Assembly (NCBI GenBank): GCA_016870915.1
Contig: VFZY01000031.1
Coordinates: 1-41,671, forward strand
DNA from: Acidobacteriota bacterium
GTDB taxonomy: Bacteria; Acidobacteriota; Terriglobia; Bryobacterales; Bryobacteraceae
Length of the DNA: 41,671 nucleotides
Direction: 5' to 3'
Below are positions 1 to 41,671 of the stretch, piece after piece. Position 1 is the first letter of the stretch, and the number at the start of each line of letters is the position of its first letter. The position numbers and the translations under genes were made by a program. Below the pieces are notes generated by a model that saw only the letters and a program-made list of their open reading frames with translations, had not been told where the DNA came from and did no database searches.

Positions 1-709
1 CCAAGGCGTTCATGGTCATGACCTCCCTGGCGTAGGCATACGCCTTCGGCTGATCCAGATCCACCTGCGCGTAGAACGCCTGCTTCCCCAACCCCACCGT
101 GAACCGGCTTGCCTCGCTGATTCGGATGGCCAGCGCCCGTGCCTCCGCCGCCAGGTTTTCAGCGTCCACCACGCGATTCACCAGGCCCCACTCCGCCGCA
201 ATCTCCGCATCCACCGGCGCGCCGGTCAGCAGCATCTCCATCGCCCGCTTCCGTCCGACGGCACGGGTCAACGCGACCATCGGCGTGGTGCAAAACAGCC
301 CGATCCTCACGCCCGGCGTGGCAAACCGCGCCCCGTGCGCCGCCAGGACCAGATCGCAGGTCGCGGCCAGCTGGCACCCCGCCGCGGTCGCCATGCCCTG
401 CACCGCCGCGATCACAGGCTGAGGAATCGTCTGCAGCTTCGTCATCAGCTCCGTGCAGACGTCGAAGATCAGGCGATACTCGCGCACATTGCGGTCTGTC
501 ATCTCGCTGAGATCATGCCCCGAGGAAAACACCGGACCCGCCGCGGCCAGCACAACCGCATGCACGTCCGCGCGCCTGCCCACGGCGTCCAGGCACGTAA
601 TCAACTCCCGCATCAGTTCCAGCGAAAGCGCGTTGCGCCGCTCCGGCCGGTTCAGCGTCACCGTGGCTACGGGACCTTCCGTTGCCACAAGCAGTGTCTG
701 GTAGCTCAT
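1..709 (-). CDS. Crotonase-fold protein, ECHDC3-like (3' end cut by window edge)
   Basis: The first 236 residues of an enoyl-CoA hydratase/isomerase superfamily protein are visible, running off the left edge. The crotonase core is clear: LNRPERRNALS (res 19-29), FSSGHDLSEM (61-70), AAGCQLAATCDL (109-120) and FATPGVRIGLFCTTP (129-143). The arrangement resembles the ECHDC3 group rather than housekeeping hydratases. The two glutamates that catalyse hydration in classical crotonases correspond to Gln113 and Gly133, so ordinary enoyl-CoA hydratase activity is doubtful. The ATG at 709 is supported by the conserved N-terminal strand and by a TATGCT hexamer 8 nt upstream. It is divergent from the receiver-domain gene at 785. 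The family is certain; the reaction is unknown. Confidence 0.85.
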   Translation of the reverse strand, partial: MSYQTLLVATEGPVATVTLNRPERRNALSLELMRELITCLDAVGRRADVHAVVLAAAGPVFSSGHDLSEMTDRNVREYRLIFDVCTELMTKLQTIPQPVIAAVQGMATAAGCQLAATCDLVLAAHGARFATPGVRIGLFCTTPMVALTRAVGRKRAMEMLLTGAPVDAEIAAEWGLVNRVVDAENLAAEARALAIRISEASRFTVGLGKQAFYAQVDLDQPKAYAYAREVMTMNAL

Positions 710-717
710 TCACTCGG

Positions 718-723
718 AGCATA
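718..723 (-). promoter_or_regulatory. Putative -10 element (TATGCT) of the crotonase gene
   Basis: On the minus strand TATGCT ends 8 nt before the ATG at 709. Transcription would start at or just before the start codon. No convincing -35 or Shine-Dalgarno sequence is seen. It belongs to a recurrent pattern in this window. Confidence 0.4.
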
Positions 724-784
724 GCAGGGCTCGCCAGTACATTACACTGAAAGAGAATCCTCGAAACTCCCACCGCCCCACCTC

Positions 785-1360
785 ATGTCCACTATCCGAG
801 TCCTTCTAGCCGATGAAAGCCCCCACGCGCAGCGGATGGGCCAGTTCATTCTGCGCGGCGAAGGTTACGAGGTGGTTTCGGTGACCGACGGCCAGACCGC
901 GGCTCGGCGTTTGGACGATTTTGCGCCCGACGTGATTCTGGCGGACGTAGCCTTGCAGGGCCTCTCCGGATACGAGCTATGCCTGGAAGCGCGAAAGCGT
1001 CCCGGGCTGCGCCATGCCCGCTTCATACTTACGGCCTCGCCCACGGCCGACGTAGATGAAGCCCGTGCCCGTGAAGTGGGAAGCGATGGGTTGGTACGAA
1101 AGCCTTTTGAGGCCTCGGCGCTGATACAGATTGTTAAGCCGATGGCCAGTTCGGCGGTGCATGCGCGCGAAGCGCTGGCTGTGCAGGAGGCCGCACGTCC
1201 GGCTCCGCCACCCCCACCCGAACCCGAACGAATCGACCCCGCCGCCCTGCGCGCCGCTGTCAGCATCGCGCTGGATGCGGCGTTTCCCGCGCTGGTGGAC
1301 GACGTTACCGCGCGCGTGCTCGCGGCACTCAAAGCCGCCCGCGCACCCAAGGCCGAATGA
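785..1360 (+). CDS. Receiver-domain (response regulator) protein
   Basis: A 191-residue protein with an N-terminal CheY-like receiver domain (about res 4-120). The acidic pocket is D10-E11, the phospho-acceptor is D54 in LADV, the switch residue is T83 and the conserved lysine is K106 in RKPF. The remaining 70 residues contain a Pro-rich linker (about 137-148) and an Ala-rich amphipathic tail with no recognised DNA-binding or enzymatic domain. It may therefore be a single-domain-type regulator acting by protein contact. No histidine kinase gene is adjacent. yajQ starts 10 nt after its stop, so the two are probably co-transcribed. A TACACT hexamer at 743-748 is a possible -10 element, leaving a leader of about 30 nt. 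Confidence 0.85.
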   Translation: MSTIRVLLADESPHAQRMGQFILRGEGYEVVSVTDGQTAARRLDDFAPDVILADVALQGLSGYELCLEARKRPGLRHARFILTASPTADVDEARAREVGSDGLVRKPFEASALIQIVKPMASSAVHAREALAVQEAARPAPPPPPEPERIDPAALRAAVSIALDAAFPALVDDVTARVLAALKAARAPKAE

Positions 1361-1370
1361 GGTAAGGATC

Positions 1371-1871
1371 ATGCCAGATAACAGTTTTGACATTGTCTCG
1401 AAGATTGAACTGCCGGAGGTGAGCAACGCCATCCAGCAGGCTCTCAAGGAGATCATCACCCGCTACGATCTGAAAGACTCCAAATCTTCGATAGAACTCA
1501 ATGAGAAGGACAACAAGATCCTTCTGGCCAGCAAGGATGAGTTCAAGCTGAAGGCCGTCACCGAAGTGCTGGAGCAGAAGCTCATCAAGCGCAAAGTGCC
1601 CCTGAAGGGGCTCACGTATGGGACCGTCACTCCGGCGGCCAACTCCAGCGTCCGGCAGGAGATCAGCCTGCAACAGGGCATTCCCATCGAAAAGGCACGC
1701 GAGATCGTCAAGTGCATCAAGGATTCGAAGAAGAAGGTGCAGGCCTCCATCCAGGGGGACCTAGTGCGCGTGGCCGGCAAGGATCGCGACACGCTGCAGG
1801 AGATCATCGCGCTGCTGCGCGGCGAAGACTTCGGCATCGACATGCAGTTCACCAACTACCGTACGAACTGA
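1371..1871 (+). CDS. yajQ: YajQ family cyclic-di-GMP/nucleotide-binding protein
   Basis: The 166-residue product matches the YajQ/UPF0234 family along its whole length: start PDNSFDIVSK, central ASIQGDLVRVAGKDRD and end GIDMQFTNYR. Family members have two ferredoxin-like domains that bind nucleic acids, and some (e.g. Xanthomonas XC_3703) bind cyclic di-GMP. The ATG at 1371 is chosen because the family begins here and a purine-rich AGGTAAGG lies just upstream. A longer open frame extends back into the receiver gene but has no family support. The alpha/beta hydrolase gene follows after 4 nt. Physical linkage to a receiver protein fits a signalling role, which is inference. Confidence 0.95.
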   Translation: MPDNSFDIVSKIELPEVSNAIQQALKEIITRYDLKDSKSSIELNEKDNKILLASKDEFKLKAVTEVLEQKLIKRKVPLKGLTYGTVTPAANSSVRQEISLQQGIPIEKAREIVKCIKDSKKKVQASIQGDLVRVAGKDRDTLQEIIALLRGEDFGIDMQFTNYRTN

Positions 1872-1875
1872 CGCC

Positions 1876-2526
1876 GTGCCGCGGAAGATCGAATCCCTGT
1901 TTGTTGCAGGCCCGGCCGGCCGCCTGGAAGCGCTTCTTGAAGAGCCCGAAGAGCGCGCGCCCATCGCCGCCGCCCTGGTCTGCCATCCGCACCCTCAGCA
2001 CGGCGGCACCATGCACAACAAGGTGGTTTACCGCCTGGCCCGCGGACTCCGCCGCGCCGGGGCCGTGGTGCTGCGCTTCAACTACCGCGGGGTGAACCTC
2101 AGCGAAGGCGCCTACGACAATGGGAATGGCGAAACGGAAGATGCGCGCGCCGTGCTGGGCGAACTGCGCGGGCGGTACCCCGGCTTGCCTTACGTGCTGG
2201 CGGGCTTCTCGTTCGGGTCTCGCATTGTGCTCAAGATCGGATGTCTGGCCGCGGATGCGCGCCAAGTGATCGCGGTGGGCTTTCCCACCGTGTACCAGGA
2301 TCGCGGCTATCTGGCTGGCTGCGCGGTCCGCAAGACCTTCATCCAATCGACCAATGACCAGTTCGGCCCGGTGGAAGATCTGGAAGCGGTCTACGAGAAA
2401 CTGAACGCTCCCAAGGAACTGCTGTGGGTGGAGGCGCAGGATCACTTCTTTGCCGGCGGGCTCGACCGCTTCGAGGAGCGCGTTGTCGAAGCAGCCACCG
2501 CCGCGCTCGCTACAGTGTCTTCATAA
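1876..2526 (+). CDS. Alpha/beta hydrolase (COG2945-type)
   Basis: A 216-residue cytoplasmic alpha/beta hydrolase of the short 'dienelactone hydrolase-like' COG2945 type. The family signature HPHPQHGGTMHNKVV is at res 37-51, followed by LRFNYRGV (66-73). The nucleophile elbow is GFSFGS with Ser112. The likely acid and base are Asp161 in TNDQ and His190 in QDHFF. The start is GTG, 4 nt after the yajQ stop, which implies translational coupling. Members are described as esterases or lysophospholipase-like, but the natural substrate is unknown. The last 17 nt overlap the convergent M20 peptidase gene. Confidence 0.88.
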   Translation: MPRKIESLFVAGPAGRLEALLEEPEERAPIAAALVCHPHPQHGGTMHNKVVYRLARGLRRAGAVVLRFNYRGVNLSEGAYDNGNGETEDARAVLGELRGRYPGLPYVLAGFSFGSRIVLKIGCLAADARQVIAVGFPTVYQDRGYLAGCAVRKTFIQSTNDQFGPVEDLEAVYEKLNAPKELLWVEAQDHFFAGGLDRFEERVVEAATAALATVSS

Positions 2527-3649
2527 GTCCCGCCAGCAGCGCCGTCCGGTCAGCCATGCGGTCCACCAGAAGGCTTTCGTTTGGTGCATGCGCGCCCTCG
2601 CCCACGGCTCCCAGCCCATCCAGGGTCGGCACACCCAGCGCCGCCGTGAAGTTCCCGTCGGAGCCTCCGCCGGTCATCGACTCTTCGACTGTCACGCCCA
2701 TCTCGGCCCCCAGCGCCCGCGCCGTCCGGTACAGTGCCGCAATCGCGGGCGTGCGCTCCATCGGCGGCCGGTTCAATCCACCACTGACATGGATGGAGCA
2801 GCGTTTGTCCACGGGCTCTAGCGCGCGAAAGCGCCTATCCAGAGGGGCCTCATCGCGGAGCCGCGCGATCCGGATATCGACATCCACTTCCGCCCGCGCG
2901 GCCACCACGTTCGACCTGGTGCCGCCCCGCACAACGCCCGGGTTCACGGTGAGCCCCCGCTTCAGGTCCACGAAGCCGTGGATCCGTTCAATCTGCCGGG
3001 CCAGTTCGACAATGGCGCTGGCGCCGTTCTCGAAATCGACACCGGCATGCGAAGCCTTGCCCTCGACACGCACCGTGTAACCACCCACGCCCTTCCGTGC
3101 GGTTTTCAGTTTTCCGGTAAGGCCCGTGCCGGGCTCAAGCACCAGGACCGCCGTGCTTGCGCGCGCCAGCCGCTCCGTGAGAGCTCGCGATGAATCGCTA
3201 CCCACTTCCTCATCGGAATTGATTAGCAGCGCCACCTTCCGCCGCACCGCCACATCGAGATCCCGCAGGATCCGGGCCGCGAAAACAAAGAACGCAAGTC
3301 CTGCTTTCATGTCCAGCACACCGGGCCCCCACAGGCGGCCGTTGGCCTGGCGAAAGGGCATGGCGGCCAGTGTGCCCAGCGGCCATACGGTATCCGAATG
3401 CCCCAGCCCGAGCAGCCGGCCCTGCTTCCGCCGCCCCGGCAACTCGAACTCGCACAGCAGGTGTGGGCCAAAGGCCCCGCCCTTGAACGTCTTCACCGTG
3501 GCGATATCCGCCACGCGTGCAGCAAACAGATCAACGAACCGCGCCACGCCAGCGGGATGATCGCTTGGCGATTCACACTCCACGAGTTCCCTGATGAATC
3601 CGGTCAATTCCGTCTGCCGCCGCCGCGCCGATTCCAGGATTTCAAGCAT
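2510..3649 (-). CDS. M20 family metallopeptidase, glutamate carboxypeptidase-like
   Basis: A 379-residue M20A-type peptidase of the carboxypeptidase G2 group. Co-catalytic zinc ligands and catalytic residues are visible: GHSDTVWP (His84, Asp86), [10 protein letters not shown] (Asp113), SDEEVGS (catalytic Glu147, ligand Glu148), LEPG (Glu172) and a C-terminal GEGAHAPNE histidine. A dimerisation lid domain occupies about res 185-295 ([17 protein letters not shown] onward). No signal peptide is evident, so it is probably cytoplasmic, releasing C-terminal glutamate or a related acyl-amino acid. The ATG at 3649 is preceded by TAGTAT at 8 nt on the minus strand. It is divergent from fabZ with only 22 bp between start codons. 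Confidence 0.9.
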
Positions 3650-3656
3650 CGCTTGC

Positions 3657-3663
3657 TATACTA
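3657..3663. promoter_or_regulatory. Overlapping divergent -10 elements of M20 peptidase and fabZ
   Basis: The heptamer tatacta reads TATACT on the plus strand (3657-3662, 9 nt before the fabZ ATG) and TAGTAT on the minus strand (3663-3658, 8 nt before the peptidase ATG). Only 22 bp separate the two start codons, so both -10 elements must lie here and cannot both be occupied at once. Leaders would be about 2 nt long. Confidence 0.5.
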
Positions 3664-3671
3664 GCGGCTTC

Positions 3672-4115
3672 ATGCCCACCTTGGATATCCAGGCGATCAT
3701 GGAGTACCTCCCGCACCGCTATCCGTTCCTGCTTGTGGACCGGATCACGGAGCTTGAAGAGGACCGCGTGGTCGGAATCAAGAATGTAACTATCAACGAA
3801 CCTTTCTTCGCGGGTCACTTTCCCGCTTACCCGGTCATGCCCGGCGTGCTTATCGTCGAAGCCATGGCTCAGGTGGGCGGTGTGCTGGTGATGAGCAAGA
3901 TTCCCGACCGCCAGAACAAGCAGGTCTTCATGGCCATCATTGAGGAGGCCAAGTTCCGCCGCCCTGTGCGCCCCGGCGATCAACTGCGCATTGAATGCAA
4001 GATCCTGCGCGGCAAGCCGACCCTGGCGAAGCTCAACGGCGTCGCCACCGTCGATGGCGTGGTGGTGGCTGAAGCCAACGTCGTCTGCCGCCTGGTGGAC
4101 AAGGGCGTTCTCTAG
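3672..4115 (+). CDS. fabZ: 3-hydroxyacyl-[ACP] dehydratase FabZ
   Basis: A 147-residue hotdog-fold dehydratase of fatty acid synthesis, removing water from 3-hydroxyacyl-ACP. The family signature is complete: [11 protein letters not shown] (res 14-24), the catalytic His49 in FFAGHFP and Glu63 in [10 protein letters not shown]. The ATG at 3672 is chosen because FabZ proteins begin a few residues before this helix; the upstream frame has no family similarity. It opens a cell-envelope cluster, with lpxA starting 6 nt downstream. The fabZ-lpxA order is common because both enzymes compete for hydroxyacyl-ACP. Confidence 0.97.
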
Positions 4116-4121
4116 CCGAGC

Positions 4122-4898
4122 ATGCCCGTACACCCCACCGCACTGGTCGATCCGGAGGCGCGGGTCGCCGGCAGCGCGGAAATCGGTCCGTTTTGCGTGA
4201 TTGGCCCCGAGGTCGAAATCGGTGAGCGCACGCGCCTGATGGCCAACATTTACGCCGAAGGCCCCACCACCATTGGTCCCGATAACGTTTTCTACCCATT
4301 TGCAACCGTCGGCGTCGCTTCGCAGGATAAGAAGTACCACGGCGAACGTGCCTACACGCGCATCGGCGCAGGCAATACTTTTCGCGAGTTCGTCACCATC
4401 CACCGCGGCACGGAAGGCGGAGGCGCCCTCACCGCCATTGGCGATCGCAACCTTCTCATGGCCTACACCCATGTGGCGCACGACGTCCACATCGGCAGCG
4501 ACACGGTGCTCGCCAATGGCGTCACGCTGGGCGGCCATGTCACCATCGGAGATTGGGCGGTCATCGGAGCCTTTACCGGCCTCCACCAGTTCTGCCGCGT
4601 GGGCCGTCACGCCATGATCGGCGGCTACAGCGTTGTAACGCAGGACGTCATGCCGTTCACCACCACCGTGGCGCCGCGTGAGGTGAAGGTTTTTGGCGCC
4701 AATCGCACGGGACTGGAACGCCGCGGCTTCACCACCGAATCCATCGAAGCTCTGCAGACCGCCATCCGGCTGCTCACCCGCGCCGGTCTCAACACCACGC
4801 AGGCCATCGAAAAGATCGAAGCCGAACTGCCGCGCACGGAAGAGATCGAGGAACTTCTCACCTTCATCCGCGATTCCCAACGGGGCGTCATCAAGTGA
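4122..4898 (+). CDS. lpxA: UDP-N-acetylglucosamine O-acyltransferase LpxA
   Basis: A 258-residue left-handed beta-helix acyltransferase that starts lipid A synthesis by moving 3-hydroxyacyl from ACP to UDP-GlcNAc (or its 3-amino analogue). Hexapeptide repeats run through about res 1-190, with the diagnostic THVAHD containing His117 and the catalytic His120, then the LHQFCRVG segment. The C-terminal helical domain has GLERRGF near 205. The position matching the E. coli Gly173 acyl-chain ruler is not clearly glycine (QDVMPFTTTVAPREV), so chain length cannot be assumed to be C14. The start of lpxI overlaps the stop by 4 nt. Confidence 0.96.
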   Translation: MPVHPTALVDPEARVAGSAEIGPFCVIGPEVEIGERTRLMANIYAEGPTTIGPDNVFYPFATVGVASQDKKYHGERAYTRIGAGNTFREFVTIHRGTEGGGALTAIGDRNLLMAYTHVAHDVHIGSDTVLANGVTLGGHVTIGDWAVIGAFTGLHQFCRVGRHAMIGGYSVVTQDVMPFTTTVAPREVKVFGANRTGLERRGFTTESIEALQTAIRLLTRAGLNTTQAIEKIEAELPRTEEIEELLTFIRDSQRGVIK

Positions 4899-5713
4899 AG
4901 TACGGCCTCATCGCCGGCAACGGGCGATTCCCGGTTCTGGTTCTTGAAACCGCGCGCCGGCTGGGCGACGAAGTGGTGGCCATCGGAATCAAGGAAGAGG
5001 CGCCGCCTGAAATCGAACAGCTTGCCGCGCGAACATACTGGATCTCTCTTGGCGCTCTCGGCAAGCTGATTTCCATCTTGAAGGACGAAGGCATCACGGA
5101 AGTGATGATGGCCGGGCAGGTGAAGCATGTCAGCATCTTTTCCGCCATCGCCCCCGATTGGCGTCTGGTGAAGCTGCTGGCCTCGCTCAAGCATCACAAC
5201 ACCGACGCGCTCATTGGCGGTGTGGCGCGCGTGCTGGAAGAAGAAGGCATTCACCTTGCCGATTCCACCCTTCTGCTGAAGCCGCTGCTTGCCACCGAAG
5301 GTGTGCTCACACGCCGCAAGCCCGATGACGACGAATCGGCCGACATTCGCTACGGCCGCCGTATCGCCAATGCTCTTTCCAGTGTTGACGTCGGCCAAAG
5401 CGTGGTGGTCGCCGCTCGGGCCTGCGTGGCGGTGGAAGCCATGGAGGGCACCGATGCCGCGCTCCGCCGCGCCGCGGGTCTTGTGAATGGCAAGCCGATG
5501 CGACTGGTGAAAGGGTCGCGCCGCCGCAAGCACTTGCTCTTCGACGTCCCCGTCGCGGGGCCGGGCACCATCCGCACCATGCAAGAAACCGGAACCACCG
5601 CCTTGGCCATCGACGCCGGCCGCACCTTACTTCTGGACAAAGACGAAATGCTGGCGCTAGCCAATCGACACAAGATCGCTGTCATCGGCCACGCGCCGGA
5701 GGAGGAGGCATGA
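4895..5713 (+). CDS. lpxI: UDP-2,3-diacylglucosamine pyrophosphatase LpxI
   Basis: A 272-residue DUF1009/LpxI protein that hydrolyses UDP-2,3-diacylglucosamine to lipid X and UMP, replacing LpxH in many non-gammaproteobacteria. It begins KYGLIAGNGRFP and has the family segments MAGQVKHVSIF and GTDAALRRAAGL. The C-terminal part ends in the usual LALANRHKIAVIGH-type block. The start is GTG in a GTGA overlap with the lpxA stop, and its own stop overlaps the next ATG (ATGA), so the three genes are translationally coupled. The neighbourhood makes the assignment firm. Confidence 0.93.
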   Translation: MKYGLIAGNGRFPVLVLETARRLGDEVVAIGIKEEAPPEIEQLAARTYWISLGALGKLISILKDEGITEVMMAGQVKHVSIFSAIAPDWRLVKLLASLKHHNTDALIGGVARVLEEEGIHLADSTLLLKPLLATEGVLTRRKPDDDESADIRYGRRIANALSSVDVGQSVVVAARACVAVEAMEGTDAALRRAAGLVNGKPMRLVKGSRRRKHLLFDVPVAGPGTIRTMQETGTTALAIDAGRTLLLDKDEMLALANRHKIAVIGHAPEEEA

Positions 5714-6663
5714 CCGTGACCCGTGTCGCCGTGGTGGGAACTGGCGCGTTCGGCCAGAATCACCTGCGCGTAGTGGCTCAGAATCCGCGCGCCACCCTGG
5801 CCGCCGTTGTGGACTCCGACGGCGCCCGCGCGGCGCAGTTCGCGGGGCAGTACAACACGCAGGCCGCCGCGCTTGCCGAACTGCCCGCGCTGTGTGACGC
5901 CGCCATCATCGCCGTGCCTACCACCGCGCATGCCGAAGTGGCGGAGCCGCTTCTGGAAGCCGGCCTTGATGTGATGATTGAAAAACCCATCGCATCCACG
6001 ATTCAGGAAGCGCGCCGTCTCACGTCGCTTGCCGCCGCGCGGGGCCGTGTCCTGCAAGTGGGCCACCTGGAACGCTTCAACCCCGCCGTCACGGCGCTCG
6101 AAAAAATCGTCCGCCAGCCGCTGTTCTTTGAGGTGCACCGGCTGAGCGTATTCTCCCCGCGCAGTCTCGATGTCGACGTCGTGCTCGACCTGATGATCCA
6201 CGATCTGGAGATCATTCTTGCGCTCACGGGCTGCATGCCCAGCGAGATTCGCGCGGCCGGAATTTCGATTCTCTCCAGTAAGGAAGACATTGCCAATGTC
6301 CGGCTTCAGTTCCCCAATGCCTGCGTGGCCAATCTCACCGCCAGCCGGGTCTCAACGGAGAAGGTTCGCAAGCTGCGGCTCTTCCAGCCGCACGAATACA
6401 TCTCACTCGATTACAGCCGGCAGGATGTTGTACAGTTCAAGGTCACGCCGCCCATGCAGATCGGCTTCGCGCCGCAGCTTGTCACCAAAGACGAGCCGTT
6501 GAAGCTCCAGTTCGACTCCTTCCTCGATTGCATCGCCGCACGCTCCGCTCCGCGCGTTGGCGGGCCGCAGGCGTCCGCCGCGTTGGAAGTGGCCCTGGCC
6601 ATCCTTGATAAGATCAAGGAGCACGCCCAGGCCGTCAATCAGGCCCTCGCCGGCCAGACCTGA
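5710..6663 (+). CDS. Gfo/Idh/MocA oxidoreductase in lipid A cluster (GnnA-like?)
   Basis: A 317-residue NAD(P)-dependent sugar oxidoreductase. The Rossmann motif GTGAFGQNHLR is at res 11-21, followed by the family EKPIAST (about 94-100) and GHLERFNPA. The C-terminal substrate domain includes LDLMIHDLEI. It is coupled to lpxI by a 4-nt overlap. In several bacteria a protein of this family (GnnA) oxidises the 3-OH of UDP-GlcNAc and the aminotransferase GnnB then installs a 3-amino group. No aminotransferase lies in this cluster, so a GnnA role is inference from position only. It could instead oxidise another UDP-sugar. Confidence 0.8.
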   Translation: MTVTRVAVVGTGAFGQNHLRVVAQNPRATLAAVVDSDGARAAQFAGQYNTQAAALAELPALCDAAIIAVPTTAHAEVAEPLLEAGLDVMIEKPIASTIQEARRLTSLAAARGRVLQVGHLERFNPAVTALEKIVRQPLFFEVHRLSVFSPRSLDVDVVLDLMIHDLEIILALTGCMPSEIRAAGISILSSKEDIANVRLQFPNACVANLTASRVSTEKVRKLRLFQPHEYISLDYSRQDVVQFKVTPPMQIGFAPQLVTKDEPLKLQFDSFLDCIAARSAPRVGGPQASAALEVALAILDKIKEHAQAVNQALAGQT

Positions 6664-6694
6664 GCACTCGCCGGAGTCTACGCAGCCAAGGCCT

Positions 6695-7786
6695 ATGGAA
6701 TCCGAGTCCCAACAGCCCGTCAACGGACCGGTTCCCCAGTTTCTGGTGGCCTGGGATCAGGACCCCCTCAAGCCCCGCCCCCGCCGAGCCGCGATGCTTT
6801 CGCTTCTGGCACACGCCGTGCTGGCGCTGATTCTTATCCTGTTGCCGGCCGAAGTCTGGCAGGTGAAAATCCGTCAATGGAATCCGCTGGAGGCTGCCTT
6901 GCAGCGTTCCACTCCCTTGGTTGCGCCGCGCTTCGAACTCACGCAGAAGGACCCCAACCAGGGCCGGATCAGCAAAGAGATCAACCTGCAGGCGCTCACG
7001 GCCCCGCGTATGGCCGCGCCGCCTTCGCCGCCCCCGGCTGTCAAACCTCAGGAGAACCCCACGCCGGCGCGCCCGGCCCCGCCCCAACCGCAATTCCGTC
7101 CCGCGCCGCCCCAGCCGCAGATTCTCGCCGAGCCGCCCAAGATCGAACAGGAAACCCGCCTGGCCCAAGGCCCGCCACCCACGCTGGGCAATGCCGCGCA
7201 GGGCCTCCCTGGGCCGCCGCCCCCGCCACCCAAGGAGAACCCGAAACTCACCTTTGAAACACCCGGTGCACCCAGCGGCATCCCCACGGCGCGCGGGCGA
7301 ATTGCCCCGCCCAAACCCGGTCTTGAGGAGGCCATCCGCGGCGCCGCCCACGCCGCCGCCAGTTCCTCGGGAGGCGTCGTCGTTTCCGACCTCGGCGAGC
7401 AGCCTCAAGGCCTAGGCGACATCTTCCGTCAGCAGCAACAGCCGGGCCGCACGGGCAGCAGTCTGGAACTCCTCAGCGACCCTCAGGGCGTCGATTTCCG
7501 CCCCTATCTCCGCCGCATTCTGCTCATTGTCAAGCGCAACTGGATGTCTGTGATTCCTGAAAGCGCACGCTTTGGCCGCCAGGGCAAAGTGGCCATTCAG
7601 TTCGCCATCAGTCGAGATGGCCGCGTGCCAAAGCTCGTAATTGCCATGGGCAGCGGGACCGACGCGCTGGATCGGGCCGCGGTGGCCGGAATCAGCGCCT
7701 CAAACCCGTTCCCGCCACTTCCCGCTGAGTTCAAGGGCGATCAGGTCCGGCTCCAGTTTTCGTTCCTCTACAACATGCCGCAATGA
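6695..7786 (+). CDS. TonB-family energy transducer-like protein
   Basis: A 363-residue protein with the layout of TonB/TolA. It has a short cytoplasmic N-terminus, one membrane helix (about res 32-51), a long Pro-rich periplasmic stretch (about 108-200, repeated PPPQ/APPQPQ motifs) and a C-terminal domain. That domain (about 270-363) carries TonB-like features: WMSVIPESARFGRQGKVAIQ, then ISRDGRVPKL. The ATG at 6695 is chosen because it gives the expected cytoplasmic head; upstream sequence in this frame overlaps the oxidoreductase gene. No exbB/exbD genes are adjacent. Its place after lpxA-lpxI suggests outer-membrane function. TolA-like is an alternative. Confidence 0.82.
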   Translation: MESESQQPVNGPVPQFLVAWDQDPLKPRPRRAAMLSLLAHAVLALILILLPAEVWQVKIRQWNPLEAALQRSTPLVAPRFELTQKDPNQGRISKEINLQALTAPRMAAPPSPPPAVKPQENPTPARPAPPQPQFRPAPPQPQILAEPPKIEQETRLAQGPPPTLGNAAQGLPGPPPPPPKENPKLTFETPGAPSGIPTARGRIAPPKPGLEEAIRGAAHAAASSSGGVVVSDLGEQPQGLGDIFRQQQQPGRTGSSLELLSDPQGVDFRPYLRRILLIVKRNWMSVIPESARFGRQGKVAIQFAISRDGRVPKLVIAMGSGTDALDRAAVAGISASNPFPPLPAEFKGDQVRLQFSFLYNMPQ

Positions 7787-7995
7787 CCCGGGAACGCCTC
7801 AAGATCGCACTGTTCTGCTACGCAGCCCTGGCGCTGATGGCATGGCTTACGTTGCGGGGTCCGGGTGAAAGCACGCTTCGCCTGGTCACGCTGATTGCCC
7901 TGGGGGCGTTCGCGCTCAAGTCGTGGATCGCGTACCTTAAGCAGCAACAGGAAGAGAAGGCTTCAAGCCATCGCCCCGACGATGAGCGTGCCTGA
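7783..7995 (+). CDS. Small membrane protein of unknown function
   Basis: A 70-residue protein starting in an ATGA overlap with the preceding TonB-like gene, so almost certainly translated from the same mRNA. Two hydrophobic segments are visible (about res 8-24 and 33-51), followed by a charged tail with KQQQEEK. It would be a two-helix inner-membrane protein with a soluble C-terminal tail. No family is recognised. The stop at 7995 lies 3 nt from the convergent end of the next gene. Confidence 0.65.
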   Translation: MTRERLKIALFCYAALALMAWLTLRGPGESTLRLVTLIALGAFALKSWIAYLKQQQEEKASSHRPDDERA

Positions 7996-7998
7996 ACG

Positions 7999-9084
7999 TT
8001 ACCGCGGGGCGTCCACACGGAACGGCAGCATCATCTTCCTGGTCTGTGACAGCTTTTCCACCTTCTGGAACACGTCCACGTCAAAAGCCCGCCCCACCTT
8101 GTTCCCTGCCAGATCTTCCAGCGTCACTGCTACCCGCAACTGGTGATTCCCAGCCTTCCACGCCACGTCGGGCACGAACCGCCACACGGACTCCGACTCC
8201 GTCAACTCCACACGCCCCGGTAGAGGACCGTCGCTTCCCATCACCTCAATCATCCAATCCGCCAGCGCATGGTCCACCGGTTCCCCCAAACGCACCTCAA
8301 GAGCCCCGCGCGACCCCGCCGTTGGCGCCGCAATCCGCCATGTTTTCAAATCGATCGGCGTCCGGTCCGCCGGCACCACCCGGAACGTCTTGCGAGCCTC
8401 ACGGCGCAGCGGCGAACTCTTCGCGTCCTTCCACTCCCGGCTCACCACCAGGGTGTAACTCCGTCCGGCCTTTAGCGGCAGTCCCGCCTCCATGTTCGGC
8501 GTTACTTCACGCTTGATGCGCCCAGGATCGAAGAAGAGTGTGAACCGCCGCCCCTCGGAGTCCCACAACTCCTGGTCCAACTCGAGAAACGGAGCTTCCA
8601 CCGCTTTTCCGCTCTCGTCCAACAGCTTAACGCGCGAATAGGCCTCGCCCCGCGACATCGGCGCCGTGAAATGCAGGTAGAACTTCAACAGGTTCTCAGG
8701 CAGCGCGTCCGCCGTGGGATAGATCCTTGCCACAGCCGTGGTCCCGCCCGGCACCACTTTCCCTGCTCGTACGGTCATTGTGGCTGCGCCTTCGTCCCAT
8801 TCCACGCGATAAGCGATACCCGGTTCGAACGGAAAGCGCGGCGTGAAGACAATGGCATCGCCCTCACCCGCGTACGATCCCCCAACCGCCGGCGCCTCGG
8901 CCCCCGCCTCCGCCACGAACACCCGCACCAGCTCGTCCGCCGGCCTTGTCCGGAGTGCCTCCGCCACCAGCTTGCCGCGCACACGAATCACTCCGCCCGC
9001 GCGGTCCAGCGCAACGGCGAGATCTGCCTGCTGCGCGGTAGCAGCCCCGACGACAAGAGCCACCGCCATCCACAACCGTGTCAC
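7999..9084 (-). CDS. Exported protein with Ig-like domains, unknown function
   Basis: A 361-residue protein with a signal peptide (start MTRLWMAVALVVGAATAQQ, cleavage near 18). It is followed by beta-rich sequence consistent with SbsA-type Ig-like repeats, for example VFTPRFPFEPGIAYRVEW and VWRFVPDVAWKAGNHQLRV, both 'formula plus aspartate-free loop' strands. The start is GTG at 9084, only 9 nt after the stop of the propeller-like gene, so it is the last gene of a three-gene operon. No catalytic motif is seen. A periplasmic or surface binding role is inference. Confidence 0.7.
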   Translation of the reverse strand: MTRLWMAVALVVGAATAQQADLAVALDRAGGVIRVRGKLVAEALRTRPADELVRVFVAEAGAEAPAVGGSYAGEGDAIVFTPRFPFEPGIAYRVEWDEGAATMTVRAGKVVPGGTTAVARIYPTADALPENLLKFYLHFTAPMSRGEAYSRVKLLDESGKAVEAPFLELDQELWDSEGRRFTLFFDPGRIKREVTPNMEAGLPLKAGRSYTLVVSREWKDAKSSPLRREARKTFRVVPADRTPIDLKTWRIAAPTAGSRGALEVRLGEPVDHALADWMIEVMGSDGPLPGRVELTESESVWRFVPDVAWKAGNHQLRVAVTLEDLAGNKVGRAFDVDVFQKVEKLSQTRKMMLPFRVDAPR

Positions 9085-9093
9085 GGCCGCGGC

Positions 9094-10176
9094 CTACGGG
9101 AACTCCACCGTCTTCAGATCCAGCGAGCCGTCCTCGCCGCGCACCAGCATCGACACCGTCTTCGTGTCGAAACCGTCGATCTGCTCAACGCCCTTCCACG
9201 CCGCGACGGTCTCATACGGCACGCCCGTCACATCCGTCTGCGCAGTGATGCCTTTATAGCTGTCAAGTCCGTTGGCCGGCAGCTTCATCACGCCGCGGCT
9301 TGAGTTGTTCATCAGGATGAACGGTTTGCCGCCCTTGGAATACGACACCATGTCGAGCGGCCGGTTGCGATTTCCCAACTCCGCAATCGTGACCCCCTTC
9401 ACCTTCGCGCCCGGCTGCAAGGCCGAGATCGGGAACTTCACCAGTGGCGTGCACGTGTAGGCCGCCAGCAGATGCTGCTCCCCGGCGATCTTGTACGGCA
9501 GGAACGTTCGCACCGGCGAGTTTGTCTCAAACCGTCCGTGTGCCCCGTGGAAAATCTCGACGCTCGATCCGTTGTCCGCGGTCTGGAACGGGAACGGGAT
9601 TGCACGCAGATTCGATGAAAACTCCTCGTTCGAGAGTCCAGCCACCAGCACGCGGCCGTCCACCCAGCCGATGTCCGTGATCGCTTCCGTGCGCAGGCTC
9701 TGCCCGCGGCGATCCTTGGCGTCTACGGCCGCCGCGTTTGGCAGACTCACCGCCGAATGCTTCACATTATCCAATGCCACCTCAGTGAGTGTGCCCTTGG
9801 TGTCCACCTTCACGATTACCGCCGCGGCGTCCGGTCCCCGTCCACGCGACACTGCCAGATAGATATTGCGCGACAGCGGATTCACCGCCATGTCATTGAC
9901 CAGGATCTGGTCTGGAGCCGTGCCCAGCAGTCCGGCCACCTTCGCTGCCACGCCCTTCAACTCCACGCCAGCGGCGCTCGACGCCTTCCGGTCGCCCGTG
10001 TCAATCGCCACCACCTGGGCGCCCATCGAGTCGCCCACAAACAGGATGCCCTCGGGCCCGAACGCGAGCACCGAAGCGGACTTCAACGCCGGTTTGCCGG
10101 CCTTCAAACTATCCGTCAGATTGGCCGCCATCGCGGCTGAGGCCGCAAGGCAAAGTGTGAACAGGAAACGTGTCAT
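9094..10176 (-). CDS. Exported beta-propeller-like protein, unknown function
   Basis: A 360-residue protein with a clear signal peptide (MTRFLFTLCLAASAAMA, about 17 residues). It contains repeated beta segments such as ASVLAFGPEGILFVGDS, NDMAVNPLSRNIYLAVSRG and ITDIGWVDGRVLVAGLS, typical of an NHL/SMP-30-like propeller, though repeats are too degenerate to number by eye. No active-site motif is recognised. A strong Shine-Dalgarno AAGGAG lies 7 nt before the ATG. It sits between the exported DinB-like gene and the Ig-like gene, which suggests a joint extracytoplasmic function. Confidence 0.72.
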   Translation of the reverse strand: MTRFLFTLCLAASAAMAANLTDSLKAGKPALKSASVLAFGPEGILFVGDSMGAQVVAIDTGDRKASSAAGVELKGVAAKVAGLLGTAPDQILVNDMAVNPLSRNIYLAVSRGRGPDAAAVIVKVDTKGTLTEVALDNVKHSAVSLPNAAAVDAKDRRGQSLRTEAITDIGWVDGRVLVAGLSNEEFSSNLRAIPFPFQTADNGSSVEIFHGAHGRFETNSPVRTFLPYKIAGEQHLLAAYTCTPLVKFPISALQPGAKVKGVTIAELGNRNRPLDMVSYSKGGKPFILMNNSSRGVMKLPANGLDSYKGITAQTDVTGVPYETVAAWKGVEQIDGFDTKTVSMLVRGEDGSLDLKTVEFP

Positions 10177-10200
10177 CAGCTACTCCTTCTTGAACCTTCG

Positions 10201-10219
10201 GGTCCGGCCGCGCCGGGCC
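10201..10219 (-). other. Intercistronic hairpin between exported DinB-like and propeller genes
   Basis: GGTCCGGC and GCCGGGCC flank a 3-nt CGC loop, giving an 8-bp GC-rich stem with one G-T pair. It begins 2 nt after the DinB-like stop and is followed by a Shine-Dalgarno rather than a U-tract. It is more likely an RNA-stability or partial-termination element than a true terminator. Confidence 0.4.
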
Positions 10220-10221
10220 GG

Positions 10222-10755
10222 TCACTTCTTCTTCTGCGCATTCGCGCGCGCCGTCGAGGGCGGAACCAGCCCCCGGGTGCGCATGTAGCCCACCATGTTG
10301 CCATAGTGTTCGTTGAGACTGGACACCAGGTTCACCATCGCCGTCACCGGCACGGCCTTCCGGTCTCCAATCTGGACAGGGGTCAAAGCTCTCTCGTCCG
10401 TCATGCCCTTCAATGCTTCATCGCAGTATGCAAACGCCTCAAGAATGGTTCGTTGAAGCGTTGCCTTGTCGGTAGCCCCGTGTTTGATCTTGTCCTTGGG
10501 AGCCGCGTGGCCCTGAATCACTGAGCATTGGTTGTAGGCAAGCATCACGTTGTGCTCCACCCATTCGCCAAAGGTTCTCTGCGCCGGCGTCAGACGGAAC
10601 GCGTAATCTTCCGCTTTGACGATTTCCGCGCTCTCGATGATGTTCTGCTTCATGGGCGTGTAGCGGGCCATCACCACTTGCGTGACGGGTCCCTGAGCAA
10701 GAGCCGGCAGACCTGGGGCCAGTAACGCGGCCAGGGCCGGTACGGAGATTCGCAT
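10222..10755 (-). CDS. Exported DinB-family protein
   Basis: A 177-residue protein with a Sec signal peptide (MRISVPALAALLAPGLPALAQ). It has the DinB/YfiT four-helix layout: FGEWVEHNVMLAYNQC near res 65-80 and LNEHYGNMVGYMRTRGLVPP near the C-terminus. Histidines in VEHN and NEHYG match metal-site positions; the third ligand is not evident. Most DinB proteins are cytoplasmic thiol- or metal-dependent enzymes, so an exported form is a variant. The ATG at 10755 is preferred over an upstream in-frame ATG at 10770 because it opens directly on the signal peptide and follows TACAAT by 6 nt. It heads the three-gene operon. Confidence 0.8.
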   Translation of the reverse strand: MRISVPALAALLAPGLPALAQGPVTQVVMARYTPMKQNIIESAEIVKAEDYAFRLTPAQRTFGEWVEHNVMLAYNQCSVIQGHAAPKDKIKHGATDKATLQRTILEAFAYCDEALKGMTDERALTPVQIGDRKAVPVTAMVNLVSSLNEHYGNMVGYMRTRGLVPPSTARANAQKKK

Positions 10756-10761
10756 GCCAGC

Positions 10762-10767
10762 ATTGTA
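10762..10767 (-). promoter_or_regulatory. Putative -10 element (TACAAT) of the exported DinB operon
   Basis: The minus strand has TACAAT ending 6 nt before the ATG at 10755. This would put the transcription start on the start codon itself and supports the shorter start. Confidence 0.45.
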
Positions 10768-10822
10768 CACCCTCCGTGCCGTGGACCCAGATGCGTGGTA
10801 CGTGGCGCGAAGGGACTGAGGG

Positions 10823-10837
10823 CGTCTAGTCTAGACG
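10823..10837. repeat. Perfect 15-bp inverted repeat at the 3' end of the hyi-like gene
   Basis: cgtctag-t-ctagacg is a palindrome with 7-bp arms and a single central base. It includes the TAG stop of the hydroxypyruvate-isomerase-like gene. It is short for a terminator and has no U-tract. It may be a protein-binding site or a by-product of local duplication. Confidence 0.4.
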
Positions 10838-11697
10838 TCGCAAATCTTGACGCCTTGGGCGAGCGAGGCGAACTTGTCTTCCCGGGCGGGGATGAATTCC
10901 TGACCGACGAAGCCTTTGTAGCCGGTTTCGACGATGGCCTTCATGATGGCGGGGTAGTGGAGTTCCTGGGTCTCGTCGATTTCGTGACGGCCGGGGACGC
11001 CTCCGGTGTGGTAGTGGGCGATGTAGGCGTGGTACTTCTTGATGGTCGCGATGACGTCGCCCTCCATGATCTGCATGTGGTAGATGTCGTAGAGCAGTTT
11101 GAAGTTTTCAGAGCCGACACGGCGGCAGAGCTCGACGCCCCATTCGGTCTTGTCGCACTGGTAGTCCTTGTGGTTGACCTTGGAGTTGAGAAGCTCCATG
11201 ACCAGCGTCACCTTGTTCTTCTCGCAGGCGGACATGAGCCGCTTGACGCCCTGGGCGCAGTTTTCGATGCCCTTGTCGTCGGCGAGGCCGTCACGATTGC
11301 CGGAAAAGCAGATGACGTTCTTGAGGCCGGCCGCGGCGGCCTTGGGGATGTAGTCCTCGTAGGCGGCGACAAGTTTGTCGTGGTGTTCCACGCGGTTGAA
11401 TGCCTTGGGGATGCCGCCCAGGCCGTCGACGGTGGGATTGGTTGCCATGGCGCAGGTAATGCCGTGTTTGGCGACGGTTGGCCAGTCCGCGGGGCCCAGC
11501 AGTTCGATGCTCGAAAGTCCGAACTTCTTGCCGGCTTCGCACAGCTCGTCGAGTGGCACGCGGGGGTAGCACCACTTGCACACAGAGTGGTTCACGTTGC
11601 CTTTGCTGGCCGTGTCGGCGGCGTGGAGCCGCTGGGCGAGTGAGGCCGCAAGGCCGGCGGCGGTGGAAAGAAGGGCGGAACGGCGTGATGGAGTCAT
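10831..11697 (-). CDS. Exported hydroxypyruvate isomerase-like TIM-barrel protein
   Basis: A 288-residue AP-endonuclease-2/xylose-isomerase-type TIM barrel closest in motifs to hydroxypyruvate isomerase (COG3622). Candidate metal ligands are Glu168 (VMELLNSK), Asp204 (YDIYHMQ), His230 (HYHTGG) and Glu267 (GQEFIP). Unlike cytoplasmic Hyi it carries an N-terminal SRRSALLSTAAGLAASLAQ segment, a Tat-like or Sec signal, implying export. Other Acidobacteria and Planctomycetes have similar exported barrels in sugar metabolism, so 'sugar isomerase/epimerase' is the safer description. TACACT lies 14 nt upstream of the ATG. It is 33 nt downstream of the permease gene. Confidence 0.85.
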   Translation of the reverse strand: MTPSRRSALLSTAAGLAASLAQRLHAADTASKGNVNHSVCKWCYPRVPLDELCEAGKKFGLSSIELLGPADWPTVAKHGITCAMATNPTVDGLGGIPKAFNRVEHHDKLVAAYEDYIPKAAAAGLKNVICFSGNRDGLADDKGIENCAQGVKRLMSACEKNKVTLVMELLNSKVNHKDYQCDKTEWGVELCRRVGSENFKLLYDIYHMQIMEGDVIATIKKYHAYIAHYHTGGVPGRHEIDETQELHYPAIMKAIVETGYKGFVGQEFIPAREDKFASLAQGVKICDV

Positions 11698-11730
11698 GAC
11701 GGCTGAGATTCAGTGTAGCCTTTTGCGACC

Positions 11731-14124
11731 TCACTCGCCGCGCAGCAGCGGCAGCGGGGGGCGCGTGGCGGCGCGCCAGCCGGGCAGGGCGCTGGCGGCG
11801 GCGCCGAGAGCCGCGATGACGAGACCGGCGCCGAGGTAGGTTGCCGGGTCCTGGCTGCTCACACCGTAAAGAAGGGAGGTGAGGAGACGGGCCAGGAACA
11901 GAGCGGCGATGACACCGGCGCCCAAGCCCACGAGAACGGGGACCATGGCTTCGCGGACGATCATGCGAACCGCCTGGCCGGTGCCGGCCCCGAGGGCGAC
12001 TCGCACGGCCAACTCGTGCGCACGGACCGCTGAGGTATAGGCCACGATGGCGTAAACGCCGATGGCGGCGAGCGAGACGGTCAGGGCGCCCAACACGACG
12101 AGGATCCAGGCCGAGAATCTGGGCCGCCAGAGGGAGTTTTCAATGACGTCTTCGAGCGTTTCCACTTTGACGATGGGTTGGGTGGGGTCAATGGCCCAGA
12201 CCTGGTTCTTAAGAGCTGCGGCGAGGGGCCTGGGGTCGCCCGCGGCGCGCACGACGAGGGTGGACATGAAGGTGGTGAAAATGTACTGCCGATAGGGGAT
12301 GTAGACTTCGCCAGTGGGCTGAAGCTCATAGCTGGATTGGGGCGTGTCGCGGACGACGCCGACGACGGTAGGCCCCGAGGCTTGGGGTGTTGGGGCGAGC
12401 TTTTGGCCGAGCGGATTCAGGCCGGGAAAGAGTTGGTTGCCGAGGCGCTGGTTGATGATGGCGACGGCGGGCGACGATGCCTGGTCGGCTTCGGTGAAGT
12501 CGCGGCCCGCCAGCAGGGGAATGCCCATGACTTCAAAGTAGCGGGGGCTGATGGTGCGTGCGGACAGAGCCTGGTTTCTCAGGCTGCCCGGGAGGTCGAA
12601 TAGGAGTGAACTGTTGATGCCGGAAAGCGGCAGGTTGTTGACGATGGCCGCGGCGGCGACGCCGGGCACGATGCCGGCGCGTTCGAGGATCTCGCGGTAG
12701 TAGGCAATCTGCCGGGGGCGGGTGTCGTACTTGCCGGTAGGCCGCGGTTGAGTGAAGGTGCCGACGGGGACTCGGAGCGTCAGTACGTGCTGCGGCCGCA
12801 AGCCGCTGTCGTGGTGGCGCAGTTGGAGGAGGCTGCGCACCATCAGACCGGAGCCGGTGAGCAGGAGGAAGGCCAGCCCCGCTTCGACGGCAATGAGCAC
12901 GCGGAACGGGCGGGATGACCGGCGAACGCCGGCGCCCGCTGACGTGCCGCGCAGGAGTGATTCCAGGCCGGTGCGCGCCACCGCGAGCACGGGCGCCAAG
13001 CTGCACAGAACGGCCACCAAAAGGCAGACGGCGGTGGTGAAGGCCAACACGCGGCCGTTCAAGCCGGCGCGCCCCAGGTGGGGCAGCGCGATGGGGAGCG
13101 CGGCCAGACGCGAAGTGAGGATTTCCACCCCGAGGTGCCCCAGGGCAAGGCCGGCCACGGCGCCGGGCAAGGCCAAGGCCAGGCTTTCGGCAAGGCACTG
13201 CCAGGCGATTCGTCCTGGTCCGGCTCCGAGCGAACCGTGGATGGCGATTTCGCGCCGGCGTTCGAGGGCTCGGCCGAGGAGCAGGCCACTTACGTTGGCG
13301 CAGGCGGCCAGGAGCACGAGGCCGGCCGCAGCCATGACGAAGATGAGCGTCAGGCGGTACTTCTCTTCGGGCATTTCGCTCCAGGGAGTGACGGCGAAGC
13401 GGACCGGGCCGCGGCTGGCGGGTTGGTCCTGTTGGATCTGGCGGGCGGTAGCCTGGAGTGCGCTGGCGGCTTGCGCGGGCGAGATGTCCGGGCGGAGGCG
13501 GGCGGCCACCTGAAGCCAGGGGCTGGTGGGCGTGAGGTGCGCGGGCATCCAGAGTTCGGCCTCGGGATAGCGGAACTCGAAGTCCGGCTCCATGATGCCG
13601 GCGGCGGTGACGGCTTCCCCGGAGATGGTGATGGCGCGGCCGAGAATGGCCGGGTCCGCGTGGAAGCGCCGGCGCCAGAGACGGTCACTGAGGACGGCGA
13701 CGGGCGCGGCGCCCGGGTGGTCATCCGAATGGGTGAGTGTGCGGCCGAGGCGAGCGGGAACGCCGAGCAGGGGGAGGAGGCCACGGGACCGGACAGCGAT
13801 GACCTGCTCCGGTTCGCCGCCGCCGGTGAGGGTGACGGTATCGCGGAGGAAGGGGACGATCTGCTGGAAAACATTGGTCCGGGTTTCGAGGTGCTGGAAG
13901 TATGTTGCCGGGATGGGTGAGGGGGCGCTGGCTCCGGTTGTCTGTTCGATGCGCACAAGACGGGAGGCATCGGCGTAGGGCAAGGGGCGCAGGAGGACGG
14001 CATCGAGGAGGCTGAAGACGGCTGTTGTGGCGCCGATGCCCACGGCGAGAATCAGGATGGTGGCCACGGCGAAGAAACGGGACCTGTTGAGTTGGCGGAG
14101 GGACCGCGTTAGACCTTGCAGCAT
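11731..14124 (-). CDS. ADOP-type (acidobacterial duplicated orphan permease) MacB/FtsX-like permease
   Basis: A 797-residue ABC-transporter permease of the ADOP family. It has an N-terminal helix (RFFAVATILILAVGIGATTAVFSLLDAVLLRPLPY region, about res 20-55), a periplasmic MacB-like domain, three central helices (about 270-400), a second periplasmic domain after VLIAVEAGLAFLLLTGSGLMV, and three C-terminal helices ending near 790. The two FtsX-type cores explain 'duplicated'; the lack of a neighbouring ATPase explains 'orphan'. The start at 14124 (MLQGLTRSLRQLNRS) matches the family; the open frame extends 60 codons further into the cupin gene without family support. The substrate is unknown; antimicrobial or lipid efflux is inference. 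Confidence 0.9.
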   Translation of the reverse strand: MLQGLTRSLRQLNRSRFFAVATILILAVGIGATTAVFSLLDAVLLRPLPYADASRLVRIEQTTGASAPSPIPATYFQHLETRTNVFQQIVPFLRDTVTLTGGGEPEQVIAVRSRGLLPLLGVPARLGRTLTHSDDHPGAAPVAVLSDRLWRRRFHADPAILGRAITISGEAVTAAGIMEPDFEFRYPEAELWMPAHLTPTSPWLQVAARLRPDISPAQAASALQATARQIQQDQPASRGPVRFAVTPWSEMPEEKYRLTLIFVMAAAGLVLLAACANVSGLLLGRALERRREIAIHGSLGAGPGRIAWQCLAESLALALPGAVAGLALGHLGVEILTSRLAALPIALPHLGRAGLNGRVLAFTTAVCLLVAVLCSLAPVLAVARTGLESLLRGTSAGAGVRRSSRPFRVLIAVEAGLAFLLLTGSGLMVRSLLQLRHHDSGLRPQHVLTLRVPVGTFTQPRPTGKYDTRPRQIAYYREILERAGIVPGVAAAAIVNNLPLSGINSSLLFDLPGSLRNQALSARTISPRYFEVMGIPLLAGRDFTEADQASSPAVAIINQRLGNQLFPGLNPLGQKLAPTPQASGPTVVGVVRDTPQSSYELQPTGEVYIPYRQYIFTTFMSTLVVRAAGDPRPLAAALKNQVWAIDPTQPIVKVETLEDVIENSLWRPRFSAWILVVLGALTVSLAAIGVYAIVAYTSAVRAHELAVRVALGAGTGQAVRMIVREAMVPVLVGLGAGVIAALFLARLLTSLLYGVSSQDPATYLGAGLVIAALGAAASALPGWRAATRPPLPLLRGE

Positions 14125-14182
14125 GTTGGCGCCTTGAGGGTTTGACACCGGTGGCGACGGGTTTGCTCCCCGCGTTTCGTGA

Positions 14183-14737
14183 TCAGGCCTGCACGAATTC
14201 GTTGTGACCGACGACGAGGAGCAGAATGTTGCCCTCCGCAGTGTGGATCGTGGGGTGGGTGGTTTCCTTGCCGGCGACGACGAAATCGCCTTTCCGGTAG
14301 ACAACTTCGCCGAAACGGATATCGCCTTCGATCACCAGGCACTGCTCGTTGTGGTGGTGATGCGAGGGATAGGAGGCACCGGGGGCCATACGCAGCAGCA
14401 CGGTGCTCAGCCCGGTGGAGCGGTCCTTGTAGAGGAACCGGACATCGACGCCGGGCAGGCCGGTGTCGGACCATTCGCCGTCAAAGCGGCGGACATCGGC
14501 GACGGGCTTGAGGTTTTCGAAATCAGCCACCTGGGTCATGAGGCGGGCCCGCAGCGAGGGCGCCGGGGGCACGGGGACGACGGTGTCGGCGAGAAGAGAG
14601 GCGGTTTCAGTGAATTCCGCGATCAGGGCGGGGGGCGCGGAGGCGGTATCGGCTGGTGTCGCGAGCCGGAGGGCAGCCATGGCGGCGCTCTCTTCCCACG
14701 CTTCCAACAACTGGCGGTCTGTACTGTGATCGCTCAT
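14183..14737 (-). CDS. Cupin-type anti-sigma factor (ChrR/RskA-like)
   Basis: A 184-residue protein translated from an ATGA overlap with the ECF sigma factor stop, the usual arrangement for a cognate anti-sigma factor. The C-terminal half (about res 85-180) is a cupin: PSHHHHNEQCLVIEGDI provides the metal-binding histidines and the glutamate, with a second block at KETTHPTIHTAEG. The N-terminal 70 residues resemble the end of an RskA/ChrR anti-sigma domain (Ala/Leu-rich helix then PPAPSLRARLM), but the zinc ligands HxxxCxxC of classical ZAS domains are absent. Sensing through the cupin metal site, as in ChrR with singlet oxygen, is inference. Confidence 0.82.
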   Translation of the reverse strand: MSDHSTDRQLLEAWEESAAMAALRLATPADTASAPPALIAEFTETASLLADTVVPVPPAPSLRARLMTQVADFENLKPVADVRRFDGEWSDTGLPGVDVRFLYKDRSTGLSTVLLRMAPGASYPSHHHHNEQCLVIEGDIRFGEVVYRKGDFVVAGKETTHPTIHTAEGNILLLVVGHNEFVQA

Positions 14738-15357
14738 TGCTTCAAGGGTTCTCCCAGGGTCTGACGCATGCGGCGGAGCCCCGCGCGCACGCGTGTCTTA
14801 ATGGTGCCGAGCGGCTGCCCGAGGCGCCCGGCGAGTTCGGTATGGCTGAGGCCGCTGAAGAATGCCAGGCGGACGGCCTGCTGTTGTTCCGGCGGAAGAG
14901 CGGCCAGGGCCTGTGTGACGCGGCGGCGCCAGAGGGCGGAGTCCGTTTCCTGTTCGGGGGATGGGGCGGCGGAAACCGGGTCAATGGAACCGTCTTCCGT
15001 TTCGAGGGGGAGGGCCGGATTCCGGTTCTTCCGCATCTTGTCGATGGCGATGGTCCGGGTCATGGTGAGGAGCCAGCCCTGCACGGAGCCGCGCTCCGGC
15101 ACATACGACGCGGCATTGCGCCAGGCTTTCATGAAGACGTCGGTGACCACTTCTTCGGCGTCTTCGCCCTTTTCAAGCATTCGCAATGCCAGGCCGTGGA
15201 CCAGCGGAGCCGTGGCGTCGTAGAGGCCGCCAAGCGCTTCCTGCCCGCCGCGAGCCATTTCCGCCACCAGCGGCAGAAGCGCGTCATCCCGCCGGCCGAT
15301 ATAGGGGCGCGGCGGGGACGTGGCTGACCGTGTCGCGGTGCTGGGGTGTGTGGACAT
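14734..15357 (-). CDS. ECF (sigma-70 family) RNA polymerase sigma factor
   Basis: A 206-residue ECF sigma factor. Region 2 runs about res 45-110 (LYDATAPLVHGLALRML, then DAEEVVTDVFMKAWRNA and GWLLTMTRTIAIDKMRK). Region 4 runs about 150-200 (LPPEQQQAVRLAFFSGLSH, then ELAGRLGQPLGTIKTRVRAG helix-turn-helix). A 40-residue acidic linker (SIDPVSAAPSPEQE) lies between. The layout is close to SigK/ECF groups paired with RskA or ChrR anti-sigma factors. The ATG at 15357 is chosen over a frame open to 15525 because the conserved domain starts soon after it. A TATCCT near 15405 is a possible -10. Targets are unknown. Confidence 0.92.
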   Translation of the reverse strand: MSTHPSTATRSATSPPRPYIGRRDDALLPLVAEMARGGQEALGGLYDATAPLVHGLALRMLEKGEDAEEVVTDVFMKAWRNAASYVPERGSVQGWLLTMTRTIAIDKMRKNRNPALPLETEDGSIDPVSAAPSPEQETDSALWRRRVTQALAALPPEQQQAVRLAFFSGLSHTELAGRLGQPLGTIKTRVRAGLRRMRQTLGEPLKQ

Positions 15358-15502
15358 CTCTGTCTGGTTCCCCGGTCTGGCGTCACCGGGAAACAGCCTT
15401 CTTCTCAGGATAGTGGAAACCAGGGTTGGACGACGGCCCACGGCTGGAAGGATGAACCCCATTTCAATCCTATTACGCGCGGAGCAGGGGTTCCAGATCT
15501 TC

Positions 15503-16447
15503 CTATTCTGGCCGGTAGGCGACATAGGCGAACCGGCGGGAATCGGGGGCCCAGGAGTTGACGTTCATCGTTCCCTGGCCGCCGAAGAATTCGGTTAGGG
15601 TTTCGATTTTGGCGTTGCCGCGCTTGCGTCCGGGCGCCGGAATCATTCGCAGGCGCATACCGGGCATGCGGCCGCCGTGGCCGGGTGTTCCGGGCGGGAA
15701 GGACAGGAAGATCATGTGGCGGCCGTTGGGTGAGAAGTGGGGAAACCAGTCCTCCCATTCGTCGCTGGTGATCTGTTCGGCGAGGCGATCAGCGGGGCCG
15801 GCGCCGGAGGGGGGCATGCGCCAGATGTTCCAGGCACCGCCGCGGTTGGAGTTGAAGTAGATCCAGCGGCCATCGGGGGTGTATTCAGGGCCGTCGTCAT
15901 AGGCTCCGGCGGAGGTGAGACGCTGCTCGTCGCCGCCGTCGACAGAGACGCGGAAGAGTTCGTACTTGCCTTGGCGCTGGCCGACAAAGGCGAGCCAGCG
16001 GCCGTCGGGAGACCAACCGTGGAAGTAGCTGGGAGCGATTGGAGTGAGAAGTTCGGCTTGGGCTCCAGAGGACTGAGCGACATAGACCTGGGACTGGCGG
16101 GAGGCGGGACTGGAGGCCGAGAAGGCGAGGAGGGCGCCGTTGGGCGAGAGGTCGTGATCGTTGTTGCAGCGGAGACCTTCGCCTACCGGAATCTGTTCGA
16201 GCTTGGGCGGCCCCTCGAGCGGGAGACGGTAGAGGTTGCCACCGGTGTTGACGAGCAGAAAGCGGCCGTCGCGGGACCAGTTGGGGGCTTCGGCGATACC
16301 GCTTTGTCCGTAGATGGTTCGGGAGGTGCGGGATTTGAGGTCGAAGATGGCGACGGTGCTGTGGAATCGCTGGGTGGTCTGGGCGAGGGCGGCGGGGAGA
16401 CTGGCGAGGAGGGCTCGCCGGGTGAGGCTGCGTGGGTGTTGATGCAC
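15503..16447 (-). CDS. Exported TolB-like (PD40 repeat) beta-propeller protein
   Basis: A 314-residue protein with an N-terminal RR-containing signal (SLTRRALLASLPAALAQ). It has at least five PD40/WD40-like propeller repeats, each with a PDGRW or PNG element: NWSRDGRFLLV, DLSPNGALLAF, GWSPDGRWLAF, EYTPDGRWIYF and HFSPNGRHMIF. The fold is that of the TolB propeller, but the N-terminal TolB domain and Pal/TolR neighbours are missing. It is therefore a TolB-like protein rather than TolB. The start is GTG at 16447, with TACACT 8 nt upstream. It lies between the adenosyltransferase and sigma factor genes. Confidence 0.85.
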   Translation of the reverse strand: MHQHPRSLTRRALLASLPAALAQTTQRFHSTVAIFDLKSRTSRTIYGQSGIAEAPNWSRDGRFLLVNTGGNLYRLPLEGPPKLEQIPVGEGLRCNNDHDLSPNGALLAFSASSPASRQSQVYVAQSSGAQAELLTPIAPSYFHGWSPDGRWLAFVGQRQGKYELFRVSVDGGDEQRLTSAGAYDDGPEYTPDGRWIYFNSNRGGAWNIWRMPPSGAGPADRLAEQITSDEWEDWFPHFSPNGRHMIFLSFPPGTPGHGGRMPGMRLRMIPAPGRKRGNAKIETLTEFFGGQGTMNVNSWAPDSRRFAYVAYRPE

Positions 16448-16455
16448 TAGAGCGG

Positions 16456-16461
16456 AGTGTA
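16456..16461 (-). promoter_or_regulatory. Putative -10 element (TACACT) of the TolB-like gene
   Basis: TACACT on the minus strand ends 8 nt before the GTG at 16447. The same hexamer-to-start spacing recurs upstream of unrelated genes in this window. Confidence 0.4.
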
Positions 16462-16471
16462 CATCACGGAC

Positions 16472-17095
16472 CTACCGATTCGGGAGGGCGCTGGAGGCCT
16501 GGTTGGGTTGCCAGAGGGTCTCTTCGGCTCCCAGGGCATGGGTGGCCCAGCGGCTCCAGGCGAAGAGGGCGTCGCTCAGGCGGTTCAAGTAGTGGAGGCA
16601 TTCAGCAAGAACTTCTTCTTCGCGACTGAGGCGGACAAGGACCCGCTCGGCCCTTCGGCAGACGGTGCGGGCGACGTGAAGTTCGGCGTTGATCCGGCAG
16701 CCACCGGCGAGGGTGAAGGAGCGGAGGGCTGGTAGGCCGTCGAGCATGGTGTCGATTTCGTGCTCCAGTTGGGCGATGTCGGCTTCGGTGACCCTGGGCT
16801 GTTTGGGGTGGATCTTGCCGGGCTCATGGGCGAGGATGGAGCCGAGGTTGAAGAGCTCATGCTGGACGCGCAGGAGGATGGCGGCGAGCGGGGCGAGAGC
16901 GGGGCTGGCGTCACAGGTAGTGCGGGCGGTGCCGGTGACGGCCATCAACTCATCGACGGTGCCGTAGGCTTCGATGCGGAGCGACTCCTTGGGGAGGCGC
17001 AGGCCGCCTGCGAGGGCGGTCTCACCACCATCGCCCCGCCGCGTGTAGATGCGGCTGAGCGTGATGCGGGGTTGGTTGAATTTTTCTTCAGGCAA
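16472..17095 (-). CDS. pduO: PduO-type cob(I)alamin adenosyltransferase
   Basis: A 207-residue corrinoid adenosyltransferase that transfers the adenosyl group of ATP to cob(I)alamin to make coenzyme B12. Family motifs are present: the ATP-binding N-terminal IYTRRGDGGETALAGG (res 16-31), RIEAYGTVDEL (40-50), the helix with FTLAGG, and the signature ARTVCRRAERVLV followed by LHYLNRLSDALFAWSRW near the C-terminus. The second position of TRTGD is altered to TRRGD, which is tolerated in the family. The start is TTG at 17095. No B12 riboswitch is visible in the 56 bp upstream. It is downstream of korB and may be co-transcribed. Confidence 0.92.
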   Translation of the reverse strand: MPEEKFNQPRITLSRIYTRRGDGGETALAGGLRLPKESLRIEAYGTVDELMAVTGTARTTCDASPALAPLAAILLRVQHELFNLGSILAHEPGKIHPKQPRVTEADIAQLEHEIDTMLDGLPALRSFTLAGGCRINAELHVARTVCRRAERVLVRLSREEEVLAECLHYLNRLSDALFAWSRWATHALGAEETLWQPNQASSALPNR

Positions 17096-17126
17096 GGGAC
17101 TTTACCATTGGGTGCCTTACGCCACA

Positions 17127-17157
17127 GGAGTCTAACGCCCGGAGTCGGAGTCTAACG
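17127..17157. repeat. 11-bp direct repeat at the korB stop codon
   Basis: GGAGTCTAACG occurs at 17127-17137 and 17147-17157, a 20-bp period. The right-hand copy contains the korB TAG stop. It is a small local duplication in the spacer before pduO; no function is apparent. Confidence 0.5.
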
Positions 17158-18207
17158 ATAGTTGCGCTGGAGTTTCTCAAGCGCATCCGAGCCCGGGCAC
17201 AGTTTTTCGTAGGGCAGATTGAACAGGGACTCTTCCGGCGAATTGTTCATGACGTGCATGTCACGGGTTTCGGGGTCGCGGAACAGCAGCCCCGTGGGTA
17301 CGACGCCGCGCTGCTGGCACTCCTGGAGGTAGGTGTAGACCTTTTCCCGGGACTGAGGATCGTAGCCTTCGGGGGTGGAGGTGAATCGGACAGTGCCGCC
17401 GTCGTGCATGCGGACGGGTGTTTCGCCGGCCGGGGTGATGGTGGCGACGATCTCATCCTCTTCGGGCACGAAGTCCACCTCGGTAGCATGGAACAGGCGT
17501 TGGCGGGAGTAAAGATAGCTCTTCGTCGATCCTTCGTGATCGTTGAAGGTGACGCAGGGTGAGATGACATCGATGAGGGCGAAGCCGGGGTGGGAGAGGC
17601 CGGCTTTGAGGAGCGGAACGAGTTGTTCCTTGTCGCCGGAGAAGGCGCGGGCGGCGAAGGTGACACCGAGGCTCATGGCGAGGGTGACGGGGTCGATGGG
17701 CGACATCTGGTTGGGGTCGCCTTTCTTGGGCTTTGAGCCGACATCGGCGGAGGCGGAGAACTGTCCCTTGGTCAACCCGTAGACGCCGTTGTTTTCGATG
17801 ACGTAGAGCATGTTGAGGTTGCGGCGGATGGCGTGGGAGAGTTGGCCGAGTCCGATGGAGAGGGAGTCGCCGTCGCCGGAGACGCCGATATAGACGAGAT
17901 TGCGGTTGGCCGCGTTGGCGCCGGAGGCGATGGCGGGCATGCGTCCGTGGGCGCTGTTGAACCCGTGGGCGCCGCTGACGAAGTAAGTGGGTGTCTTGGA
18001 TGAGCAGCCGATACCGCTCAGCTTGGCGATCATATGCGGCTCAACGGAGAGTTCCCAGAAGGCCCTGGTAATGGCCGCGGTGATGGAGTCATGCCCACAG
18101 CCGGCGCAGAGCGTGGACATGCTTCCTTCGTAATCGCGAACGGTCAACCCGAGTTTGTTGGCGGGCAGGCTCGGGTGCTTGGCTACAGGTTTGACGATGG
18201 ACGGCAC
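17152..18207 (-). CDS. korB: 2-oxoacid:ferredoxin oxidoreductase, beta subunit
   Basis: A 351-residue TPP-binding subunit. Cysteines for one [4Fe-4S] cluster are visible: Cys34 and Cys37 in CAGCGH, Cys68 in GIGCSSK, and a fourth in ISPCVTFND. The TPP/Mg motif is GDGDS (VSGDGDSLSIGLGQ) followed by NNGVYGLTKGQ. With KorA it oxidatively decarboxylates a 2-oxoacid, probably 2-oxoglutarate, to the CoA thioester and reduces ferredoxin. The specificity is inferred from subunit layout. The start is GTG at 18207, 6 nt after the korA stop. It is the third gene of the module. Confidence 0.93.
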   Translation of the reverse strand: MPSIVKPVAKHPSLPANKLGLTVRDYEGSMSTLCAGCGHDSITAAITRAFWELSVEPHMIAKLSGIGCSSKTPTYFVSGAHGFNSAHGRMPAIASGANAANRNLVYIGVSGDGDSLSIGLGQLSHAIRRNLNMLYVIENNGVYGLTKGQFSASADVGSKPKKGDPNQMSPIDPVTLAMSLGVTFAARAFSGDKEQLVPLLKAGLSHPGFALIDVISPCVTFNDHEGSTKSYLYSRQRLFHATEVDFVPEEDEIVATITPAGETPVRMHDGGTVRFTSTPEGYDPQSREKVYTYLQECQQRGVVPTGLLFRDPETRDMHVMNNSPEESLFNLPYEKLCPGSDALEKLQRNYR

Positions 18208-18213
18208 TGGAAA

Positions 18214-20019
18214 CTAGTCTCCCAACTCTTTGAGAACGGCATGGACGACGTGGCGGGCGCTGAGCGGGAATCCGCCGTAGAAGCGGAGTGACCGCAGTTT
18301 ATCCTTGGGCACGGCGGTTTCGATGGTGAACAGCGAGTTCAACTGGCCGTCGCGGTTCTGTTCGACGACGAAACAGAGGTCGTGTTCCAGGAGGAACTGT
18401 TCGACCGGCTGATCGAAGGGGAAGCCGCGGACACGCATGTAGTCCATGGGGACGCCGCGAACGGCCAGGGTGTCGAGCGCTTCGCGGGCGGCGAGATCGC
18501 AGCCGCCGACGGTGACCAGGCCGAAACGGGCGCCGGGGCGGCGTTCGATGACCGGCGCAGGTACGAAGCGGGCGGCGGACTGATGTTTCTTGAGGAGCCG
18601 GTCGACGACTTCCTGATACTCGTCGGGGATCTCGGTGTAGCCACCGAACTTGTTATGGCCGGAGCCGCGCGTGAAGAATGCCCCCTTGGCGTGGACGCCC
18701 GGGAGGGTGCGCGGCGGGACGTTGTTTTCATCCTCGTCGGAGTAGCGATGAAAACTGGGGAGCTTTTCGAGTTCTTCGGCCGTGAGGACGCGGCCGCGGC
18801 TGGGGCGGTAGGAGTCATCCCAAGTGAGCTTGGGGACGACCCAGTCGTTCATGCCGATGTCGAGATCGCTGAGCATGATGACGGGGGTCTGGAACTGTTC
18901 AGCGAGGTCAAAGGACCGGACGGCGAACTCGAAGCATTCGCGAGGGTTAGCGGGGAGCAGGAGGATGTGCTTGGTGTCGCCGTGGGAGGCATAGGCGCAT
19001 TCGAAGAGGTCGCCTTGCTGGGTACGGGTGGGCATGCCGGTGGAGGGCCCAACGCGCTGCACATCGACGAGGACCGCGGGAATTTCGGCGTAGTAGGCAA
19101 GGCCGAGGAGCTCGTTCATGAGCGAGACGCCGGGGCCGGAGGTAGAGGTGAAAGAACGGGCGCCGGCCCATGAGGCGCCGATGACCATGCCGATGGCGGC
19201 AAGTTCGTCTTCGGCCTGGAGGATCATGAAGTTGCTGCGGCCGGTCTCCGGGTCGCGACGGTAGCGCTTGCAGAGGTCGGTGAACTCGTCCATGACGCTG
19301 GTGGCCGGAGTGATGGGATACCAGGCGGCGACGGTGGCGCCGGCGTAAAGGCAGCCGAGGGCTGTGGCGGCGTTACCGGTCATGAGGACGGAGTCCTGGT
19401 TGCCGTCCATTTTCTCGAGGCGGAAGGGGAGCGGGCAGGCGTAATGGGCTTTTGCGTAGTCGTAGCCCATGCGAATGGCCTTGCTGTTCGATTCGCGGAG
19501 GGCCGGCTTCTTGGCGAACTTTTCCGCGAGCATGCCTTCAACGACATCGATATCGATGTCGAGGAGGGCAACGAGGGAGCCGGCGTAGACGATGTTCTTC
19601 ATCAGGATGCGCTCACGGGAGCCGGTGAAAGCTTCGTTGCACATTTTGGCGTAGGGGACGCCAATGAAAGTGATGTCTTCGCGCCGCAGGGCGGGGGCGA
19701 GCGGCCAGGAGGAGTCATGGAGGAGGAATCCGCCGGGACGTACTTCCCGCACGTCGCGATCATAGGTCTGGGCGTTCATGGCGACGACAAGGTCGTAATC
19801 GAGAGCGCGTGCGGTGTAGCCTTCCTTGTTGACACGGATCTCATACCAGGTGGGGAGCCCCTGGATGTTCGACGGAAAAAGATTCTTGCCCGAAACGGGA
19901 ATGCCCATGCGAAAGATGGACTGCATGAGCAGTCCGTTAGCGCTAGCCGAGCCGGTGCCGTTGACGTTCGCCAGTTTGATGGCGAAGTCGTTTACGCGTG
20001 GGAGTAAGACGTTGTGCAT
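18214..20019 (-). CDS. korA: 2-oxoacid:ferredoxin oxidoreductase, fused gamma-alpha subunit
   Basis: A 601-residue subunit with a gamma domain at res 1-190 (VNGTGSASANGLLMQSIFRMG, then FPSNIQGLPTWYEIRV) fused to the alpha domains (about 205-600). The alpha part has the hallmark YPITPATSVMDEF near 235 and the CoA/TPP-contact block FTSTSGPGVSLMNE near 290. This is the two-subunit KorAB architecture also found in Mycobacterium and Bacteroidetes. The ATG at 20019 has a good Shine-Dalgarno (GGGAGGAGAGG) and overlaps the end of the FAD/Fe-S gene by 28 nt, so the two are coupled. No Fe-S motif is present in this chain. Confidence 0.93.
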   Translation of the reverse strand: MHNVLLPRVNDFAIKLANVNGTGSASANGLLMQSIFRMGIPVSGKNLFPSNIQGLPTWYEIRVNKEGYTARALDYDLVVAMNAQTYDRDVREVRPGGFLLHDSSWPLAPALRREDITFIGVPYAKMCNEAFTGSRERILMKNIVYAGSLVALLDIDIDVVEGMLAEKFAKKPALRESNSKAIRMGYDYAKAHYACPLPFRLEKMDGNQDSVLMTGNAATALGCLYAGATVAAWYPITPATSVMDEFTDLCKRYRRDPETGRSNFMILQAEDELAAIGMVIGASWAGARSFTSTSGPGVSLMNELLGLAYYAEIPAVLVDVQRVGPSTGMPTRTQQGDLFECAYASHGDTKHILLLPANPRECFEFAVRSFDLAEQFQTPVIMLSDLDIGMNDWVVPKLTWDDSYRPSRGRVLTAEELEKLPSFHRYSDEDENNVPPRTLPGVHAKGAFFTRGSGHNKFGGYTEIPDEYQEVVDRLLKKHQSAARFVPAPVIERRPGARFGLVTVGGCDLAAREALDTLAVRGVPMDYMRVRGFPFDQPVEQFLLEHDLCFVVEQNRDGQLNSLFTIETAVPKDKLRSLRFYGGFPLSARHVVHAVLKELGD

Positions 20020-21782
20020 GCCTCTCCTCCCGCCAGCGGCGTCAATAGTTCAAACTTTTGCATATCCCACGCCGAGGTGGGGCATCGTTCGGCGCACAGT
20101 CCGCAGTGGACGCAGACATCTTCATCCTTCAACATGAGTCTCTTGGTGTGGGGCAGGGGTTCGGAGGCGTAGAGGGCCTGATCGGTGTTCGTGGCGGGCG
20201 CGGACAGGCGGCCGCGCACTTCGGCCTCTTCGCCATCGCGGCCGATGGTGAGGCACTGGACGGGACAGATGTCGATGCAGGCGTCGCATTCGATGCACTT
20301 CTTGGCCGTGAATACGGTCTGCACGTCGCAGTTGAGGCAGCGTTGCACTTCGCGGGCGGTCTGTTCGGCGCTGAAGCCCAGTTCCACTTCGACGTTCATG
20401 CGCTTGAAGCGCTCTTCGAGGTCGACGTGAACCATTTTCTGGCGCTGCGAGGGATTGAAGTCGTTGTGATAGCTCCACTCGCTGAGCCCCATCTTGAGGC
20501 TGACGAGGTTCTGGCCCTGCGGCGGCCGGTCGGCGACGGGGATGCCCTGGCAGTGATTGTGAATTGAAATGGCGGCCTGATGGCCATGTTCGACGGCCCA
20601 GATGATGTTCTTGGGGCCGAAAGCGGCATCGCCGCCGAAGAAGACGTGGGGCAGCGTGGATTGGAAGGTCTTCTCGTCGACCTTGGGCATATCCCATTTG
20701 CCGAATTCGATTCCGATGCCGCGTTCAATCCAGGGGAAGGCGTTATCCTGACCGATGGCGAGGATGACATCGTCGCACGGGATGATGATGCTGTCGAGGA
20801 CCTTGGAGCGTTCGGCTTTGGCATCCCATTCCAGGCGTTCGAACTCCATGCCGGTGAGTTTGCCGTTTTCGATGACGAACCGCTTTGGGGCATGGTTGAT
20901 GAGGATTTCGATGCCTTCCTCTTCAGCGTCCTCGAGTTCCCAGGGCGACGCCTTGAAAAACTGGCGGGGGCGGCGGGCCATCACCTTGATATCCTTGCCC
21001 CCCAGGCGGCGGGAGGAGCGGCAGCAGTCCATGGCTGTGTTGCCGACACCGATGATGAGCACGCGTTCGCCGATGGATTCGACGTGGCCGAAAGCGATGG
21101 ATTCGAGCCAATCGATGCCGATGTGGATGCGATCGGTTTCGTGGCGGCCGGGGATTTCGAGGTCCTTGCCGCGGGGGGCGCCGGTGCCAACAAAGATGGC
21201 GTCGAAGCCGAGGCCGAGCAGTTCCTTCATGCTGCGAATGGGCGAGTTGTAGAAGATGTCGACGCCATCCATGCCGAGGATCATGCCGGTTTCATCCGCG
21301 AGCACGCTTTCGGGCAGACGGAACGACGGGATGTTGGTGCGCATGAGCCCGCCGGGTTTGTTCTGCTTCTCGAAGATGGTGATGTGGTAGCCGAGGGGGG
21401 CAAGATCATTGGCGACGGTGAGGGAGGCGGGGCCGGCGCCGATGAGTGCGATGCGCTTGCCGTTGGTGCCGCCCGCGCCTTTGGGGATCTGGTCCGACAC
21501 GTCGTCGCGCAGGTCGGCGGCCACGCGTTTGAGGCGGCAGATGGCGACGGGTTTGCCGTCGAGGCGTCCGCGGCGGCAAGCGGGTTCACAGGGGCGGTCG
21601 CAGGTGCGGCCGAGGATCCCCGGGAAGACGTTCGACTGGCGGTTCAACAAATAGGCCTCGGTGTAACGGCCAAGGGCAATCAGGCGGATGTATTCCGGAA
21701 CGTTGGTATGTGCCGGACACCCCCACTGGCAATCGACTACTTTATGAAAGTAGTCCGGGTTGCCGATATCGGTGGGTTTCAA
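19992..21782 (-). CDS. FAD-dependent, Fe-S NAD(P)H oxidoreductase (GltD-like) of the KOR module
   Basis: A 596-residue protein resembling the small subunit of glutamate synthase. Cys18/Cys22 in CQWGCP and Cys61/65/69 in TCDRPCEPAC suggest N-terminal clusters. A FAD Rossmann motif GAGPASLTVAND is near 113 and an NAD(P) motif GVGNTAMDCCRSSRR near 250. Two C-terminal ferredoxin-type clusters follow: CIECDACIDICP and CVHCGLCAERCP. It probably passes electrons between KorAB and NAD(P)H or ferredoxin; the direction is unknown. The start is set to TTG at 21782 because GAGGAGG lies at 21789-21795; the frame opens at another TTG (21797), which is part of that ribosome site. Confidence 0.88.
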   Translation of the reverse strand: MKPTDIGNPDYFHKVVDCQWGCPAHTNVPEYIRLIALGRYTEAYLLNRQSNVFPGILGRTCDRPCEPACRRGRLDGKPVAICRLKRVAADLRDDVSDQIPKGAGGTNGKRIALIGAGPASLTVANDLAPLGYHITIFEKQNKPGGLMRTNIPSFRLPESVLADETGMILGMDGVDIFYNSPIRSMKELLGLGFDAIFVGTGAPRGKDLEIPGRHETDRIHIGIDWLESIAFGHVESIGERVLIIGVGNTAMDCCRSSRRLGGKDIKVMARRPRQFFKASPWELEDAEEEGIEILINHAPKRFVIENGKLTGMEFERLEWDAKAERSKVLDSIIIPCDDVILAIGQDNAFPWIERGIGIEFGKWDMPKVDEKTFQSTLPHVFFGGDAAFGPKNIIWAVEHGHQAAISIHNHCQGIPVADRPPQGQNLVSLKMGLSEWSYHNDFNPSQRQKMVHVDLEERFKRMNVEVELGFSAEQTAREVQRCLNCDVQTVFTAKKCIECDACIDICPVQCLTIGRDGEEAEVRGRLSAPATNTDQALYASEPLPHTKRLMLKDEDVCVHCGLCAERCPTSAWDMQKFELLTPLAGGEACTTSYSHA

Positions 21783-21788
21783 CGTGTC

Positions 21789-21795
21789 CCTCCTC
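21789..21795 (-). promoter_or_regulatory. Shine-Dalgarno that sets the TTG start of the KOR-module FAD gene
   Basis: GAGGAGG on the minus strand lies 6 nt before TTG 21782. It overlaps the first in-frame TTG at 21797, ruling that codon out as the start. Confidence 0.7.
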
Positions 21796-21803
21796 AAAAC
21801 ATC

Positions 21804-21827
21804 GCCGGGGCTATGGCAGACCCCGGC
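21804..21827 (-). promoter_or_regulatory. 5'-UTR hairpin upstream of the KOR operon
   Basis: GCCGGGG and CCCCGGC form a perfect 7-bp GC stem with a 10-nt loop, between a putative -10 (21836-21841) and the ribosome site (21789-21795). A TTTT follows 4 nt after the stem. It could act as an attenuator, an RNA stability element or a protein-binding site. Confidence 0.4.
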
Positions 21828-21835
21828 TTGGACCC

Positions 21836-21841
21836 ATTGTA
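21836..21841 (-). promoter_or_regulatory. Putative -10 element (TACAAT) of the KOR operon
   Basis: TACAAT on the minus strand, about 54 nt before the TTG start, leaves a leader of roughly 47 nt containing the hairpin and ribosome site. No clear -35 is seen at 16-18 nt. Confidence 0.35.
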
Positions 21842-21882
21842 CAAGACCCGGGGTGCGTCAGTCCTGAGGTCGGCGCCTGGGA

Positions 21883-23385
21883 TCAGGCGTTCTTGAGGAG
21901 TTGCCGGGCTTCGGTGAGGACCTTCGAATCGGGGTCCGAGGGGGACTTCATGTAGTAGAGCATTCCGGCGGCGAGATGAGGCTGGAATGCCGTTGCTGCG
22001 AGGGGCACATCCTCAATCAGGGCGGCGAGGTACTTGTAATAGTGCACTTCATCGCCTTTGGCGAGGACATGGCGGATGGCGGCGTTGACGAGATCGCGCC
22101 GTTCGGCGGCGAGGATGTGGGAGGCGGCCTGATCGGGCGAGGCGGCGAGCGCGGCGAAGGCCGCGTCGACTGAGGGCTGGGCGCCGGGTCGGATGGCGGT
22201 GATGGGGAAGGGCCGGAGGTCCTTTTCGCGCGACTCGCTCCAAACGCGGAACTGCGCGCTCCAGCCGGCGGCCTGGAGGAGCAGGAGAAGGCGGGTGCGG
22301 GGATCCACGGCGGCGTGGTAGCCATGGCGGAGGCCGTTCATGGCGGTGACGGCATGGATGCCTGCGATGACCGACGCCCCCCGGGTGCGCATGGCGAGTT
22401 CGACGGCAGAGAGGTGCACCGCGTCCCAGGCGGCGCCCGCGGGGACGCCTTTCTCGAGGGCGGAGGCGACGGCCTGGCTGGAGGCATCCGGGGAGCCGGT
22501 TCGGAGGGCAGCGAGGAGTTCGCGCGAGGCTTCCGGGTTGTGTGCGGCGGAGGCCCAGGCGGGCTTGAGGCGCGGGTAGATGTCCATCAGGCGGCCGATG
22601 TTGGTGTGATAGCACTGATCGAGCCAGGCGTAGCCGTTGACGGTCTGGTCCTTGCCGAAGTCAAGGAGTGCGAGAACGAGAGAGCGCACGACTGGTTCCG
22701 CGTGGCGCCAGCCGATGGTTTGGAGCGTGCGGTGGGCGTTGGCGGTGTAGATAGCCTTGTGGCCGATGTTCCGGTAATCACGGGCGCCAAACTGCCAGAG
22801 AAGTCCGAAGACATCCTCGGGGGAGCGGTGGCGAACTAGGGACACGGCGGCGCGTTCGGCGCGTTCCATGTCCCAGGTGTCCATGGCGGCTGCGAGTTCG
22901 GATTCGGCGCGTCCGGCGGCGGGGATCGCGCCGCTGAGAGTGGTCATGGTGTAGTCGCCGGCTTTCTGCTTGAGGTCCCGGTCCTGTGCGCCCTTGAAGT
23001 TATCGAGGGCATAGAACAGGGGGAGGAGACGGTCTTCGGGTGCGGCTTCGAGGCCGAGCAGGTGAGCCGAGTGAATGACGAAGACGCAGTGAAGAGAGAA
23101 CCCCGGGGGCCTGGGGTTGACGTTGCGGATGCCGGCGAGAAAGAGAGCGCCAAGAAACTGGCGGTACGAGACGCCCTTGCGGAGGAGAGATGCGGCCATG
23201 GCTGCGGAACGGTCGCGGGGAGTGTCTTCAATGAGGCGGACGAGGGGTTCCATTTCCGATGAGAAACGGACGATATCGGGGCTGACGGCGGCGGCCGCGC
23301 GGGGCACGGCTAAAGGAGAGGCGGCGGCCAGGCCCAGGACGGTCCGCCTGGAGAAACGGCTGGAGTGCGGAGTTGAATTGGACAT
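21883..23385 (-). CDS. Tat-exported protein of unknown function
   Basis: A 500-residue protein with a twin-arginine signal (SRFSRRTVLGLAAASPLAVPRAAAA, about res 9-33) and a long, mostly helical body. His-rich stretches include HCVFVIHSAHLLGLEA (about 100-115) and NIGHKAIYTANAHRTLQTIGWRHAEP (about 205-230), plus YHTNIGRLMDIYPRLKP, any of which could bind a metal or haem. I do not recognise the family with confidence; a distant relation to questin-oxidase-like proteins is possible. The ATG at 23385 follows TATGCT by 9 nt and opens directly on the signal; the frame is open a further 112 codons upstream without similarity to anything. Confidence 0.72.
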   Translation of the reverse strand: MSNSTPHSSRFSRRTVLGLAAASPLAVPRAAAAVSPDIVRFSSEMEPLVRLIEDTPRDRSAAMAASLLRKGVSYRQFLGALFLAGIRNVNPRPPGFSLHCVFVIHSAHLLGLEAAPEDRLLPLFYALDNFKGAQDRDLKQKAGDYTMTTLSGAIPAAGRAESELAAAMDTWDMERAERAAVSLVRHRSPEDVFGLLWQFGARDYRNIGHKAIYTANAHRTLQTIGWRHAEPVVRSLVLALLDFGKDQTVNGYAWLDQCYHTNIGRLMDIYPRLKPAWASAAHNPEASRELLAALRTGSPDASSQAVASALEKGVPAGAAWDAVHLSAVELAMRTRGASVIAGIHAVTAMNGLRHGYHAAVDPRTRLLLLLQAAGWSAQFRVWSESREKDLRPFPITAIRPGAQPSVDAAFAALAASPDQAASHILAAERRDLVNAAIRHVLAKGDEVHYYKYLAALIEDVPLAATAFQPHLAAGMLYYMKSPSDPDSKVLTEARQLLKNA

Positions 23386-23563
23386 GGTGAGGGAAGCATA
23401 GCAAGTCCGGGCGGCGAGTGAAAGTAAAATCCTGACATCTGACGAAGCTTTCTCATCGTGGCCAAACCGGCGTCGCGATGGGAGTTGGCACGCGTCAGGC
23501 GTAGGGCCGGAACCGCCGGAGAGCCGCTTGAGCCGGGAGCACAGAGGAGAACCAAGACGACTT
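23386..23563. other. Gene-free stretch before the chemotaxis remnants
   Basis: Apart from the putative promoter at 23395-23400, I see no gene, repeat or terminator here. One plus-strand frame is open from about 23430 into the receiver fragment at 23564, but the part before the fragment matches nothing I recognise. Confidence 0.4.
23395..23400 (-). promoter_or_regulatory. Putative -10 element (TATGCT) of the Tat-exported protein gene
   Basis: TATGCT on the minus strand ends 9 nt before the ATG at 23385, implying a leader of about 2 nt. No Shine-Dalgarno is present. Confidence 0.4.
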
Positions 23564-23635
23564 GAACTTGACGTTCTGATCGTTGATAACTCGGCCGCGA
23601 TTCGGAAGATCCTGCATCGGGTGCCATCTGGGTGA
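23564..23635 (+). pseudogene. Fragment of a CheY-like receiver domain
   Basis: In one plus frame the sequence encodes ELDVLIVDNSAAIRKILHRV and then stops (TGA at 23633). This is the first strand and helix of a CheY-type receiver (the acidic pair is here D-N). No start codon precedes it and nothing of the remaining 100 residues follows. It is most likely a remnant of a response-regulator gene, next to the cheB remnant. Confidence 0.6.
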
Positions 23636-23701
23636 GGGAAAGCTTGGCATGTAACTCGGCTATGTGGCTGAGGACTGACTCGTGGCGTAATCGGGAGAAG
23701 T

Positions 23702-24191
23702 TTGCTCGTGAATGTTATCAAGGTTCTGATTGTTGACGATTTCGCGATTCTCCGCCGCGCGATCGCCGACTCGCTTCAGTGCGACCCCGGCATGGAAGTG
23801 GTGGCCGGTGCACCGGACCCCAGGCAACTACCACATGCAGCTTCGCCGAATGGAAGCCCGTTGCCGCATCCAACTGGATCAGGGTCGCATGGTGTGTTTC
23901 CAGCGTCCGGCCGTCGACGTGATGTTCGGGTCATTCGCCGAGGCAGCGGGCCGCCACACGATTGCCGCGCCTCTCACCGGTATGGGCGCCGATGGCGCGC
24001 GGGGAATGAACGTGCTGCTCGAGCGGAGTGCGCACACCATCGCTCAGGACGAGCTTTCCTGCGTGGTCTACGGCATGCCGCGGGAGGCGGTGAGGCTGGG
24101 TGCAGCCGAGAAGATCGCGCCGCTGAAGGACACCGCTCGCAAGATGTTGATGGCCGCCCAGCACCGATCCCGGCAACTGGTTAGCGCTTAG
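23702..24191 (+). pseudogene. cheB: cheB remnant: internally deleted and frameshifted
   Basis: Two parts of the chemotaxis methylesterase CheB are joined. From a GTG at 23708 (or TTG 23702) the first frame gives VNVIKVLIVDDFAILRRAIA and VVAGA, the start of a receiver domain (about 35 residues). After about 23810-23822 the next frame gives PGNYHMQL, QRPAVDVMFGSFA, LTGMGADGARGM and SCVVYGMPREA, the C-terminal third of the methylesterase domain. About 200 residues between them, including the receiver phospho-site and the catalytic Ser and His, are missing; only the Asp of GMGADG remains. The gene cannot make active CheB. Its end overlaps the convergent GH42-like gene. Confidence 0.85.
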
Positions 24192-24600
24192 GCGCCCCGC
24201 CACATCCGCGCAGGCCTTCTGCCGACACACGGGCGGCAATTTCACGGAGTGCCGCGATGAACTCCCGGCTATCGCCGTTTGGGGCCGGGCGATTTGCATC
24301 CACTCCGTCGAACGTAAAGGTCTCCAGGTCCGTGAAGGATTGGAAGTCCACGCCATACGCCTCGTTGAACCGTGTGATCGTGTAGCCGTAGCGGTCTTTC
24401 AGGAAACCGACGTAGGCCTGCTTGCCATCGGTTGACGCGCCCAGTTTCTGGAAATGGCGTACCCACGCCGGGCCGATCGAATCCGCGTCCACGGCCTGGC
24501 AAGCCCTGCGGACTTGCTCCCGCACCGCGGTGCGGGCGGTTTCGGAATAGAGATCCACCGGCTCGATCCTCAGCGACAGTAGCAGGAGCAGCGCCCACAT
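24181..24600 (-). CDS. Small exported protein with a GH42-like segment
   Basis: A 139-residue product starting with a hydrophobic segment (MWALLLLLSLRIEPVD), probably a short signal peptide. The middle, AYVGFLKDRYGYTITRFNEAYGVDFQSFTDL (about res 61-91), resembles the helix-turn segment of GH42-type barrels in which a Tyr-Gly-x-Ile...Asn-x-Ala-x-Gly-Thr pattern recurs, but the catalytic acid/base regions are absent. It may be a truncated enzyme or a repurposed domain. The ATG at 24600 is used; a TTG 2 codons upstream is also possible. It lies 6 nt downstream of the mqnA stop and is probably on the mqn transcript. Confidence 0.55.
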   Translation of the reverse strand: MWALLLLLSLRIEPVDLYSETARTAVREQVRRACQAVDADSIGPAWVRHFQKLGASTDGKQAYVGFLKDRYGYTITRFNEAYGVDFQSFTDLETFTFDGVDANRPAPNGDSREFIAALREIAARVSAEGLRGCGGAPKR

Positions 24601-24606
24601 GGCCAA

Positions 24607-25335
24607 CTATTCTACAAACGCGGTGGGCGGGCGCACTGGGAGCCCTTCGATCCCGAGGCGCCGGGAGAACTCGCCGATGGCTTCCTGCTGGCGTGGGCCA
24701 AGCTCGTAGCGGATGTGCTGGCAAAGATACTGGCGTTCGGCTTCGTTCGCCGCCAGGGCATGGCGCGCCGCTACGCCTGCCCGGCCCGCCTCCCGCAGGA
24801 GGCGCGCCGTTTCAGGTGGCGCGTCGTGGCGTAGAGCCCAGACGGCGAAGACGAAAGGCAGTCCGGTCCAACGTTTCCACTCTTCGCCCAGATCGAAGTA
24901 TCGCCAGTGGGGGTGGTTTTCACGGAATCGCAGTGCCTGGTCGCCAATCCAGAGCTGGGCGTTGGCCGGTTCACCTTGTGAGACATAATCCGGACGGAGC
25001 CCGGCCTGCTGGTGCAGCAGGACTCGCAGGAGTTGGACGGAGGTCCTGGATGCGGCGTCGAGCGCTACTCTGCACACCTCGGCGAGCGGTGTTTCATGGG
25101 CCAGGAATACGCTGTGCACCGGGCCGTCGCAGCCCACGCAGTAGCCATTGAGCACCTGGTAGGCGTCGTGTTCGAGGACCTCAACCACCGGGACCAGGGC
25201 GGCGTCGAGTTCGCCCGCTCGCAGCATGGCGCTGAGTTGCACCGGATGCGCCAGGTGCACTTCGCCCGGCAGTGCGTCAATCAACGGCCGCGCATTGAGA
25301 TAAGGAACCGACCCGATCCGGGCCCCGCCTGTCAT
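24607..25335 (-). CDS. mqnA: Chorismate dehydratase MqnA (futalosine pathway)
   Basis: A 242-residue MqnA/MqnD-fold protein, a periplasmic-binding-protein-like enzyme. MqnA dehydrates chorismate to 3-[(1-carboxyvinyl)oxy]benzoate, the first committed step of futalosine-route menaquinone synthesis. Signatures are IGSVPYLNARPL (start), AALVPVVEVL, and EEWKRWTGLPFVFAVWA near 150-165. The start is ATG 25335, overlapping the mqnE stop (TGATG), in preference to a TTG one codon upstream. Pairing with MqnE separates it from MqnD. mqnB, mqnC and mqnD are not in the window. Confidence 0.93.
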   Translation of the reverse strand: MTGGARIGSVPYLNARPLIDALPGEVHLAHPVQLSAMLRAGELDAALVPVVEVLEHDAYQVLNGYCVGCDGPVHSVFLAHETPLAEVCRVALDAASRTSVQLLRVLLHQQAGLRPDYVSQGEPANAQLWIGDQALRFRENHPHWRYFDLGEEWKRWTGLPFVFAVWALRHDAPPETARLLREAGRAGVAARHALAANEAERQYLCQHIRYELGPRQQEAIGEFSRRLGIEGLPVRPPTAFVE

Positions 25336-26444
25336 CAAGCCGTCACCAACTCCGGCATGCGGGCGTAGAAGGTATCGCGGCGGCGGGGCGTGCGGCCGGC
25401 CTGCCGGATGGCGCCTTCCAGGGTCTCGACGGTCTGTTGCTGGGGTGTCTGGGAGCCGGCCATGTGGAAGATGTACTCGCGGAAGATGGTTCCATGCAGA
25501 TCATCGACGCCGAAGTTCAAGGCGATCTGCGCCAGCGGCAGCCCCAGGCTTATCCAGTAACCGGTCAGGTGGCCGAAGTTGTCGAGATAGATTCGCGAAA
25601 CGGCCAGTGTTCGCAACTCGTCGTAGGCCGTGGCCCGCCCCAGGTGCGAGAGGGCGTTGTTCCTGGGCTCGAACGCATAGGGAATGAACGACGTGAAGCC
25701 GCCCGTCTCATCCTGCAGGCGGCGCAACTGGTCCAGGTGATCGACGCGATGGCCGATGTTTTCGACATGGCCATAGAGCATGGTGCAAGTGCTGCGCATT
25801 CCCATCTGGTGCCAGGTGCGATGCACTTCCAGCCACTCATCGGCTGATTCCTTGCCCCGGCAGATCTGGTCGCGCACGGCAGCGTCAAAGATCTCGGCGC
25901 CTCCTCCGGTGAGGGAATCGAGACCGGCATCCCGGAGCGCTTCGAGCGTCTGGCGGATGGACTGCTTGGCCACATGTTCCGCCAGGTGGCGAACTTCAAT
26001 GGCAGTGAAGGCCTTGACGGTCAGGCCCGGGCACCGCTGCTTGATGCCGCGCACCAGGCCGGTGTAGAAATCGAACGGCAGCTTGGGATGGAGCCCTCCC
26101 ACCATGTGGACCTCATTGGCTCCCTGCCGGTATGCCTCTTCCGCTTGTCCGATCAACTCGTCCGTGCCGTGAGTGAACGCGCCTTCCTGGTTCGGTTTCC
26201 TGGCGAACGAGCAGAACTGGCAACTCAGGTAGCAGACGTTCGAATAGTTCAAATAGGTGTTGAACACGTAGGTGGCGACTCGGCCGTTCTTGCGTTCGCA
26301 GACATGGTTGGCCAGTACGCCTAATGCGGCCAGGTCGCCGCAGGCAAATAGCCTTTCGCCCTCTTCGAAGGAAACGCGCCCGCCCGCCCACACTTTTTCG
26401 GCGATATCCGCGATACCCGCGCGTTCGAACGTCTCAGCTTGCAT
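25335..26444 (-). CDS. mqnE: Aminofutalosine synthase MqnE (radical SAM)
   Basis: A 369-residue radical SAM enzyme that joins the MqnA product with S-adenosylmethionine to form aminofutalosine. The [4Fe-4S] motif is C71-x3-C75-x2-C78 (CYLSCQFC). MqnE-type features outweigh MqnC-type ones: EVHMVGGLHPKLPF, VKAFTAIEVRHL, GGGAEIF, TMLYGHVENIGHRVDHL, and DNFGHLTGYWISLG. The start is ATG 26444, preceded by TAAAAT at 9 nt. It is coupled to mqnA. Menaquinone made this way would serve the respiratory chain used by the quinoprotein dehydrogenase found further along. Confidence 0.93.
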   Translation of the reverse strand: MQAETFERAGIADIAEKVWAGGRVSFEEGERLFACGDLAALGVLANHVCERKNGRVATYVFNTYLNYSNVCYLSCQFCSFARKPNQEGAFTHGTDELIGQAEEAYRQGANEVHMVGGLHPKLPFDFYTGLVRGIKQRCPGLTVKAFTAIEVRHLAEHVAKQSIRQTLEALRDAGLDSLTGGGAEIFDAAVRDQICRGKESADEWLEVHRTWHQMGMRSTCTMLYGHVENIGHRVDHLDQLRRLQDETGGFTSFIPYAFEPRNNALSHLGRATAYDELRTLAVSRIYLDNFGHLTGYWISLGLPLAQIALNFGVDDLHGTIFREYIFHMAGSQTPQQQTVETLEGAIRQAGRTPRRRDTFYARMPELVTA

Positions 26445-26453
26445 AAAATGGCT

Positions 26454-26459
26454 ATTTTA
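26454..26459 (-). promoter_or_regulatory. Putative -10 element (TAAAAT) of mqnE-mqnA
   Basis: TAAAAT on the minus strand ends 9 nt before the mqnE ATG, in an AT-rich patch unusual for this GC-rich region. There is no Shine-Dalgarno, consistent with a nearly leaderless transcript. Confidence 0.45.
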
Positions 26460-26465
26460 CCGTCA

Positions 26466-27611
26466 TCAGGCGACCCGGAATCGCTTGACGGCTTCTTCGT
26501 CGAGGTCGACGCCGAGGCCCGGCGCGGTTGGCACCTCGATGAACCCGTTTGCCACCTTGAAAGGTTTTGCCAGTAGATCGTGCTGTCTCAAGTAGCAGAG
26601 GGTGTCGCTGCCGATGGTGCAGCTCTTGGTTGCCGCGGCGGCGTGAATGAACGACATATCGCGGATGCCGAGTTCGACGCCGCTGCCATGCCACGCGGGG
26701 ATCCCCGCGAGTTCGGCGACCTGGCCCGCGCGGACGAAGTCCCGCATGTTGCCGCCCAGGTTGAAGACATCGACCGATTCGGTGCGCGCGGCCTCGAACA
26801 CCTGGGCCAGGCCGGAGGGCGTGAGGGCGAACGGAATGTTGACGCGCTGGCGCAACTGGCGGAACCAGTCGAGGCGTTTGGGCACGGGGTCCTCGATGAT
26901 GAGGTTGAAGCCCTGGAGCCGGTGCGCGATGGGCAGGAATGAAGCGAGGTCAGGGTACGAGGAGTTGAAATCAACGATGAAGTTGAGCCCGGGGCCGGCC
27001 TTGGCGGCGATGGCCATCTGCTTGTCGATGGGGTCGCCGAAGCGGGCCTTGAATTTGAGAGTGTGGAAGCCGCCTTCGACGGCGCGGCGCGCGACCATGG
27101 CCAGGTCGTCATCGGTGCGCTGCCCGGTCCAGTAGGAGACGGCGACGCGGTTCTGCTGGCGGCCGCCGAGGAGCGCGCAGCAGGGCATGCCTGCGATTTT
27201 TCCGAGCAGGTCGAAGAGGGCGATCTCGAAGCCGTCGGCGGTGCGGCCATCCGGGAGTCCCAGCGCGGACTTCGCCAGATCGATCTCGCCGAGCAGCCTT
27301 CCGGTGAGCCACTTCGCGTTCGTTTCCACCGATGCCTGCGGCACCTCGCGCGCGGTTTCGCCGAGTGCAATGGCTCCATTCGAGGCATGCAGCTTGAGGA
27401 TGAACTTGGGCAATTTGTCGAACTCGGCGAGGCGGCGATCCAGGTTGGGGTAGTTCTCGCTCACGGCCACGCCGGGCTTCATGGGTACCACCACCTTGAA
27501 GATCTCGACACGTTCGATGCGCACGGTTTGGGCCGCGCGTGTCTCCAATGCCCATGCAGCACCGCCGAGGAGTCCGAGGAGCCGCCGCCTTGTGATTGCC
27601 GATTTCGCCAT
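26466..27611 (-). CDS. Exported enolase-superfamily (MR/MLE-type) protein
   Basis: A 381-residue enolase-superfamily protein with a Tat-like signal (ITRRRLLGLLGGAAWALETRA). The TIM-barrel part has the Lys-x-Lys base K186-F-K188 (TLKFKAR), metal ligands Asp214 (VDFNSSYP) and Glu240 (LIIEDP). The third ligand position, normally Asp/Glu, reads ALTPSG, so it is not obvious. A histidine in AWHGSGVELG may be the second base. Mandelate racemase, muconate cycloisomerase and dipeptide epimerase relatives are all possible; I cannot choose. The ATG at 27611 follows TACAAT by 7 nt. It is divergent from the small acidic protein gene. Confidence 0.82.
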   Translation of the reverse strand: MAKSAITRRRLLGLLGGAAWALETRAAQTVRIERVEIFKVVVPMKPGVAVSENYPNLDRRLAEFDKLPKFILKLHASNGAIALGETAREVPQASVETNAKWLTGRLLGEIDLAKSALGLPDGRTADGFEIALFDLLGKIAGMPCCALLGGRQQNRVAVSYWTGQRTDDDLAMVARRAVEGGFHTLKFKARFGDPIDKQMAIAAKAGPGLNFIVDFNSSYPDLASFLPIAHRLQGFNLIIEDPVPKRLDWFRQLRQRVNIPFALTPSGLAQVFEAARTESVDVFNLGGNMRDFVRAGQVAELAGIPAWHGSGVELGIRDMSFIHAAAATKSCTIGSDTLCYLRQHDLLAKPFKVANGFIEVPTAPGLGVDLDEEAVKRFRVA

Positions 27612-27618
27612 GACCGGG

Positions 27619-27641
27619 ATTGTATCGCGTCCTGTTACAAT
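27619..27641. promoter_or_regulatory. Divergent promoter region with inverted ATTGTA-N11-TACAAT
   Basis: ATTGTA (27619-27624) and TACAAT (27636-27641) form a perfect inverted repeat with an 11-bp spacer. The minus-strand TACAAT lies 7 nt before the enolase-family ATG (27611). The plus-strand TACAAT lies 25 nt before the ATG at 27667. It can be read as two back-to-back -10 elements, or as an operator dyad. Confidence 0.5.
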
Positions 27642-27666
27642 CTCTATTCCCGGCGGATCAGATCGC

Positions 27667-27954
27667 ATGCAGCAGCCCATCTGGAACTTCGAGCAGGAGC
27701 CCTTCGAGGAAGCCCCCGATGAGAGCGGTGTCAACCTCCGCGCCTACCTGGACCGCATGCCGGACGACAAGCTGCGGCAGTACCGGCCGGAGTGGACGGA
27801 CGAGGAACTGGTGGCCTGGGACGGCAACTTCCGGGAAGATGGTGTCCTGATGCTGATCTGCTCGGAGCGCGACGTGGACGTGGATGAGTTCCGCCGCGAG
27901 CTTGAAGCCTCCATCCGATACCGCAACCGTGTGAGGAGCCAGTTAACCCAGTGA
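27667..27954 (+). CDS. Small acidic protein of unknown function
   Basis: A 95-residue, strongly acidic, hydrophilic protein starting [15 protein letters not shown]. Its last third ([25 protein letters not shown]) is predicted helical and charged. No family, signal or membrane segment is recognised. The start is ATG 27667 because the preceding frame runs through the divergent promoter. Its stop overlaps the GTG of the following SDR by 4 nt, so the two are coupled. Confidence 0.65.
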
Positions 27955-28739
27955 AAGTTACAGGACTAAGCGTCGTCGTCACGGGCGGCGCCAACGGAAT
28001 CGGACGCGCCCTGGCGCGGCGTTTTGCACGCGAGGGCGCCCGCGGGGTGCTGATTGCCGACCGGGATGAGGCCGGGGCTCGGGTCACCGCGGAAGAAGTC
28101 GGCGGCATTGCTGTGGCCGCCGATCTGGGCACCGAGGAGGGTGTGCGGGCCGCGATCACCGCCGCCGAGGCCGCCTTTGGCCATGTGGATTTGTTCTGCG
28201 CTAACGCGGGCATCGGGCTTGAAGGCGGCGCCGAGGTGCCCGATGCGGAGTGGCAGCGCATCTGGAACATCAATGTGATGTCGCATGTGTGGGCCGCCCG
28301 CGCGCTGGTGCCGGGCATGATCGCCCGGGGCAGCGGGGCGTTCCTGCAGACAGTTTCCGCCGCCGGGCTTCTCATGCAGATCGGTTCGGCTCCGTATTCG
28401 GTGACCAAGCACGCCGCGCTTTCCTTCGCCGAATGGCTGGCCGTCACTTACGGCGATCAGGGGATTCAGGTTTTTGCACTCTGCCCGCAGGGCGTGAAGA
28501 CGAACATGCTGTTCAACGCGGAGTTTGGGAATTCGGCGTTTCTTCTAGAGACCGCGCTCGATCCGGATCAGGTGGCGGAGGCCGTTGTGCAGGGTTTCGA
28601 AGCTGGCAACTTCCTCATTCTTCCGCACCCGGAAGTGGCCGAGTTTTTTCGGCGCAAGGCGGCTGACTATGATCGCTGGCTGCGCGGGATGCGGAAGCTG
28701 CAAGACAAGATCCGCGTCACCGCGCAAGGAGGACACTGA
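27951..28739 (+). CDS. Short-chain dehydrogenase/reductase
   Basis: A 262-residue classical SDR. The cofactor loop is TGGANGIG (res 11-18), with Asp37 in ADRDE at the end of strand 2 suggesting NAD(H) preference. Other motifs are NAG (85-87), structural Asn108, catalytic Ser136, Tyr149 and Lys153 (YSVTK). The substrate is unknown. It starts with GTG in a GTGA overlap with the acidic protein gene and is followed after 3 nt by the MBL-fold gene with a good Shine-Dalgarno (AAGGAGG). Confidence 0.9.
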
Positions 28740-28742
28740 GCT

Positions 28743-29894
28743 ATGGCCCATTCCGTTTCACGCCGGTCACGCCGGGGATTTCTCAAAGAAACCCTGGGCA
28801 CTGTCTGGACAAGCGCCGCTCTGATGGAGCAGGCCTTCTTCCGGGCGACGGCGGCCAACGCGCAGGCGACCGGCGGGCTGCCATCCCTGTTCGACATTTC
28901 GAAGGTGGCCGAGGGCGTCTATTCGGCGCTGGCCAAGCCGGTAACGCTGCTCAATTCGAACGCCGCCATCTTCGAGCTTTCGAATGAGCTGCTGATCGTG
29001 GATTCGCATTCCAAGCCTTCGGCCGTGGTGGCTCTGGTGGCGCAACTGAAGCGGGAGGTGACGCCCAAGCCGGTCCGGTACATCGTCAATTCGCATTTTC
29101 ATTGGGATCACGCGCAGGGCAATGGCGCGTACCGGAAGCTGGCGCCGCGCGCGGATATCATTGCCACCGAGGCGACGAGGAAGTTGCTTTCGGAGGAGGC
29201 TCCGAAGCGCTTGAAGGAGTCATTGGATCAGACCGCGCAGGCGCTGGAGGCGGCGCGGAAGAAGCTTGTGAGCGCCGCGACGGCCGAGGAGAAGGCCTAC
29301 TATCAGCGGGCGGTGCGCGAATCCTCCGAGTATCTGGCGGAGATGCGGGCCACGCCGATCGATTTGCCGAATGTGACGCTGACCCAGGATTTCATTATTC
29401 ATGACCGCATGCACGACCTTCACCTGTCGTTCCGCGGCCGGGCGCACACGGCGGGTGACGTGGTTGTGCACTGTCCGCGGAAGCGAGTGGTGGCCACGGG
29501 TGACATGCTGCACGGGTTCCTGCCCTATCTTGGCGACTCCTTCCCACTGGAGTGGCCGCGCACTCTGCTGAGCGTGGCCCAACTGGATTTCGATCGCGTG
29601 ATCGGCGGGCACGGTTTGGTGCAGAACAACAAGGACGTTCTCTACATGAAGGCCCGGTACGTGGAGGAACTGGCGGAGGCGGTGGCCACGGGCCGCCGCG
29701 CCGGCAAGAGCGCCGCGCAACTGGGGAGCGAACTGACGCCGGACAAACTGAAGAGCCTGACGGGCGCCTACATGGAGTACTTGGGTGGCAATCTGATGAA
29801 GTTTCAGGTGCAGGAGTACGGCGCCAAGGCGGCCGACGTGATTCGGGGAGCGGTACAATTGAACGTAGCCCATGCCTGGGCCCGTTTGAGCTAA
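28743..29894 (+). CDS. Tat-exported MBL-fold metallo-hydrolase
   Basis: A 383-residue metallo-beta-lactamase-fold protein with a Tat signal (SRRSRRGFLKETLG). The metal site is His118-x-His120-x-Asp122-His123 (NSHFHWDHAQ), with further histidines in GRAHTAGDV and GGHGLV. A charged helical insertion (about res 150-205: EEAPKRLKESLDQTAQALEA) splits the core; this is not part of the minimal fold and may be a lid or dimer arm. A C-terminal extension of about 90 residues follows. The substrate is unknown (lactones, quaternary-amine or glyoxalase-type substrates are all possible). The operon context is the SDR upstream and the ClpS-like gene 7 nt downstream. Confidence 0.87.
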   Translation: MAHSVSRRSRRGFLKETLGTVWTSAALMEQAFFRATAANAQATGGLPSLFDISKVAEGVYSALAKPVTLLNSNAAIFELSNELLIVDSHSKPSAVVALVAQLKREVTPKPVRYIVNSHFHWDHAQGNGAYRKLAPRADIIATEATRKLLSEEAPKRLKESLDQTAQALEAARKKLVSAATAEEKAYYQRAVRESSEYLAEMRATPIDLPNVTLTQDFIIHDRMHDLHLSFRGRAHTAGDVVVHCPRKRVVATGDMLHGFLPYLGDSFPLEWPRTLLSVAQLDFDRVIGGHGLVQNNKDVLYMKARYVEELAEAVATGRRAGKSAAQLGSELTPDKLKSLTGAYMEYLGGNLMKFQVQEYGAKAADVIRGAVQLNVAHAWARLS

Positions 29895-29901
29895 TTCTCG
29901 C

Positions 29902-30228
29902 ATGTCCGCCACATTCGCCTCCCCCGACGTCGAATCGGCGCAGTTTGAGGCCCTTGCACCGTTGTTTAACGTGGTGCTGCTTGACGACGACGAGCACACC
30001 TACGATTATGTTGTCGAAATGCTTCAGGCTCTGTTTTTCCTTTCGAAAAGCCGGGCCTACGATCATGCGGTTGAGGTGGATTCAGCCGGCCGCACCGTGG
30101 TCCTGACCTGCGAACTGGAGCCGGCCGAGTTTGCCCGGACGCAGATTCACGGTTATGGCGCGGACCGGCGGATGCCCAACTCCAAGGGCAGCATGTCGGC
30201 GATCCTGGAACCGGCGGGGAAGCCTTGA
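29902..30228 (+). CDS. ClpS-like protease adaptor (divergent N-degron pocket)
   Basis: A 108-residue protein with the ClpS fold: VVLLDDDEHTYDYVVEMLQALF (res 24-45) aligns with the ClpS segment VxLxNDDxTPMxFVxxVL. The three acidic residues Asp28-30 match the Asn/Asp trio that binds the N-degron amino group. The residue corresponding to E. coli His66, which contacts the N-degron, is Asp60. The C-terminal RTVVLTCELEPAEFARTQIHGYG matches. ClpS delivers N-end-rule substrates to ClpAP; a similar divergent type is common in Planctomycetes and Acidobacteria. No clp gene is adjacent. The following SDR starts in the stop (TGATG). Confidence 0.78.
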   Translation: MSATFASPDVESAQFEALAPLFNVVLLDDDEHTYDYVVEMLQALFFLSKSRAYDHAVEVDSAGRTVVLTCELEPAEFARTQIHGYGADRRMPNSKGSMSAILEPAGKP

Positions 30229-30998
30229 TGCAACGCACCGCACTTGTGACCGGGGGCTCGCGGGGAATCGGCGCCGCCATTGCCCGGCGCCTGGCGGCTG
30301 ACGGTCTGGGGGTCTGCATCAACTACCGCACGCGGCGCGAGGAGGCCGAGAAGTTGGCGGCGGAAATCCAGGCCGAGGGCAACTCCCGCGTGATGGCCTA
30401 CGGCGCCGATGTGGCGAATCCGATGCAACTGGCCTCCATGGTGTACAGCGTGGAGCAGCAGCTTGGCGGCATTGATGTCCTGGTCAACAACGCCGGCATC
30501 ATTGTCCGCGGCGATATCGAGGATTTCGATTTCGCCCAGATGGACTTCATGCGCCGCACCAATGTGGATGGCCTGGTGGCCATGACACGCGCAGTGCTGC
30601 CCGGCATGAAGGAGCGCCGGTTCGGCCGGATCGTCAATCTGACTTCGATCGCCGCCCACGGGACGGCGCTGCCCGGCACCACGTTCTACGCCGCCACCAA
30701 GGCCGCTGTGAGCGTGCTCACCCGGCGCTTCGCCATGGACCTGGGTCCTTATGGCATCACGGTAAACGCGGTGGCCCCGGGGTTCATTATCACTGACATG
30801 GTGACCGATGGACGCACGGACGAAGAGGTGGACCGGATTCGGGAAGCGTTGGCATCAAAGAGCATGGTGCGCCGCGTGGGCACACCGGCCGACATCGCGG
30901 GGGTTGTTTCCTTTCTGGCCAGCGACGATGCGAGTTTCATGACCGCCCAGGTGCTCACCATCGACGGCGGACGCATGGATTACATCAACCACGGCTGA
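30228..30998 (+). CDS. FabG-like 3-oxoacyl-ACP reductase / SDR
   Basis: A 256-residue classical SDR close to FabG: TGGSRGIG (res 8-15), NNAG (87-90), catalytic Ser140, Tyr154 and Lys158 (YAATK), and PGFIITDM near 184. Arg34/Arg36 after strand 2 suggest NADP(H). Whether it acts in fatty acid synthesis or on another ketone is unknown; it is not next to acpP or fabD. The start is ATG 30228 overlapping the ClpS-like stop (TGATG), rather than the upstream TTG. It converges on the nitrilase gene with a 14-nt overlap. Confidence 0.88.
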   Translation: MQRTALVTGGSRGIGAAIARRLAADGLGVCINYRTRREEAEKLAAEIQAEGNSRVMAYGADVANPMQLASMVYSVEQQLGGIDVLVNNAGIIVRGDIEDFDFAQMDFMRRTNVDGLVAMTRAVLPGMKERRFGRIVNLTSIAAHGTALPGTTFYAATKAAVSVLTRRFAMDLGPYGITVNAVAPGFIITDMVTDGRTDEEVDRIREALASKSMVRRVGTPADIAGVVSFLASDDASFMTAQVLTIDGGRMDYINHG

Positions 30999-31911
30999 CC
31001 GGCGGCTTGGGCGCTTCATCCACTTCCAGGCGGAAGATATCGGGGCGGGCGTAGTGGCCCACCACGTCGAGATCCCATTTGCCCTCGACGATCTGGCCCA
31101 GGTCGATTTCAGCGGTCAGGATGGCCTCGCTGCCATAGTGCGGCCCGGCAAGGACGTTACCTTGCGGTCCCACGATCAGGCTGCCGCCGCGGATGATCGG
31201 CTCGGCTGCTTCCTGGGGAACCAGCGATTGCAGGTCCGGCGGATAGTCGGCCCGCGTCAGGAACTGCACTGCGGAGAGCACGAAGCAGCGGCCTTCGAAG
31301 GCGATGTGCCGCATCGATACGGGCCACGTCTCGCGGTCATCGACGGTGGGCGCGCAGTAAAGCTGTACGTTCCTCGAGTACATCGCCATGCGCAGCATCG
31401 GCATGTAGTTTTCCCAGCAGATGACGGCTCCCACGCGTCCCACGGCGGTTTCATGGACGCCCAGAGTGGAGCCGTCGCCGTAGCCCCATATGAGCCGTTC
31501 CATCGCGGTGGGCATTACCTTGCGGTGTTTGCCCAGCAAAATTCCCGCCGCGTCGAAGAAGAGTGCGGTGCAGTATACGGTGCCGCCATCGCGTTCAATG
31601 ACGCCCATCACCAGATGGGCGCCGTGGCGCCGGCATGCTTCGCCCAACGCTTCGGTGACGGGCCCCGGTACGTCGATTGCGCTCTCATGGTAGCGGCGGT
31701 ACAGAGGGCGGGAGGCGGTGGGGCGATGCCCGACGCTGGCCCCGAAGTTCAGGTACTTGGGATAGCCGGAAAGGAACGCTTCCGGAAAAACAATGAGCCC
31801 GGCTCCCGCGGCGGAGGCTTCCTCAATCAGCTTGAGGGCCTTGGCCAGGGACGCCGGGCCGTCAAACGGTACCGGCGCGGCTTGAACAACGGCGGCGCGC
31901 AGTGTGGACAC
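30985..31911 (-). CDS. Nitrilase (aliphatic/aromatic nitrilase group)
   Basis: A 308-residue carbon-nitrogen hydrolase. The triad is Glu44 (FPEAFLSGYP), Lys131 (KHRKVMPTA) and Cys165 (CWENYMP), with true-nitrilase sequence around each: ERLIWGYGDGS after the lysine, and MLRMAMYSRNV after the cysteine. These favour nitrilase (nitrile to acid plus ammonia) over amidase relatives. The natural substrate is unknown; plant and microbial cyano-metabolites are common targets in soil bacteria. The start is GTG 31911 with TATGAT 5 nt upstream. It is 6 nt downstream of the pirin stop. Confidence 0.9.
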   Translation of the reverse strand: MSTLRAAVVQAAPVPFDGPASLAKALKLIEEASAAGAGLIVFPEAFLSGYPKYLNFGASVGHRPTASRPLYRRYHESAIDVPGPVTEALGEACRRHGAHLVMGVIERDGGTVYCTALFFDAAGILLGKHRKVMPTAMERLIWGYGDGSTLGVHETAVGRVGAVICWENYMPMLRMAMYSRNVQLYCAPTVDDRETWPVSMRHIAFEGRCFVLSAVQFLTRADYPPDLQSLVPQEAAEPIIRGGSLIVGPQGNVLAGPHYGSEAILTAEIDLGQIVEGKWDLDVVGHYARPDIFRLEVDEAPKPPVSRG

Positions 31912-31916
31912 GCTTC

Positions 31917-31922
31917 ATCATA
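31917..31922 (-). promoter_or_regulatory. Putative -10 element (TATGAT) of the nitrilase gene
   Basis: TATGAT on the minus strand ends 5 nt before GTG 31911, overlapping the pirin stop region. If used, the mRNA would start at or inside the first codon. Read-through from pirin is the alternative. Confidence 0.3.
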
Positions 31923-32775
31923 CCCGCGCGGTGAGGTGGCCCATGCGGCCCGCCCTGTAATCGCGTATGGCCTCCAGCAACTCCTGCTGTGTGTTCATGA
32001 CGAAGGGGCCTTGCTGGGCCACCGGTTCGCGAATCGGATCGCCTGCAAGCAGCAGGAGCCCGGAATCGCTGTCCGCGGCGATCTCCACATCCGTGCCCTC
32101 GCCCGCAAGCACGGCGATTTGGGCCTCGCCCGCCAGCGCCGTTCCGTTGACACTCACACTGCCCTTCCGCAGGAAGAGGGCCGCGTTGAAACCCGGCTCC
32201 AGGCTGAAGGTTTTGGTCTCACCGGCCTTGGCCGCGATATCGAGCAGGGTCACGGGCGTGAAGGTGTGCGCCAGCCCACGGACACCGCCATGGCTTCCGG
32301 CGATCACGCGCACGCCGTCAACCCGAGGGATGTCTTCGTTGATCAGGGTCTGGTAGCCGGGCGCGGCCATCTTGTGAATGCGGGGCAGGTTCAACCAGAG
32401 TTGAATGATCTCGAAGGTGCCGCCCTGGCGGGCGAACTCTCGCTCATGGATCTCTTCGTGCACCAGGCCCGAAGCGGCGGTCATCCACTGGACGTCGCCC
32501 GGGCCGATGACGCCGCTGCTGCCGGTGGAATCGCGATGTTCCACCTTGCCCTGATAGACAATGGTGATGGTCTCAAAGCCGCGGTGCGGATGTTCGCCGA
32601 CGCCACGCGGTTGTGGCGAGGGAGCAAATACAGTGGGCCCGGCGTAATCCAACATCAGAAACGGACTAACGTCCTGGGCGATGGGGTTCGAGGGGAACAT
32701 GTTCCGTACCTCGAACCCGTCGCCCACCCAGTAGGCGGCGCCGTGCCGCCAGATTCCCTTGATCTGTTTGGTCAT
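31918..32775 (-). CDS. Pirin family protein (bicupin)
   Basis: A 285-residue bicupin. The N-terminal cupin has the metal ligands of the pirin family: His62 and His64 (EHPHRGFETIT), His106 and Glu108 (LVHEEI). The C-terminal cupin (about 175-270) lacks them, as usual. Bacterial pirins include quercetin 2,3-dioxygenases and regulators of pyruvate metabolism; the role here is unknown. The ATG at 32775 has an AGAGG ribosome site 10 nt upstream; the frame is open 51 codons further without similarity. Confidence 0.92.
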   Translation of the reverse strand: MTKQIKGIWRHGAAYWVGDGFEVRNMFPSNPIAQDVSPFLMLDYAGPTVFAPSPQPRGVGEHPHRGFETITIVYQGKVEHRDSTGSSGVIGPGDVQWMTAASGLVHEEIHEREFARQGGTFEIIQLWLNLPRIHKMAAPGYQTLINEDIPRVDGVRVIAGSHGGVRGLAHTFTPVTLLDIAAKAGETKTFSLEPGFNAALFLRKGSVSVNGTALAGEAQIAVLAGEGTDVEIAADSDSGLLLLAGDPIREPVAQQGPFVMNTQQELLEAIRDYRAGRMGHLTARV

Positions 32776-32834
32776 CTTTGTTGCCTCTCTACGTACTTGA
32801 TGTGCAGTTCCGGGAAAAGATGCAGGCGGCACGG

Positions 32835-35153
32835 CTACGGCAGGCGGAACGAGAGGATGTTGCCGCCGGCCGCGATGGCGATGTGCTGGCGGCCCTTCGC
32901 CGTGTACGTCATGGGCGAGGCTTTCCATGCCTGGCCAGTCGGGAAATGCCAGAGAGTGCGCCCGGTGCGGGCGTCGGCGGCGGCGAAGGTTCCGCCGGAT
33001 TCGCCGTAGAAGATCAGTCCGCCTTCGGTTGAGAGGACGCCGGAGTAGTTGCTTTCGGGCGCGCCAACCTGTGGGATCTCCCAGGCAATGGAGCCGGTTT
33101 CAATGTTGATTGCGCGGAGGAGTTTCCGGGGCGGTTGGGCCGGATCATTGTGCGGCACAAACCAGCTTCCGGCCTGGCGGTAGACGTTGCAATCCTCAAC
33201 GGCCATCACGTAGAAGAGCCGGGTAGCCGGGTTGAAGGCAGTGGAGTACCAGTTGGTGGCGCCTCGCACGGCCGGGCACACCACTGTTCCGCCCAGAGTG
33301 GGTTTGGCCGCCTCGTTGACGATGGGCCGGCCGCGGGCGTCGATACCGCGTGACCAGGTGAGTTGTTTGACGAAAGGCGTTCCCAGCAGAAACTCGCCGG
33401 TGAGCCGGTCGAGCACATAGAAATAGCCGTTGCGGTTCGCCTGCAGCAGAAGCTTGCGAGGGACGCCCTTCCAGGTGGTGTCGACCAGAACCAGAGGCTC
33501 GGTGGCATCCCAATCCCAGAGGTCGTGCGGGGTGTACTGGAAATGCCATTTCAGCCGGCCGGTTTTGACATTGAGCGCCACCACGCAGTTGGTGTAGAGA
33601 TTGTCGCCTTTGCGTTCCGAGCCATCCGTATCCGGGTACGGATTTCCGGTGGGCCAGTAGAGCGTTCCGGTGGCTTCATCGTAGGACCCAGTGAGCCATG
33701 TGGCGCCGCCGCCCATGGGCATGGCTGAACCTTGCCAGGTTTCCGAACCCTTTTCACCCGCGGCGGGGATGGTCCAGAAACGCCATGCTTCGCGGCCGGT
33801 CGCGGGGTCATGGGCGGCGATGAATCCACGCAGTGGGGAGTCGCCGCCACCGACGCCCGTGATCACCAGGCCGTCCGCCACCAGGGGCGCTGCGGTGGAG
33901 CCATAGTGAAAGTCCGACTTGGGCGGCATGTAGACCTGCCACAACAGTTCTCCCGTGAGGCGGTGCAGTGCGATGAGGTGGGCGTCGTCGGTGGCGAAAA
34001 AGACCCGGTCGCCCAGAAGGGCCGCGCCGCGCTGCGCGCCCTTAGCCGCGTCACCGGACACCTGGCCCGCCTGGGCGCGGGCCCGCGTGTAGCACCAGAT
34101 CTCGCGGCCAGTGGAACTGTCGAGCGCGCAGACCTGATTGGGCGCGGTGACGTACATGACTCCTTCGGCATCCACCAGAGGCGTGGTTTGCAGACTCGGG
34201 TGCGGCAGCGAATAGCTCCAGGCGGGGCGTAGCGAAGCGGCATTCGCCGTGTTGACCTGTTTGAGGGGGCTGTGCCGGTTGGCGGTGGGAAGACCGTGAT
34301 AGCCGGTCCAGGTTCCGGGAGCAGCGAGGGTGGCGCCCGCGGCGGGTGCCGAGTTGAGAGGACCCACGGGCACGCCGTCTAGCCCGGCAAGGTAAGCAAT
34401 CAAGTCGCGGCGTTCGGCCGGGGTGGCCTTGAGCGCGGGCATGTAGGAATTCTTCTCATCCTCAACGGCCGCGTACTGGGCGGTGTCGAGAAGATGCATG
34501 CGGCCGTCGAAGCTCTGCACCTGGATATCGTGCGGGCCGCGGCTGCGGGCGAAGCCGCGGAGAGTCCGGCCGTCCTTCATGCGCACTCGGACCACGGCCC
34601 AGGGGTCGTCGGGGCAGAAGGCCCATGGCGGGCAGGATGCTGAATTCTTGCGGCCCCGGCGCGAATCCGGGTTGTCGAGAACCTGTTCGAGTTCGCGAAC
34701 GCTCAACTGGCGGCCGATCTCAGAGAGGCCGGGTCCGTTGACGCCGCCCTGGCCGTGCACCAGGTGACAGGAAGCGCACCGGGCCGCAAAGAGACGGTGG
34801 CCCGCGGCGCGGTCGCCGGGGGGATTGGCGGCGAAGGCAGATTGATTCCAGCCTCGGACAAGCCGGGTGAGGGTGTCGAGGTCCGTTTCAGGCAAAGGGA
34901 ATCCTGGCATGCCGCCGCGTGTTCCCTCCCGGATGACGCCGCGGATGGCAGCATCGGAGCGGGCGCGGAGAGAGCGGGTGTCGATGAGGTTAGGCCCGCG
35001 ATCGGTGCCGGAGGCGTTGTCGCCGTGGCAGGCGGCGCAGTGGCGTCGAAACGGTTCCGGCAAGGTTTGCCCGAACGCGCCCAGTGAGGCAAGGAGTGCC
35101 ATGGCCCCGCCGGCGCGGGTATTCAGGAGCAGGAGCGGTAGAAATCGCAACAT
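32835..35153 (-). CDS. PQQ-dependent dehydrogenase with two N-terminal cytochrome c domains
   Basis: A 772-residue quinohaemoprotein. A signal peptide is followed by two haem c domains, Cys39-x2-Cys42-His43 (CAACH) and Cys126-x2-Cys129-His130 (CASCH). Next comes a segment with RVRMKDGRTLRGFARSRG, typical of haem-plus-propeller proteins, then a PQQ propeller (about 270-770) with repeats such as VYALD-type DSSTGREIW, IALHRLTGELLW and LNVKTGRLKW, and the NRNGYFYVLDRLTGEFL tryptophan-dock segment. It probably oxidises an alcohol or sugar in the periplasm, passing electrons through its haems. The adjacent-cysteine pair of methanol/ethanol dehydrogenases is not seen. The ATG at 35153 follows TACACT by 10 nt; M18 is an alternative start. 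Confidence 0.88.
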   Translation of the reverse strand: MLRFLPLLLLNTRAGGAMALLASLGAFGQTLPEPFRRHCAACHGDNASGTDRGPNLIDTRSLRARSDAAIRGVIREGTRGGMPGFPLPETDLDTLTRLVRGWNQSAFAANPPGDRAAGHRLFAARCASCHLVHGQGGVNGPGLSEIGRQLSVRELEQVLDNPDSRRGRKNSASCPPWAFCPDDPWAVVRVRMKDGRTLRGFARSRGPHDIQVQSFDGRMHLLDTAQYAAVEDEKNSYMPALKATPAERRDLIAYLAGLDGVPVGPLNSAPAAGATLAAPGTWTGYHGLPTANRHSPLKQVNTANAASLRPAWSYSLPHPSLQTTPLVDAEGVMYVTAPNQVCALDSSTGREIWCYTRARAQAGQVSGDAAKGAQRGAALLGDRVFFATDDAHLIALHRLTGELLWQVYMPPKSDFHYGSTAAPLVADGLVITGVGGGDSPLRGFIAAHDPATGREAWRFWTIPAAGEKGSETWQGSAMPMGGGATWLTGSYDEATGTLYWPTGNPYPDTDGSERKGDNLYTNCVVALNVKTGRLKWHFQYTPHDLWDWDATEPLVLVDTTWKGVPRKLLLQANRNGYFYVLDRLTGEFLLGTPFVKQLTWSRGIDARGRPIVNEAAKPTLGGTVVCPAVRGATNWYSTAFNPATRLFYVMAVEDCNVYRQAGSWFVPHNDPAQPPRKLLRAINIETGSIAWEIPQVGAPESNYSGVLSTEGGLIFYGESGGTFAAADARTGRTLWHFPTGQAWKASPMTYTAKGRQHIAIAAGGNILSFRLP

Positions 35154-35163
35154 CGCTCCTGTC

Positions 35164-35169
35164 AGTGTA
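35164..35169 (-). promoter_or_regulatory. Putative -10 element (TACACT) of the PQQ dehydrogenase gene
   Basis: TACACT ends 10 nt before ATG 35153. An AGGAG is squeezed between, only 2 nt from the ATG, so the leader would be about 3 nt and the ribosome site incomplete. Confidence 0.35.
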
Positions 35170-35182
35170 CCCGTACGGGCGC

Positions 35183-35210
35183 TTTGATCCAGGCCGCCGT
35201 GCGGTACAAT
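35183..35210 (+). promoter_or_regulatory. Sigma-70-like promoter of the small basic protein gene
   Basis: TTTGAT (35183-35188), a 16-bp spacer, then TACAAT (35205-35210). Transcription would start near 35217, leaving a leader of about 27 nt with the ribosome site at 35229-35234. This is the clearest two-part promoter in the window. Confidence 0.55.
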
Positions 35211-35228
35211 GAAGTTCGTATACTCATT

Positions 35229-35234
35229 GAGGAG
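35229..35234 (+). promoter_or_regulatory. Shine-Dalgarno that sets the TTG start of the small basic protein
   Basis: GAGGAG lies 9 nt before TTG 35244. Nearby in-frame codons upstream have no ribosome site, so the ORF begins at this TTG. Confidence 0.6.
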
Positions 35235-35243
35235 ATCACTGTT

Positions 35244-35378
35244 TTGGCTGAAACCAAAGAGCTCTACGCCGCTGAATATCTGGGAAGCGGCACGTTCATC
35301 ATCAAGAAACCCTCCCGCAAGAAGCATAAGCTGCGCCAGAGCCGTGTGAAGAAGCTCCGCGCCGGCATGCGCAAGTAG
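35244..35378 (+). CDS. Small basic protein of unknown function
   Basis: A 44-residue protein from a TTG start, AETKELYAAEYLGSGTF, then a very basic C-terminus (KKPSRKKHKLRQSRVKKLRAGMRK) with 13 Lys/Arg in 24 residues. It has its own promoter and strong ribosome site, so it is likely expressed. The charge suggests nucleic-acid or ribosome binding; no family is recognised. It is followed by the glucarate-dehydratase-like gene after 20 nt. Confidence 0.6.
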   Translation: MAETKELYAAEYLGSGTFIIKKPSRKKHKLRQSRVKKLRAGMRK

Positions 35379-35398
35379 TTTACTTCCGGCAAAATCCC

Positions 35399-36718
35399 AT
35401 GAAAATCGCGGAGATGCGTCTGCATCCCATCGCGGTGGCTGACGCGCCCCTGCGCAGTTCCTACGGGCGCCATGCTCCGTATGCACTCCGCACCATTGTC
35501 GAACTGCGTTCCACGGACGGCTTGACCGGAATCGCCGAGACCTATGGCGGCGACGGGCCGCTGGCGGCTCTGGAAGGTGTGCGCTCGCGTGTGGAGGGCA
35601 TGGACCCGTTCCAACTGTCGCGCCTCTGGATGCAAAGCGAAGAGGATGCCCGCCGGGAGCAGGCGGACATTGCGGGCGGCCGCAGCCAGACGTACCTGGT
35701 CCCCGGCGAGAATCCTCTCGACAAGCACACTCGCACCTACGGGGCGATCGAGGTGGCGTGTCTGGACCTCATCGGCAAGGCCTTGGGGAAGCCCCTGTGC
35801 GATGTGGTGGGGGGCCGGGCTCGCAACGAAGTGGCGTTTTCCTGCTACCTGTTCTACAAGCACGCGGGCGGAGGCGGGTTGGGCGCCGACGAGCGCGAGG
35901 ATGAGTACGGAGAAGCTCTCGACGCGGTTTCCATTGTGGCCCAGGCGCGGCAAATGGTGGCCAGGTACGGATTCAAAGAGATCAAGTTGAAGGGTGGCGT
36001 GCTCGATCCGGATATCGAGATTGATTCCATCCGGAACCTGCGCGCCGAGTTCGGCCCGGCGTATCCGCTTCGCATCGACCCGAACTGCGCGTGGTCCGTG
36101 GACACTTCCGTGCATGTGGGCCGGTCGCTCAAGGAAGAGCTATCGGACGGCGGGTATCTGGAAGACCCGGCCGCGGGCATGGACGGCATGGCCGAAGTGC
36201 GGCGCCGGCTGCTGGCGGAAGGAAACCAGACGCCGCTTGCCAGCAACGTCGCGGTGACCTGCTTTGCGCACGTGCCGGAAGCTTGGCGGACGGATGCGGT
36301 TCAGATCGTTCTCTCGGACCCGCATTACTGGGGCGGCATTCGGAACTTGCAGCGGCTTTCACATCTTTGCGACACGCTGGGGATGGGCCTTTCGATGCAT
36401 TCGAACAATCATTTGGGCGTGAGCCTGATGACGATGGCGCATGCTGCGGCGTCAGCGCCCGGTCTCACCTATGCCTGCGATACGCACTATCCGTGGCAGA
36501 CGGAGCAGGATGAGGTGGTGGCGGGTGGCCGCATCGCCTTCCACCAGGGCGCGGTCCGCATTCCGGACAAGCCCGGTCTGGGCGTCGATCTGGATTTCGA
36601 TCAGCTTCAAAAGCTGAAGCGCCTGTATGAGGGTCTGCCGTTCCGCAAGCGTGACGACGAGGCCGAAATGCGCAAGCACGTTGATCCGAACTGGCGCCGC
36701 ATTCTGCCGCGCTGGTAA
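35399..36718 (+). CDS. Glucarate dehydratase-like enolase-superfamily enzyme
   Basis: A 439-residue enolase-superfamily enzyme of the glucarate dehydratase group. Catalytic and metal residues are in register with E. coli GlucD: KLK at 196-198 (base Lys198), Asp227 and Asn229 (IDPNCAW), Glu255 (YLEDP), Asn283 (ASNVAVT), Asp307 (SDPHYWGG) and His334 (MHSNNHLG). It should dehydrate D-glucarate (or a close aldarate) to 5-keto-4-deoxyglucarate. No signal peptide is seen, so it is cytoplasmic. The substrate is inferred from residue conservation; no other glucarate-pathway gene is adjacent. Confidence 0.88.
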   Translation: MKIAEMRLHPIAVADAPLRSSYGRHAPYALRTIVELRSTDGLTGIAETYGGDGPLAALEGVRSRVEGMDPFQLSRLWMQSEEDARREQADIAGGRSQTYLVPGENPLDKHTRTYGAIEVACLDLIGKALGKPLCDVVGGRARNEVAFSCYLFYKHAGGGGLGADEREDEYGEALDAVSIVAQARQMVARYGFKEIKLKGGVLDPDIEIDSIRNLRAEFGPAYPLRIDPNCAWSVDTSVHVGRSLKEELSDGGYLEDPAAGMDGMAEVRRRLLAEGNQTPLASNVAVTCFAHVPEAWRTDAVQIVLSDPHYWGGIRNLQRLSHLCDTLGMGLSMHSNNHLGVSLMTMAHAAASAPGLTYACDTHYPWQTEQDEVVAGGRIAFHQGAVRIPDKPGLGVDLDFDQLQKLKRLYEGLPFRKRDDEAEMRKHVDPNWRRILPRW

Positions 36719-36734
36719 GTGAGCCTGGCGGGCG

Positions 36735-38090
36735 TCAGGAGAGGATAGCCCGAATGGGGCCGGAACCCTCTTCCACCAGGTGGAACGTGCGGCCCATCGC
36801 TTCCACGAACATCTTTTTATAGTCGAGTCCCAGCAGGTGCAGGACCGTTGCGTGGAGATCGCTGTAATAGTGGCGGTTCTCGACGGCCTGATAGCCGAAT
36901 TCATCCGTGGCTCCGTGCACGGTGCCGCCCTTGATGCCGCCGCCCGCCAACCATGACGTGTAGCCTTTCGGGTTGTGGTCGCGGCCGGTGATGTTCTGGG
37001 ACCAGGGGCTGCGGCCGAATTCGCTGGTCCATACGACGAGGGTGGACTCCAGCATGCCCCGTTGCTTCAGATCGCGAATCAGACCGGCCAGGGGTTTGTC
37101 CGTGGCTCGGCACAGCGGCTCATGAGTTTTGATGTCGCCGTGCGCGTCCCAGGCGCCATTGCCGCCGCCGGCGTGGCAGATCTGGATGAAACGCACGCCC
37201 TGCTCGGCCAGGCGGCGTGCCAACAGGAGTTGCTTTCCGAACTCGTCCGTGGCTTCCGGGCCGATGCCGTACATCTCCCGCACGTGGCTGGGCTCGGTGT
37301 CGAATGAGACAGCGGCCGGGGCGTGGAGTTGCATGCGGGCCGCCAGTTCGTAGGCTTGGCTGCGTGCGGCGATATCGGAGTTCAGCGCGTGGCGCTCCCG
37401 GAATTCGGCGTTGAGACGGGCGAGAACTTCCATCTGGCGCTCGCGTTCGGCGGGCACGCTACCCTTCGGCGCCACCAGGTTCGGAATGGGGACTTCGCCA
37501 GCCTGAAACGGCGTGGCGGCGTGGGATGCGCCCAGATAGCCGCCCGTGAGTTGCACCGGGGAGGATGGACGGCCGATGTTGACGAACGTTGGCAGGTTGC
37601 GATTCGCGGTGCCCAAGGCATAGGAGACCCAGGCGCCGAGCGAGGCATGATCGAAGGCGCGCCCGCGGTGGCCGGTCTGAGTTTCGATGACGGCGGGGAA
37701 ATGGTTGCCCTCATGGCACCAAAGGGAGCGGACCACTGCGATGTTGTCGATCACGGAGCCGACGTGCGGAAACCAGTCCGAGGCGGGAATTCCGGACTTA
37801 CCGTGAGCCGTGAAGGTGCGAAAGCAGGGGATCACCGGGCGCTTCATCTCCGCCACGTTGTCGCCGAAGCCGATAGCGTCGATGAGTTTACCGGCGTGCT
37901 TGTTGCCCTTGGGGTCGAAGGTGTCGAGGTGGCTGACACCGCCGCACATGAAGAGAAAAATGACGGAACGGACCCGGGGCGGGTGATGGGCGGCGGCCAG
38001 GATTCTGCCATCGGCTGCCAGCATGGCGCCGAGACCGGAGCCGAGAAAGGCCCCCGAGGTGCGATGGAAGAAATGGCGCCGGCTGATCAT
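36735..38090 (-). CDS. DUF1501 family exported protein
   Basis: A 451-residue DUF1501 protein with a Tat-type signal (SRRHFFHRTSGAFLGSGLGAMLA). Family blocks include FLFMCGGVSHLDTFDPK, STLVVWTSEFGRSP and GRDHNPKGYTSWLAGGG, related to alkaline-phosphatase/sulfatase-like hydrolases. It starts at ATG 38090, overlapping the stop of the PSD1 gene (ATGA). DUF1501/PSD1 pairs are abundant in Planctomycetes and Bryobacterales and are thought to act together outside the cytoplasm; the reaction is unknown. Confidence 0.9.
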   Translation of the reverse strand: MISRRHFFHRTSGAFLGSGLGAMLAADGRILAAAHHPPRVRSVIFLFMCGGVSHLDTFDPKGNKHAGKLIDAIGFGDNVAEMKRPVIPCFRTFTAHGKSGIPASDWFPHVGSVIDNIAVVRSLWCHEGNHFPAVIETQTGHRGRAFDHASLGAWVSYALGTANRNLPTFVNIGRPSSPVQLTGGYLGASHAATPFQAGEVPIPNLVAPKGSVPAERERQMEVLARLNAEFRERHALNSDIAARSQAYELAARMQLHAPAAVSFDTEPSHVREMYGIGPEATDEFGKQLLLARRLAEQGVRFIQICHAGGGNGAWDAHGDIKTHEPLCRATDKPLAGLIRDLKQRGMLESTLVVWTSEFGRSPWSQNITGRDHNPKGYTSWLAGGGIKGGTVHGATDEFGYQAVENRHYYSDLHATVLHLLGLDYKKMFVEAMGRTFHLVEEGSGPIRAILS

Positions 38091-40210
38091 TGCACAAAGA
38101 CAAACTCGTCGAGGTTGAAGAGCAGCCACGCCAGCCCCTTGAGACGCGCGGCGTCACCCGCCAGATAGGTGACACCGTGGTCGCTTTCGGCGGCCGATGC
38201 GCCGCGGCCCAGCACGATGCGGTAGGCAAGGTCGACGGCGGCCTTGAGGTCTCCGCCGGACTCCTTGCGCAGGCGCTCGGCCAGCTTGGTGGCGGACTGA
38301 TCAACGTGATCGCTGTTCATCAGGAATAGGCTCTGCGGCGGTGTGACGGTGCGGGTTCTCAGGGGGCAGGGCAGGCGGCCGTCCTCAACGTCGAAAGCCT
38401 GAAGGAAGTTCGGCACGATGTCGCGGCTGGTGGAGAAGCCCCGGACGATGTAGGCTCCACGGCGGTTGGTTGCGGCGGGAGCACGTCGCACGGGGCGGGA
38501 GACACGGCGGGGCGGTTCGGCGCCGGGGAGGTCGAACGAGGGGCCACCGATCGTGACATCCAGGTCGTTGGCGGCGGCGAGGATGGAGTCCCAGATGGGT
38601 TCCGCTTCAAGGCGCCGCAATCGCATGGTGGCAAGGTAGACGTTGCCAGAGTCGATCCGGAGATTGCTCTCCATCGTCGGACGGTCTGTGACGGTTGCCC
38701 TGCGGTAGGCGTCCGACATGACGATCAGCTTGTGCATGCGGCGCATCGAGAAATTGTTGGCCGTGAATTCGCTGGCCAGCCAGTCGATGAGGCCGCGATG
38801 ATCCGGGTCGCCACCGTGCGCGCCAAAGTCGCTGGGTGTGCGATGGAGGCCTTCGCCGAAGTGCCATTGCCAGAGTCGATTGACGGCGACGCGCGCAAAA
38901 AGCGGGTTTTCCGGGGCGGTGAGCCAATCGGAGAAGGCTTCGATGCGGCCATCGCGGAAATCGATCTCCTGGGGTGCGAAAGGCCAACCCGGCTCGACGG
39001 GCTTATCCTTAAGGGGGCGTTCGGGTTCGCCGCTCACAAGCATGTAGCTGGGCTCAGTGGCGCGCTTGGAGTCATACTCGACAGTCCAAAAGGCCGGGAG
39101 TTCGGGCTCACGGCTGGCGATCTGGGCGAGTTTCTGCTGAAGCTCCTTGAAACGGGTGCGATCGGCCGCGGGCATGGCTTCCTGAAGCGGCCCGGTGTCG
39201 ATGCGCAGCACCGGAAAATAATCGTCCGCGATCTTCTGCTCTTCGACGGTTCGGGTTCGTTCCGATTTTCGGATGATCACCTGTGCCTCCGGCGGCAGCA
39301 TGGCGATGCGTTCCTGGTAGAGCTTCTCCCGATAGGGCTTGGCAAGCGCCTCCAGCGGACCCTCCACCGCAGCCCGTTCGGCGGCAAGCCGGTCATTGGC
39401 TTTGGCGCGTGCCATGATGTCGGCGGGTGTCGCAAGGGGGATCTTGCGGATCACCAGAGGATCGAAGAGTGCCTTCATGCGGTAGAAGTCGCGCTGGGTC
39501 ACCGGGTCATACATGTGGTCGTGACACTTGGCGCAGCCGACGGTGATGCCCATGAAGGCGGTTGAGACGGTTTCGACGGCGACAATGGGGAGTTCCTGGG
39601 TGTCCTTGTTGTCACGGACCACGGCGCCGCGGGCGAGGAAACCCCGGGCGAAGAGGTCCTCCGGCCGGGGCTCAAGCCTGATTCGCACACCGATGGCGGA
39701 TATCTGCGTGCGTGCGGTGGTGCGATGGCCGGTGAGCATGGTCCGCACGAACTGGTCATACGGCATGTCGCTGTTGAGGGCGTAGATCACCCAATCGCGC
39801 CAGAGGTGGATGCCCGGGGCGGCGTACATGCGCTCGTCGGCGTCGGCATATCGGAGAACGTCCAGCCAGTGGCGGGCATAGCGTACACCGTGCTGTTCAC
39901 TGGCGAGCAGGCGGTCCACCACCTTTTCGTAAGCCTCTGGCGAGGTGTCTGTCAGGAACGCTGCTTGTTCGGCGGGTGTAGGGGGCAGGCCGGTTAGATC
40001 CAGATGGACCCGGCGCAGGAGTGTCGCCTTATCCGCCGGGGGTGCGGCCACCAGCCCCTTCTGCCTGTGCATGACGCTCAGAAAGGCGTCGATCGGGTGG
40101 GTGGCGCCAGTTGGAACCGGAGGCCGCGTGACTTTTTCAAGACTCCACAGCTTGACGTTGGCCGCGGCGAGCGGCATCGTCAGAATCGCTAGCAGACCGG
40201 CAAACTTCAT
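38087..40210 (-). CDS. DUF1549/DUF1553 (PSCyt2-PSD1) exported protein
   Basis: A 707-residue protein with a short signal (MKFAGLLAILTMPLAAANV), then DUF1549 (HPIDAFLSVMHRQ, LLRRVHLDLTGLPPTPAE) and DUF1553 (about res 385-680: FARVAVNRLWQWHFGEGL, PSDFGAHGGDPDHRGLIDWLA, FLMNSDHVDQSA). One haem c-type motif CAKCH sits inside DUF1549 (VGCAKCHDHMYDP). Many homologues carry an extra N-terminal cytochrome domain (PSCyt1); it is absent here. The partner DUF1501 gene follows in a 4-nt overlap. The function of the pair is not established. Confidence 0.9.
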   Translation of the reverse strand: MKFAGLLAILTMPLAAANVKLWSLEKVTRPPVPTGATHPIDAFLSVMHRQKGLVAAPPADKATLLRRVHLDLTGLPPTPAEQAAFLTDTSPEAYEKVVDRLLASEQHGVRYARHWLDVLRYADADERMYAAPGIHLWRDWVIYALNSDMPYDQFVRTMLTGHRTTARTQISAIGVRIRLEPRPEDLFARGFLARGAVVRDNKDTQELPIVAVETVSTAFMGITVGCAKCHDHMYDPVTQRDFYRMKALFDPLVIRKIPLATPADIMARAKANDRLAAERAAVEGPLEALAKPYREKLYQERIAMLPPEAQVIIRKSERTRTVEEQKIADDYFPVLRIDTGPLQEAMPAADRTRFKELQQKLAQIASREPELPAFWTVEYDSKRATEPSYMLVSGEPERPLKDKPVEPGWPFAPQEIDFRDGRIEAFSDWLTAPENPLFARVAVNRLWQWHFGEGLHRTPSDFGAHGGDPDHRGLIDWLASEFTANNFSMRRMHKLIVMSDAYRRATVTDRPTMESNLRIDSGNVYLATMRLRRLEAEPIWDSILAAANDLDVTIGGPSFDLPGAEPPRRVSRPVRRAPAATNRRGAYIVRGFSTSRDIVPNFLQAFDVEDGRLPCPLRTRTVTPPQSLFLMNSDHVDQSATKLAERLRKESGGDLKAAVDLAYRIVLGRGASAAESDHGVTYLAGDAARLKGLAWLLFNLDEFVFVQ

Positions 40211-40219
40211 TCCAGCCTC

Positions 40220-40225
40220 ATCTTA
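40220..40225 (-). promoter_or_regulatory. Putative -10 element (TAAGAT) of the PSD1-DUF1501 operon
   Basis: TAAGAT on the minus strand ends 9 nt before ATG 40210, followed by GAGGCTGGA, which can also act as a ribosome site. It continues the pattern of hexamers close to start codons. Confidence 0.35.
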
Positions 40226-40245
40226 TCGCAGGGGTTCGCTTGGGA

Positions 40246-41449
40246 TCAGTGAATGACGGCCGCCACGGCCATTTCCAGAACCCGGCGCACGCCGTCGTCG
40301 ACGCCCACGGGGCCGTCTGAGAACTGGCTGCGCGGGGCGGGGGTCCAGTTATCGCGCGAACCGTCGTAGGGGTAGGACCGCTGTTCCAGGCCCGTTCGCG
40401 CGGGGTCATATTGGGCGTCGCTGCCGGCCATCTTGTAGATCACCATGTCGAGCGAGGGGATGACGTAGACTCCGAAGCCCCCTCCGCCGGATTTGAAATA
40501 GGCATCGCGTGGGGCTCCGGCGATGTGGCCGCCGGCGTTCGATTCAAAGCCGAGTCCATAAGGCGAATGGCGGTTGTAGGGGGATGGTTTGGCGCACATG
40601 GCGACGAATTCCGAAGGGACCAGTTGAGCCGGGCCCCAGCGGCCGTTCCGGAGCAGCATGTAAAGAAAGCGCAGCATGTCCGTGGAGCGGGCGGCGATGT
40701 TGGCGCCGCCGGGTGTGTGGGGAAGATCCGTTGCGCCGCGTCGGCGAGCCCAGCCCCACGGGCCCCAGCCCATGGGTTTGGCGAGCTTGCGATCAATGTA
40801 GTCGTGCATCTCCATGCCGGTGAGCCGGCGGAGGACCATGGAGGCGATGTGCGGTGATTGGGAAGTGTAGGAGTAGCCTTCGCCCGGCGCCGTCCAAAGC
40901 GGCGTGCGGACCGCGCTCTGGTCTTGATCGGGATTGCGGCCGCCCATGGGGGCCAGCTTCACTGACGGCTCGCCTTCCACGAATCCCGGATTGCTGCCCT
41001 CACCGTGCAGGCCCGCGCTCATGGAAAGCAGGTGGCCCAGGCGGATCCCAGCTTTGCGGCAACGCCTCGGGCAGGAAGCGTTCGTTGAAGACCAGAGTGT
41101 CGAGCCCTTCTGGGATGAGGTTTCTTTTGTCGGCGAGCATGATGCCGGTTGCAATGCTGGTGAACGCCTTGCCCACCGAAGCGGTGGCTGGCAGCGCTTC
41201 ACGGTGGCCGCGGCCGTAGTAGCGCTCATAGACCAGATAGCCGTGGCGGACAACCAGCAGGCCACCGTGCTGGCTGGTGCGTGAGGCGTACTGGAAAGCC
41301 TGGTCCAGCCGGGCCGTGTCGATACGGGCGGTCCGGCGGATGCGTTCGGCATCGGGCAGGGTTCGCCAGCCGCCCTGGGAATCGGGTGCGGGGACGTAGT
41401 CGGCGGCCGCCGCGGCGATGGCGGCGGCCAGCGTGATGGTAATCCTCAT
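40246..41449 (-). pseudogene. Class C beta-lactamase-type serine hydrolase, frameshifted
   Basis: The N-terminal frame (from ATG 41449, signal MRITITLAAAIAAAAA) encodes the beta-lactamase/DD-peptidase core with the Ser-x-x-Lys motif SVGK in TASVGKAFTSIATG. It then loses the match near LPEALPQ. The rest of the enzyme continues in another frame from about 41,055: IRLGHLLSMSAGLHGEGS, YSYTSQSPHI (Tyr-x-Ser motif) and the C-terminal GGFGVYVIPSLDMVIYKM. One indel at about 41,050-41,062 explains this. It could be a real inactivating mutation or a sequencing error. Intact, it would be a 400-residue exported esterase or peptidase. It lies 2 nt after the TonB receptor stop. Confidence 0.8.
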
Positions 41450-41451
41450 AG

Positions 41452-41671
41452 TCAGTAGGTGAGGCGCAGGCTGAATTGAATGCTGCGCGGAAGGTTGGTC
41501 TGGGGGTTGGTGAACTGTCCGAAGAACGGGCTGTTGATATTGGTACCTAAACTATGCACGCCGCCGAGTTGAGCGGGTCGATAGATCGGGTCTGACACCA
41601 CTTGGGACCCCTGAGAATCCTGCGGTAAAACAGAAGAGGCCGCCGAGTAGGCGCTCTGCGGACCCGACTCT
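41452..41671 (-). CDS. TonB-dependent receptor, C-terminal end (cut by window edge)
   Basis: The last 73 codons of a minus-strand gene that enters from the right edge. They end in NLPRSIQFSLRLTY, an amphipathic terminal beta-strand with an aromatic C-terminal residue, and contain the preceding loop SPFFGQFTNPQTN. Both are hallmarks of the large Oar-like TonB-dependent receptors with carboxypeptidase-regulatory N-terminal domains common in Acidobacteria. The plug and most of the barrel lie outside the window. Confidence 0.75.
   Translation of the reverse strand, partial: ESGPQSAYSAASSVLPQDSQGSQVVSDPIYRPAQLGGVHSLGTNINSPFFGQFTNPQTNLPRSIQFSLRLTY

Follow-up and report, generated by a model that had tools for sequence, protein, structure and literature searches.

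What remains of the chemotaxis genes between positions 23561 and 24191 of this stretch, and to what did they once belong? The first-pass annotation had read the locus as the sign of a lost chemotaxis system, left behind as a stop-terminated CheY-like receiver start and a cheB gene without its middle. To answer the question, the window (the whole stretch of 41,671 nucleotides analysed here) is set beside the che loci of relatives and the rest of the host genome (G000), a draft of 6.6 Mb in 367 contigs that is 96.9% complete. The scar is very probably a pseudogene, the residue of a che operon reduced to its two ends by deletion. The earlier observation and its interpretation are borne out; new over them is that the scar probably keeps both ends of an operon known from relatives. 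This is ordinary gene decay of a familiar kind, yet it is a clear example. The features concerned are the following.

21883–23385, minus strand: 500-residue open frame with no Pfam score reaching the cut-off, with homologues in the order's other families (flank)
23544–23549, plus strand: GAGGAG 5′ of the cheY1 remnant, read off the sequence and Shine–Dalgarno-like by resemblance only
23561–23632, plus strand: 5′ end of a cheY1-type gene (LELDVLIVDNSAAIRKILHRV), recognized by blastp and profile scores
23624–23675, plus strand: possible continuation of the cheY1 remnant, indel-ridden, from DNA local alignments that are weak alone
23708–23821, plus strand: 5′ part of the cheB remnant, a GTG start and the first 38 codons of the receiver domain (tblastn, profile)
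23817–23822, plus strand: deletion junction, where receiver ...GCA CCG GAC CCC meets esterase ...CC CCA GGC AAC
23817–24191, plus strand: 3′ part of the cheB remnant, the last 124 methylesterase codons and the stop (PF01339), in the +1 frame relative to the 5′ part
24181–24606, minus strand: small converging open frame without a Pfam match (flank)
24607–25338, minus strand: mqnA-like menaquinone gene (PF02621, 154 bits; flank)

The first scrap, 23561–23632, is translated as LELDVLIVDNSAAIRKILHRVPSG and is closed directly by a stop codon at 23633–23635, just as the first-pass annotation had described it. It is 88% identical to the CheY of the relative G018 over 17 residues (blastp), and a cheY1-type profile built from 11 proteins gives it 26.0 bits (E 5.6e-7 within the window), against a maximum of 9.9 bits in 20 first-order random windows. 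Its scores with other receiver profiles are 12.6 bits for cheY2 (n = 5) and 11.9 bits for the CheB receiver (n = 78), a contrast that is somewhat circular because the 11 cheY1 sequences were chosen by their SAAIRK motif and the five cheY2 sequences by a motif of their own. The G018 match predates this motif-based choice, and the random-window control is independent of the contrast between models. At the DNA level, alignments to the cheY1 of eight relatives score 56–76, each higher than all 200 base shuffles, if barely so for G027 (56 versus 53); the local alignments reach 23673–23677 for G018, G002, and G012, and that of G028 ends at 23622. A 5-base insertion suggested by the G018 alignment was dropped, given that the LDVLIVD frame needs none against G002 and G028, and a tblastn frame match of G027 running 5′ of the CheY start is taken as a chance extension. 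The single-domain cheY1-type CheYs that head the che clusters of G002 and G028 have LDVLIVDxSAAIRKILxRV in common with the scrap. Unlike them, the scrap stops after about 24 codons, has lost most of the gene, and has no recognizable start codon, with no ATG, GTG, or TTG in its frame from 23540 up to the motif.

The second scrap is cheB. A GTG at 23708 opens VNVIKVLIVDDFAILRR...VVAGAPDP, 38 codons running to 23821, which are 41–60% identical to the CheB receivers of relatives over about 32–46 residues (tblastn) and reach 29.6 bits with a profile of 78 such receivers. This part is too short for a Pfam match above the cut-off (Response_reg, 14.2 bits; cut-off 30.2); a viral helicase model on the same frame, at 15.9 bits and under its cut-off of 21, is spurious. 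The 3′ part begins TPGNYHMQL..., ends with a stop codon at 24189–24191, and matches CheB_methylest (PF01339) in Pfam with 100.2 bits (1.5e-28, profile positions 71–173 of 174); the ten top-scoring other CheBs share 52–58% identity with it. Both components of a CheB methylesterase, the receiver and the PF01339 domain, are represented, and the earlier estimate of the first ~35 and last ~110 residues in different frames becomes 38 and 124 codons on measurement. Among the fetched loci, 108 frames match the esterase end, 97 of which also match the receiver start; in these 97 full-length frames, all distinct sequences (two pairs have identical last 100 residues), 185–222 residues with a median of 197 separate the same anchors. 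Relative to them, about 197 codons are absent from the remnant, and the comparison confirms that cheB records an internal, out-of-frame deletion. Its junction, previously placed at about 23,810–23,822, lies at 23817–23822, with about four bases (CCCC, 23818–23821) assignable to either side. The corresponding codons in full-length CheBs (30 of the 97 listed) commonly encode Ala-Pro-Asp-Pro in the receiver and Ala-Pro-Gly-Asn in the esterase.

The first-pass annotation had also held that the phospho-site and the catalytic Ser and His were removed. In Salmonella CheB, the phospho-site and the catalytic residues are D56, S164, H190, and D286; the stretches that remain are consistent with loss of the phospho-accepting Asp together with the catalytic Ser and His. 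The stretch of the catalytic Asp, GMGADGARG, is retained. In contrast to a full-length CheB, the remnant has an incomplete receiver and an incomplete methylesterase lying in two frames. Both cheB and cheY combine homology to intact genes of relatives with disabling lesions, namely, the internal deletion, the frame change, the early stop, and the cheY1 frame without a start, and the remaining pieces are unable to make a working CheY or CheB.

Against decay, the 3′ part of cheB has kept its reading frame free of stops and retains good conservation. Random sequences of the same composition have a 124-codon open frame in 7% of cases. In favour of decay, at 29 columns conserved in at least 90% of sequences, the remnant departs three times, once at the junction itself, compared with an average of 0.71 for the 97 others, 4 of which depart at three or more. 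The 153-codon frame at 23730–24191 has to be weighed as a retained small CheB C-terminal protein with a new role, for example, in binding a chemoreceptor or in interfering with another CheB: it is fully open, keeps the other 26 of the 29 columns as well as the catalytic-Asp stretch, and offers in-frame starts at TTG 23730 and ATG 23835. However, the remnant lacks the half of the domain with the active-site Ser and His, the same shortened frame is known from no second species, and the remnant's branch is longer than that of its sister, so that a retained function is very hard to credit.

A tree built on 112 columns of 38 CheB esterase ends places the remnant beside the CheB of G028 (support 86/80), and the two fall within an 18-member group (89/88) that includes every one of the 12 CheBs labelled beforehand as cluster type, a label resting on the frames around each CheB (in G011 and G035, the identity of cheY and cheX beside cheB is not established). 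Support in the tree is moderate, with stars on 3 of its 35 inner branches. The branch of the remnant measures 0.84 and that of its G028 sister 0.25; branch length alone proves little, because two full-length CheBs exceed the remnant, that of G059 (1.36) and that on contig 5 of the host genome (1.23). The latter is placed in a different part of the tree.

In G028 and G002, the two scraps correspond to the ends of one cluster. The G002 cluster, all on one strand, encodes a receiver, CheX, CheA, CheR, CheD, a second receiver, a second CheX, and CheB, with Pfam matches for 8 of 8; that of G028 has the same order (Pfam 7 of 8, the presumed CheD frame being without a match), with a CheW following CheB. 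Both thus read cheY1-cheX-cheA-cheR-cheD-cheY2-cheX-cheB, cheY1 first and cheB last. In the window, both end genes are found in this order and on one strand, with the CheY1 and CheB motifs 150 bases apart, compared with 5,284 bases in G002 and 4,994 in G028. Since two relatives have a CheY of this type at the head of the operon, both ends probably survive, and some 4.8–5.1 kb between them are gone. At least two deletions are recorded, because the two losses lie on either side of the retained cheB start. A further cluster containing both cheY1 and cheB, with motifs 4,015 bases apart, occurs in G018, but it is left out as a model of the operon because the G018 CheB belongs to another clade.

The positions of cheY1 and cheB in relatives bear on whether the two scraps belong together. 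Of 51 genomes, 21 contain a cheY1-type match (identity at least 53%), three of which place cheY1 at most 6 kb upstream of a co-directional cheB; in G027 the two share a contig in opposite orientations, and G005, G011, G012, and G013 have cheY1 about 1 kb or less from a CheW-domain match instead. These arrangements leave room for two unrelated scraps joined by rearrangement, cheY1 coming from a separate location and cheB from a different cluster. In 17 of the 21 genomes, there is no CheB on the contig of cheY1 (four of the 21, G005, G023, G025, and G053, have no CheB match), but contig breaks leave the number of separate cases uncertain. Moreover, the CheB closest in the tree, that of G028, comes from a cluster with both ends, and the two scraps are co-directional and ordered as in that cluster, so that a chance joining is improbable and the residue of a single operon is preferred.

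Whether the lost operon was the host's only chemosensory system is answered by the rest of the genome. As had been claimed, no intact che gene lies nearby: outside 23400–24300, tblastn with the frames of 24 fetched loci finds only a receiver match at 785–1360 and non-che genes, which by Pfam are a peptidase M20, an oxidoreductase, a TIM barrel, and a beta-propeller, plus one 94-residue frame without a Pfam match (this check covered the window matches other than those to the SDR-like frames of contig 210). The TIM-barrel gene (10831–11697), at a distance of 12 kb from the scar, is similar to one that lies close to cheB in G011. Elsewhere, contig 5 carries a cluster in the order receiver, CheW, MCP, CheA, CheB, CheW, in which CheB is intact. 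The host's three CheW-domain matches are all on contig 5, and of its three MCP matches, one each lies on contigs 5, 20, and 72, that on contig 72 being partial. On contig 20, apart from the contig 5 cluster, a 301-residue frame (L206, 10135–11037) has an MCP signalling domain. Besides the contig 5 CheB and the remnant, the genome holds a third CheB scrap on contig 210 (L144, 6118–6234, minus strand), with 35 matched residues among the best 8 of 85 matches, one alignment of which extends weakly to 6303. No other cheY1-type match is found in the host genome at E 1e-20, and no CheR over the cut-off; a weak CheR match, in a 372-residue frame, fits a general methyltransferase better. Flagellar matches comprise one FlhA-family, two flagellin-family, one FliG, and one FliM protein, and FliM starts MDAFGAFRMSDRVLTQQEIDNVF, resembling the CheY-binding start known in other bacteria. 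The proposed loss of a chemotaxis system therefore stands for one operon, not for all chemosensory genes: flagellar genes and another chemosensory cluster are kept. An intact che cluster elsewhere, which had been suggested as a check, is found on contig 5 as far as CheB is concerned, but a frame change inside the CheW domain (L143, about 7547–7628, minus strand) breaks its CheA in two, through either real decay or a sequencing error.

The same frame break bears on whether the scar could be an artefact of assembly or sequencing, an intact operon having collapsed in the contig. The host genome is a draft in 367 pieces, and the single break in the contig 5 CheA could likewise be an error. Nevertheless, such an artefact would have to bring two separate losses together with the stop, the indels, and the missing start of cheY1 to one place, and no extra CheW-domain or CheR copy over the cut-off is present, as an intact operon would leave. 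Direct repeats of 12 bases or more are also absent from 23300–24400, where any repeats of the lost DNA itself would be invisible. An artefact is accordingly considered quite unlikely, and the deletions are very probably real.

Given the operon of G002 and G028, an ancestor would have carried a co-directional cheY1-cheX-cheA-cheR-cheD-cheY2-cheX-cheB. The DNA between a point within cheY1 and the position immediately 5′ of cheB, roughly 5 kb, would have been lost in one deletion or several, and a further deletion, near 590 bases long and not divisible by three, would have taken the middle of cheB, plausibly between short chance matches of about four bases. The residue would since have been neutral. 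On this account, the scar documents, on a small and readable scale, the loss of an operon through internal deletions that leave both ends, and it raises the question of whether a bacterium bearing flagellar genes swims without this che operon, and of what steers its swimming.

In Actinobacteria, degenerate flagellar and chemosensory gene sets, absence of flagellar genes, and changes of chemosensory class have been reported (PMC10746217). Loss and pseudogenes in motility systems are common to both cases, while the phylum differs and the passages concerned describe no such scar. Among the papers listed, titles and abstract openings give no account of such a scar or of che loss in the host family. 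Within that family, an FlhA-family match without any CheW or MCP match occurs in 4 of 22 other genomes (G003, G008, G019, and G022), which is only a hint of flagella without chemotaxis, because PF00771, the FlhA family, includes type III secretion relatives and the four are drafts (91–96% complete). It may be speculated, with considerable doubt, that the family repeatedly uncouples flagella from chemotaxis and that the host genome is caught partway, one che operon down to two ends and its motor, filament, and switch genes kept along with the CheY-binding-like FliM start.

The flanks of the scar differ in their distribution. The right neighbour, mqnA, has a match in 57 of 61 genomes, and the left neighbour, the 500-residue frame, in 11 of 37, the host's included; within the family, the latter is found in one of 22 other genomes, G009. 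On contig 305 of G009 (2392–2906), a CheB methylesterase match lies in two pieces with an internal TAG, perhaps another decaying cheB.
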